Origin: an uncultured Ruminococcus sp.
GTDB taxonomy: Bacteria; Bacillota; Clostridia; Oscillospirales; Acutalibacteraceae
Length of the DNA stretch: 41,321 nucleotides
Assembly (NCBI GenBank): GCA_902798755.1
Contig: CADBYC010000037.1
Span: 1-41,321 of the forward strand
Direction: 5' to 3'
The first letter of the stretch is position 1; each line of letters opens with the position of its first letter. Position numbers and translations under genes: made by a program. The notes under the pieces are model-generated. The model saw only the letters and a program-made list of their open reading frames with translations. It was not told where the DNA came from and did no database searches. Below, in pieces: positions 1-41,321 of this stretch.

Positions 1-810
1 GGAGTAAGAGCCTTCGGGAACGTTGTAGTTCTTGGGATCATAACCCCAGTTGCACTTGATCTGGTTATCGGTCTCGTCGATGGAAGCGAAGTCCTCGACA
101 GGCATGAGCTGTACGCAGTTGACGTTGTGCTCTACGAGATAGTCAACGCAGGAAGCGATCTTGCCCTCGCCGTTGACAGTGGTGTTGCCCTCTGTGAACG
201 CGAGGTACTTGCCGCGGTTAGCTTCGGAAACGCCGGAGGAAACGTCGATGGAGAAATCACGGACGTGGATCTCCCAAACGACTGCCTCGCCGGGGTTGTT
301 GAACAGAACGTGGCTGTCCTGATCCCAGCCTGCGGGGTCGGTGGAGTCAAGGTCAACGACCATGGAGCGGTCGCCGTTAGCGCCGACGCCCTTCGCGTAC
401 GGGTCAACGGTCTCGCTGACAACGCCGTTACGGGTGACGAGGTAGGTGTAATAGGTGTTCTTGAGGTCGCCGGTTTTGGTGAGCGACCAGATACCGGTGG
501 TGCTGTTGTAGGTCATGGCAGAGGTGCCGAGGACGGCAGCTCCTGACTCAGCGTCGGTACCGGTGGTAAACATTTTTACCTGAACAGAGGTAGCTTCGGG
601 AGCCCATACCTTAAAGGTAGTGGCGGTCGGCGTATAGGTTGCACCCAGATCGGTAACCTTAGCTGCCTGTTTGGCGTAGCTCTCGAGATAACTCTGGTTG
701 GAATAACCGGTGCCGGACAGATCCGCCTCAGCGGCAGAAGCCGCTACAGTGAATACTGACATCAGCATCAGTACAGCCAGAGCTACGGAGATAATCCTAC
801 GAATTTTCAT
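1..810 (-). CDS. Secreted type I pullulanase (GH13), N-terminal part, cut by window edge
   Basis: Reading the minus strand from the ATG at 810 gives 270 codons open to the window edge. Residues 1-27 form a classic signal peptide (MKIRRIIS, then a hydrophobic core ending in AASAA), so the enzyme is exported. Residues ~50-150 look like a CBM48/early-set domain (TFKVWAPEATSVQVKMF), followed by VWEIHVRDFSID and the pullulanase signature NWGYDPKNYNVPEGSYS at the very edge. Known for the family: hydrolysis of alpha-1,6 branches in pullulan, starch and limit dextrins. The catalytic residues lie beyond the window. A strong SD (AAAGGAG) precedes the ATG. It is divergent from no neighbour and probably monocistronic here. 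The intracellular glycogen genes further right suggest that imported starch glucose is stored (inference). An amylopullulanase is possible, since the C-terminus is unseen. Confidence 0.9.
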   Translation of the reverse strand, partial: MKIRRIISVALAVLMLMSVFTVAASAAEADLSGTGYSNQSYLESYAKQAAKVTDLGATYTPTATTFKVWAPEATSVQVKMFTTGTDAESGAAVLGTSAMTYNSTTGIWSLTKTGDLKNTYYTYLVTRNGVVSETVDPYAKGVGANGDRSMVVDLDSTDPAGWDQDSHVLFNNPGEAVVWEIHVRDFSIDVSSGVSEANRGKYLAFTEGNTTVNGEGKIASCVDYLVEHNVNCVQLMPVEDFASIDETDNQIKCNWGYDPKNYNVPEGSYS

Positions 811-870
811 GTAATCCTCTCCTTTAAAAAAAGTCGTACTATGGAACAGCATACTATTCCAGTTACAATT

Positions 871-900
871 ATTATAGCATAAGCACAAAAATAAATAAAT
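871..900 (-). promoter_or_regulatory. Probable promoter of the pullulanase gene
   Basis: On the minus strand an extended -10 (TGC TATAAT, hexamer at 871-876) lies about 60 nt upstream of the start codon. The -35 region 17 nt further upstream is only weakly matched (TTTATT). The intervening leader carries the SD. Confidence 0.5.
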
Positions 901-1041
901 GAAAAAGCTGAGATTTCGCGACGGTTTTTTGCACAATCTTTTTGTCAGTTTTTTGTTAAATCTGACAGTGCAATTCTTTATTTGCACAAAATGCGGGCGG
1001 CTGTTCTATACAAGTCCCATTTATATTTCCCGAAAGCAAAA

Positions 1042-1082
1042 TATCGCCTGCCGTCACCGATGATGGTAACTGACAGGCGATA
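1042..1082 (-). terminator. Probable terminator of the ABC/kinase-fold operon
   Basis: A long hairpin pairs TATCGCCTG (1042-1050) with CAGGCGATA (1074-1082), with further inner pairing. It begins seven bases after the stop codon of the minus-strand gene, and on that strand it is followed by a T-rich stretch (ATTTTGCTTT). Confidence 0.6.
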
Positions 1083-1088
1083 GAGATG

Positions 1089-2183
1089 TCATTGTATATG
1101 GATAGCGGGGAATCCGACGCCGAAGCCCGTACCGAGGGTCACGCAGACGGAGTTGTCGACGTCAGCGAAATATAAGGCGGACGCGGTGCTGTCATGTACG
1201 AGCCTCACCTTGATATCCCGATGCAGCTCGCCCGAGAGATCGTCCTCGAGCACCTTGGCGTAATCGGAGTCGATCGCGCACAGCTTGGCGTAGCCGCCGC
1301 GCTTGTCGTTGAGGATCCCGTTGTGGGTATAATTCGCGATACTGATCAGCACGGTATCGCTCAGCGGTGCGCCGTTCAGCCCGATCCGATAAGAGGACGC
1401 GATCGTTTTGACAAGATAGCGGTGCAGGGCGATGGCGTTATCGCGCTTCTCCCCTTCTGAGTCAAAGCGGCTCTGCATATAGAGGGAACGCAGGCTCTCC
1501 TGCGGCAAAAACTCCGCAATCTCCCCTCCCCTCTTGCCGATGACGGCGCGCTTGATACCCGTATGACCGAGATCCATCACGAGCGACACGGTATCGTCCT
1601 CCATCAGTCTTTGGGCAACGCCCATCATGCCGATGTAGGTGCCGTTGTCAAACAGCATGATATCATACGGCTTGACGCGGGCGCGGTCAAAAATATCGAG
1701 GATATACTCCTTGAACCGTCTGCCGAGCATGGAGCTGGCAAGACCGCCTGTCAGGATCACGGTATCGAGCGAGCGCCAGAACTCCCAGCAGTCGTCGTCC
1801 CAGTCGCCGCGCGCGTCACGGTTCTCCCTCTCCCCTGTTTTCAGGGTCAGGAAGATCAGCCCGAGACGGTTGCCGAATCTCTTCACCACCTTCTCCGCCA
1901 TCTGACGGTAACGCGCGTTGTCACAGGTCAGCGAACGGTCGAGCAATTGAGGAAGCGTATGATCGGGCTCGTTTCTCAGATCGATCCCGTAGTGTAACGA
2001 TGCACGGCGGATCTCGTCAACGATCGCGGGGGTGGAAAAGACCTGCTGAAAGGTCAGCCCCTCGATACCGTCCTCGATACCGTAGAGCGGGAGCTTTTTG
2101 AGCACGCCGCGGTTGAGCGAACAGCGGGCGGTCAGGTATTCTGTTTTATCGACAGGAGATACGGAAAGAAAGGGATTTTTCAT
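1089..2183 (-). CDS. ASKHA/ROK-like kinase-fold protein with circularly permuted motif order
   Basis: 364 residues from the ATG at 2183. A longer frame to a TTG at 2243 would translate a dispersed-repeat remnant, so it was not used. Three ASKHA-superfamily motifs are visible. VILTGGLASS (~142-151), followed by DNGTYIGMMGVA (~179-190), resembles the adenosine motif and the 'DAGLIGAA' end of ROK kinases. DLGHTGIKRAVIG (204-216) resembles phosphate-1. HDSTASAL (330-337) plus VTLGTGFGVGF (348-358), at the extreme C-terminus, resembles the catalytic-Asp/phosphate-2 region. In ordinary ROK kinases the order is phosphate-1, catalytic Asp/phosphate-2, adenosine; here the last block comes first. A sugar or small-molecule kinase is a reasonable guess, but substrate and activity are unknown. 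It lies 69 nt after the second ABC permease and is probably co-transcribed. Confidence 0.6.
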   Translation of the reverse strand: MKNPFLSVSPVDKTEYLTARCSLNRGVLKKLPLYGIEDGIEGLTFQQVFSTPAIVDEIRRASLHYGIDLRNEPDHTLPQLLDRSLTCDNARYRQMAEKVVKRFGNRLGLIFLTLKTGERENRDARGDWDDDCWEFWRSLDTVILTGGLASSMLGRRFKEYILDIFDRARVKPYDIMLFDNGTYIGMMGVAQRLMEDDTVSLVMDLGHTGIKRAVIGKRGGEIAEFLPQESLRSLYMQSRFDSEGEKRDNAIALHRYLVKTIASSYRIGLNGAPLSDTVLISIANYTHNGILNDKRGGYAKLCAIDSDYAKVLEDDLSGELHRDIKVRLVHDSTASALYFADVDNSVCVTLGTGFGVGFPAIHIQ

Positions 2184-2206
2184 AAGCGTTACTCTGATTG
2201 TGAAAG

Positions 2207-2243
2207 GTGAGATTTGATAGGCTGAAGCTTCTCGCAATGACAA
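2207..2243. repeat. Degenerate GTCATTGCGA-type dispersed repeat
   Basis: Minus-strand reading begins GTCATTGCGAGAAGCTTC, then an eroded second arm ending in CAAATCTCACC. It matches the GTCATTGCGA...GTGGCAATCTC units found elsewhere in this window and lies between the second permease gene and the kinase-fold gene. Confidence 0.55.
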
Positions 2244-2252
2244 ATATAAATG

Positions 2253-3044
2253 TTATGACCCCGCCGATTCATAGGCGTTCAGCCCCTTGTGCCAAACAAA
2301 CAGCGCGAGCGCGAACATCACCGTGCCCGCGATCACCGTACCGCCGATACAGAACAGCGGGTTCTCTCCCGTGAGAAAGTAGCTCGCGGGGAAATACGCG
2401 GTAAAGGCGAAGGGGATCACATAGGTGATGATGGTCTGCACCGCCTTATTATATATAGAAACGGGATATTTGGCGAAGTCGTTCGCCATATACAGCATAT
2501 GGGTGATATGACCGCTCGCCTTTGTCCAGAACGAGATCGCGGAGGTCATGATCTTCAAGGAAGTATAGATCAGAGTCGCGAAGATCACGACGACGATCAA
2601 CAGCGGTATCGTGTACCAGTGGAACGGCAGATTCAGCTTGGGGATAGAATAGCCGAGCAGCAGCGCGCAGGTCAATATCTCGCCGAACGCGTCGACGCAG
2701 AAATTCTCCGCGATCACATGATAGAGCGTGTTGATCGGTCGGGTGAGGTACTTGTCGAACTCACCCTTGCGGATAATGCGATAGCCGACCATCCACAGGT
2801 TATCGGTGAAAAGGTGATCGAGCGATTTGGCGATCAGCGAAAAGCCATATATAAATAGTATCTGAGGAAAGGTGTAGCCGATCAGGGCGGGGATCTGACT
2901 GAAGATGATCCCGAGGAACATAATCTGTATCGCCTGCGTCAACAGCAGACCGATCGCGCCGAGCAGGAAATCGACCTTGTATTCCATCAGCTTTTTCAGA
3001 TACTGAGCGATAAAGATACGGTGGAGCCGAAAATATCTTCTCAT
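2253..3044 (-). CDS. ABC-2 type transporter permease (second of pair)
   Basis: 263 residues with about six hydrophobic membrane segments (for example FLLGAIGLLLTQAIQIMFLG, VIAGTVMFALALFVW) and the sequence style of the DUF990/COG3694 permeases that pair with COG4587 permeases and COG4586 ATPases. The conserved segment GYRIIRKGEFDKYLTRPIN sits in the cytoplasmic loop. It starts four bases after the stop of the first permease gene, so translation is probably coupled. Together the three proteins would form an exporter in the cytoplasmic membrane. Relatives have been linked to export of toxic cations or drugs (viologen-type exporters), but the substrate cannot be read from this sequence. Confidence 0.85.
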   Translation of the reverse strand: MRRYFRLHRIFIAQYLKKLMEYKVDFLLGAIGLLLTQAIQIMFLGIIFSQIPALIGYTFPQILFIYGFSLIAKSLDHLFTDNLWMVGYRIIRKGEFDKYLTRPINTLYHVIAENFCVDAFGEILTCALLLGYSIPKLNLPFHWYTIPLLIVVVIFATLIYTSLKIMTSAISFWTKASGHITHMLYMANDFAKYPVSIYNKAVQTIITYVIPFAFTAYFPASYFLTGENPLFCIGGTVIAGTVMFALALFVWHKGLNAYESAGS

Positions 3045-3048
3045 ATGA

Positions 3049-3876
3049 TCAGCCCCCTTGTATCGCCAGGTGCTTGACGGCGCTGCGCCAGATCAGCTTG
3101 GTCACGCCGTACATCGTGAACAGCCAAAAAATCTGTAAGCCGAAGCTAAACAGGATCTGCGACGTCGAATACATGCCCATGTAGATCATAACGGGCGTAT
3201 ATGAGAGCGAAGCGAACGGCAGGAGATTGAGCACCTGCGCGAGTCCCGAGGGCAGAAACGCCAGCGGTACGATAGCGCCCGACAGGAAGCCGACGACCGT
3301 TTCTTTGATCAGGGTGGTGCCCCACAGGTTCTTGAAGAAAAACGCCATAAAGCCGTAGCATACATTAAAGTAAAAGGAGATCATATACGCGAACAGCAGG
3401 CTGAGGATATATAATAGGAAATAGCCGATCTGGAATCGGACGGAGCCGCTGACGGCGTAGCGGTAGATCTCCACGCCCGCGACCATCGGGACGAAGATCA
3501 TCGACACCGAGATAAGGCGGCTGCCAAGCTCCTGAAACAGAAAGCACATCTCAAAGGAGCAGGGGCGGATCATGCGCATGGCGATAGAGCCGTCGATGAT
3601 CTCCTCTCCCACGGCAAAGGAGCCGTCGGAGTAGGTCAGATAGCCCGTCAGAAAGGTGATGAACAGATACACCACCATATCCTCCATCGTAAATCCCATG
3701 AAGGTCTCGCTGTCGGAGCTTAGAAAGACCGCCTTCCAGACAAAGTACATGATGAACGCCGAGAGGATCTCGCCGATCAGAAAGCAGATGAAGTTCGCGC
3801 GGTAGGCGATCATTTCCTGCATACCCGCGCGGGTAAAAGGACGGTAGGTACGGAAGAAGCGCTTGATCCTGCTCAT
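3049..3876 (-). CDS. ABC-2 type transporter permease (first of pair)
   Basis: 275 residues with about six transmembrane segments. The cytoplasmic stretch VGEEIIDGSIAMRMIRPCSF aligns in position and style with the loop of the partner permease (G...D..L.RPIN), as expected for COG4587/COG3694 paralogues. It overlaps the ATPase gene by four bases (ATGA, 3873-3876) and is followed by the second permease after four bases. This tight packing supports one heteromeric exporter (ATPase dimer plus two different permeases). Confidence 0.85.
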   Translation of the reverse strand: MSRIKRFFRTYRPFTRAGMQEMIAYRANFICFLIGEILSAFIMYFVWKAVFLSSDSETFMGFTMEDMVVYLFITFLTGYLTYSDGSFAVGEEIIDGSIAMRMIRPCSFEMCFLFQELGSRLISVSMIFVPMVAGVEIYRYAVSGSVRFQIGYFLLYILSLLFAYMISFYFNVCYGFMAFFFKNLWGTTLIKETVVGFLSGAIVPLAFLPSGLAQVLNLLPFASLSYTPVMIYMGMYSTSQILFSFGLQIFWLFTMYGVTKLIWRSAVKHLAIQGG

Positions 3877-4889
3877 AGGCTCACCTCGCGGCGGTACAGG
3901 CGCTTGATGATCTCCTCGATCTCGACGTCCTTGATGTTCAGATCCTTCACGTGGACGGTCGAGAGCGTATAGGAAATGATGTCCTCCACGCTCACCTTGG
4001 CGGTATCAAAGCGCACGGTCGCCTTCGCGCCGTCACGCTCCGAGGCCAGTTCGTCCTGCGTCAGCTTAAAGCGGCGGTGATAATCGAGCAGCTTGAAATC
4101 GGGCGCGTTGACCAGCTCGAATTCGAGCGTGCGAACGTCGCCGAAATTATGCTTCAATTCCGCGATACCGCCGTCAAATACCTTTTTGCCCTTGTCGATC
4201 ATCACGATACGCTCGCAGAGAAATTCGATATCGGCGAGGTCGTGGGTGGTCAGGATAACAGTCGTGCCCTCCTCCGCGTTGATCTTGCGGATCGCGTTGC
4301 GGATATTCTCTTTGACGACGACGTCGAGACCGATCGTAGGCTCGTCGAGGAACAGCACCTTCGGCGAGTGGAGCAGCGACGCGGCAATATCGGCGCGCAT
4401 ACGCTGACCGAGCGACAGGGTACGGACAGGGCTTGTGATGAAGCTGTCAAGCTCCAATACCTCGTTGAGAAACGCCATGCGCTTCTTATACTGCTCGTCG
4501 GGCACCTGATAGATCTCCTTCAATACAGCATAGGTCTCCCTTAAAGCGAGATCCCACCACAGCTGAGTGCGCTGACCGAAAACGACGCCGATCTCACGGA
4601 CATAGTTCTTTCTGTCCTTCTGCGGGTTCTGACCGTTGATACGGCACATGCCCGAGGTGGGCATGAGGATACCCGTCAGCATTTTGATAACAGTGCTCTT
4701 GCCCGCGCCGTTCGGCCCTAAAAAGCCGAGGATCTCACCCTTCGGCACCGTGAACGAAATATCATCAACAGCGGTGATGATCTCCTTCTTCGGCTTGAAC
4801 AGCGCTTTGACAGAGCCTTTCAGTCCCGGCTCCTTGATGATCTTCTTGAATTCCTTGCGCAGATTCTCTACGTAAATCATGTTTTCCAT
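3873..4889 (-). CDS. ABC transporter ATP-binding protein (COG4586-type)
   Basis: 338 residues. The Walker A motif is GPNGAGKST, the ABC signature region is LSLGQRMRADIA, Walker B is VLFLDEPTIGLD, and the H-loop is LTTHD. The N-terminal insertion between the first strand and Walker A (IIKEPGLKGSVKALFKPKKE) is characteristic of the COG4586 group that pairs with the two permease types seen downstream. The C-terminal ~90 residues form an accessory domain. The start at 4889 follows a promoter closely; a second ATG (MIYVEN, three codons in) is possible because neither has a strong SD. It would energise export by the neighbouring permeases at the cytoplasmic membrane. Confidence 0.9.
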   Translation of the reverse strand: MENMIYVENLRKEFKKIIKEPGLKGSVKALFKPKKEIITAVDDISFTVPKGEILGFLGPNGAGKSTVIKMLTGILMPTSGMCRINGQNPQKDRKNYVREIGVVFGQRTQLWWDLALRETYAVLKEIYQVPDEQYKKRMAFLNEVLELDSFITSPVRTLSLGQRMRADIAASLLHSPKVLFLDEPTIGLDVVVKENIRNAIRKINAEEGTTVILTTHDLADIEFLCERIVMIDKGKKVFDGGIAELKHNFGDVRTLEFELVNAPDFKLLDYHRRFKLTQDELASERDGAKATVRFDTAKVSVEDIISYTLSTVHVKDLNIKDVEIEEIIKRLYRREVSL

Positions 4890-4920
4890 TCATATACCAA
4901 CTCTGTTATAATATGTTGCC

Positions 4921-4949
4921 ATCATAGCACAACCGCCGCCGCAATTCAA
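4921..4949 (-). promoter_or_regulatory. Promoter of the ABC exporter operon
   Basis: On the minus strand TTGAAT (4944-4949) and TATGAT (4921-4926) are separated by exactly 17 nt, with an extended TGC before the -10. It lies about 30 nt upstream of the ATPase start codon, so the leader is very short. Confidence 0.7.
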
Positions 4950-5040
4950 GCGTTTCTGACGGCAAATCTCCGTTATCGGTTACAAAATTCCGCTAAGTTC
5001 GTCGAATGTTGTAACGTTATTTACACTTTTGTTGAAAAGC

Positions 5041-5075
5041 TTGCAAACGGAAATTTTTGGTGCTAAAATTGCACC
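5041..5075 (+). promoter_or_regulatory. Promoter of the small unknown gene, with a palindrome on the -10
   Basis: TTGCAA (5041-5046), a 17-nt spacer and TGC-TAAAAT (5064-5069). The -10 is enclosed by a short palindrome, GGTGC (5059-5063) and GCACC (5071-5075), which could be a protein-binding site. Confidence 0.55.
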
Positions 5076-5107
5076 GTAATGTGAAAATTATTCACAAGGA
5101 GCAAATT

Positions 5108-5338
5108 GTGATTACTTACAAACTGCTTGCCGAACACAAACAAGACCCCGTACTCGGGGAATATAAGACCTACGGTATCGCTGTCGAACAGGAGGATACC
5201 GTCATCAGGGTCATCGAAGATATCTCGCCCGATCGGGAAAAGGTCGGGCGTTTGATCGGTCTCTTCAATAGCGAACGCCTCTCTCCCTCTCAGCTCGATG
5301 AAGCCGTCGAAAACTTTCTGTATGATTTTGAGGTATGA
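5108..5338 (+). CDS. Small conserved-looking protein, possibly DUF6514 family
   Basis: A GTG start at 5108 is chosen because AAGGAG lies six bases upstream; the in-frame ATG at 5057 falls inside the promoter. This gives 76 residues beginning MITYKLLAEHK, with YGIAVEQ in the middle and a C-terminus LSPSQLDEAVENFLYDFEV. It has no signal peptide or membrane segment, so it is probably cytosolic. The pattern (YKL...YGI...ED.S.D...V..L...FN...LS...L...VE.FL) is reminiscent of the DUF6514 proteins of Clostridia, from memory only. Function is unknown. The radical SAM gene follows 41 nt later. Confidence 0.65.
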   Translation: MITYKLLAEHKQDPVLGEYKTYGIAVEQEDTVIRVIEDISPDREKVGRLIGLFNSERLSPSQLDEAVENFLYDFEV

Positions 5339-5340
5339 TG

Positions 5341-5369
5341 TGATATAATACCCTTATAAATGATAAGGG
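5341..5369 (+). promoter_or_regulatory. Extended -10 and hairpin before the radical SAM gene
   Basis: TGA-TATAAT (TATAAT at 5344-5349) is an extended -10. Immediately downstream CCCTTAT (5351-5357) pairs with ATAAGGG (5363-5369). The 3' arm overlaps the SD (AAGGGAAG) of the following gene, so the hairpin could mask ribosome entry (inference). Confidence 0.4.
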
Positions 5370-5379
5370 AAGTGACAGA

Positions 5380-6243
5380 ATGATTTGCGAGCTTTGTCCG
5401 AGGAAATGCCGCGTCGAGCGCTCACAGGAGCGCTTCGGCTACTGCGGCGTAGGAGAACTGCCGAAGATCGCGCGCGCGGCGCTGCACTTTGACGAAGAAC
5501 CGCCCATCAGCGGCACAGGCGGCGCGGGGACGATCTTTTTCAGCGGGTGCAACCTGCGGTGTGTATTCTGCCAGAATTACGCGATCTCCGCAGAGGATAC
5601 GGGCAAGGTCGTCACGCCGTATCAGCTCAGCGAGGAATACCGCAAATTAGAAGCGATAGGCGCGCAGAATATCGAATTCGTCACGCCGTCGCATTACATT
5701 GAAGCCATACTGAAAAGTCTTGAATACTATCAGCCGCGGCTGCCGCTGATCTGGAACAGCTCGGGCTATGATTCGGTCGAGTCGCTCAGACAGCTCGACG
5801 GTATCATCGACATATACCTGCCCGACTTCAAATACAGCGATAATGCACTTGCTAAAAGGCTCTCCAACTGCGGGGATTATGTAGAGACCGCGATCGCGGC
5901 GATCGGCGAAATGATCCGCCAACAGCCCGAGACGGTCATCGAGAACGGCGTCATGAAGCGCGGGGTCATCATTCGTCACCTCGTCCTCCCCTCTCACACC
6001 AAAAACAGTATAGGCGTTTTAGAAATCATCAAAAAGAAATACGGCACGCGTGCCGCCGTAAGCCTGATGGCGCAATATTTTCCCGCGGGCAAGGCGGAAG
6101 AATATCCCGATATCAACCGAAAACTGACAAAGAGAGAATATCATAAGGTATTGGACAGCTTCTTCGATCTCGGCTTGGACGGCTTCGCGCAGGAGCTGGA
6201 TTCTTCGGATAAAAAGTACGTTCCCGAGTGGAACTACAAATAG
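5380..6243 (+). CDS. Radical SAM protein, PflA/PflX-like (COG1313-type)
   Basis: 287 residues. The radical SAM cluster motif is FFSGCNLRCVFCQNY (CxxxCxxC, residues ~57-65), which binds the [4Fe-4S] cluster that reduces S-adenosylmethionine. An extra N-terminal Cys set, MICELCPRKC...GYCGVGE, is characteristic of COG1313 'putative pyruvate formate-lyase activating enzyme' proteins. The rest shows the expected barrel strands (IIDIYLPDFKY, VIIRHLVLPSH). It is cytosolic and oxygen-sensitive. No pyruvate formate-lyase lies nearby, so its substrate is unknown; a glycyl-radical activase is only one possibility. The SD AAGGGAAG precedes the ATG. Confidence 0.85.
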   Translation: MICELCPRKCRVERSQERFGYCGVGELPKIARAALHFDEEPPISGTGGAGTIFFSGCNLRCVFCQNYAISAEDTGKVVTPYQLSEEYRKLEAIGAQNIEFVTPSHYIEAILKSLEYYQPRLPLIWNSSGYDSVESLRQLDGIIDIYLPDFKYSDNALAKRLSNCGDYVETAIAAIGEMIRQQPETVIENGVMKRGVIIRHLVLPSHTKNSIGVLEIIKKKYGTRAAVSLMAQYFPAGKAEEYPDINRKLTKREYHKVLDSFFDLGLDGFAQELDSSDKKYVPEWNYK

Positions 6244-6280
6244 TGAGGAGTTAGGAGTGAGGAGTGAGAAGTTAGGAGTT
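6241..6280. repeat. Heptamer array (TGAGGAG/TTAGGAG), right after a stop codon
   Basis: Starts at the stop codon of the radical SAM gene and continues as alternating TGAGGAG, TTAGGAG and TGAGAAG units. The same heptamers recur in many intergenic spaces of the window, in both orientations. Confidence 0.85.
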
Positions 6281-6372
6281 ATTGGAAATACTTCGTGCTT
6301 TTGATTCCTGATATGATTGTAATAGTACTTTTCATTCATACATATTATTCAGGTGCGGACAGCGTCGGTTTT

Positions 6373-6414
6373 CCTCTTTGTGGGATTGCCACGGGCTAAA
6401 GCCCTCGCAATGAC
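6373..6414. repeat. GTCATTGCGA...GTGGCAATC dispersed repeat
   Basis: Reverse orientation: minus strand reads GTCATTGCGA, then GGGCTTTAGCCC as a palindrome, then GTGGCAATCCC and ACAAAGAGG. Heptamer arrays flank it on both sides (6241-6280 and 6436-6484), filling this 286-base gap almost completely. Confidence 0.85.
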
Positions 6415-6435
6415 GTTGTAATTAATCAGCGCTTA

Positions 6436-6484
6436 CCTAACTCCTCACTCCTAACTTCTAACTCCTAACTTCTAACTCCTAACT
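6436..6484. repeat. Heptamer array, opposite orientation
   Basis: Repeated CTAACTC, CTCACTC and CTAACTT units, the reverse complement of the array at 6241-6280. The two arrays could pair if transcribed together. Confidence 0.85.
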
Positions 6485-6512
6485 AAAAAAGCACTGCCGA
6501 AGCAGTGCTTTT
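6485..6512 (-). terminator. Rho-independent terminator of rny
   Basis: GCACTGC (6491-6497) pairs with GCAGTGC (6502-6508) around a CGAA loop. The hairpin is flanked by A6 on the left and T4 on the right, so on the minus strand it ends in a U-run just after the rny stop codon. It could also act on plus-strand transcripts. Confidence 0.85.
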
Positions 6513-6529
6513 CGTTTGCGTCATGTTGC

Positions 6530-8083
6530 TTATTTTGCGAAGCCGACAGCGCGGGATTCGCGGATGATGTTGACCTTGATCTGGCCGGGATACTCGAGCT
6601 CTTCCTCTATCTTCTTGCAGATATCTCTTGCAAGAGCGGGCATAGCGTCGTCCTTGACCTGCTCGGGCTTGACCATGATACGAACCTCACGGCCTGCCTG
6701 GATCGCGAAGGAGGTCTCGACGCCCTTGAACGAGGACGCTACCTCTTCGAGTTTCTGCAAGCGCTTGATGTAGTTCTCGAGGTTCTCTCTGCGCGCGCCG
6801 GGACGAGCCGCTGAGATCGCGTCAGCCGCCTGTACGATACAGGCAACGACGGTCTTGGCTTCTACGTCGCCGTGGTGAGCGTGGATCGCGTGAATGACCG
6901 CGTCGCTCTCCTTATACTTGCGGGCGATATCCACGCCGATCTCGACGTGGCTGCCTTCGATCTCGTGGTCGAGCGCCTTACCGATATCATGTAAGAGACC
7001 CGCTCTCTTGGAGACGGTCGGGTCAAGTCCCAGCTCAGAGGCGATCATGCCCGAGATATAGGCGACCTCAAGGGAATGCATCAGGACGTTCTGACCGTAG
7101 CTGGTACGGTATTTCAGACGGCCTAAGATCTTGACAAGCTCGGGGTGCAGACCGTGTACGCCTGCGTCGAGTACCGCGCGTTCACCTGCCTGCTTGATGC
7201 TGGCTTCGACCTCGCGGTGTGCCTTTTCGACCATTTCCTCTACCCTTGCGGGGTGGATACGGCCGTCGGAGATGAGCTTCTCGAGCGCGACGCGAGCGAT
7301 CTCGCGGCGTACGGGCTCAAAGCACGAGAGGGTGATCGCCTCGGGCGTATCGTCGATGATCAGGTCACAGCCTGTCATCGTTTCGATCGCGCGTATGTTA
7401 CGACCTTCTCTGCCGATGATACGGCCCTTCATCTCGTCGTTGGGCAGCGGTACGACCGACACGGTAGCCTCGGCTACCTGATCGGCGGCACAGCGCTGGA
7501 TCGCGAGAGAGATGATATTGCGGGCGCGCTTGTCGGACTCGTCCTTGAGCTGCTGCTCATACTCCATGATCTTCAGGGATTTCTCCCTGCCCAGCTCTCC
7601 CTCGAGCTGGTCGAGCAGATAGGCTTTCGCCTGATCTACGGTGTAGCCCGAGATCCTCTCGAGCATTTCAAACTGGCTCTTCTTGATTGTTTCCGCCTCG
7701 GCGAGCTTACCTTCGGCTTCTTTGATCTTCTTGTTGACCTTCTCTTCCTTCTTCTCGACATTATCGAGCTTGCGGTCGAGGGTCTCTTCTTTCTGCTGGA
7801 TACGGCGCTCCTGGCGCTGTACCTCCTTGCGTCGGTCGGCGATCTCCTTATCGTTCTCATTTCTCAGGCGATGGATCTCGTCCTTACCTTCCAGGATCGC
7901 TTCCTTCTTTTTTGCTTCGGCTGTTTTCATCGCGTCGGTGACGATGCGCTTCGCTTCCTGCTCCGCGCTGCCAATCTCCGCCTCGGCGACTTTCTTGCGG
8001 TAAGCGCTGCCGATGGCTACGCCTACGCCTGCACCGAGAATCAGAGCGACGCCAATGAGAATGATGCTCAAAGCAAGATTCAT
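6530..8083 (-). CDS. rny: Ribonuclease Y
   Basis: 517 residues with the full RNase Y architecture. There is an N-terminal membrane anchor ([21 protein letters not shown]), a long charged coiled coil (~30-190), a KH domain with [15 protein letters not shown] (~220), and an HD domain with the HD pair in [15 protein letters not shown] (~365) and HAHHGDVEA. The C-terminus [10 protein letters not shown] is the usual family end. It is a membrane-tethered endoribonuclease that initiates mRNA decay in Firmicutes. The SD AAGGAGG lies nine bases before the ATG. It is transcribed alone from a promoter about 310 nt upstream, leaving a long leader with hairpins. Confidence 0.97.
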
Positions 8084-8234
8084 ACATTGACACCTCCTTG
8101 ATTTGATTCTTCCTGATCAAACTCAACTCACGGTGCCGTTACTCAGATATTCAGTTTTGTATCACCAAATGTCAAATGACATCAAATCAGTAATTCCGCT
8201 TATATCTTAAATGTAAAATAAAAGGTTTAGCGGC

Positions 8235-8353
8235 GCGGTCGGATCGACCGCAGTAGGTAATGGCAATAATGTAAAAATATCTATATATAACGGCTCTCTA
8301 AGAGAGTCTAATAAAAAAGGGATGAACGCCGCGTGAGCGTCGCGGGGTTCAGG
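8235..8353 (-). other. Structured 5' leader of rny
   Basis: Between the rny promoter and start codon several inverted repeats stand out: GGTCG/CGACC (8238-8250), CTCT/AGAG around 8293-8306, and GAACGCCGCG paired with CGCGGGGTTC around 8324-8353 (one mismatch). No known riboswitch class was recognised. The rest of the ~690-base gap up to the glgB start holds only the two divergent promoters. Confidence 0.45.
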
Positions 8354-8396
8354 ATATAATAATAGTTATACTTCTACTACTATCATACCATGGCTT

Positions 8397-8425
8397 ATTC
8401 TAATATAATACGCCCTGCTTGTCAA
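8397..8425 (-). promoter_or_regulatory. Promoter of rny
   Basis: On the minus strand a perfect -35 TTGACA (8420-8425), a 17-nt spacer and TAGAAT (8397-8402). Transcription would start near 8390, giving a leader of about 300 nt before the rny ATG. Confidence 0.75.
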
Positions 8426-8629
8426 GAGGAAACGCACGGAAAATGAGAAATAAGAATAATAAAACCAAACCCGTCTGTCGCGTGAGAAATGATGATGAAA
8501 CGGTTTATATTCCCTGCCATTTGTACATAACGGATAAATATTTCAAAAAACCTTGTCTATAATGACAACGCCGTTGTCACTTTTTATAAAAAATGCACTA
8601 AATATTTGGAATTTAATTTCCGTTTTTAC

Positions 8630-8658
8630 TTGAAATTGTCAAAAAGGTCTGCTATTAT
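8630..8658 (+). promoter_or_regulatory. Promoter of the glycogen operon
   Basis: TTGAAA (8630-8635), 17-nt spacer, TATTAT (8653-8658). It is followed by a leader of about 110 nt before the glgB start at 8776. Confidence 0.65.
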
Positions 8659-8775
8659 AGAGTTGTATATTTATGTACTGTTTTATATGTTTGGCGTTCT
8701 GCGGGGGGACTTTTCACGCGGGACACAACCATCTAATAAATGTACGAATTCTTTACCGTAAAGGAGAGTCAGATT

Positions 8776-10914
8776 ATGAATTATGTTTTAAACGACGAGA
8801 GATTCCCTCTTGATCTGTTCCACGGCGGCGACGCGGTACGTATTTACGATTTCCTCGGCGCTCACGACTTCTGGATGGACGGCGTACAGGGAACCATGTT
8901 CCGCGTATGGGCGCCCAACGCCCTGAGCGTTTCCGTTGTCGGCGACTTCAACGGATGGGATCAGAACGCGAACCACATGCACAAGATTTCCGAAGGCGGC
9001 GTTTGGGAGGTTTGGATCCCCAACCTCGGCGAGACCGCGATCTACAAGTACTGTGTAGAGACCCCGTGGTTTGAGAAGATCCTCAAGTCCGATCCCTTCG
9101 CGTTCCATACCCAGACCCGTCCCGACAACGCTTCCATCATCTACAACTACAACAAGTACCAGTGGAACGACGAGGCGTGGTACAAGTATAAGATGGAGCA
9201 CAATCACTTTGAGAGTCCCATCAACATCTACGAGGTTCACGCAGGCTCCTGGAGAAAGTATGCCGACGGCAATACCTTCGATTACAACAAGCTCGCTGAC
9301 GAGCTGATCCCCTATGTCAAGGAAATGGGCTACACCCACATCGAGTTCATGCCCATGACCGAGTATCCGTTCGACGGCTCCTGGGGCTATCAGGTAACAG
9401 GCTACTTTGCTCCCACCTCCCGCTACGGCTCTCCCGAAATGTTCATGCACTTTATCGACCAGTGCCATCAGGAAGGCATCGGCGTTATCCTTGACTGGGT
9501 ACCCGCTCACTTCCCCAAGGACGCTCACGGTCTGGCCCGCTTCGACGGTATCCACTGCTATGAGTATGAGGATTCCCGCAAGGGCGAGCACAAGGAATGG
9601 GGCACCTACGTATTCGACTACGCGCGCTACGAAGTTATCTCCTTCCTCGTATCCAGTGCTATGTTCTGGCTCGACAAGTATCACGTAGACGGTATCCGTG
9701 TTGACGCGGTCGCTTCCATGCTGTACCTCGACTACAACCGCCGCGACGGCGAGTGGGTAGCCAACAAGTACGGCGGTCACGAGCACCTTGAGGCGGTAGA
9801 GTTCATTCAGAGACTGAACACCGCCGTTCACCTGCATCACCCGACCGTTATGATGATCGCCGAAGAGTCCACCTCCTGGCCAATGGTATCCCGCCCCGTA
9901 TCCGACGGCGGTCTCGGCTTCGACTACAAGTGGAACATGGGCTGGATGAACGACATGCTCTCCTACATGTCCCTCGACCCGCTGTGGAGACCCTATCATC
10001 ATAACTCTATCACCTTCTCCTTCCTCTATGCGTTCTCCGAGAACTTCCTGCTGCCGATCTCTCACGACGAGGTCGTATACGGCAAGGGCTCTCTGATCAA
10101 TAAGATGCCCGGCGATTATGATATGAAGTTCGCGGGCGTACGCGTATTCATGAGCTACATGATGGCTCACCCGGGCAAGAAGCTCACCTTCATGGGCGCT
10201 GAGATCGGTCAGTTCGACGAGTGGAACTCCACCGAAGAGCTGCAGTGGGGTCTGCTGGGCTTTGAGAAGCACAAGAAGCTCAACGACTTCTTCCGCGCGC
10301 TCAACGAGTTCTATAAGGACAACACCTGCATGTATCAGGTCGACTTCACATGGGAAGGCTTCAACTGGATCCATCACGACGACTATCAGCAGAGCGTTAT
10401 CGCGTTCCGCCGTATTGACAAAGAAGGCAACAACGTCATCGTCGTCTGCAACTTCCAGCCCATGTACCGCGAGAACTACGCGATCGGCGTTCCCGACTTC
10501 GGCGTCTACGGCGAGGTATTCAACTCCGACGACGAGCAGTGGGGCGGCACCGGTAAAACGAACGGCACCGAGATCCATACCGTCGCCGAAGAGATGCACG
10601 GCTTTGATCAGGCGATCTACCTCAACCTGCCTCCGATGAGCGCTCTGTACCTCAAGCTGATGAAGAAGGAAAAGAGCCCCAAGGAGATCGCCGCGGAGGA
10701 GAAGGCTGCAAAGCGCAAGGAAGCCGCCAAGAAGGCTGCCGCTACCCGCGCCGCGAAGAAGGCCGCGAAGGCGACCGACGCGAAGAAGGCTGAAAAGCCC
10801 GCTGAGAAGAAGCCCGCCGCGAAGAAGCCCGCTGAGAAGAAGCCCGCCGCGAAGAAGCCCGCCGCGAAGAACGCTCCGGCTAAGAAAGCTCCCGCAAAAA
10901 AAGAAAGAAGATAA
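8776..10914 (+). CDS. glgB: 1,4-alpha-glucan branching enzyme with histone-H1-like C-terminal tail
   Basis: 712 residues from the ATG at 8776, which has AAAGGAG just upstream; an ATG at 8740 lacks a comparable SD. An N-terminal CBM48 (FRVWAPNALSVSVVGDFNGWD) precedes a GH13_9 barrel with the catalytic Asp in GIRVDAVASM (D310), the acid Glu in IAEEST (E363) and LPISHDEVV (D431). It makes alpha-1,6 branches in glycogen in the cytosol. The family core ends near residue 630 (PPMSALYLKLM). The remaining ~80 residues are an unusual Lys/Ala/Pro/Glu tail with units such as KPAAKKPAEKK, strongly basic and low in complexity, like histone H1 or bacterial H1-like proteins. It heads the operon glgB-glgC-glgD-glgA. 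Confidence 0.96.
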   Translation: MNYVLNDERFPLDLFHGGDAVRIYDFLGAHDFWMDGVQGTMFRVWAPNALSVSVVGDFNGWDQNANHMHKISEGGVWEVWIPNLGETAIYKYCVETPWFEKILKSDPFAFHTQTRPDNASIIYNYNKYQWNDEAWYKYKMEHNHFESPINIYEVHAGSWRKYADGNTFDYNKLADELIPYVKEMGYTHIEFMPMTEYPFDGSWGYQVTGYFAPTSRYGSPEMFMHFIDQCHQEGIGVILDWVPAHFPKDAHGLARFDGIHCYEYEDSRKGEHKEWGTYVFDYARYEVISFLVSSAMFWLDKYHVDGIRVDAVASMLYLDYNRRDGEWVANKYGGHEHLEAVEFIQRLNTAVHLHHPTVMMIAEESTSWPMVSRPVSDGGLGFDYKWNMGWMNDMLSYMSLDPLWRPYHHNSITFSFLYAFSENFLLPISHDEVVYGKGSLINKMPGDYDMKFAGVRVFMSYMMAHPGKKLTFMGAEIGQFDEWNSTEELQWGLLGFEKHKKLNDFFRALNEFYKDNTCMYQVDFTWEGFNWIHHDDYQQSVIAFRRIDKEGNNVIVVCNFQPMYRENYAIGVPDFGVYGEVFNSDDEQWGGTGKTNGTEIHTVAEEMHGFDQAIYLNLPPMSALYLKLMKKEKSPKEIAAEEKAAKRKEAAKKAAATRAAKKAAKATDAKKAEKPAEKKPAAKKPAEKKPAAKKPAAKNAPAKKAPAKKERR

Positions 10915-10930
10915 ATAATCCGGCTTGATC

Positions 10931-11007
10931 CGTCATCACAAAGTCCGTATCGGACGATGACGTTCACATTCAATAACTAACATCCGTGCCCCGATTTTTT
11001 CGGGGCA
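10931..11007 (+). other. Two hairpins in the glgB-glgC spacer
   Basis: Hairpin 1 is a nested stem: CGTCATC (10931-10937) with GATGACG (10956-10962), and GTCCG (10943-10947) with CGGAC (10951-10955). Hairpin 2 pairs TGCCCCG (10987-10993) with CGGGGCA (11001-11007). Only a distant, broken T-run follows, so they fit an RNA processing or stability element better than a full terminator (inference). Confidence 0.5.
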
Positions 11008-11032
11008 TGGGTCAGATTTTTGGAGGAAACAA

Positions 11033-12229
11033 ATGATACCTAAGAAAGAAGTAGTGGCGATGCTCTTAGCAGGCGGTCAGGGCTCACGTCTCGGCGTGCT
11101 GACCAAGAAGATCGCTAAGCCCGCTGTTCCCTTCGGAGGCAAGTACAGGATCATCGACTTCCCGCTGTCGAACTGTATCAATTCCGGCATCGAGGCTGTC
11201 GGCGTACTGACCCAGTATCAGCCGCTCGAGCTGAACGAATACGTCGGCAACGGTCAGCCGTGGGATCTTGACGGCATCCACTCCGGCGTCACCTGCTTAC
11301 AGCCTTACGAATCCAAGGAAGGCTCCGACTGGTATTCCGGCACCGCTAACGCTATTTATCAGAACATCGGCTTCGTAGACCGCTACGATCCCGACTACAT
11401 CGTCGTTCTGTCCGGCGACCACATCTACAAGATGGATTACGCCGCCATGATCGAATATCACAAAGAGAAGAACGCCGCCTGCACCATCGCCGCCATGGAC
11501 GTGCCGATGGAAGAGGCTTCGCGCTTCGGTATTCTCAATACCAACGACGACAACACCATTTACGAATTTGAAGAAAAGCCCGAGCACCCGAAGAGCACCA
11601 ACGCTTCGATGGGCATTTACGTTTTCACGTGGAAAACCGTCAGAGAGTATCTGATCAAGGACGCCGCGAACCCCGATTCTCACAACGACTTCGGCAAGGA
11701 CGTCCTGCCCCTGATGCTGAACTCCGGCGAGAAGATGGTCGCCTATCCGTTTGAGGGCTACTGGAAGGACGTCGGCACCATCGACAGCCTGTGGGAAGCG
11801 AACATGGACCTGCTCGATCCCAAGGTCACCCTCGATCTCAAGAACATCTACTCCCGCAACCCGATGATGCCCCCGCATCACATCGGACCCACCGGCGAGA
11901 TCCAGAACTCCATGGTCTCCGACGGCTGCAACATTGACGGCAAGCTCGAGTTCTCCATCATCTTCCCGGGCGTTATCATCGGCAAGGACGCTGTCATCAA
12001 CTCGTCTATCCTCTTCCCCGGCGTAGTCGTGGAGGACGGCGCTCACGTTGAATTCTCCATCATTGCGGAGAACACCGTCATCGGCAAGAACGCCAAGGTC
12101 GGCGCGGCTCCCACCGAAATGGAGAACCGTGACGACTGGGGCATCACCGTCGTCGGCAACGACCTAAAGATCGGCGAAGGCGTGACCGTCCCCTGCAAAG
12201 CAATGATCGATAAGGATATGGAGGTGTAA
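11033..12229 (+). CDS. glgC: Glucose-1-phosphate adenylyltransferase, catalytic subunit
   Basis: 398 residues. The nucleotidyltransferase start [16 protein letters not shown] contains the GGxGxRL loop, followed by [20 protein letters not shown] and [12 protein letters not shown]. The C-terminal half has left-handed beta-helix hexapeptide repeats ([26 protein letters not shown]). It makes ADP-glucose, the donor for glycogen synthase, from ATP and glucose-1-phosphate in the cytosol. The SD GGAGG is nine bases upstream. The next gene, glgD, starts two bases after its stop. In Firmicutes GlgC usually works as a heteromer with GlgD. Confidence 0.97.
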
Positions 12230-12231
12230 GC

Positions 12232-13344
12232 ATGGCTAACAACAGAGTATTAGGTATGATTTTTGCGAATACTAATGAAAAGAACCTGCCCGAGTTGACC
12301 GCTTACCGTACCACCGGCTCCGTTCCTTTCGGCGGAAAATACCGTCTGATCGACTTCCCGCTTTCCAATATGTCCAACTCCGGCATCAACAACGTCGGTA
12401 TCGTCGCGAAATCGAACTTCATGTCCCTGATGGATCATGTCGGTTCGGGCTCCGCGTGGGATCTCGCCCGCCGCAGAAGCGGTCTGAGCATCCTGCCCCC
12501 TTACGGCGAGCACAGCTTCGCGTCACTGGTCGAGACCATCTTCAACCTGCACGGCTACATCGAGCACGGCGACGAGGATTATATCCTGATCTCCCCCTCC
12601 GACTGCGTTCATAACATGGATTACAGCAAGATCCTGCGCTTTGCCGAGAAGAATCATTCCGACATCACCTTCGTCTACACCAAGCGCGTCGTCAAGGAGA
12701 TCACCGACGACTTCCGCTGTCTGCTGAACGTTGACGAGAACGGCAAGGTCACGAAGATCATGGCGTCTCCCGTTGACGACAGTGTATCGAACCTCACCAT
12801 CGGCGTTATGCTGATGAAAAAGACCGTGCTCATGGCGCTGGTTCGCCAGGCGATGAGCGAGTCAAAATACAGCTTTGTCCGCGACGTTCTGCAAAAGTCG
12901 CTCGACCGCCACAGAGTCTACGCCTACGAGCTCGAGGGCTACTGCGAGATCATCGGCTCCGTCAAGGAGTACTATGACGCGAACATGAAGATCATGGATC
13001 GCGATACCCGCTACAAGCTGTTCAACTATCAGCGCCCGATCTACACCAAGGTGCGCGACGACGCTCCCTCCCGCTACGGCTTGAACTGTAACGTCAAGGA
13101 TTCGCTGATCGCTCAGGGCTGTGTGATCAACGGTATCGTCGAGAATTCCATCATCTCTAAGGGCGTTTACATCGGTCACGACGCGGTCATCAAGAACTGC
13201 ATCATCATGCAGGACTGCATCATCGGCGACAAGGCGGAGCTGACCAACTTAGTCGTAGACAAGGACGTTAACGTGTCCCGCGGCTCCAAGATCCAGGGCA
13301 CCGTCAACTATCCGATGTATATCGCAAAGCGTTCCATCGTATAA
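12232..13344 (+). CDS. glgD: GlgD, non-catalytic partner of ADP-glucose pyrophosphorylase
   Basis: 370 residues, clearly paralogous to GlgC ([34 protein letters not shown]-terminal hexapeptide helix with GVYIGHDAVIKNCIIMQDCIIG). It lacks the GGxGxRL nucleotide loop; the N-terminus reads MIFANTNEKNLPELTAYRTTG instead. DCV replaces the GDHI of GlgC. This fits the known role of GlgD as a helper subunit that raises GlgC activity in Firmicutes. Its SD (GGAGGTG) overlaps the last codons of glgC, so the two are probably translated in step. A block of dispersed repeats separates it from glgA. Confidence 0.95.
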   Translation: MANNRVLGMIFANTNEKNLPELTAYRTTGSVPFGGKYRLIDFPLSNMSNSGINNVGIVAKSNFMSLMDHVGSGSAWDLARRRSGLSILPPYGEHSFASLVETIFNLHGYIEHGDEDYILISPSDCVHNMDYSKILRFAEKNHSDITFVYTKRVVKEITDDFRCLLNVDENGKVTKIMASPVDDSVSNLTIGVMLMKKTVLMALVRQAMSESKYSFVRDVLQKSLDRHRVYAYELEGYCEIIGSVKEYYDANMKIMDRDTRYKLFNYQRPIYTKVRDDAPSRYGLNCNVKDSLIAQGCVINGIVENSIISKGVYIGHDAVIKNCIIMQDCIIGDKAELTNLVVDKDVNVSRGSKIQGTVNYPMYIAKRSIV

Positions 13345-13351
13345 AAGAATT

Positions 13352-13529
13352 GTCATTGCGAGGCTCTCAAAGAGCCGTGGCAATCTCAACCTTATATTAT
13401 TTGTCATTCTGAGGGGCTCCAAGCCCCGTGGGAATCCCACAAAGAGGAGAAGAAATCCTCTGAAAACGGTATTAATAACAAGGGGATTGCCACAGCCCGA
13501 AACACACGTGTTTCGAGCTTCGCAATGAC
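13352..13529. repeat. Three GTCATTGCGA-type repeats between glgD and glgA
   Basis: Copy 1 (13352-13387): palindrome GGCTCTCAAAGAGCC. Copy 2 (13403-13448): variant arms GTCATTCTGA and GTGGGAATCCC with ACAAAGAGG. Copy 3 (13485-13529), reverse orientation: a long palindrome around ACACGTGT. The units share outer arms but differ in the central palindrome. Confidence 0.85.
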
Positions 13530-13564
13530 AAAAGAATAGTATCAATTCAGGAGGTATATAGATT

Positions 13565-14955
13565 ATGAAAATACTTTACTGCGCAAGTGAAGCCAATCCC
13601 TTTGCGGGCAGCGGCGGTCTCGCCGACGTGGCAGGTTCTCTGCCCCATACCGTGTGCCGCAAGGGTCATGACTGCCGCATCGTCATGCCGCTGTACGGCA
13701 CCATTCCCTATGAGCTCAAGTGCCAGATGAATTTCATCACCAACTTCACCGTTCCGGTCGCGTGGCGTCACCAGTACTGCGGTCTGTTCTGGGCAAGATG
13801 GAATGACTGCACCTACTACTTCATCGACAACGAGTATTACTTCAAGAGAGATAAGCTGTACGGCTTCTATGATGACGCTGAGCGCTTTGCTTTCTTCTCC
13901 CGCGCGATCCTCGAGATGCTCCCCTACATCGACTTCCATCCCGATCTCATTCACACCAACGACTGGCAGACGGCGCTCGTTCCCGTATACTACTACCTGT
14001 TCTATTCTAAGAACCCGTGGTATTACAACATCAAGTCCCTCTTTACCATTCACAATATCCAGTATCAGGGCAAGTACGGCTGGGAAGTCAACACCGAGTG
14101 CGTCGGTATCCCCCCCACAGAGACCAAGATCCTCGAGATGGACGGCAAGCTGAACATGATGAAGGGCGCGATCTTCTGCTCCACCCGCGTCAACACCGTC
14201 TCCCCCACCTACTGCACCACGCGCTCAACGCGAACCACTACAAGCTCTGCGGTATCTTAAACGGTATCGATCAGGCGAGCTACGACCCCGCTACCGACTA
14301 TCAGATCTACTGCAACTACACGAAGGAAGATATGAGCGGTAAGGGCGAGTGTAAGCGCAGATTGCAGGAGCGTTTAGGTCTTGAACAGAACTGGTCGATC
14401 CCGATCGTCGCCATGGTCACCCGTATGGTCGCCCACAAGGGTCTCGACCTCGTCCGCGGCGGTCTGCCGGATCTGCTGAATAACAACAACATGCAGTTCG
14501 TCATCCTCGGCTCAGGCGATGAAGAGTACGAGAACTTCTTCCGCGACATGCAGTGGTTCTATCCGGGCAGAGTCGTCACCTGCCACGGATTCGTTCCCGA
14601 GCTGGCGCGCAAGATCTATTCGGGCGCCGACATCTTCCTCATGCCCTCTAAGCAGGAGCCCTGCGGTCTGTCTCAGATGATCGCGCTGCGCTACGGTACC
14701 ATTCCGGTCGTCCGCGAGGTCGGCGGCTTGAAGGACAGCGTCTTCGACAGCGCCGACAACTACGGCAACGGCTTCACCTTCCGCAACTATGATATCGCCG
14801 ATATGTGCAACGCTGTCAAGCGCGCTCTGGCGGGTATCTATGACAACGAAGGCTGGCATCAGCTGATGTGGCGCGCGATGATGAGCGACAACAGCTGGGA
14901 GCGCTCCGCTCAGGATTATATCAACGTCTACGAAGACACCATGAATTGGCTCTGA
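13565..14955 (+). pseudogene. glgA: Glycogen synthase, frameshifted by an apparent 37-nt deletion
   Basis: GT5 glycogen synthase homologue that elongates glycogen from ADP-glucose. The first frame (13565-14260) reads normally from MKILYCASEANPFAGSGGLADV through the GT5 region to RVNTVSPTY, then turns to nonsense and stops. From about 14214 the next frame continues with HHALNANHYKLCGILNGIDQASYDP to the end at 14955, including KQEPCGLSQMIALRYG with the conserved Glu. The joined span is 1391 nt, not a multiple of three. About 12 residues that normally lie between SPTYA and the GILNGID region are missing. Restoring 37 nt would give 1428 nt (475 residues), the usual family size. So a deletion near 14209-14215 best explains it; an assembly error remains possible. 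SD AGGAGG precedes the ATG. KTGGL is replaced by GSGGL, as in some relatives. Confidence 0.85.
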
Positions 14956-15071
14956 TCCGCGGGATCTTTTGTCCGCCTTTTGAAAAGCGTGTTTTAACAA
15001 TGCTTTCATTTACGGCGTGTCAAATGTATGATGTTGACTAAATCAACCGAATAATCATTTACACTAAAAAC

Positions 15072-15100
15072 GCCGCTTCGGGAGACCGAAGCGGCTGTTT
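15072..15100. terminator. Bidirectional terminator between glgA and the HAD gene
   Basis: Perfect 10-bp stem GCCGCTTCGG (15072-15081) and CCGAAGCGGC (15086-15095) with loop GAGA, followed by TGTTTTA on the plus strand and preceded by AAAAA, which gives a U-run on the minus strand. It separates convergent genes. Confidence 0.85.
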
Positions 15101-15127
15101 TATGTTCAGCGATATTCAATTGACAAA

Positions 15128-15778
15128 TCAGGCGTTCAATTTGCTTTCCAGATACTCCTTCACTTCAAAGAGCGACGGCAGCACGACCTCCGCGAGCCCC
15201 TTAATCTCCTCATCGGGCTGCAGGATATCGGGCACCATGATCGGATGCGCTCCCGCGGCATGAGCGGCGCGGATACCGTTGTAGCTGTCCTCAATGATGT
15301 AGCAGTCCTGCGGGTCGGCATTCAACCGCTGTGCGGCAGTCAAAAAGATCTCGGGGTGAGGCTTGGAGTGGCTCACCATATCGCCGCAGACGATCTGATC
15401 GAAGTACTCCGTCAGCCCCGCGTGACCGAGCGACTTGCGCACACTGACCTCACGCGTAGAGGAAGCCAGCGCGATCCTCACGCCCTTTTCTTTAAGCCAA
15501 TCGAACAGCTCAAACACGCCGGGCTTGAGCTCATATTCGCTCTTGTTCAGCTCCTGCTGTACGTCCTCGCGGTAGGCGTAGTAGTCGAACTCATGCCCTA
15601 CGTAATTGAAAAAGATCTCTCTCGTTTTGACGCGCGTCGCGCCGATACTGTCCATGCAGGCTCGATGCACCGCGTCAACGTCGGTCAGCCCATACTTGGG
15701 CGCGAGCTTCTTATACGCGTCGATATACACGCGCTCGGAGTCAAAGATGACCCCGTCCATATCAAAGATCACAACCAT
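15128..15778 (-). CDS. HAD-superfamily hydrolase, beta-phosphoglucomutase-like
   Basis: 216 residues. HAD motif I is FDMDGVIFDSE (nucleophile Asp and the +2 Asp), motif II is ALASST, motif III Lys lies in VSHSKPHPEIF, and motif IV is YIIEDSYNGIRAA. An alpha-helical cap of the beta-phosphoglucomutase/phosphatase type sits between motifs I and II. It is cytosolic. Members act on sugar phosphates, but sequence alone does not separate phosphatase from mutase. It is convergent with glgA across a shared terminator and appears to be transcribed alone. Confidence 0.88.
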   Translation of the reverse strand: MVVIFDMDGVIFDSERVYIDAYKKLAPKYGLTDVDAVHRACMDSIGATRVKTREIFFNYVGHEFDYYAYREDVQQELNKSEYELKPGVFELFDWLKEKGVRIALASSTREVSVRKSLGHAGLTEYFDQIVCGDMVSHSKPHPEIFLTAAQRLNADPQDCYIIEDSYNGIRAAHAAGAHPIMVPDILQPDEEIKGLAEVVLPSLFEVKEYLESKLNA

Positions 15779-15845
15779 TCATACCACTTCCAAATTCAAA
15801 TTCTGTAACAGTATACCGCAAAATGAAGAATATTTCAACTTTCTA

Positions 15846-15874
15846 TTGACATTTTCTCATATTGGGAGTATGAT
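15846..15874 (+). promoter_or_regulatory. Promoter of the metal-resistance genes
   Basis: TTGACA (15846-15851), a 17-nt spacer and TATGAT (15869-15874). The predicted start point falls at the left end of the operator palindrome. Confidence 0.75.
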
Positions 15875-15880
15875 AAAGAT

Positions 15881-15906
15881 AACATATGAATAGTTGTTCA
15901 TATGTT
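15881..15906 (+). promoter_or_regulatory. Operator for the ArsR/SmtB repressor
   Basis: Perfect inverted repeat AACATATGAA-N6-TTCATATGTT directly downstream of the -10 at the expected transcription start. Its core (ATATGAA...TTCATAT) resembles known SmtB/CzrA/CadC operators, so autorepression by the next gene is the simplest reading. Confidence 0.8.
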
Positions 15907-15931
15907 CAATCGTATAATGTAACACAAATAT

Positions 15932-15974
15932 GCCTCCCTTTCCTAAGGGAGGTGGCGCAAAGCGCCGGAGGGTT
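15932..15974. repeat. CCTCCCTTT...AAGGGAGG dispersed repeat
   Basis: Palindrome CCTCCCTTTCC-TAAGGGAGG, then GGCGC-AAA-GCGCC and GGAGGGTT. It is related to the pair at 28733-28788 and 28853-28898 and lies in the leader of the arsR-type gene. Confidence 0.75.
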
Positions 15975-16013
15975 ATCTTTCCACCCGATGACGCTTGTGT
16001 ATAGGAGGCTATC

Positions 16014-16346
16014 ATGGCACACGAAGATCATCAGGATATCGTCAAAGAGATCAAAGAGAATATGCCCGACGCCGATACGCTGTTTGAATTAGCGGACTTT
16101 TTCAAGGTGTTCGGCGACTCCACCCGCATCCGCACCATGTGCGCGCTGTTTGAAAAGGAGCTGAGCGTATGCTGTATCGCGGACGTCGTCGGCATGGAGC
16201 AGAGCACCGTCTCTCACCAGCTGCGCGTACTCAGGCAGGAGAACCTCGTCAAGGTGCGCAGGGAGGGCAAGCAGAGCTACTATTCCCTCGAGGATGAACA
16301 TATCCAGAAGATATTCGAGATGGGTCTCGAGCATATCTTAGAGTAA
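16014..16346 (+). CDS. ArsR/SmtB-family metal-sensing repressor (CzrA/CadC-like)
   Basis: 110 residues with the winged-helix pattern of the family: LADFFKVFGDSTRIRTMCALFEKELSVCCIADVVGMEQSTVSHQLRVLRQENLVKVRREGKQSYYSL. The ELSVCC segment sits where CadC has its alpha-3 metal Cys residues. The C-terminal DEHIQKIFEMGLEHILE carries the D-x-H and H pattern of the alpha-5 Zn site of CzrA-type sensors. Known role: bound Zn or Cd releases the dimer from DNA. The palindrome on its own promoter and the P-type ATPase next door support control of metal efflux. SD AGGAGG is well placed. Confidence 0.9.
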   Translation: MAHEDHQDIVKEIKENMPDADTLFELADFFKVFGDSTRIRTMCALFEKELSVCCIADVVGMEQSTVSHQLRVLRQENLVKVRREGKQSYYSLEDEHIQKIFEMGLEHILE

Positions 16347-16369
16347 TCGATTCACTTTATTGTATTAGC

Positions 16370-16521
16370 GTCATTGCGAAGCCCGAAGCCTCACGTCAGG
16401 GAGGTGCCGCGGTAACGCGGCAGGCTGTGGCAATCCCCCGCTCATTAATGTCCTTTGCAGAAACAGACAACACTGTGCAATGCTTTGTGAGATTGCCAGG
16501 GGCTAAAGCCCTCGCAATGAC
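16370..16521. repeat. Two GTCATTGCGA-type repeats between repressor and ATPase
   Basis: 16370-16437 is a longer copy with an additional inserted palindrome (GCCGCGGTAACGCGGC). 16491-16521 is a reverse copy with palindrome GGGCTAAAGCCC. They fill most of the spacer, so the ATPase SD is poor and expression may depend on read-through. Confidence 0.8.
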
Positions 16522-16542
16522 AAGAAGAAAAGAAAGCGTGAT

Positions 16543-18711
16543 ATGATGAAACACGAATTTATCTTAGAAGGTCTGCACTGCGCCAACTGTGCGGCGAAGA
16601 TCGAAGCAAAAATAGAGAAGCGCTACGGCGACGTGCGGTTCTCCTTTGCGACCCTCGACTTGGAGATACATACCGATGAAGCGGAAATCCGCGACGAGGT
16701 ACAGCAGATCGTCGATTCCATCGAGGACGGCGTGACGGTCATGCCGAAAAGCGAACACCATCATCATGAGCGCCACCATCATCATGAATGTCACGACGGC
16801 TGTTGCGGTCACGATCATGAGCACCATCACCATGAACATGAACATGACCATCACGAACATGAGCATCATCATGGACACGACCACGATCACGGACATGAGC
16901 ATCATCATAAAAGCGGCAAGGTCAAGCTGATCCTGCTGATCATTGCGGCAGTACTCTTCGTCGCGGCGATGGTACTGCATTTTATCGGAAAGCTCGAGAT
17001 CGTCTGCATCGCGCTCAGCGTACTCTCCGCCCTGCTCGCGGGCTATGACGTTGTGATCGAGGGCGTGAAGTCCATCTTCAAGCGCCGTATCGACGAGACG
17101 ACCTTGATGACCGTCGCCGTGATCGCGGCGATGATACTCGGCGAATTTGTCGAGGGCGCGGCGGTCATGGTGCTGTTCGGTATCGGCGAATGGCTCGAGG
17201 ACAAGGCGGTGGAGAAATCCCGCCGCGATATCCGTAAGCTGGCGGATATCCGTCCCGACGTCGCCTATCTCATTGAAAACGGCAAGAGCCGCGAGGTATC
17301 TGCCGAAAGCGTCGCGATCGGCTCAGTGCTGGAGATCCCGCCGCATACGCGCGTGCCACTGGACGGTATCGTCACACAGGGCAGCACCACGGTAGACGCG
17401 TCGTCCCTGACGGGCGAATCCGAGCCTGTCAGCGTATCGGTCGGCACGGAGCTGCTCAGCGGCATGATGAACAACGACAGCACCGTTTACCTGAAAACGA
17501 CCAAAGCCTATGCCGACAGCGCGGCGACCCGTATCGTCAAGCTGGTCGAGGAAAGCTCGAAGAACAAAGGCGACCACGAAAAGCTCATCACCCGATTTGC
17601 GGCGGTCTATACGCCCGTCATGATCGCGCTGGCGGTCGTCATCGCGGTCGTGCCCTCGCTGATCACGGGCAACTGGTCGGAGTGGATCCACAAGGCGCTG
17701 GTCTGTCTGGTCGCCTCGTGCCCCTGCTCCATCGTTATCTCCGTGCCCCTCGCCTACTTTGCGGGTATCGGAGCGGCGTCCAAGCTCGGCGTGCTGATCA
17801 AGGGCGGCAGATTTGTCGAAGCGCTCGCCTCGGCAAAGGCCTTTGCCTTTGATAAAACAGGCACCATTACGGATAATCAAATTTCTGTAAAAGAAATTAA
17901 GTCAAAAAGCGACTATTCCGAAAGCGAGATCATCGCCCTTGCCGCCGCGGCGGAAGCGCACTCGGCGCACCCGATCGCGGGTGCGATCCGCTCCTACTGT
18001 GAAGCACATAATATTTCTGGAGAAGAATTAAAAGATCACCGTGAGATCAGCGGTCACGGCGTAGAAGCAAAGCGCGGCAGTGACACGATCACCGTCTGCA
18101 AGTCCGACGGCGCGCACGGTATCTCGGTCAGGGTCAACGACAGCGAGATCGGCGTCATCACCGTATCGGAGCATATCCGCGAGGAAGCGGGCGATACGCT
18201 CAGACAGCTCAAAGCCCTCGGCATCCAAAGGACCGTCATGCTCTCGGGCGACAAGGAAGCCGCCTGCAGCCGTGCGGCAGAGGGGCTGATGATCGACGAG
18301 ATACACAGCTCTCTCCTGCCTGAAGAAAAGGTCAAGACCGTCGAGAAGATACTCGGCGACTGCGGCTCGTGCGTCTTTGTCGGCGACGGCATCAACGATG
18401 CGCCGGTACTCAGCCGTTCCTCCTGCGGTATCGCGATGGGGCTCGGCTCAGACGCGGCGATCGAATCCGCCGATATGGTGCTCAGCTCCGAGAACCTCTC
18501 CTCTCTCCCCCGCGCCGTGCGGCTGGCGCGCAAGACGATCAACACCGTCAAGGCGAACATCACCTTCTCGCTGATCGTCAAGGCGGTCATTATCCTGATC
18601 GCCGTTCTGGGTATCACCTCCGCCCCGCTGTGGCTGGCGGTATTCTCCGACACGGGCGTTTGCCTGTTGTGCGTGCTCAACGCGGTACGGCTTTTGAAAA
18701 GCAAAGTATGA
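16543..18711 (+). CDS. Zn/Cd/Pb-exporting P1B-type ATPase with His-rich insert
   Basis: 722 residues. An N-terminal HMA domain with LHCANC (C13, C16) is followed by a remarkable His-rich stretch at 72-124 with 30 His in about 53 residues plus CHDGCC. Then come the transporter core: SCPCSIVI (CPC, 393-395), phosphorylation site DKTGT (D437), SAHP, and GDGINDAP (614-621). The last membrane helices contain DTGVCLLCVLNAVRLLK, as in ZntA-type pumps. This places it among Zn2+/Cd2+/Pb2+ exporters of the cytoplasmic membrane rather than copper pumps. It lies downstream of the ArsR-type repressor. The SD is weak (AGAAAG); a second ATG follows directly. Confidence 0.95.
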   Translation: MMKHEFILEGLHCANCAAKIEAKIEKRYGDVRFSFATLDLEIHTDEAEIRDEVQQIVDSIEDGVTVMPKSEHHHHERHHHHECHDGCCGHDHEHHHHEHEHDHHEHEHHHGHDHDHGHEHHHKSGKVKLILLIIAAVLFVAAMVLHFIGKLEIVCIALSVLSALLAGYDVVIEGVKSIFKRRIDETTLMTVAVIAAMILGEFVEGAAVMVLFGIGEWLEDKAVEKSRRDIRKLADIRPDVAYLIENGKSREVSAESVAIGSVLEIPPHTRVPLDGIVTQGSTTVDASSLTGESEPVSVSVGTELLSGMMNNDSTVYLKTTKAYADSAATRIVKLVEESSKNKGDHEKLITRFAAVYTPVMIALAVVIAVVPSLITGNWSEWIHKALVCLVASCPCSIVISVPLAYFAGIGAASKLGVLIKGGRFVEALASAKAFAFDKTGTITDNQISVKEIKSKSDYSESEIIALAAAAEAHSAHPIAGAIRSYCEAHNISGEELKDHREISGHGVEAKRGSDTITVCKSDGAHGISVRVNDSEIGVITVSEHIREEAGDTLRQLKALGIQRTVMLSGDKEAACSRAAEGLMIDEIHSSLLPEEKVKTVEKILGDCGSCVFVGDGINDAPVLSRSSCGIAMGLGSDAAIESADMVLSSENLSSLPRAVRLARKTINTVKANITFSLIVKAVIILIAVLGITSAPLWLAVFSDTGVCLLCVLNAVRLLKSKV

Positions 18712-18728
18712 TATGAAATAAGATTGAC

Positions 18729-18770
18729 ATTCCTGCTCTTTTGCGTTACGATAAAGGGCAGGAATTCTTT
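18729..18770 (+). terminator. Terminator after the metal ATPase
   Basis: ATTCCTGC (18729-18736) pairs with GCAGGAAT (18758-18765), with CTTT/AAAG extending the stem inward, followed by TCTTT. It lies 18 bases after the stop codon. Confidence 0.65.
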
Positions 18771-18778
18771 ATATGATT

Positions 18779-18916
18779 GTCATTGCGAAGGATTTATCCT
18801 GTGGCAATCTCAACCTTATATTATTTGTCATTGCGAGGCTCTCAAAGAGCCGTGGCAATCTCAACCGATTATATTTTATTGTCATTGCGAAGGATTTATC
18901 CTGTGGCAATCTCAAC
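18779..18916. repeat. Three tandemly spaced GTCATTGCGA-type repeats
   Basis: 18779-18814, 18827-18864 and 18881-18916, all in the same orientation. Copies 1 and 3 share the palindrome GGATTTATCC and copy 2 has GGCTCTCAAAGAGCC. Period is about 50 bases, in the gap before the O-antigen-ligase-like gene. Confidence 0.85.
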
Positions 18917-18965
18917 CGACTATACTTGAGGACATTGAATCCAATATCGTTAAAGGACTTTGCAA

Positions 18966-20582
18966 ATGAAACACGAAGCAAAAACCGTTTCCGAGGAAAC
19001 GACAAACAAATATACCGTCGCAAATTCGCTGACCAACTACTATCTGGCGATCATGTTCAGCTTTTTTCCGCTCTTTCTGTCGGAGGCTTACGCCCACGCG
19101 CGTATGGACAAGTACTGGTTCTACCTGATCGCGACCACCGTACTGGTGGTGTCGGTCGGCTTGTGTATGCTGCTAAGCCGCAGTGAAGCGAAGCGGTCGG
19201 GAAAACAAAGCAAGCTGATCCTGCCGCTGTCGGTCACGGATATTTTCATGCTGTGCTATCTCGCCATGGCGGTGTTCTCCACCCTGCTCTCCGACTACAA
19301 GGAAGAGTCCTTCCTCGGCACAGGCGGGCGCAACAACGGACTGTTGCTGTTGCTCATGTATCTCTTGATGTACTTTGTCATCACGCGCAACTATGTGCAG
19401 AAGGACTACGTCCTGATCATCTATCTGGTCACGTCGTCCCTCATCGCCCTGCTGACGGTGCTCAACTTCTTCTACATCGACCCGCTCGGTATGCTCGACG
19501 GCTATGATGAAGCGACGGTCGTCGACTTCGGCTCCACCCTCGGCAACAAGAACATCATCGCGGCGTTCATGTGCATTTTCCTGCCTGTCGCGGTCATGCT
19601 GTTTGTCGTCGGCAAAGCAAAGGCGACCCGTATCGTCGCGGGCGTTGCGATCATCTTCGCCTACGCGGGCGTTCTGTGCGCGGATTCGACATCCGATATC
19701 CTCGGCATGATGGTGATTTTACCTGTCATGGCGATCTTCTGCGCAAAGAGCTTTGACTATCTCAAGCGCTATCTTTTAGCTTTAACGATCCTGTTCCTGT
19801 CGGGCAAGCTGTTACAGCTTTTCGCTACTATCATCGGCGGCCACGACAAGGGCTTTGAATTCATTCAGGAGTTCCTGATCTTCCACCCTGCTATGTTCGC
19901 GCCGATCATTCTCTGCGGTCTCGGATATCTCCTGATGGCATTGATCGGCAAAAAGGGCGAGCCGCGTTATCCCGCCAAGGCGATACAGATCACGCTGACT
20001 GTATTATTCTCCTGCGGAATTATCGCAGTTCTCGGACTGTTCATCAACTTCAGCTTTATCAACACACAGACCGATATCGGCAGCTTTGAAAAGCTCTTAC
20101 GCTTTGACGATTACTGGGGCACCCACCGCGGCTTTATGTGGCGCGTCGGTTTTGAGGAATTCGCGAAATTCAACCCCCTGCGTATCCTGTTCGGCACAGG
20201 TCCCGACACCGCCTACTATGTCTTTGAGCCGCATTTCGCGGAGCTTCTCGAGCGCTTCGGCGACGCTACCACCGACTGCGCCCACAACGAGTATATCAAC
20301 TATCTGCTCACGCAGGGCGCTCTCGGACTTCTTACCTACCTTGGCGTGATGATCTCGGCGATCGTCCGCGCGGTCAGAACAGCGAAGCGCGACCCCTACG
20401 CGATGGTATTCATCGCGCCCGTGATCTGCTATCTCGCCCAGTCGACCGTCAACCTCTACAACCCCATCGTCACCCCGACGATGTTCATCTTCCTCTCGCT
20501 CGCGGAAGCAATGAGCAGACAGCGCAAGGAGTTAGAAGTTAGGAGTGAGGAGTTAGGAGTTAGGAGTTTTGGGAAAGCCTGA
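18966..20582 (+). CDS. O-antigen-ligase-like polytopic membrane protein
   Basis: 538 residues from the ATG at 18966, with AAAGGA eight bases upstream. About twelve hydrophobic segments are visible, with the large extracytoplasmic loop between later helices (residues ~355-440, including FEKLLRFDDYWGTHRGFMWRVGFEEF and DCAHNEYINYLLTQG). The H-N-E-Y and R-G positions are typical of the Wzy/WaaL O-antigen ligase family (Wzy_C). Early FLGTGGRNNGLL also fits. It probably joins or polymerises a surface glycan at the membrane; no glycan cluster surrounds it. The last residues (KELEVRSEELGVRSFGKA) are encoded by a heptamer repeat array, so the natural C-terminus was likely nearer MSRQR. Confidence 0.8.
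   Translation: MKHEAKTVSEETTNKYTVANSLTNYYLAIMFSFFPLFLSEAYAHARMDKYWFYLIATTVLVVSVGLCMLLSRSEAKRSGKQSKLILPLSVTDIFMLCYLAMAVFSTLLSDYKEESFLGTGGRNNGLLLLLMYLLMYFVITRNYVQKDYVLIIYLVTSSLIALLTVLNFFYIDPLGMLDGYDEATVVDFGSTLGNKNIIAAFMCIFLPVAVMLFVVGKAKATRIVAGVAIIFAYAGVLCADSTSDILGMMVILPVMAIFCAKSFDYLKRYLLALTILFLSGKLLQLFATIIGGHDKGFEFIQEFLIFHPAMFAPIILCGLGYLLMALIGKKGEPRYPAKAIQITLTVLFSCGIIAVLGLFINFSFINTQTDIGSFEKLLRFDDYWGTHRGFMWRVGFEEFAKFNPLRILFGTGPDTAYYVFEPHFAELLERFGDATTDCAHNEYINYLLTQGALGLLTYLGVMISAIVRAVRTAKRDPYAMVFIAPVICYLAQSTVNLYNPIVTPTMFIFLSLAEAMSRQRKELEVRSEELGVRSFGKA
20526..20571. repeat. Heptamer array inside the 3' end of a gene
   Basis: GAGTTAG, AAGTTAG, GAGTGAG units overlap the last codons of the O-antigen-ligase-like gene and are translated as ELEVRSEELGVRS. 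Confidence 0.85.
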
Positions 20583-20615
20583 CGGCTTTTGAATTGAATA
20601 AAGATATCAATAGTT

Positions 20616-20669
20616 AACGCTTGCAACTCTATAAAAGGGTCGCAAGTCTATAAAAGGGTCGCAAGCGTT
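20616..20669. other. Hairpin with a perfect 19-bp tandem duplication in the loop
   Basis: AACGCTTGC (20616-20624) pairs with GCAAGCGTT (20661-20669). Between them TCTATAAAAGGGTCGCAAG occurs twice head to tail (20628-20646 and 20647-20665), the second copy supplying the 3' arm. It lies between convergent genes; a terminator role is possible but the T-run is poor. Confidence 0.6.
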
Positions 20670-20701
20670 ATTATTTCATGCGTATTATATTATACAAATC
20701 G

Positions 20702-20772
20702 GGTGCGGGCAAAGCCCGCCATTAACTCCTAACTCCTAACTTCTAACTCCTCGCTCCACAAAGGCTCCTCAC
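20702..20772. repeat. GTGCGGGC-AAA-GCCCGCC hairpin plus heptamer array
   Basis: A GC-rich hairpin (20702-20720) followed by TAACTCC/CTCGCTC heptamers up to the end of the DUF896 gene. Related hairpins lie at 26023-26043 and 39800-39816. Confidence 0.75.
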
Positions 20773-20990
20773 TCCTTGCTCTTCTTCATCGCGTCCTTCA
20801 GGCTCTTGGTCGTGCCGTCGGGATAGGTGACGTCAACGTTATCGAGCCGCTGTCTGACCTGCTGACGGAAGCCCTTGAGGTAGATCGCGTACAGCTCCTT
20901 CTGGCGCTTTTGCTCTTCTTCGTTCAATCCCTCTTCCCTCTTTTTCTTTGCGAGGGCGTTGATCTCGGCGATCAGTTCCTGCATATCCAT
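20769..20990 (-). CDS. DUF896 family protein (YnzC-like)
   Basis: 73 residues: MDMQELIAEINALAKKKREEGL, then EEEQKRQKELYAIYLKGFRQQVRQRLDNV and VTYPDGTTKSL. This is the DUF896/YnzC pattern, a short helical hairpin protein of Firmicutes with no agreed biochemical function. It is the last gene of the minus-strand run, five bases after ruvX, so probably co-transcribed. It is cytosolic. Its stop codon lies at the edge of a heptamer array. Confidence 0.9.
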   Translation of the reverse strand: MDMQELIAEINALAKKKREEGLNEEEQKRQKELYAIYLKGFRQQVRQRLDNVDVTYPDGTTKSLKDAMKKSKE

Positions 20991-20995
20991 TTCAA

Positions 20996-21409
20996 TTATC
21001 CTTTCTGACTGTCTAAGTAATCCTGCAAAATGATCGAAGCCGCTACGGCGTCGACCTTCTGCTTGCGTTTTTTGCCGTACACATTCCCTGCGCTGAGGAA
21101 GTTGTGGGCGGTGATGGTCGTGCCGCGCTCGTCCTGCATATGATGCGGCAGTCCCGTGCGCTCAGACAGCTTTTGGGCGATCTCCCGCGCGCGGGTCGCG
21201 CTCTCGCCCTCGGTGCCGTCCATGTTCTTCGGCAGTCCGACGACCAAGATCTCCGCCTTTACTTCCTTTGCTTTCTCGGCGATCTTCTCGATCAGCCTTT
21301 CATCATTATACTCGGTGATCACGCACAGCGACGAAGCCAAGAAGCCGCTCTTGTCAGAGACAGCCAACCCCGTGCGGGCGTGTCCGAGGTCTACGGATAA
21401 CGCTATCAT
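20996..21409 (-). CDS. ruvX: Putative pre-16S rRNA nuclease / Holliday junction resolvase RuvX
   Basis: 137 residues from the ATG at 21409, preceded by GAGGTG. The upstream frame to 21424 begins with TTG inside the previous gene's end. Family motifs: SVDLGHARTGLAVSD (acidic residue of the RNase H fold), LVVGLPKNMDGTEG, DERGTT and KVDAVAASIILQDYL (second Asp). YqgF/RuvX proteins process 16S rRNA precursor and are also described as Holliday junction resolvases. Its start lies just downstream of the stop of the transglutaminase-like lipoprotein gene, which suggests coupled translation. Confidence 0.93.
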   Translation of the reverse strand: MIALSVDLGHARTGLAVSDKSGFLASSLCVITEYNDERLIEKIAEKAKEVKAEILVVGLPKNMDGTEGESATRAREIAQKLSERTGLPHHMQDERGTTITAHNFLSAGNVYGKKRKQKVDAVAASIILQDYLDSQKG

Positions 21410-21420
21410 AAGCACCTCGA

Positions 21421-22734
21421 TCAATAATAGTGTAATTCCACCGCGACGATGCGGCTCTTGTCGTCCGTAAAGTAGCTCGCGTTGGACGAATCAATGCTGT
21501 AATCGGGCAGAGAATAATCCACGTCGCGCAGATAACCAAAGAAGTACTGCGGGTATTCGGCAAAAAGCTGTGAGACCGTGTCGTCAAAGTCCAGCCCCTC
21601 GTCGATGTAAAAGACGAAGTATTCTTCCTTTTCCATGGCGGCAGTCAGCAGATGGCTTTTCAGCTCCTCCGCCTCAAAGTCGCTCAGGCGCGGCGCTTTT
21701 TGCGCGTAGTAGCTGTGACGGTCGTCCGTACATTGCGGCACAAAAATATTCATCACGCTCGCGTTATAGTCGCCGTCGTCGCCGTTGATCTCATTGTCGG
21801 AAAGCTCGGTGAACAGCGGCGAGAGGGTGTGATCCTGATACATAAATTCATCGGACACATTGCAGTAGATATGCCGCGCGTAGGGCTGTTCCTGATCGTC
21901 CCAGGTCACATCCGTCTGATACCAGAGATCGTCCTGTTTGACGGCGTTCCACATGTGCATCTGATCCTGACTCTGCCCCATCAATCCGACGCACTCGACC
22001 CCAAGCCCGTTTAAAAGCATCTGAAAGGCGCGGGCATAGCCCTCGCACACGGCGACATGGTTCACCATCGCGCCGTACACGGTAAAGACGTCGGGATCAT
22101 TCTTGTCGAGATCGACCATATCCACATTGCTGTCATATGTGACGTTGTCGATCAAAAAGTCGTGCACCCTCACCTGCCGCTCAAAGGCGGAGAGTCCGTC
22201 AGGCACGGTCGCGTAGAATTCATTCACGGCGGTACGCAGGGCACTGACGCGCGCGTCGATCTCCTCGGGAGAGTAACCGGAATACATCTGTACCACGGTC
22301 GCTTCATTATCGCTGTAATATCCTATCGTACCCGTCAGCCAGAAGATCTCAGGGTGGTCGTCGGTCAGCGCCTTGGCAACTGTACGCACCTGCGCCTCAG
22401 TCAGCGGGTAGCCCTCTATCTTCACCTGCGGCATGGCGTATCGTCCGTCGTCCGCATCCTTACCGGGAGCGATATCATAGCAGATGTCGAGCAGCTGCGA
22501 ATAGAGCTGTTTTTCTCCCTCGAGCGGCAGCATGTCAAAAGAGTAAGCGGAAGTCACCGGCTCATACCCCTCGCTGTAGGTCACTTCATCGGACACGACC
22601 TCGAGATACGGCGTGACCGTCTCGGGCGTAAAATAGGCGGGGAGCACCTTTAAGAAATCGCACGCCGATAGCACGACCGCTAACAGAACAGCCGTCAACA
22701 GCAAAGCACATTTTTTCACACACATTCTATTCAT
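21421..22734 (-). CDS. Transglutaminase-like lipoprotein 2
   Basis: 437 residues from the ATG at 22734. Signal with lipobox: LLLTAVLLAVVLSAC, so the mature protein would be lipid-anchored outside the membrane. A transglutaminase-core domain is shown by VAVCEGYARAF (Cys), MHMWNAV (His) and WYQTDVTWDD (Asp), the catalytic triad order of that family. A C-terminal ~100-residue region (AAMEKEEYFVFYIDEGLDFDDTVSQLF) has a counterpart in the upstream paralogue. It overlaps the stop of that gene (ATGAATAG), so both are translated together. Targets may be peptides or cell-wall crosslinks; unknown. Confidence 0.85.
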   Translation of the reverse strand: MNRMCVKKCALLLTAVLLAVVLSACDFLKVLPAYFTPETVTPYLEVVSDEVTYSEGYEPVTSAYSFDMLPLEGEKQLYSQLLDICYDIAPGKDADDGRYAMPQVKIEGYPLTEAQVRTVAKALTDDHPEIFWLTGTIGYYSDNEATVVQMYSGYSPEEIDARVSALRTAVNEFYATVPDGLSAFERQVRVHDFLIDNVTYDSNVDMVDLDKNDPDVFTVYGAMVNHVAVCEGYARAFQMLLNGLGVECVGLMGQSQDQMHMWNAVKQDDLWYQTDVTWDDQEQPYARHIYCNVSDEFMYQDHTLSPLFTELSDNEINGDDGDYNASVMNIFVPQCTDDRHSYYAQKAPRLSDFEAEELKSHLLTAAMEKEEYFVFYIDEGLDFDDTVSQLFAEYPQYFFGYLRDVDYSLPDYSIDSSNASYFTDDKSRIVAVELHYY

Positions 22735-24109
22735 AACGAATCTCAAAAATCATCATTTTTCTGTCGTCATCGGTATAGTAAACCGCGTCAGCGTCAGCGT
22801 CGAGCCGCACGCCGCTGAGCTTTTCGTTCGCCCTGTCAAGCGCCTGATAATACGGCTGATCGCCCGCAAAGAGCGCCTGCGCCATCGTATCAGGCGTATA
22901 TGCGCCGCCGTCTATAATGACGATCAGGGATTTACGTCCTTTCTCAGCGGCAGTGACAAAGCCGTCGCTGAGCGCCTCCGCGTCGGGAGCGGACAGGGTC
23001 AGCCCCTCGCGCAGATAGTAGCAGTACTTTGTCGCGGTGCAGTCCCGCGGCACAAAGGTGTTGATATAGGTTTCGAGCCCGCGGTACTCGTCCCGCGTGA
23101 TCTGCTTGTAGGTCTTGTCCACGGTATGATCCTTGAACATGATCTCGTCGGTCACGTTCAGATAATAGAACACGTCGCCGAGGTCGTCGTCCTCGTCCCA
23201 GTCGTCCCACGTGCAGTCCGCCCAGTACCATTCGTTTTCGAGCTGAACCGCGTTCCACATATGCAGACCGCTCTTGTTGCTGTCGACGTCCTCGTCGTTC
23301 TCGGTATCGGCGATACCTCCGATGCAGACCGTATCCACGCCGAGGGTCGAGCACAGATAGTCGAGCGTGCGGGAGTAGCCCTCACAGACGGCGTTTTTGT
23401 CGACCATCACGCCGCAGAGATTGTAGATCGACGGATGGGAGTCGCCGTAGCCGTCTTGGCTTACATTCTCATCATACACACAATTCTCGATAATATACCG
23501 ATAAACATATTCCTCGCGCTCATATTCGCTCAGCTCACGCGGCATGTCGGCAAAGAATCCGCTCAGCGATCCATCGAGCCTTTGCATCATCTCGACGACC
23601 TCGGCGGCTTTATAATAGGCGTTCAGCGTTACGCCCACCGCGTCCGCTTCCTTGATCTGCCAAAGGTCAAAATCCGTCGCCATCCAGAAAATCTCGGGGT
23701 GGTCATCGAGCACCGCTATCAGCACGAACTCGACCTCATTATGGGTCGTGTTCACGCCGTCGAACATCAGCGGGCGCATGGTGTACTCGCCCTCATAATA
23801 GCCCGCTTGATCGGAAAAGCAGTACACGCCGTCAAGGATCATGCGGTAGATCTCGCGCTGTTTGTCGTTCTCCAGCGCGTCATAGGAATGGGCGGTACGG
23901 TTCGCTTCATAGCCCGTCGGATAGGAGAAATCGACACAGTTGACGATATGATAGCCGTCGCCGTCGTCGTGCATGCCGATCTGATCGCTCAGACGCGGTA
24001 TGTCGGTATATTCCTTTGGCTTTTGTCCGCGACTTGGCATATTGCAGGAGCACAGCGACAGTATCAGCGCAAAGGCAAGAAGCAGAGCGAAGAATCTCAG
24101 CCGCTTCAT
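22727..24109 (-). CDS. Transglutaminase-like lipoprotein 1
   Basis: 460 residues from the ATG at 24109, which shares one base with the tsaD stop (TGATG). Lipobox: LLLAFALILSLCSC. Triad motifs are AVCEGYSRTLDYL (Cys), LHMWNAV (His) and WYWADCTWDD (Asp), the same order as in the next gene, with which it forms a tandem paralogous pair. The C-terminal region (AAEKGRKSLIVIIDGGAYTPDTMAQALF) is also shared. It should be lipid-anchored on the outer face of the membrane. Its placement inside a housekeeping operon is odd, and no substrate can be named. Confidence 0.85.
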   Translation of the reverse strand: MKRLRFFALLLAFALILSLCSCNMPSRGQKPKEYTDIPRLSDQIGMHDDGDGYHIVNCVDFSYPTGYEANRTAHSYDALENDKQREIYRMILDGVYCFSDQAGYYEGEYTMRPLMFDGVNTTHNEVEFVLIAVLDDHPEIFWMATDFDLWQIKEADAVGVTLNAYYKAAEVVEMMQRLDGSLSGFFADMPRELSEYEREEYVYRYIIENCVYDENVSQDGYGDSHPSIYNLCGVMVDKNAVCEGYSRTLDYLCSTLGVDTVCIGGIADTENDEDVDSNKSGLHMWNAVQLENEWYWADCTWDDWDEDDDLGDVFYYLNVTDEIMFKDHTVDKTYKQITRDEYRGLETYINTFVPRDCTATKYCYYLREGLTLSAPDAEALSDGFVTAAEKGRKSLIVIIDGGAYTPDTMAQALFAGDQPYYQALDRANEKLSGVRLDADADAVYYTDDDRKMMIFEIRYE

Positions 24110-25122
24110 CAAAAGCCCCTCTCGCTGATGGGCAGGGTGGCGATAGCGTTGAGATCGCTTTCTGCGATATTGCCCGCGAGATATTCGTAATACCCCTGCG
24201 CGCCGACCATCGCGCCGTTGTCACCGCAGAGAGATTCCTCGGGCATATAGAGGTTGTATTTGCCCTTGCATAAGCGCTCGAGCTCTCGGCGCAAAAGAGA
24301 ATTCGCCGACACGCCGCCCGCAATAACGAGCGTTTTGTAACCGAGATCGTCGGCGGCTTTCAGGAAGTTGTCCGTCAGACAGCCGACCACCGCCTTGCGG
24401 TAGGACGCGCAGACGTCGGCGACAGGGATCTCCTCACCCTTTTGCTGTTTGTTATGGATCAGGTTGATGACCGCGGTTTTCAGTCCCGAGAACGAGAAAT
24501 CGTAGGGAGAGCCGTCCACGTGCGGATGCGGCATGACAAAAGCGGAGTCGTCGCCGTTTTCGGCGATCTTGTCCAGCTCTACGCCGCCGGGGTACGGAAT
24601 ACCCATCGCGCGGGCGGCTTTGTCGAATGCCTCGCCCGCCGCGTCGTCGCGGGTGCGGCCGATCACGCGCATGTCGGTATAATCGAGCACCTCGACGATA
24701 TGGCTGTGACCGCCCGATACGACCAAGCATAAAAAGGGCGGTTTTAATTCTTTATGTGAAATATAATTAGACGCGATATGCGAGCGCAGGTGGTGGGTCG
24801 GGACAAGCGGCTTGCCTGTCGCGAGAGAGAGTCCCTTTGCGAAGTTCACGCCCACAAGCAGCGCGCCGATCAGCCCCGGCGCGTGGGTCACGGCGATCGC
24901 GTCGATGTCATTAAGCGTACACTCAGCCGTTTTGATCGCTTCATCTACCACGCCGACGATCGCCTCGGCGTGTCTGCGTGAAGCGATCTCGGGCACTACG
25001 CCGCCGTAGAGCTTGTGCTCCTCTACCTGAGAGGCGACGATATTCGAGAGGACGTTTCTGCCGTCCTCTACCACAGCCGCGGCGGTCTCGTCACAGCTGC
25101 TTTCGATTGCAAGTATTTTCAT
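24109..25122 (-). CDS. tsaD: tRNA N6-adenosine threonylcarbamoyltransferase
   Basis: 337 residues. MKILAIESSCDETAAAVV is the family start; metal-binding HxxxH is in THHLRSHIASN; LVVSGGHSHIVEV, GEAFDKAARAMGIPYPGG and LVIAGGVSANSLLRREL complete the ASKHA fold. It transfers threonylcarbamoyl to A37 of ANN-decoding tRNAs in the cytosol, together with TsaB, TsaE and TsaC. rimI lies directly upstream and overlaps by 32 bases, a common arrangement. tsaB is not in the window. Confidence 0.97.
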   Translation of the reverse strand: MKILAIESSCDETAAAVVEDGRNVLSNIVASQVEEHKLYGGVVPEIASRRHAEAIVGVVDEAIKTAECTLNDIDAIAVTHAPGLIGALLVGVNFAKGLSLATGKPLVPTHHLRSHIASNYISHKELKPPFLCLVVSGGHSHIVEVLDYTDMRVIGRTRDDAAGEAFDKAARAMGIPYPGGVELDKIAENGDDSAFVMPHPHVDGSPYDFSFSGLKTAVINLIHNKQQKGEEIPVADVCASYRKAVVGCLTDNFLKAADDLGYKTLVIAGGVSANSLLRRELERLCKGKYNLYMPEESLCGDNGAMVGAQGYYEYLAGNIAESDLNAIATLPISERGF

Positions 25123-25549
25123 AGTTCTTCCTCATTATGATTGCATTCTCTTTCGGTCGGTCGTAATAATCCTTCCGCTCGCCGATCTGCTCAAAGCCGA
25201 GCGATTCATACAGCGACACAGCAGGAGCGTTACTCTCCCTGACCTCTAAAAACACGGCGGCCGGCTCGTCGGCGCTCTGTATTGCCTGCGTAATCAGCGC
25301 TTTTGCGATACCCTTCCTGCGGCAGTCGGGCGCTACGGCGACCTCGATGATACTGCCCTCGTCCAAGACCTGTTCAAAGGCTAAGAAGCCGATCACGCTA
25401 TCCTGCTCGATCGCGACGGTACAGTGGGAATCCGCCTTCTCCATCTGCGAGCGCAGGGAATCCATCGACCAAGCGCTCTCGCCGAAACAAACGTCAAGCA
25501 GGGCTTTCACCTCACCGAGATGCTCAGCCGTCATGGTTACGATCTTCAT
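25091..25549 (-). CDS. rimI: Ribosomal protein S18-alanine N-acetyltransferase
   Basis: 152 residues of the GNAT fold. The acetyl-CoA loop is VAPDCRRKGIAKALI, with the expected FLEVRESNAPAVSLYESLGFEQIGERKDYY at the C-terminal half, a run typical of RimI. It probably acetylates the N-terminus of S18 (family knowledge). It overlaps tsaD by 32 bases at its end and the phosphatase gene by four bases at its start (ATGA), so all three are one operon. Confidence 0.88.
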   Translation of the reverse strand: MKIVTMTAEHLGEVKALLDVCFGESAWSMDSLRSQMEKADSHCTVAIEQDSVIGFLAFEQVLDEGSIIEVAVAPDCRRKGIAKALITQAIQSADEPAAVFLEVRESNAPAVSLYESLGFEQIGERKDYYDRPKENAIIMRKNYENTCNRKQL

Positions 25550-26001
25550 AGAGTCGCCATCAACGCCTTGATACCGCTGAGGATATCATCACGGCATTTG
25601 CGGTAGGCGTTCAGATCGCCGCCGTAGGGGTCAACGATGTCAGGTCTCAGATCGTAGATATCGTCCGTGTTCGGCGCGCGGTACAGCACGCGCACCAGCT
25701 CCGCGGGGATACCGATGGAGCGCAGGATATCCGCGTGCTCCTCGCCCAGTCCGACAAAGAGCGAATACTCGTTCAAATCGATCGCGGGCAGAAATCGCGT
25801 GCGGTGCAGCTTCAGGTCGAGCCCGATCTCAGCGACCGCTTCTATCGCGTTTGCGGAAGCGGGTCTGCCGCCCACAGCGGCAATGCCCGCGCTTTCGGCA
25901 CGCCAGTCAAGTCCCTTTTCTTCCGCAAGAGAATTAAAAATCACCTCTGCCATCGGACTGCGGCAGGTGTTGCCTGTACATACAAATAATAATTTTTTCA
26001 T
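25546..26001 (-). CDS. Low-molecular-weight phosphatase, YwlE-like (arginine phosphatase candidate)
   Basis: 151 residues. The N-terminal P-loop is VCTGNTCRSPMAE (C8 to R14), with the general acid Asp in DIVDPYGGD near the C-terminus. The Thr in the P-loop (CTGNTCRS) is the residue known to set phosphoarginine specificity in YwlE, where tyrosine phosphatases have Ile or Val. This favours an arginine phosphatase that counters McsB-type kinases, but no kinase gene is in the window. It is cytosolic, and its stop overlaps the rimI start. Confidence 0.85.
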   Translation of the reverse strand: MKKLLFVCTGNTCRSPMAEVIFNSLAEEKGLDWRAESAGIAAVGGRPASANAIEAVAEIGLDLKLHRTRFLPAIDLNEYSLFVGLGEEHADILRSIGIPAELVRVLYRAPNTDDIYDLRPDIVDPYGGDLNAYRKCRDDILSGIKALMATL

Positions 26002-26022
26002 TTTATCACCACATTAATCAAT

Positions 26023-26043
26023 CGGGCGCGGGCAAGCCCGCCC
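26023..26043. repeat. GC-rich hairpin, GCGCGGGC-AA-GCCCGCC type
   Basis: Short palindrome in the spacer between polA and the phosphatase gene, followed by TTTTCAGT/ATTCATT-type short repeats (26050-26095) that recur near 39830-39855. Confidence 0.6.
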
Positions 26044-26097
26044 TTCATTATTCATTCTTCAATTTTCAGTTTTCAGTATTCATTCAGCCGAAGGCGC

Positions 26098-28719
26098 TCA
26101 GCCTTTCGCCTCATACCATGTCTCGCCCATCGAGGCTTCGGCGGTGAGAGGTACGGTCAGGCTCAGGGCGTTCTCCATCTCTTCCTGCAGGAGCATCGCG
26201 ACCTGCATGCTCTCAAAGGCGGGGGCTTCGACGATCAGCTCGTCGTGCACCTGTAGAATGAGCCGTGCTTCCAGTCCCTCGCGTTTGAGGCGTTCATCGA
26301 CCCTGACCATCGCGATCTTGATGATATCGGCGGCTGTGCCCTGTATCGGGGCGTTCCTCGCGACGCGCTCGCCGAAGGAGCGGGTGTTGAAGTTCGAAGC
26401 CGACAGCTCGGGCAGATAACGCCGTCTGCCGAGCAAGGTCTGTACATAGCCGTCCTCTTTCGCCTGCTGAATGGTCGTGTTCATATAGCTGTCGATCGCA
26501 GAAAAGCGCGCCAAGTATTTGTCGATATATTTCTGTGCTTCACGCACGGTAACGCCGATGTCCTTCGAGAGCGAGAACGCGCCGATACCGTAGACGATAC
26601 CGAAGTTGACCGCCTTCGCGCGCGAACGCATCAGCGGCGTGACCTGATCGATCGGCACGCCGAAAACCTCGGAAGCGGTAACGGTATGGATATCGATGTT
26701 GTCGGTGAAGGCTTTGCGCATCGTCTGATCGCCCGCCATGTGCGCGAGGACTCGCAGCTCGATCTGCGAGTAGTCCGCGTCCACCAGCACACAGCCGTCC
26801 TTTGCTCTAAAGAAGCGGCGGAACTCCTTGCCGCGCTCGGTGCGCACGGGGATATTCTGCAGATTCGGTTCGGTGGAGCTGATGCGCCCCGTCCGCGTTT
26901 CCGTCTGGTTGAACGACGAGTGGATCCTGCCGTCCGCGGCGACCTTGTCGATCAGGGAGTCGCAGTAGGTGGATTTGAGCTTTGCGACCGTGCGGTAATC
27001 GAGGATCTTTGAAATAACAGGGTGCAGGGGCAAAAGGCTCTCCAGCACCTCGGCGTTGGTCGAATAGCCGCTCTTGGTCTTTTTGCGGGTGGGCAGATTC
27101 AAGTCCTCAAACAAGGCTTTCGCGAGCTGTTTGGGAGAGTTGATATTGAATTCGTAGCCGACGTCCTCGTAGATGGACTTTTGCAGTTCGTCCACCTCTA
27201 CGCTGAGCTGTTCGCCGTAACGGCGGATCGCTTCCACGTCCACCATGAAGCCGAGATTCTCCATGCGGGCGAGCACGCGCGCGAGCGGGATCTCGATCTC
27301 GTACAGCAGTTGATCGTTCGCGATATCGTGGATATCGTCGGCAAGGCGCTTGCACAGCGCGGGCAGGGCGTGGACAAAGCCGAGACCCTCTTCCCCCCCG
27401 CTTTCGGCGACGGCGACAGGGATACTGTACTCGGCGCACAGGCGCTCAGGCTCATAGCTCGACGACGACGGGCTGAGCAGATAGGCGGCAAGGGCGGTAT
27501 CAAAGGCGATAGCGACTTCGATCCCCACGCGGTCACAGTAAGCGAAGATCGGCTTGCTGTTGTCGGTATAGAGCTTTTTGCCGCTCTTCAACAGCTTGTT
27601 TATTTCTTCTGTAGAATTAATCTTGTATAATATTTCTTCTGTAGAAATATAAGCAAGAACAGGTTGACTCCCGCTGTCATTCCGAGGGGATTCATCCCCG
27701 TGGGAATCCCACAAAGAGGGAATCGTGCTTTTTTCCTCAAAAGAAATTTGCACATACAGCTCATTATTCTCTGAAAGAATTTTATCGAGCGTTTCTCCGT
27801 CGGTGTCCACTACCTTGAAGGTGCGCTGTTCGTCCTGCTCGACGACCTTGTCCTCACTAAGCTCCAAGCCGAATTTCTTGATCAGGGAGAACAGCTCGAG
27901 CCGTGCCATCAGCCGCGCGGCGGCGGCCTTGTCGCCATCGGTCGGGATATAGCTGTCAAGGTTTGTGTCCACGGGCGCTGTCAGGCAGATCTCGCCCAGC
28001 ATACGGCTCATAAAGCAGTTATCCTTTGACTTTTCGAGCTTTGCCCTCATGCCGGGCTTGATGTCGAGCTCGTCGAGGTGGTCATAGATATACTTGACGT
28101 CGCCGTACTTCTGAATCAGCTCGGTCGCGCCCTTCGGCCCGATACCCGCCACGCCGGGGATATTGTCGGAGCTGTCGCCTTGGATCGCCTTGATCTCGAT
28201 GAGCTTCTTCGGCTCAACGCCGTATTCCTCCTGCACGACCTCGGGCGTGTACAGCATGGTACCGTTGAGGTTCTTCGCGAGCCGCACCGATACACGGTCA
28301 TTAACGAGCTGCAGGCTGTCGCGGTCACCTGTCGCGACCACGCAGGTGTTGCCCGTATCGGCACACGTTTTTGACAGCGTGCCGAGGATATCGTCCGCCT
28401 CATACCCCTCACAGGTCACAAGCCGATAGCCGAGGTCTGTCAGCAGCTCCTTCAAGGGCGCCATCTGCATGTGCAGCTCCTCGGGCATGCCCTTGCGGTT
28501 GGCTTTGTACAGATCATACGCCTTATGGCGGAAGGTCTTGGCTTTCAGGTCAAAGGCGATCGCCACCGCGTCGGGCTGTACGTCGGCTTTCATGCGCTCA
28601 AACATCGTCAGAAAACCGTAGATCGCGTTGGTGAACATACCGTCCTTGGTCGTCAGCGGCTTGATGCCGTAGAACGCTCGGTTCAATATACTGTTTCCGT
28701 CTACTACTAAAAGTTTCAT
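26098..28719 (-). CDS. polA: DNA polymerase I, with a dispersed repeat inserted in frame
   Basis: 873 residues from the ATG at 28719 (MKLLVVDGNSILNRAFYG), preceded by AGGAGTG; the longer frame to 28800 translates an upstream repeat. The 5'-3' exonuclease domain covers ~1-290 (YEADDILGTLSK, GDSSDNIPGVAGIG). A 3'-5'-exonuclease-like region follows, apparently without the catalytic acidic residues, as in many Firmicutes. The polymerase domain has motif A DADYSQIELR (~645), motif B KAVNFGIVYG and motif C LQVHDELIVEA (~823). Residues ~333-348 (PSLWDSHGDESPRNDS) are encoded by a GTCATTC-type repeat, also found intergenically. It probably functions, since the insertion lies in a surface loop region before the exonuclease-like core (inference). 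Confidence 0.96.
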   Translation of the reverse strand: MKLLVVDGNSILNRAFYGIKPLTTKDGMFTNAIYGFLTMFERMKADVQPDAVAIAFDLKAKTFRHKAYDLYKANRKGMPEELHMQMAPLKELLTDLGYRLVTCEGYEADDILGTLSKTCADTGNTCVVATGDRDSLQLVNDRVSVRLAKNLNGTMLYTPEVVQEEYGVEPKKLIEIKAIQGDSSDNIPGVAGIGPKGATELIQKYGDVKYIYDHLDELDIKPGMRAKLEKSKDNCFMSRMLGEICLTAPVDTNLDSYIPTDGDKAAAARLMARLELFSLIKKFGLELSEDKVVEQDEQRTFKVVDTDGETLDKILSENNELYVQISFEEKSTIPSLWDSHGDESPRNDSGSQPVLAYISTEEILYKINSTEEINKLLKSGKKLYTDNSKPIFAYCDRVGIEVAIAFDTALAAYLLSPSSSSYEPERLCAEYSIPVAVAESGGEEGLGFVHALPALCKRLADDIHDIANDQLLYEIEIPLARVLARMENLGFMVDVEAIRRYGEQLSVEVDELQKSIYEDVGYEFNINSPKQLAKALFEDLNLPTRKKTKSGYSTNAEVLESLLPLHPVISKILDYRTVAKLKSTYCDSLIDKVAADGRIHSSFNQTETRTGRISSTEPNLQNIPVRTERGKEFRRFFRAKDGCVLVDADYSQIELRVLAHMAGDQTMRKAFTDNIDIHTVTASEVFGVPIDQVTPLMRSRAKAVNFGIVYGIGAFSLSKDIGVTVREAQKYIDKYLARFSAIDSYMNTTIQQAKEDGYVQTLLGRRRYLPELSASNFNTRSFGERVARNAPIQGTAADIIKIAMVRVDERLKREGLEARLILQVHDELIVEAPAFESMQVAMLLQEEMENALSLTVPLTAEASMGETWYEAKG
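27677..27722. repeat. GTCATTC-type dispersed repeat inside polA
   Basis: Plus strand reads GTCATTCCGAGGGG, ATTCAT, CCCCGTGGGAATCCC, ACAAAGAGG. It closely matches the intergenic copy at 13403-13448 apart from the central bases. Its length keeps the polA frame open. Confidence 0.9.
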
Positions 28720-28732
28720 AAGCACTCCTAAC

Positions 28733-28898
28733 AGCCTCCCTTTGGTAAAGGGAGGTGGGTTTTGCAACGCAAAACTCGGAGGGATTGTATCAATCGCCAA
28801 TTATCATGGCAACAAAATTAAATCAGTTTCTCGCTTTGCTCGAACAATTTTGCAATCCCTCAGTCGCTTTGCGACAGCTCCCTTTACCAAAGGGAGCC
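28733..28898. repeat. Element bounded by inverted CCTCCCTTTGGTAAAGGGAGG repeats
   Basis: The left end (28733-28788) and right end (28853-28898) are inverted relative to one another: both contain CTCCCTTT, a short loop and AAAGGGAG, then an arm ending in (G)GAGGGATTG. About 64 bases lie between. It sits in the alr-polA spacer and is related to 15932-15974. Confidence 0.75.
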
Positions 28899-28903
28899 AT
28901 ATA

Positions 28904-30112
28904 CTATATCTTATACACCACATTCCCTGTGATCCAGTTGGTTCTGTACAGTCTCGGCACACGCTTGCTGACGTTGCACAGAACCTCATAGCTGATGGTA
29001 TCGCCCCACTTGGCGACGTCCTCGGCGGTAGGCTCGCCGTCCTTGCCGTTGCCGAACACGACGACCACGTTGCCGACCTTTGCCTCGGGGAAGTCGGTCA
29101 CGTCCAGCATGGTCTGATCCATGCAGATACGCCCGATGATCTTGCAGTTCTTGCCGAACTTCTTCGTCTCGTCCCATACGAACATGTAGCCGTCCTTGGC
29201 GTAAGCGCGGATAAAGCCGTCCGCATAGCCGACAGGCACGGTCGCGATACGCATATCGCGCTCGGCGGTAAAGGTCCTGCCGTAGCTGACGGTCGTGCCC
29301 GCCTTGACGGTCTTGACGTGAGAGATCAGCGTTTTCAGGCGCATAGCGGGCTTTAGCTCCAGATGATGGCGCATTACGCCCGACGGCGCGTAGCCGTACA
29401 GCACGATGCCCGCGCGCACCATATCGAGCCTGAACTTCGGATAATCCATGATCGCGCCCGAATTGGAGCAGTGACGGATCTCAAAATGTACCCCCGCCTT
29501 TTCGAGCTCGTCCACCGTATGGGCGTAGTTCTCATACTGCTTTAAGGTGTAGGCTTCGCCGTTGTCGCCGTCGTCAGCGACCGCAAAGTGCGTGAAGATA
29601 CCCTCGGGGATCACATGCGGTAAGGTACAGGCTTCTTTTATTTCTTTGATGGAATTATCATCTCTCGGGAACTCCTGACACATAAAGCCGATACGGCTCA
29701 TGCCCGTGTCGAGCTTGATATGCGCCTTGACCTCAACGCCCTTTTCTTCACAGCATTTGGACAGCTCGCGCGCGTAGTCAAGGCTGTACACCGCCTGAGA
29801 GATATTCTCCCGACTCAGGTCGCGACAGCGGTCGGCAGGCGTGTAACCGAGTATCAGGATCGGTTCCGTGATATCCGCGCGGCGTAATTCCAGCGCTTCG
29901 TCAAGATTGGAAACGGCTAAGAAATCCACGCCTAACTTATGATAGAGCTTGCAGATCTCCACCGCGCCGTGACCGTAGCCGTCCGCCTTGACGACGCAGC
30001 AGAGCTTCACTCCCTCGCCGACAGCATTGCGGATCGCCTTGAAATTCTCCTCGATCGAGTTCATATTGATCTCCGCCCACAGGCGGCGGGTAAATATCAG
30101 ATTATCTTCCAA
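28904..30112 (-). CDS. alr: Alanine racemase
   Basis: About 402 residues if started at the TTG at 30112 (EDNLIFTRRLWAEINMNSIEENF), which has GAGGTG six bases upstream; an in-frame GTG at 30121 is the alternative. Longer frames run into the promoter. The PLP-binding Lys is in VVKADGYGHGAVE, the C-terminal domain carries the catalytic Tyr in TTVSYGRTF, and VRAGIVLYGYAPSG is typical. It makes D-alanine for peptidoglycan in the cytosol. It heads the minus-strand run toward polA. Confidence 0.95.
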   Translation of the reverse strand: MEDNLIFTRRLWAEINMNSIEENFKAIRNAVGEGVKLCCVVKADGYGHGAVEICKLYHKLGVDFLAVSNLDEALELRRADITEPILILGYTPADRCRDLSRENISQAVYSLDYARELSKCCEEKGVEVKAHIKLDTGMSRIGFMCQEFPRDDNSIKEIKEACTLPHVIPEGIFTHFAVADDGDNGEAYTLKQYENYAHTVDELEKAGVHFEIRHCSNSGAIMDYPKFRLDMVRAGIVLYGYAPSGVMRHHLELKPAMRLKTLISHVKTVKAGTTVSYGRTFTAERDMRIATVPVGYADGFIRAYAKDGYMFVWDETKKFGKNCKIIGRICMDQTMLDVTDFPEAKVGNVVVVFGNGKDGEPTAEDVAKWGDTISYEVLCNVSKRVPRLYRTNWITGNVVYKI

Positions 30113-30145
30113 AATCCTCACCTCAAAAGAAATGCATATATAGTT

Positions 30146-30174
30146 ATTATAATACATATTTAAAACTAATACAA
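30146..30174 (-). promoter_or_regulatory. Promoter of alr
   Basis: On the minus strand TTGTAT (30169-30174), 17-nt spacer and consensus TATAAT (30146-30151), about 35 nt upstream of the chosen alr start. Confidence 0.7.
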
Positions 30175-30201
30175 TACTTTTATCAAATGTTCGGACAGTC
30201 T

Positions 30202-30308
30202 GTAGGGACGAGCATTGCTCGTCCACGGAATGACGGGCTTTGATGACCGCGGAAATACAAGATAAGGGAAAAGGTCGCTGACAGCGGACGACCGATGGTC
30301 GTCCCTAC
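30202..30308. repeat. MITE-like element, copy 1
   Basis: 107 bases with inverted ends GTAGGGACGA and TCGTCCCTAC. Inside each end is a second palindrome: GACGAGC-ATT-GCTCGTC on the left, GACGACC-GAT-GGTCGTC on the right. It occupies about a third of the alr/TetR intergenic gap; the remainder holds the two divergent promoters. The core differs most from the other copies. Confidence 0.85.
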
Positions 30309-30344
30309 AGTAAACGCATATCTGTATCTAAAGAGCCCTGATTC

Positions 30345-30400
30345 TTGACAATGACCGGACCGCAGTATAGAATAGAGTACAGAATCCGCAGTCGGTCATT
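30345..30400 (+). promoter_or_regulatory. Promoter and possible operator of the TetR gene
   Basis: TTGACA (30345-30350), 17-nt spacer, TAGAAT (30368-30373). An inverted repeat AATGACCG (30350-30357) and CGGTCATT (30393-30400) brackets the -10 and start site, and CCGCAGT occurs twice between these arms. These are candidates for binding by the encoded TetR protein. Confidence 0.6.
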
Positions 30401-30436
30401 ACCGTATGACAGCCGAACGAAAGGGGTATCGGAATC

Positions 30437-31030
30437 ATGAAAAAATCCTCGAACCTGACAAAGAGCAAGATCGTCTCCGCGGCGTGGCAGCTCTTTTACG
30501 AACAGGGCTTTGACAGCACCACGGTCGACGAGATCGTATCGCTGTCGGGCACGTCAAAGGGCTCCTTCTACCACTACTTTGACAGTAAAGACAGCCTGAT
30601 CGGCTCCCTCGCCTATCTCTTCGACGAAAAGTACGCCCAGCTCGAAAAGGAACTGAACTTTGAGCAAAACGCCCTCGATAACATGACCTTCCTCACCCGC
30701 GAGCTGTTCATGATGATCGAGAACACCATCGACATCGAGCTGCTTTCCCGCCTGTACGGTCAACAGCTCAACAAGCGCGGCGAAAAGGAGCTGCTCGACC
30801 AGAGCCGCGTGTACTATCGACTGCTCAGAAAGCTGGTACAGCTCGGGCAACAGCGGGGCGAGATCACGCGCGCCAAGTCCACCGCCGAGATCGTGCGGCT
30901 GTACGCGATCGCCGAGCGCGCGCTCCTCTACGACTGGTGTCTGCACGGCGGCGAGTACTCTCTCGCGGAGTACGCGTCCTCTACCATTCCCCTCTTTCTC
31001 AACGGGATCCGCACGGAGAGTGAGGCGTGA
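30437..31030 (+). CDS. TetR-family transcriptional regulator
   Basis: 197 residues. The N-terminal helix-turn-helix is typical: KSKIVSAAWQLFYEQGFDSTTVDEIVSLSGTSKGSFYHYFDSKDSLIGSL. The C-terminal ligand domain is all helical with no recognisable ligand motif. SD AAAGGGGTATC precedes the ATG. It has its own promoter with an inverted repeat, suggesting autoregulation. Downstream lies the PutP-like symporter after 269 bases including a heptamer array, so a shared transcript is doubtful. Targets are unknown. Confidence 0.9.
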   Translation: MKKSSNLTKSKIVSAAWQLFYEQGFDSTTVDEIVSLSGTSKGSFYHYFDSKDSLIGSLAYLFDEKYAQLEKELNFEQNALDNMTFLTRELFMMIENTIDIELLSRLYGQQLNKRGEKELLDQSRVYYRLLRKLVQLGQQRGEITRAKSTAEIVRLYAIAERALLYDWCLHGGEYSLAEYASSTIPLFLNGIRTESEA

Positions 31031-31031
31031 T

Positions 31032-31073
31032 TCCTCACTCCTAACTCCCCACTCCCCACTCCTAACTCCCAAA
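31032..31073. repeat. Heptamer array after the TetR gene
   Basis: CTCACTC/CTAACTC/CCCACTC units starting two bases after the stop codon. Confidence 0.8.
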
Positions 31074-31137
31074 GCCCTTTTTCCGACACAATTTATTTTT
31101 CGTCAAGTTTACGGTCTATTATTCAGTCTATTTATTT

Positions 31138-31162
31138 TTAGCCTGTTTAATAGGCTTTTTTT
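31138..31162 (+). terminator. Weak terminator-like hairpin
   Basis: AGCCT (31140-31144) and AGGCT (31152-31156) followed by T7. The stem is short, but the T-run is good; it may end the TetR transcript. Confidence 0.4.
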
Positions 31163-31236
31163 GATTTTTCGTCAAAATGTATCGAATTTAGTCTATACTT
31201 TGTTCTGTATTGCGTTTCACAATTTAATGTGTTACT

Positions 31237-31242
31237 ATAATA
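31237..31242 (+). promoter_or_regulatory. Possible -10 of the symporter gene
   Basis: Consensus TATAAT about 57 nt upstream of the ATG; no good -35 at the right distance was found. Confidence 0.35.
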
Positions 31243-31299
31243 TGGCATTGTGATAAAAAGCAATTGATAATTCTAATAAAGAATTTTGGAGGGAAAAGA

Positions 31300-32844
31300 A
31301 TGTCAACAAACACCATAATTATTCTCGTTGCGTTTGTCGTGTACATGGGTATGATGATCCTCATCGGTGCTCTGAACTCTAAGCAGAGCAACAACGAGGA
31401 CTACTTCCTCGGCGGCAGAGGTCTGGGCTCATGGACAGCGGCGCTCTCGGCGCAGGCGTCCGATATGAGCGGCTGGCTGCTGATGGGTCTGCCCGGCGCG
31501 ATCTATGTCGCGGGTACGGGCGAGGTCTGGATCGCGATCGGTCTTTTGATCGGTACCATCCTCAACTGGTTCCTTGTCGCCCGCAGACTGCGCAAGTACA
31601 CCATCGTCGCGAACAACTCGCTGACGATCCCGAGCTTCTTTGAGAACCGCTTCCATGATAAGAAGGGCGTCCTCAAGGTTGTATCCTCGATCATCGTCAT
31701 CGTGTTCTTCGCGGTCTACACCGCTTCTGCGTTCGCCTCGGGCGCGAAGCTCTTCGCCAACGTATTCGGCTCGGGCGCAGACGACCATACCGCCTACATG
31801 ATCGGTCTGATCGTCGCGGCTGTCGTTATCCTCGTCTACACCCTGCTCGGCGGCTTCAAGGCGGTATGCTACACCGACTTCATTCAAGGTCTGCTCATGC
31901 TCGTCGCGATCTTAGCTGTTCCGATCATCGCGTATATCGGTATCAGCGGCGACCTGACCGGCGCGCTGGCATCAAAGGGCGTCGCGGATCCTCAGGGCTT
32001 TATCAGCCTGATGAAGGACGGCGAGGGCAACCCGATCACCTTTGTATCCATCATTTCCAACCTCGGCTGGGCGCTCGGTTACTTCGGTATGCCTCATATC
32101 CTCGTTCGCTTCATGGCGATCAAGAGCGATAAGGAGGTCAAGAAGAGCCGCGTCATCGCCATCGTATGGGTCATTCTGTCTTTGGGCGCTGCTTCCTTCC
32201 TCGGTCTGGTCGCGAGAGGCTTCCTCAATGAGGACCTTGTCGCATCGGGCAAATCCGAGGTCGTATTCATCAAGACCATCCAGCAGATCTTCTCCGGCAA
32301 CGTGATCCTCGTATTCATCGGCGGTATCTTCCTGTGCGGTATCCTCGCCGCGATCATGTCCACGGCTGACAGCCAGCTGCTGGTCACCGCGTCCGCCGTA
32401 TCCGAGGATATGTACAAGGGTGTTATCAAGAAGAACGCCTCCGAGAAGAGCGCGCTCAACGTCGGCAGGATCGCCGTCGTCATCGTCGCTGTCGTCGCCT
32501 TCATCATCGCGCTTGACCCCAAATCCTCTGTCATGAATCTGGTATCCGACGCGTGGGCAGGCTTCGGCGCGGCGTTCGGTCCGATCATCCTGCTGTCCCT
32601 GTTCTGGAAGCGTTTCAACCTTCCGGGCGCAGTCGCGGGTATGGTCACGGGCTTTGCGACCGTCGTTCTGTGGGACTATATCCCCTTCGGCGGCGAGACC
32701 CTGTACGCGAAAACAGGTCTGTACTCTCTCGTACTCGGCTTCGCGCTGGCGCTGGTCGTCGCGGTCATCGTGACCCTGATCACCAAGAAGCCGTCCAAAG
32801 AGATCGAGGACGAATTCGACAAGGTCAACACTGTAGAGATCTGA
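31300..32844 (+). CDS. putP: Sodium/proline symporter
   Basis: 514 residues from the ATG at 31300, preceded by GGAGGG; the frame from 31264 lacks an SD. It has about 13 membrane helices of the sodium:solute symporter (SSS) fold. The family signature NNEDYFLGGRGLGSWTAALS and SAQASDMSGWLLMGLPGAIY is the PutP pattern, with the helix-1 break that binds substrate and Na+, and later GGFKAVCYTDFIQG and MSTADSQLLVTASAVSED. It imports proline with Na+ across the cytoplasmic membrane. It may supply an amino acid for growth or osmoprotection (inference). A good terminator follows. Confidence 0.92.
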   Translation: MSTNTIIILVAFVVYMGMMILIGALNSKQSNNEDYFLGGRGLGSWTAALSAQASDMSGWLLMGLPGAIYVAGTGEVWIAIGLLIGTILNWFLVARRLRKYTIVANNSLTIPSFFENRFHDKKGVLKVVSSIIVIVFFAVYTASAFASGAKLFANVFGSGADDHTAYMIGLIVAAVVILVYTLLGGFKAVCYTDFIQGLLMLVAILAVPIIAYIGISGDLTGALASKGVADPQGFISLMKDGEGNPITFVSIISNLGWALGYFGMPHILVRFMAIKSDKEVKKSRVIAIVWVILSLGAASFLGLVARGFLNEDLVASGKSEVVFIKTIQQIFSGNVILVFIGGIFLCGILAAIMSTADSQLLVTASAVSEDMYKGVIKKNASEKSALNVGRIAVVIVAVVAFIIALDPKSSVMNLVSDAWAGFGAAFGPIILLSLFWKRFNLPGAVAGMVTGFATVVLWDYIPFGGETLYAKTGLYSLVLGFALALVVAVIVTLITKKPSKEIEDEFDKVNTVEI

Positions 32845-32867
32845 TCTTACAATTAATCGATCCATCG

Positions 32868-32897
32868 TCCGCTCCCGTTCCCGGGGGCGGATTTTTG
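32868..32897 (+). terminator. Rho-independent terminator of putP
   Basis: TCCGCTCCCG (32868-32877) pairs with CCGGGGGCGGA with one bulge, followed by T5 (32892-32896). Confidence 0.85.
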
Positions 32898-32912
32898 TTT
32901 GCAGTACCATTT

Positions 32913-32940
32913 GTAGGGTACGGCGCTTGCCGACGTACCG
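32913..32940. repeat. GTAGGGTACGGC...GACGTACCG repeat, copy 1
   Basis: 28-base palindromic unit (GTACGG...CCGACGTAC arms). An identical unit lies at 39902-39929. The rest of the 522-base gap to nrdD holds AT-rich sequence and nrdD control sites. Confidence 0.8.
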
Positions 32941-33072
32941 CGGCAGGGCGTTTGATTGAAATATGGACACGGAAACGCAAAATATAAGTTAGTTCTTATT
33001 TCTTATTCCTTAATTCTTATTTCAAATTAACCATGACACGAATTTTACCATTTATTACAGCCTTGCAACCAA

Positions 33073-33119
33073 ACACAATATATTGTGGTGTGCCCTTTTC
33101 CCCTCACAATAAATTGTTA
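33073..33119 (+). promoter_or_regulatory. Tandem NrdR boxes upstream of nrdD
   Basis: ACACAATATATTGTGG (33073-33088) matches the NrdR consensus acaCwAtATaTwGtgt very well. A second, weaker box with core CAATAAATTG starts at 33107. The cores begin exactly 31 nt apart (33076 and 33107), the three-helical-turn spacing known for NrdR pairs. A TATAAT (33118-33123) overlaps the second box. nrdR itself is not in the window. Confidence 0.85.
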
Positions 33120-33198
33120 TAATTCTTTTAAAGATATCATTTTATCTTTTCTAATCAAATTCACCAAAGAAAAAGTTTTTTATCGTATAAAATACCGA

Positions 33199-33227
33199 TT
33201 GATTTCGCGGCGGGATTCTGCTATATT
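33199..33227 (+). promoter_or_regulatory. Second promoter of nrdD
   Basis: TTGATT (33199-33204), 17-nt spacer, extended TGC-TATATT (33222-33227). It gives a leader of about 130 nt and lies ~100 nt downstream of the NrdR boxes, so it may be NrdR-independent. Confidence 0.55.
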
Positions 33228-33366
33228 ATGACAGGATTTCGCCCAGCGCACAAGATGTAGCGGCGGGCATGCTTTTTGTAACAAAAGTATTACAACCAAC
33301 CGCCCGACAAAAAAAGCAGTCGGGAACAAGAACCAAAATGCAATCAGAAGGAGAGTATGAGTTAAC

Positions 33367-35727
33367 ATGAGCGAGATCAAAAAGATCCTCAAGCGCGACG
33401 GACGCGCGGTACCGTTCGACAAAGAAAAAATCACCCAGGCGATCTACAAGGCGGCGCACGCCATCGGCGGCAACGACCTCGACAGCGCCGAAGCGCTCGC
33501 GAGCAAGGTCATCGAATACTTAGAGGCGGAGGACAACGACGCTCCCTCCGTCGAGCACGTTCAGGACACCGTAGAGAAGATCCTGATCGAAAACGGCCAT
33601 GCCAGAACCGCGAAGGAGTTCATTCTCTATCGCGCGGAGCGTACCAGAGTCCGTGAAATGAACACCAAGCTGATGAAGGTCTACGAAGACCTGACCTTCA
33701 AATCCGCTAAGGATAACGACGTCAAGCGTGAGAACGCCAACATCGACGGCGACACCGCGATGGGCACCATGCTCAAGTACGGCTCCGAGGGCGCAAAGGA
33801 ATTCTATCAGATGTACGTCCTCAACCCCAAGTTCGCGAAGGCGCACCGTGAGGGCGATATCCATATCCACGACCTCGACTTCCTCACCCTGACCACCACC
33901 TGCTGCCAGATCGACCTGCTAAAGCTCTTCAAGGGCGGCTTCTCCACCGGTCACGGCTTTATCCGTGAGCCGAACGATATCTCCACCTACGCGGCGCTCG
34001 CGTGCATCGCGATCCAGTCTAACCAGAACGACCAGCACGGCGGTCAGTCTGTACCGAATTTCGACTACAGCATGGCTCCCGGTGTCATCAAAACCTACAA
34101 CAAGCGTTACCGCGCGAACCTCGCCCGCGGCGCTGAGCTGCTCGCTGACGACGAGAACGCCAAGGAGAGTATCGAAGCCATCTGCGCGGCTGCGGAGGCG
34201 GCGACAGGCGAGCTTGCTAAGCTCGAATCCACCGCAGAGTACGACGCAAAGGAGCTCGAGCTCCTGACAGAGAAATACGGCGACAAGATTGCCGGCAAGT
34301 TGCAGCGTTTCGCAAAGAAGCACGCTTTGACCGAGACCGACCGCGCGACCTTCCAGGCGATGGAGGCGGTCGTCCATAACCTCAACACCATGCACTCCCG
34401 CGCGGGCGCTCAGGTACCCTTCTCCTCCATCAACTACGGTACCGACACCACCCCCGAGGGCAGAATGGTCATCAAGAATATCCTGCTCGCGACCGAGAAG
34501 GGTCTTGGAAACGGCGAGACTCCGATCTTCCCCGTCCACATCTTCAAGGTCAAAGAGGGCATCAACTACAACCCCGAGGATCCCAACTACGATCTGTTCA
34601 AGCTCTCGTTCCGCGTATCGGCGAAGCGCCTGTTCCCGAACTACGCCTTCATCGACGCTCCCTACAACCTCGCTTACTATAAGCCCGGTCACCCCGAGAC
34701 CGAGATCGCGTACATGGGCTGCCGTACGAGAGTCATCGGCAACCGCCACGATCCGTCCCGCGAGATCACCTACGGCAGAGGCAACCTGAGCTTCACTTCC
34801 ATCAACCTCCCCCGTCTGGCGATCCTCTCCAACAAGAACATCGACTTCTTCTTCGAACAGCTCGACCGTATGCTCGACCTGTGTATCGACCAGATCCTTG
34901 AGCGTTTTGAGATCCAGTGCCAGAAGCACGTCCGCAATTATCCGTTCCTGATGGGTCAGGGCGTATGGATCGACTCCGACAAGCTCTCGATCGACGACGA
35001 GGTGCGCGAGGTCTTAAAGCACGGCACCCTCTCCATCGGCTTCATCGGTCTGGCGGAAGCGCTCGTCGCCCTGATCGGCAAGCATCACGGCGAATCTGAA
35101 GAAGCGCAGAGACTCGGTCTTGAGATCGTGTCCTTCATGCGCAAGAAGCTCGATAAGCAGAGCGAAAAGACAGGACTCAACTTCACCTGTCTCGCCACTC
35201 CCGCGGAGGGTCTGTCCGGCCGTTTTGTCCGCATCGACAAGGAGCGCTTCGGTATCATCAAGGGCGTGACCGACCGCGAATACTACACCAACTCCTTCCA
35301 CGTTCCCGTATACTATCCGATCAACGCCTTTGACAAGATCAAGCTCGAGGCTCCCTACCACGCGCTGACCAACGCGGGTCATATCTCCTATATCGAGCTC
35401 GACGGCGATCCCACCGAGAACCTCGAGGCGTTCGAGCAGGTCGTCCGCTGCATGAAGGAAGCGGGCATCGGCTACGGCTCTATCAACCACCCCGTCGACC
35501 GCGACCCCGTCTGCGGCTACACCGGCATCATCGGCGACTACTGCCCCAAGTGCGGCAGAAAGATCGTCAAGAACGGTATGCAGGTTGAGCGTATCCGCCG
35601 CATCACCGGCTACCTCGTCGGCACCCTCGACCGCTTCAACAACGCCAAAAAGGCAGAGGTCAAGGACAGAGTCAAGCACAGTCTCAGCTCCGCCGACGAT
35701 TGCGGCTGCGACCTCGAAGCGATCTGA
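33367..35727 (+). CDS. nrdD: Anaerobic ribonucleoside-triphosphate reductase
   Basis: 786 residues. An N-terminal ATP-cone (KILKRDGRAVPFDKEKITQAIYKAA, ~5-90) provides allosteric control. The catalytic glycyl-radical barrel follows (HIHDLDFLTLTTTCCQIDL; SRAGAQVPFSSINYGTD). A C-terminal Zn site is VCGYTGIIGDYCPKCGR, and the radical-bearing loop is RRITGYLVGTLDRFNNAKKAEVKDRVKH with the Gly in RxxGYL. It reduces NTPs to dNTPs without oxygen in the cytosol, activated by NrdG encoded ~330 bases downstream. Its AAGGAG lies 13 nt from the ATG, with a minimal ATG-AGT-TAA frame between. NrdR boxes suggest dATP/ATP-dependent repression. Confidence 0.97.
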   Translation: MSEIKKILKRDGRAVPFDKEKITQAIYKAAHAIGGNDLDSAEALASKVIEYLEAEDNDAPSVEHVQDTVEKILIENGHARTAKEFILYRAERTRVREMNTKLMKVYEDLTFKSAKDNDVKRENANIDGDTAMGTMLKYGSEGAKEFYQMYVLNPKFAKAHREGDIHIHDLDFLTLTTTCCQIDLLKLFKGGFSTGHGFIREPNDISTYAALACIAIQSNQNDQHGGQSVPNFDYSMAPGVIKTYNKRYRANLARGAELLADDENAKESIEAICAAAEAATGELAKLESTAEYDAKELELLTEKYGDKIAGKLQRFAKKHALTETDRATFQAMEAVVHNLNTMHSRAGAQVPFSSINYGTDTTPEGRMVIKNILLATEKGLGNGETPIFPVHIFKVKEGINYNPEDPNYDLFKLSFRVSAKRLFPNYAFIDAPYNLAYYKPGHPETEIAYMGCRTRVIGNRHDPSREITYGRGNLSFTSINLPRLAILSNKNIDFFFEQLDRMLDLCIDQILERFEIQCQKHVRNYPFLMGQGVWIDSDKLSIDDEVREVLKHGTLSIGFIGLAEALVALIGKHHGESEEAQRLGLEIVSFMRKKLDKQSEKTGLNFTCLATPAEGLSGRFVRIDKERFGIIKGVTDREYYTNSFHVPVYYPINAFDKIKLEAPYHALTNAGHISYIELDGDPTENLEAFEQVVRCMKEAGIGYGSINHPVDRDPVCGYTGIIGDYCPKCGRKIVKNGMQVERIRRITGYLVGTLDRFNNAKKAEVKDRVKHSLSSADDCGCDLEAI

Positions 35728-35753
35728 AAGTAAGACAACCCAAAAGATTTATT

Positions 35754-35785
35754 GTAGGGGAGCCTTAACCGCTCCCCTACTTTTT
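35754..35785 (+). terminator. Strong terminator after nrdD
   Basis: Perfect 10-bp stem GTAGGGGAGC (35754-35763) and GCTCCCCTAC (35771-35780) followed by T5. It separates nrdD from nrdG, so the latter may need its own promoter or read-through. Confidence 0.9.
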
Positions 35786-35826
35786 CCGACTAAACAGCGT
35801 TCACGCACAGCAAATAAGACGTCTGC

Positions 35827-35935
35827 GTAGGGACGAGCATTGCTCGTCCGGCGTCGCAGATACTTTTTCCCTCTATCTATGGTTTCCGCCTGATTCTACG
35901 CCCATCATTCTCGGACGACCAATGGTCGTCCCTAC
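35827..35935. repeat. MITE-like element, copy 2
   Basis: 109 bases, inverted ends GTAGGGACGA/TCGTCCCTAC. The core (CTCTATCTATGGTTTCCGCC and TGATTCTACGCCC) is nearly identical to copy 3. With the terminator it takes up about half of the 327-base nrdD-nrdG gap; no clear promoter was seen in the rest. Confidence 0.9.
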
Positions 35936-36054
35936 GAAAAGAGAGATTTGCTTCGCGATTAACGCTACAGCATACATTCTTAGAGTTTCCCCATGGAAAG
36001 CCCTAAAAAACAATATGTATCTGCATTCTGCAATTTTTTCAGAAGGAGCACATC

Positions 36055-36576
36055 ATGTCCGATACAAAAACACCCCTGCGCCTCGCGGGCGTCGTCAGAG
36101 AGAGCATCGTAGACGGTCCGGGCATCCGCATGACGGTATTCGTGCAGGGCTGTCCGCACCACTGCAAGGGCTGTCACAATCAGCATACCTGGGACTTTGA
36201 GGGCGGCTACATGAGCTCGGTCGAGCGCGTTCTGGAAGAAGCCGCCAAGGATCCTCTGCTCAAGGGCGTCACCCTCTCGGGCGGCGAGCCGTTCTCACAG
36301 GCAAAGCCCTTGACGGTACTCGCCAAGCGCGCGCACGAGATGGGCTTGAACGTCTTTTGCTACACAGGCTACACCTTTGAGAAGCTCATGAGCCAATTTG
36401 ACGAGCACCCCGAGTACAGGGAGCTCCTCGAGCAGTGCGACTGGCTGGTGGACGGGCCGTTCGTCGAAGAGGAAATGAGCCTGATGCTCCATTTCCGCGG
36501 CAGCCGCAACCAGCGTATCCTCGACGTACCGCAATCCTTAGCGCAGGGCAAGGCGGTACTGTCCGAGTATCATTGA
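36055..36576 (+). CDS. nrdG: Anaerobic ribonucleotide reductase activating protein
   Basis: 173 residues, radical SAM. The motif QGCPHHCKGCHNQHTWDF contains the CxxxCxxC cluster ligands; VTLSGGEPFSQ is the SAM-binding GGE; the C-terminal SLMLHFRGSRNQRILDVPQSL is typical of NrdG. It makes the glycyl radical on NrdD using SAM and an electron donor in the cytosol. SD AAGGAG is seven bases from the ATG. It is separated from nrdD by a strong terminator and a repeat, which is less usual than the tight nrdDG pair. Confidence 0.96.
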   Translation: MSDTKTPLRLAGVVRESIVDGPGIRMTVFVQGCPHHCKGCHNQHTWDFEGGYMSSVERVLEEAAKDPLLKGVTLSGGEPFSQAKPLTVLAKRAHEMGLNVFCYTGYTFEKLMSQFDEHPEYRELLEQCDWLVDGPFVEEEMSLMLHFRGSRNQRILDVPQSLAQGKAVLSEYH

Positions 36577-36617
36577 CGGATTTACCGCCGTCATACAGTC
36601 AAATATACGATCATAAG

Positions 36618-36646
36618 AGAGCGTCGAACTAATCGGCGCTCTTTTT
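36618..36646 (+). terminator. Terminator of nrdG
   Basis: AGAGCGTCGA (36618-36627) pairs with TCGGCGCTCT (one mismatch, ending at 36642) followed by T5. Confidence 0.8.
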
Positions 36647-36663
36647 AGTTAGGAGTGAGGAGT
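36646..36663. repeat. Short heptamer array
   Basis: TTAGGAG-TGAGGAG directly after the nrdG terminator T-run. Confidence 0.7.
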
Positions 36664-36763
36664 TTTTTTGTGGGCATAATGGCGGACAGCGGGAAAAGGC
36701 TTCCTACCCCGAGGGGAAGCCTTGGTTTCATTCCTCGCTCCTAACAGAAAAAGAACCGTCATC

Positions 36764-36873
36764 GTAGGGACGAGCATTGCTCGTCCGGCATCGCAGATGT
36801 TTTTTTCTCTCTATCTAAGGTTTCCGCCTGATTCTACGCCCGTCATTCTCGGACGACCGATGGTCGTCCCTAC
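36764..36873. repeat. MITE-like element, copy 3
   Basis: 110 bases, same inverted ends and core as copy 2. The right flank (36874-36930) is also repeated, inverted, at 41180-41272, making a longer compound repeat. The 536-base gap after nrdG is otherwise filled by heptamers and the next promoter. Confidence 0.9.
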
Positions 36874-36937
36874 GGAAACGTCGGATTGCAACGATTTAAC
36901 CCGAGGATTGCGAAGGCTTTTTGTGTCCTTAAATCCT

Positions 36938-36984
36938 AACTTCTCACTCCTCACTCCTAACTCCTAACTCCTAACTCCTCACTT
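36938..36984. repeat. Heptamer array before the DRTGG module
   Basis: CTAACTT, CTCACTC and CTAACTC units, five to six in a row. Confidence 0.85.
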
Positions 36985-37042
36985 TCCCTCTTTTCGTCGT
37001 TTTACACAACATTCTCACGCGCTTTTTGCCGTATTTGTCCTG

Positions 37043-37071
37043 TTGTAAAACGGCTGATTTTATGGTATCAT
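37043..37071 (+). promoter_or_regulatory. Promoter of the DRTGG/HATPase/hydrogenase-like module
   Basis: TTGTAA (37043-37048), 17-nt spacer, TATCAT (37066-37071), about 40 nt before the first start codon. Confidence 0.6.
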
Positions 37072-37112
37072 TATTGTAACTGTAATAATACATCTTGAAA
37101 GGATGGAAATAC

Positions 37113-37460
37113 ATGGTAGTAAAGGATATTATTGACATCTTAGAGGGCGAAGTCATCTGTGAGGGCGACCTCAACGTAGAGATCAAAACCGCCTGCGGCT
37201 CCGACATGATGAGCGACGTTCTGGCGTTCGTCAAGGATCAGAGCGTTCTGCTGACAGGCCTTGTCAACCCGCAGGTCGTGCGCACCGCGGAGATGATGGA
37301 CATGGCGTGTATCGTATTCGTGCGCGGCAAAATGCCCGATCAGGGTATCATCGACCTTGCCGAGCAGCGCGACATCACCCTCATCAAGACCCGCTACAGA
37401 ATGTTCACCGCCTGCGGCAAGCTGTATGAGGGCGGTCTCTCCGGAGGTACCGCGGTATGA
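37113..37460 (+). CDS. DRTGG-domain protein 1
   Basis: 115 residues from the ATG at 37113, with AAAGGATGG upstream. The sequence MVVKDIIDILEGEVICEGD, SDMMSDVLAFVKDQSVLLTGLVNPQVVRTAEMMDM and FVRGKMPDQGIIDLAEQRDITLIKTRYRMFTACGKLY has the alpha/beta pattern of DRTGG domains. These are small proteins of unknown ligand often found with CBS domains, HATPases and hydrogenases. It is cytosolic. It overlaps the HATPase gene by four bases (ATGA). A relative lies at 40043. A ligand-sensing role is an inference from context. Confidence 0.8.
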   Translation: MVVKDIIDILEGEVICEGDLNVEIKTACGSDMMSDVLAFVKDQSVLLTGLVNPQVVRTAEMMDMACIVFVRGKMPDQGIIDLAEQRDITLIKTRYRMFTACGKLYEGGLSGGTAV

Positions 37461-37885
37461 GCAACATCCATCTTCACTACGACGTCAGCGGCGAGGACTT
37501 CACCCGCGCGGGCGAGGCGTCCGGCGCGGTCAAAAAGCGCCTGAAAGCGCTGGGCTACAACACCGACGCCATCCGCAGGGTCGCCATCGCGATGTATGAA
37601 GCCGAGATCAACATGGTCATCCATGCCGACGGCGGCTTTGTTGACGTAGACATCTATCCCGACCACGTCGAGGTCCTCTTGTCCGACCACGGCCCCGGTA
37701 TCCCCGACGTAGACAAGGCGATGCAGGAGGGCTTCTCCACCGCTCCCGACAACGTGCGCAACCTCGGCTTCGGCGCGGGCATGGGTCTGCCGAACATCAA
37801 GAAATATACCGACGACATGCGTATCGAGACCGAGATCGGCAAGGGTACGGACTTGTATCTGACTGTCAAGGTCAAGGAAGCGTAA
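37457..37885 (+). CDS. HATPase-fold anti-sigma/serine-kinase-like protein
   Basis: 142 residues. GHKL ATPase boxes are clear: N-box AMYEAEINMVIHADGG, G1 LSDHGPGIPDV and G2 GFGAGMGLPNIKKYTD, followed by GKGTDLYLTVKV. There is no sensor or dimerisation domain, so it looks like SpoIIAB/RsbW-type proteins, kinases or switches acting on a partner protein. Such stand-alone HATPases recur next to DRTGG and [FeFe]-hydrogenase genes in Clostridia and Thermotogae (family knowledge). It overlaps the preceding gene by four bases. A heptamer array follows before the next gene. Confidence 0.88.
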   Translation: MSNIHLHYDVSGEDFTRAGEASGAVKKRLKALGYNTDAIRRVAIAMYEAEINMVIHADGGFVDVDIYPDHVEVLLSDHGPGIPDVDKAMQEGFSTAPDNVRNLGFGAGMGLPNIKKYTDDMRIETEIGKGTDLYLTVKVKEA

Positions 37886-37892
37886 TTCTAAA

Positions 37893-38064
37893 GTGAGGAG
37901 TTAGGAGTGAGGAGTTAGAAGTTAGGAGTTAGGAGTTAATGGTGGGCGTTTCCCACATCCATCTGTATTTATCGCTGAGCTATTCCGCTCATACTCTCGC
38001 TATACAAATTCAAAACACGAAGTGTTTCCCACAACTTCTCACTCCTCACTCCTCACTCCTAACT
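37893..38064. repeat. Two inverted heptamer arrays around a short spacer
   Basis: 37893-37939 reads GTGAGGAG/GTTAGGAG and 38034-38064 reads CTCACTC/CTAACTA in the opposite sense, so the transcript could form a long hairpin between the HATPase and Fe-S hydrogenase-like genes. Confidence 0.8.
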
Positions 38065-38081
38065 ATCAACAGGTAAGCAAT

Positions 38082-39356
38082 ATGAACAACAAATATTTCC
38101 ACTCTGTCGAGCTGGACGCGGAGCTGTGCTGCGGCTGTACCAACTGCCTCAAGCGCTGTCCTACCGAAGCCATCCGTATCCGTAACGGCAAGGCGCATAT
38201 CCTCTCCGAGAGGTGCATCGACTGCGGCGAGTGCATCCGCATCTGTCCGCACCACGCCAAGCGCGCCCGTTCCAACAGCATCGACGAAATCAAACCATAT
38301 AAAGTCAAGGTCGCGATCCCCGCGCCCGCCCTGTTCGGTCAGTTCAACAACCTCAACGATATCGACATCGTGCTGACGGGACTGCGCGCCATGGGCTTTG
38401 ACATGATCTATGAGGTCAGCCGCGCGGCGGAGCTTGTATCCGAAGCCACCCGTCAGCTGATCCGCGAGAACGCGCTCAAAAAGCCGATCATCAGCTCCGC
38501 GTGTCCCGCTGTCGTGCGCCTGATCAAGATCCGCTTCCCCGAGCTGTGCGACAACGTCATGCCGCTCTTAGCGCCCATGGAGGTCGCCGCGAAGATGGCG
38601 CGCCGCGAGGTCATCGCGATGACGGGTCTGCCCGACGAGGAGATCGGCGTGTTCTTCATCACGCCCTGCCCCGCAAAGGTGACCGAGATCAACAACCCCA
38701 CCAACTCCGAGAAAAGCGCCGTCACGGGCGCGATCGCTATCTCGCAGATCTATCCCGAGCTGACCTCCAAGATGGACAAGCTCAGCGTGATCGAGCCGAT
38801 CGCGAAATCGGGTCTGATCGGCGTAGGTTGGGCGACCTCGGGCGGTGAAGCCGCCGCTATGCTGGGCGATAAATACCTTGCCGCGGACGGTATCGAGAAC
38901 GTGATCCGCGTCCTCGAGGAATTAGAGGACGAGCATATCCACGGCGTAGACTTCATCGAGCTCAACGCCTGCTCGGGCGGCTGCGTCGGCGGCGTCTTAG
39001 CGGTCGAGAACCCCTATGTCGCTCAGGCGCGTATCCAGAACCTGCGCAAGTACCTGCCCGTTTCCCTGAACCACCTTGAAGAAAACGATATGGACAAGAT
39101 GAAATGGGAGAACGAGCTGACCTTCAACGCCGAGAGCTTCCGTCTGTCCGACGACATCGTTGAGGCGATAGACATGATGGAGAAGATGGAAGAGATCTGC
39201 AAGGACCTGCCCGGGCTCGACTGCGGCTCCTGCGGCGCTCCCACCTGCCGCGCGCTCGCCGAGGATATCGTCAAGGGCAACGCCAAAGAGACCGACTGTA
39301 TCCACAAGCTCAAAGCGAAGATACAGAACGTCTACGACCAGTTAGGTAATCTATGA
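38082..39356 (+). CDS. [FeFe]-hydrogenase-like Fe-S protein (sensor-type candidate)
   Basis: 424 residues from the ATG at 38082; the longer frame reads through a heptamer array. Two N-terminal [4Fe-4S] motifs: CCGCTNCLKRCP (16-27) and CIDCGECIRICP (45-56). The hydrogenase large-subunit domain keeps the H-cluster ligand pattern: SSACPAVV (C141), TPCPAKVTE (C196) and NACSGGCVGG (C297, C301). The canonical TSCCP is changed to SSACP, so the proton-transfer Cys is Ala, as described for putative sensory hydrogenases. A C-terminal Fe-S domain has CGSCGAPTC (381-389). It lacks the extra N-terminal domains of bifurcating HydA. H2 or redox sensing is an inference, supported by the DRTGG/HATPase/PHP neighbours. 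The stop overlaps the next start (ATGA). Confidence 0.85.
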   Translation: MNNKYFHSVELDAELCCGCTNCLKRCPTEAIRIRNGKAHILSERCIDCGECIRICPHHAKRARSNSIDEIKPYKVKVAIPAPALFGQFNNLNDIDIVLTGLRAMGFDMIYEVSRAAELVSEATRQLIRENALKKPIISSACPAVVRLIKIRFPELCDNVMPLLAPMEVAAKMARREVIAMTGLPDEEIGVFFITPCPAKVTEINNPTNSEKSAVTGAIAISQIYPELTSKMDKLSVIEPIAKSGLIGVGWATSGGEAAAMLGDKYLAADGIENVIRVLEELEDEHIHGVDFIELNACSGGCVGGVLAVENPYVAQARIQNLRKYLPVSLNHLEENDMDKMKWENELTFNAESFRLSDDIVEAIDMMEKMEEICKDLPGLDCGSCGAPTCRALAEDIVKGNAKETDCIHKLKAKIQNVYDQLGNL

Positions 39357-39730
39357 GTGAAGTAATACTGACCGAACGCGAACGCGAGTATCTTGACTGC
39401 GAAACGCCCATGATCACTAAGGGCAGCGCCGCCGCGCGCCTGATCACCGGCTTTTTCGCGGGCTTTTTCCAGACGATCTTTGCGCCCTCTTCCGCCTATA
39501 ACAAGGTGGATAAAAGACTGATGCGCACCATTCGCGAGATACGGTATACGAAATACAAAAAAGCGGTGCTCCGCAAGCAGAGCGGCACACCGAAGAAAAA
39601 CGACGAAAAGCTCCTCAAAAAGCTCAACCAAAAGGACTTTATCTTTGACGTAGACAATTTCGATCCCGACGCCTACGCCAAGCAGCTGTATGAGGAATAT
39701 ATGAAAAAGCACCCTGAGAAAAAGAACTGA
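39353..39730 (+). CDS. Unknown basic protein in the hydrogenase-like module
   Basis: 125 residues; no family recognised. MSEVILTEREREYLDCETPMITKGSAAARLI is followed by a hydrophobic segment TGFFAGFFQTIFAPSSAY that is short and amphipathic rather than a clear membrane helix. The rest is rich in Lys/Arg (RTIREIRYTKYKKAVLRKQ) and ends in EKLLKKLNQKDFIFDVDNFDPDAYAKQLYEEYMKKHPEKKN. The ATGA overlap with the hydrogenase-like gene implies coupled translation and a linked role. Confidence 0.65.
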   Translation: MSEVILTEREREYLDCETPMITKGSAAARLITGFFAGFFQTIFAPSSAYNKVDKRLMRTIREIRYTKYKKAVLRKQSGTPKKNDEKLLKKLNQKDFIFDVDNFDPDAYAKQLYEEYMKKHPEKKN

Positions 39731-39799
39731 AGGCTGAAGACTTAAAACTGAAAAATGAAAAACGGCGGTTACTCGCTCTGCTCAGACAATTATCTATTG

Positions 39800-40006
39800 G
39801 GTGCGGGTATCCCGCCAACCATTTTACGATCTTCAGTTTTCAGTATTCATTATTCATGAGGGCGGGCGCTGTCCGCTCATGATAATCGTAGGTGCGTTTG
39901 TGTAGGGTACGGCGCTTGCCGACGTACCGAACCCTTTCCGATCAACCCCACCCAAAAGCGGAGCAAATCTTTGCTTTTATAATTCCTCACTCCTCACTCC
40001 TAACTC
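39800..40006. repeat. Repeat-filled spacer before the second DRTGG gene
   Basis: Contains a GTGCGGG-TAT-CCCGCC hairpin (39800-39816), TTTTCAGTATTCATT short repeats (~39835-39857), the 28-base unit GTAGGGTACGGC...GACGTACCG copy 2 (39902-39929), and a heptamer array (39985-40006). No promoter was found, so the downstream genes may depend on read-through. Confidence 0.75.
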
Positions 40007-40042
40007 TTTAAAATTCCAACTCCTGATTATCGGAGGTACCTT

Positions 40043-40369
40043 ATGACTGTAAACGAACTCAAAGATAAATTGGATCTGAAAGTCCTCGTCGAGGACGATC
40101 TCGACCGCGAGGTGACCGACTGCTACATCGGCGACCTGCTCAGCTGGGTCATGGGCAGAGCGCCCGCGGACAGCGCGTGGCTGACCGTCATGGGCAACAT
40201 CAACTCCATCGCCGTGGCGACCCTCGCGGACGTGAGCTGTATCATCCTCGTGGAGAACGCGGCTCTCGATGAGAACGCGCGCCAAAAAGCCGAGATGCAC
40301 GGCGTGAATATCCTGATCACCGAGGAAAACGCCTACAATCTCGCCGTCAAGATCAGCAAACTGATCTAA
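40043..40369 (+). CDS. DRTGG-domain protein 2
   Basis: 108 residues: MTVNELKDKLDLKVLVEDDLDREVTDCYIGDLLSWVMGRAPADSAWLTVMGNINSIAVATLADVSCIILVENAALDENARQKAEMHGVNILITEENAYNLAV. It has the same fold pattern as the protein at 37113 (GD.LS.V......S.WLTV......V.VA...). GGAGGT precedes the ATG by seven bases. It is twelve bases from the PHP gene and surely co-transcribed with it. The ligand is unknown. Confidence 0.82.
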   Translation: MTVNELKDKLDLKVLVEDDLDREVTDCYIGDLLSWVMGRAPADSAWLTVMGNINSIAVATLADVSCIILVENAALDENARQKAEMHGVNILITEENAYNLAVKISKLI

Positions 40370-40381
40370 GGTATTATTCTT

Positions 40382-41101
40382 ATGCAGAAATATTATTACG
40401 ACCTGCACCTGCATTCGTGTCTGTCCCCCTGCGGCGATATGGACATGACCCCGAACAATATCGTAAATATGGCGAAGCTCTTGGGGCTGGACGTGATCGC
40501 CCTGACCGACCACAACACCTCGCTCAACTGCGAGGCGGCGATCAAGGTCGGCGAGGAGGTCGGCGTGCTGGTGATCCCCGGCATGGAGCTGACCACCTCG
40601 GAGGATATCCACGCGGTATGCCTCTTCCCTACCCTTGAGAAAGCCCTCGCCTTCTCACAGTATGTAGACGAGAACCGTATCCATATCAGGAACAAAGCGG
40701 AGATCTACGGCAGACAGGTCATCATGAACGAGAACGACGAGGAGCTCGGCGAGATCGACGACCTGCTGCTCCCCGGCTCCTTCATCGGTATGTACGACGC
40801 CTACCGCAAGGCAAAGGAGTTCGGCGGTATCTGCTATCCCGCCCACATCGACCGCGACTCCCTCTCTATCCTTGCCGTGCTCGGCGAGATCGACCCCTAC
40901 TGCGGGTTCAGAACAGCGGAGCTGGCGGATATCTCTAAGCTCGACGAGCTGAGAGCGCAGCACCCGATCCTCGACACCCTGAACATCGTCACCTGCTCCG
41001 ACGCGCATTACCTCGAGAACATGAAGGACGCCGCGAACACCCTCGAGCTGCCCGAGCTGACCCGTGAAGCCGTGATCGAATATTTAGACACCCAAAAGTG
41101 A
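40382..41101 (+). CDS. PHP-domain metal-dependent phosphoesterase
   Basis: 239 residues. Metal-binding motifs of the PHP family are visible in order: YDLHLHSCLSPCGDMDM, IALTDHNTSLNC, VIPGMELTTSEDIHAV, CYPAHIDR and VTCSDAHYLENM, a full trinuclear-site set. Known members hydrolyse phosphate esters such as histidinol phosphate or small nucleotides, or act in signalling. The sequence does not identify the substrate. It is the last gene in the window and the last of the DRTGG/HATPase/hydrogenase-like set. No typical SD is seen (only GGTATTATTCTT before the ATG), suggesting coupling to the DRTGG gene. Confidence 0.88.
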   Translation: MQKYYYDLHLHSCLSPCGDMDMTPNNIVNMAKLLGLDVIALTDHNTSLNCEAAIKVGEEVGVLVIPGMELTTSEDIHAVCLFPTLEKALAFSQYVDENRIHIRNKAEIYGRQVIMNENDEELGEIDDLLLPGSFIGMYDAYRKAKEFGGICYPAHIDRDSLSILAVLGEIDPYCGFRTAELADISKLDELRAQHPILDTLNIVTCSDAHYLENMKDAANTLELPELTREAVIEYLDTQK

Positions 41102-41134
41102 CCGTCTTGCTTAAACGCAGGGCGGCGCTTTTTT

Positions 41135-41182
41135 AGTTAGGAGTTAGGAGTGAGAAGTGAGAAGTGAGGAGTGAGGAGTTAA
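41135..41182. repeat. Heptamer array after the PHP gene
   Basis: TTAGGAG, TGAGAAG and TGAGGAG units, about six, immediately before the inverted compound repeat. Confidence 0.85.
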
Positions 41183-41321
41183 GGACACTAAAGCCTTCGC
41201 AATCCTCGGGGCGGAGGGTTTCCGGACAGCCTTTTGCTATATGACGTTAAATCGTTGCAATCCGACGTTTCCGTAGGGACGACCATCGGTCGTCCGAGAA
41301 TGACGGGCGTAGAATCAGGCG
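41183..41321. repeat. Inverted compound repeat with MITE-like copy 4, cut by the window end
   Basis: Reverse complement of 36827-36930, including the right half of the MITE-like element (41273-41321) and its flank. An extra ~35 bases (about 41211-41245) are present here and absent from the 36.9-kb copy. The two copies bracket the hydrogenase-like module in opposite orientation. Confidence 0.85.

Follow-up and report, generated by a model that had tools for sequence, protein, structure and literature searches.

A small clostridial protein family that probably arose by circular permutation of a ROK-type kinase

The window, by which we mean the whole 41,321-nucleotide stretch of DNA analysed, contains a gene whose predicted protein resembles ROK kinases with its two halves in swapped order. 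This gene lies between the start of a CBM48-bearing enzyme gene, whose product is probably a secreted starch-degrading enzyme, and a set of ABC transporter genes. The features of the locus, with the evidence for each, are the following:

1..987, minus strand: start of the CBM48-bearing enzyme gene, next downstream, cut by the window edge (Pfam CBM_48, E 2.1e-13)
1089..2183, minus strand: whole gene of the candidate circularly permuted ROK-like protein, 364 amino acids plus stop (translation; full-length homologues share the order and have similar ends)
1110..1199, minus strand: catalytic-Asp and phosphate-2 block, residues 329-358, aligned with ROK NDAN...ITLGTGVGGGI
1548..1580, minus strand: phosphate-1-like loop VMDLGHTGIKR, residues 202-212, aligned with the ROK DLGGTN loop
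1587..1610, minus strand: putative linker between the former ROK C- and N-termini, residues 192-199 (ROK/family alignment)
1611..1766, minus strand: adenosine-like block TVILTGGLASS ... DNGTYIGMMGVAQ, residues 140-191, aligned with the ROK C-terminal GGG...GAA block
1611..2183, minus strand: equivalent of the ROK C-terminal half, here N-terminal, residues 1-191 (hhalign, 44-191 against ROK 181-315)
1767..1832, minus strand: insert (about 19 residues) bearing two conserved tryptophans, within residues 118-139 (gap in the ROK alignment)
2253..3044, minus strand: ABC-2 permease (PF06182), next gene upstream (Pfam E 3.3e-61)
3049..3876, minus strand: ABC-2 permease (PF06182; Pfam E 4.6e-21)
3873..4889, minus strand: ABC transporter ATPase (Pfam E 1.1e-30)

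In the translation of the window ORF, the gene runs from an ATG at 2183 to a stop at 1089-1091, and its start, stop, length of 364 residues and conserved ends indicate a real open reading frame. The initial annotation had described an adenosine, phosphate-1, phosphate-2 order of motifs, and their positions are as claimed: VILTGG occupies residues 142-147, DNGTYIGMMGVA residues 179-190, DLGHTG residues 204-209, HDSTASAL residues 330-337 and VTLGTGFGVGF residues 348-358 of 364. The protein stops six residues past this last block. Its Pfam match to ROK is sub-threshold (E 0.032; 14.2 bits against a curated cut-off of 22.9) and places residues 289-358 on profile positions 66-138 of 294, which pairs the end of this protein with the middle of ROK. 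NCBIfam gave no match to the window protein at E up to 10.

We next determined how widespread such proteins were. Full-length homologues occurred at eight loci in genome contigs (71-82% identity) and in 22 of 98 related genomes, the own genome counted, with identities down to 42%. Searches at family, order, class and phylum level found them in 11 of 200, 7 of 394, 3 of 391 and 1 of 398 genomes, respectively; these sets overlap, the own genome is counted in each, and it is the only one found at phylum level. A second family of the order contained four genomes with a full-length homologue among 87, all four in one genus, and a third family one among four. The last class search, which used the widest profile, returned 21 of 278 at E up to 0.1, comprising two strong matches (the own genome and G170) and 19 weak ones with E of at least 0.0017. 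Judging from the homologue counts across these searches, the distribution is patchy. No relative was confirmed in the viral contigs searched. The homologues L001-L008, four of which come from goat or roe deer gut, are labelled Ruminococcus sp., Clostridia, Clostridiales or 'bacterium'.

Removing L005, which has an in-frame stop, and three exact duplicates from 40 loci left 36 sequences, and the addition of four distant sequences gave 40 distinct members; every 40-member count below takes in the window's own protein. This set spans several genera and three bacterial families, with a lowest identity to the window protein of 27%. A homologue search had been proposed as a check on whether the motif order is conserved, and it is: all 40 members used have the same block order. 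Their proteins are 346-373 amino acids long and end 5 to 31 residues past the phosphate-2 block (n = 40). Within the scope of our searches, this is a small uncharacterised protein family of Clostridia. The L005 copy (L005:5001-6092), which stems from a metagenome assembly, carries an in-frame TAG.

Gene neighbourhoods were counted at 36 loci (the window and 35 others, leaving out L005 and the four distant loci). In 23 of these the gene next upstream, on the same strand, belongs to a permease cluster; a GH13-type starch-enzyme cluster likewise supplies the next gene downstream on the same strand in 23, and both neighbours are found together in 18. The downstream contig edge was reached in two of the 36 loci, and a PF06182-type permease is absent from the examined stretch in 12. 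None of the four most distant loci shows an adjoining permease by eye, two of these four being only about 3 kb long. The ABC exporter operon of the initial annotation thus exists in the window, with its two PF06182 permeases and ABC ATPase, but it is not a constant of the family, and for this reason the setting does not identify the substrate. Neighbours of more distant members include radical SAM, YqfD and YabP family genes, a phosphate propanoyltransferase, or genes on the opposite strand.

Where the downstream gene is complete, it encodes CBM48, GH13, dockerin and CBM26 domains (L073) or GH13 and CBM26 domains (L095). The L073 starch enzyme (L073:7209-11384) combines its dockerin with several CBM26 modules, as in amylosome enzymes. 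By our own reading, the window further contains a GlgB-type enzyme and two GlgC/GlgD-type nucleotidyl-transferase genes at 8740-13344, and GlgB- and GlgC-like genes also lie near L092 and L093. Between the permuted gene and the GlgB/GlgC-like genes of L092 is a gene for a 390-residue protein (L092:4353-5522) without a Pfam match at E 1e-5, and a relative occupies the same spot in L093. We considered alpha-glucan metabolism as a clue to the substrate and dropped it, as the starch-enzyme neighbour is not constant (23/36). In two genomes of one genus, a phosphate propanoyltransferase gene follows 78-91 bases downstream on the same strand (L096:4881-5447 and L097:6661-7245), identified by PF06130 in L096 and as a cluster mate in L097. 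This neighbour might hint at an acyl substrate; it is not constant either, and a reading of the family as acyl kinases was likewise dropped.

Conservation across the family shows that the motifs did not arise by chance. Identical in all 40 members are N24, W133, G146, G147, G154, D204, G206, K211, L253, S281, A283, Y298, K300, H330, D331, A334, G351, G357 and F358, and L148 is kept in 39. Both catalytic-type aspartates, D204 and D331, are among the identical residues; D331 corresponds to the catalytic Asp ahead of phosphate 2 that is one criterion for ROK, and it is the presumed general base. T208 and G355 were seemingly invariant in the 36-member set, whereas the 40-member set shows exceptions: T208 is threonine in 37 and serine in three members, and G355 is glycine in 36 and serine in four, all from a distant genus (L150, L151, L156 and L157). 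The phosphate-2 loop is therefore slightly less strict than first apparent. The same four members have lost R106, and T352 is serine in two of 40. The Trp-bearing insert, which directly precedes the adenosine block and is missing from the ROK set in the alignment, contributes W133 and W128, the latter kept in 39 of 40 members.

Two motifs of normal ROKs are lacking. In ROK, a family that also includes repressors, CxCGxxGC binds zinc and ExGH binds the sugar; the zinc motif defines the family, being typical rather than universal. We found CxCGxxGC in none of the 40 family members versus 34 of 41 normal ROKs, and ExGH (pattern E.GH) in none versus 36 of 41.

Single-sequence searches gave little signal for ROK. 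The window protein matched Pfam ROK at E 0.032 in native order and 0.031 when rotated, and four other members had no match in the single-sequence Pfam scan in either form. A PDB search with one sequence and the family HMMER profiles A1 (an alignment of 25 of 30 loci) and A5 found no ROK. We instead compared the family profile, using hhalign, with a profile of normal-order ROK genes from the same bacterial order (41 sequences, Neff 5.1). In native order, the 40-sequence family profile aligned as two separate blocks, residues 201-359 with ROK 5-146 (P 1.2e-8) and residues 44-191 with ROK 181-315 (P 6.5e-4). The 36-sequence profile behaved in the same way (201-358 with ROK 5-145, P 2e-7; separately 45-191 with ROK 182-315, P 2.5e-3). 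Residues 1-43 had no reliable alignment to ROK. On its own, the C-terminal half matched the normal ROK profile at P 2.9e-8 (36 sequences) or 1.6e-9 (40 sequences).

When the 40-sequence profile was rotated by 190-202 positions (start residues 191-203), the two blocks became a single alignment of 284-287 columns, with scores of 82.6-83.8 and P of 6e-11 to 9e-11. Starting near residue 197, the alignment had 287 columns and scored 83.5 versus 67.8 in native order, and the remaining rotations tried scored at most 73.9. The rotated profile spans ROK 4-315 (P 6.6e-11), that is, homology across both lobes. With 36 sequences rotated to 197, 287 columns joined residues 5-359 with ROK 5-315 (score 66.3 versus 59.1), and the rotation scan had its sole peak at 192-202. 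As controls, nine distant normal ROKs rotated likewise scored highest unrotated, and reversed halves gave no signal in hhalign against ROK. A sequential alignment to a known non-permuted family had been named as one result that would count against permutation; the halves instead align in swapped order, and rotation yields one end-to-end alignment.

The same comparison locates the cut. The ROK alignment leaves off at residue 191 (ROK 315) and resumes at residues 200-201 (ROK 4-5), so the old termini would be bridged by about eight residues; in normal ROKs the termini are near enough in space for such joining. ROK 145-146, the end of the GTGxGGGI strand, falls on residues 358-359 of a chain that ends at 364, which would put the new termini in the hairpin after the phosphate-2 strand and agrees with the earlier remark that the protein ends where phosphate-2 ends. 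What computation establishes is that the gene is real, that its ends and block order are conserved and that both halves resemble ROK. At the sequence level, this profile-profile comparison supports the circular permutation first suggested from the motifs, and we consider it very likely that the protein is a permuted ROK-like protein. The best explanation overall, and a likely one, is that circular permutation of a ROK-type (ASKHA-fold) kinase gave rise to the family, whose fold is predicted. Among the papers listed by our literature searches, none described circular permutation in an ASKHA or ROK protein, which is weak evidence as few subscription papers were covered. PMC1079889 states in general terms that topologies inside one kinase fold group may be circular permutations of each other, and in PMC7701253 the term 'circularly permuted' refers to an ATP-grasp protein.

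Several weak stray matches of the family profile point in the same direction. Its C-terminal block matched positions 88-143, 91-137 and 103-143 of ORFs of 521, 281 and 311 amino acids, and its middle block, family residues 139-196, matched positions 300-359 of a 369-residue ORF. We read these ORFs as normal ROKs, matched where a permutation would predict. Thirteen of the weak class-search loci were examined by motif reading, of which five appeared to be ROK-type with normal order (L160, L163, L168, L169 and L170), with matches at the positions expected from a permutation, and eight chance-like. Among the best sub-threshold family-profile matches was a 477-residue, normal-order ROK-like ORF with a long N-terminal extension (L160:715-2148; E 0.0044), possibly a nearer non-permuted relative. 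An ancestral non-permuted sister family was looked for as well; the candidates were weak profile matches alone, none of them convincing.

From its sequence, the window protein is most likely an ATP-dependent small-molecule kinase. Its two lobes would assemble as in an ordinary ROK kinase, with the phosphate-1 loop (D204, G206, T208) and the phosphate-2 loop (G351-G357) holding MgATP and the adenosine block (residues 140-191) holding the base and ribose. Upon cleft closure, D331 would activate a hydroxyl of the small substrate for phosphoryl transfer. Neither the zinc site nor ExGH is present, and H330 stands in place of the N of NDAN; an ordinary free hexose, bound as in ROK, is therefore an improbable substrate.

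Between an ATP-dependent kinase and a non-catalytic sensor we lean modestly towards the kinase, a preference that was marginally firmer before the serine at G355 was seen in four of 40 members. The permuted ROK-like fold might instead be no kinase at all and serve as a nucleotide- or sugar-binding sensor or regulator, in which the cleft closes without phosphoryl transfer. ROK proteins include repressors (PMC4856308), and such a role would be consistent with the absence of the ExGH and zinc residues from all 40 members, with the G355 substitutions and with a gene context that differs among lineages. However, all 40 members have D204, D331, G351 and G357, as retained catalysis would predict, and the two halves take up all the space in the ORF, with no DNA-binding domain detected by Pfam in the window protein. 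We regard a sensor as somewhat unlikely.

A permuted family derived from an ASKHA lineage other than ROK is a less likely possibility. Our comparison covered ROK, BadF-type proteins and a single Glk sequence, and the missing zinc and ExGH motifs would suit such an origin. Against it, the best native-order P was 2e-7 for ROK versus 0.011 for the BadF-type, and ROK was the Pfam family matched by most members: 10 of 25 had weak matches (best E 0.023), followed by Lipoprotein_21 with seven of 25 (best E 0.095), all of them sub-threshold. In a wider set, two of nine members had weak Pfam ROK matches (best E 0.026).

Could the protein be a domain fusion, in which residues 197-364 alone form ASKHA lobe I, preceded by an unrelated helical domain whose adenosine-like block is due to chance? 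The signal of the N-terminal half is indeed the weaker one (P 2.1e-4 alone). Against a narrow profile built from 29 close ROK sequences, the C block still gave P 1.8e-5 and the N block P 0.3; the N-half match therefore requires a ROK profile of sufficient diversity. Structure models add little: AlphaFold reached a pLDDT of 42 for the full length, with an input of eight sequences (the others 71-82% identical to the window protein), and a pLDDT of 55.6 and pTM of 0.53 for residues 1-199. By our reading, the model of residues 1-199 resembles the ROK C-terminal half in its order of helices and strands. Neither low-confidence model had a Foldseek match at E 0.001 or better; at E of about 0.8-4 the search listed exopolyphosphatases, glucokinase, PilM, ParM, MreB and DnaK for the full length, and hexokinases 1bdg and 6jj4 and sugar kinase 8ow7 for the N-terminal half, in both cases amid unrelated proteins. 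These matches were not used because model confidence was low, and for the same reason the fold is one we infer.

Conversely, the N-terminal half alone scored 35.2 with 40 sequences, whereas 100 column shuffles reached at most 22.3; with 36 sequences it scored 31.1 against the ROK C-terminal half, versus a shuffle maximum of 22.0 in 100. It lies in register on ROK 181-315, GGG and GAA ends included. Once it was appended behind the C-terminal half, the two formed one collinear alignment with a score of 83.5 instead of 66.5, and none of 100 shuffled N-halves placed behind the true C-half reached the observed 66.3, by a narrow margin (maximum 65.3). The adenosine block also falls, weakly, on the C-terminal end of BadF-type proteins, and the 369-residue ORF, read as a normal ROK, is matched near its C-terminus by family residues 139-196. 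A fusion thus seems very improbable. The chance that a wrong start, a frameshift, an assembly join or a truncated neighbour merely mimics the swapped order is negligible: the named genomes are metagenome assemblies and L005 has its in-frame stop, but forty distinct sequences share the order and similar ends, the stop-to-stop frame exceeds the protein by no more than 34 codons in 22 relatives, by 31 in L034 and L035 and by 47 at most (L157), which leaves no room for a missing lobe, and the same genome has a separate normal-order ROK gene (G000:C46).

The most far-reaching interpretation, which we hold to be fairly probable, is a natural, evolutionarily fixed permutation of the ASKHA fold. In such a family lobe II would precede lobe I in forming the ATP cleft, the chain would open in the phosphate-2 hairpin, and the protein would have adapted to a substrate not bound by ROK kinases. 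Few ATP-using folds are as old as that of the ASKHA proteins (hexokinases, actin, Hsp70), whose hinge motion relies on the connection between the two lobes. If the permutation is true, a rewired family would reveal which links the hinge needs and would offer a natural test of folding order. The persistence of the swap in several genera suggests that so ancient a fold can be opened and rejoined at another place. Permutation would also account for the missed annotation, with no Pfam match above cut-off and no NCBIfam match, and the family may conceal a new small-molecule kinase of gut and rumen starch degraders.

Among known systems, ROK (PF00480; bacterial glucokinases, NagK, NanK and NagC/Mlc-type repressors) is the closest, as both halves of the family align to it, including phosphate-1, NDxx/phosphate-2, the helices and the adenosine block. 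The family differs from ROK by its swapped halves, the Trp insert of about 19 residues, the loss of CxCGxxGC and ExGH, and a similarity below the Pfam cut-off; it departs from the ROK order of phosphate 1, phosphate 2, lobe II and adenosine. One full-length Glk sequence (PF02685) gave no clear signal. The BadF/BadG/BcrA/BcrD ATPases (PF01869) show a weak likeness in their phosphate-1 and adenosine blocks, and here too the order is permuted (199-217 with 10-28 and 140-195 with 219-265; P 0.011 and 0.08), a far weaker match than that to ROK. The family has all three nucleotide-binding motifs of the ASKHA superfamily, phosphate-1, phosphate-2 and adenosine, allowing for the four members with serine at G355; these motifs and their roles are described in PMC1079889. 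Their order in the normal ROKs compared is phosphate 1, phosphate 2, adenosine, whereas in this family it is adenosine, phosphate 1, phosphate 2.
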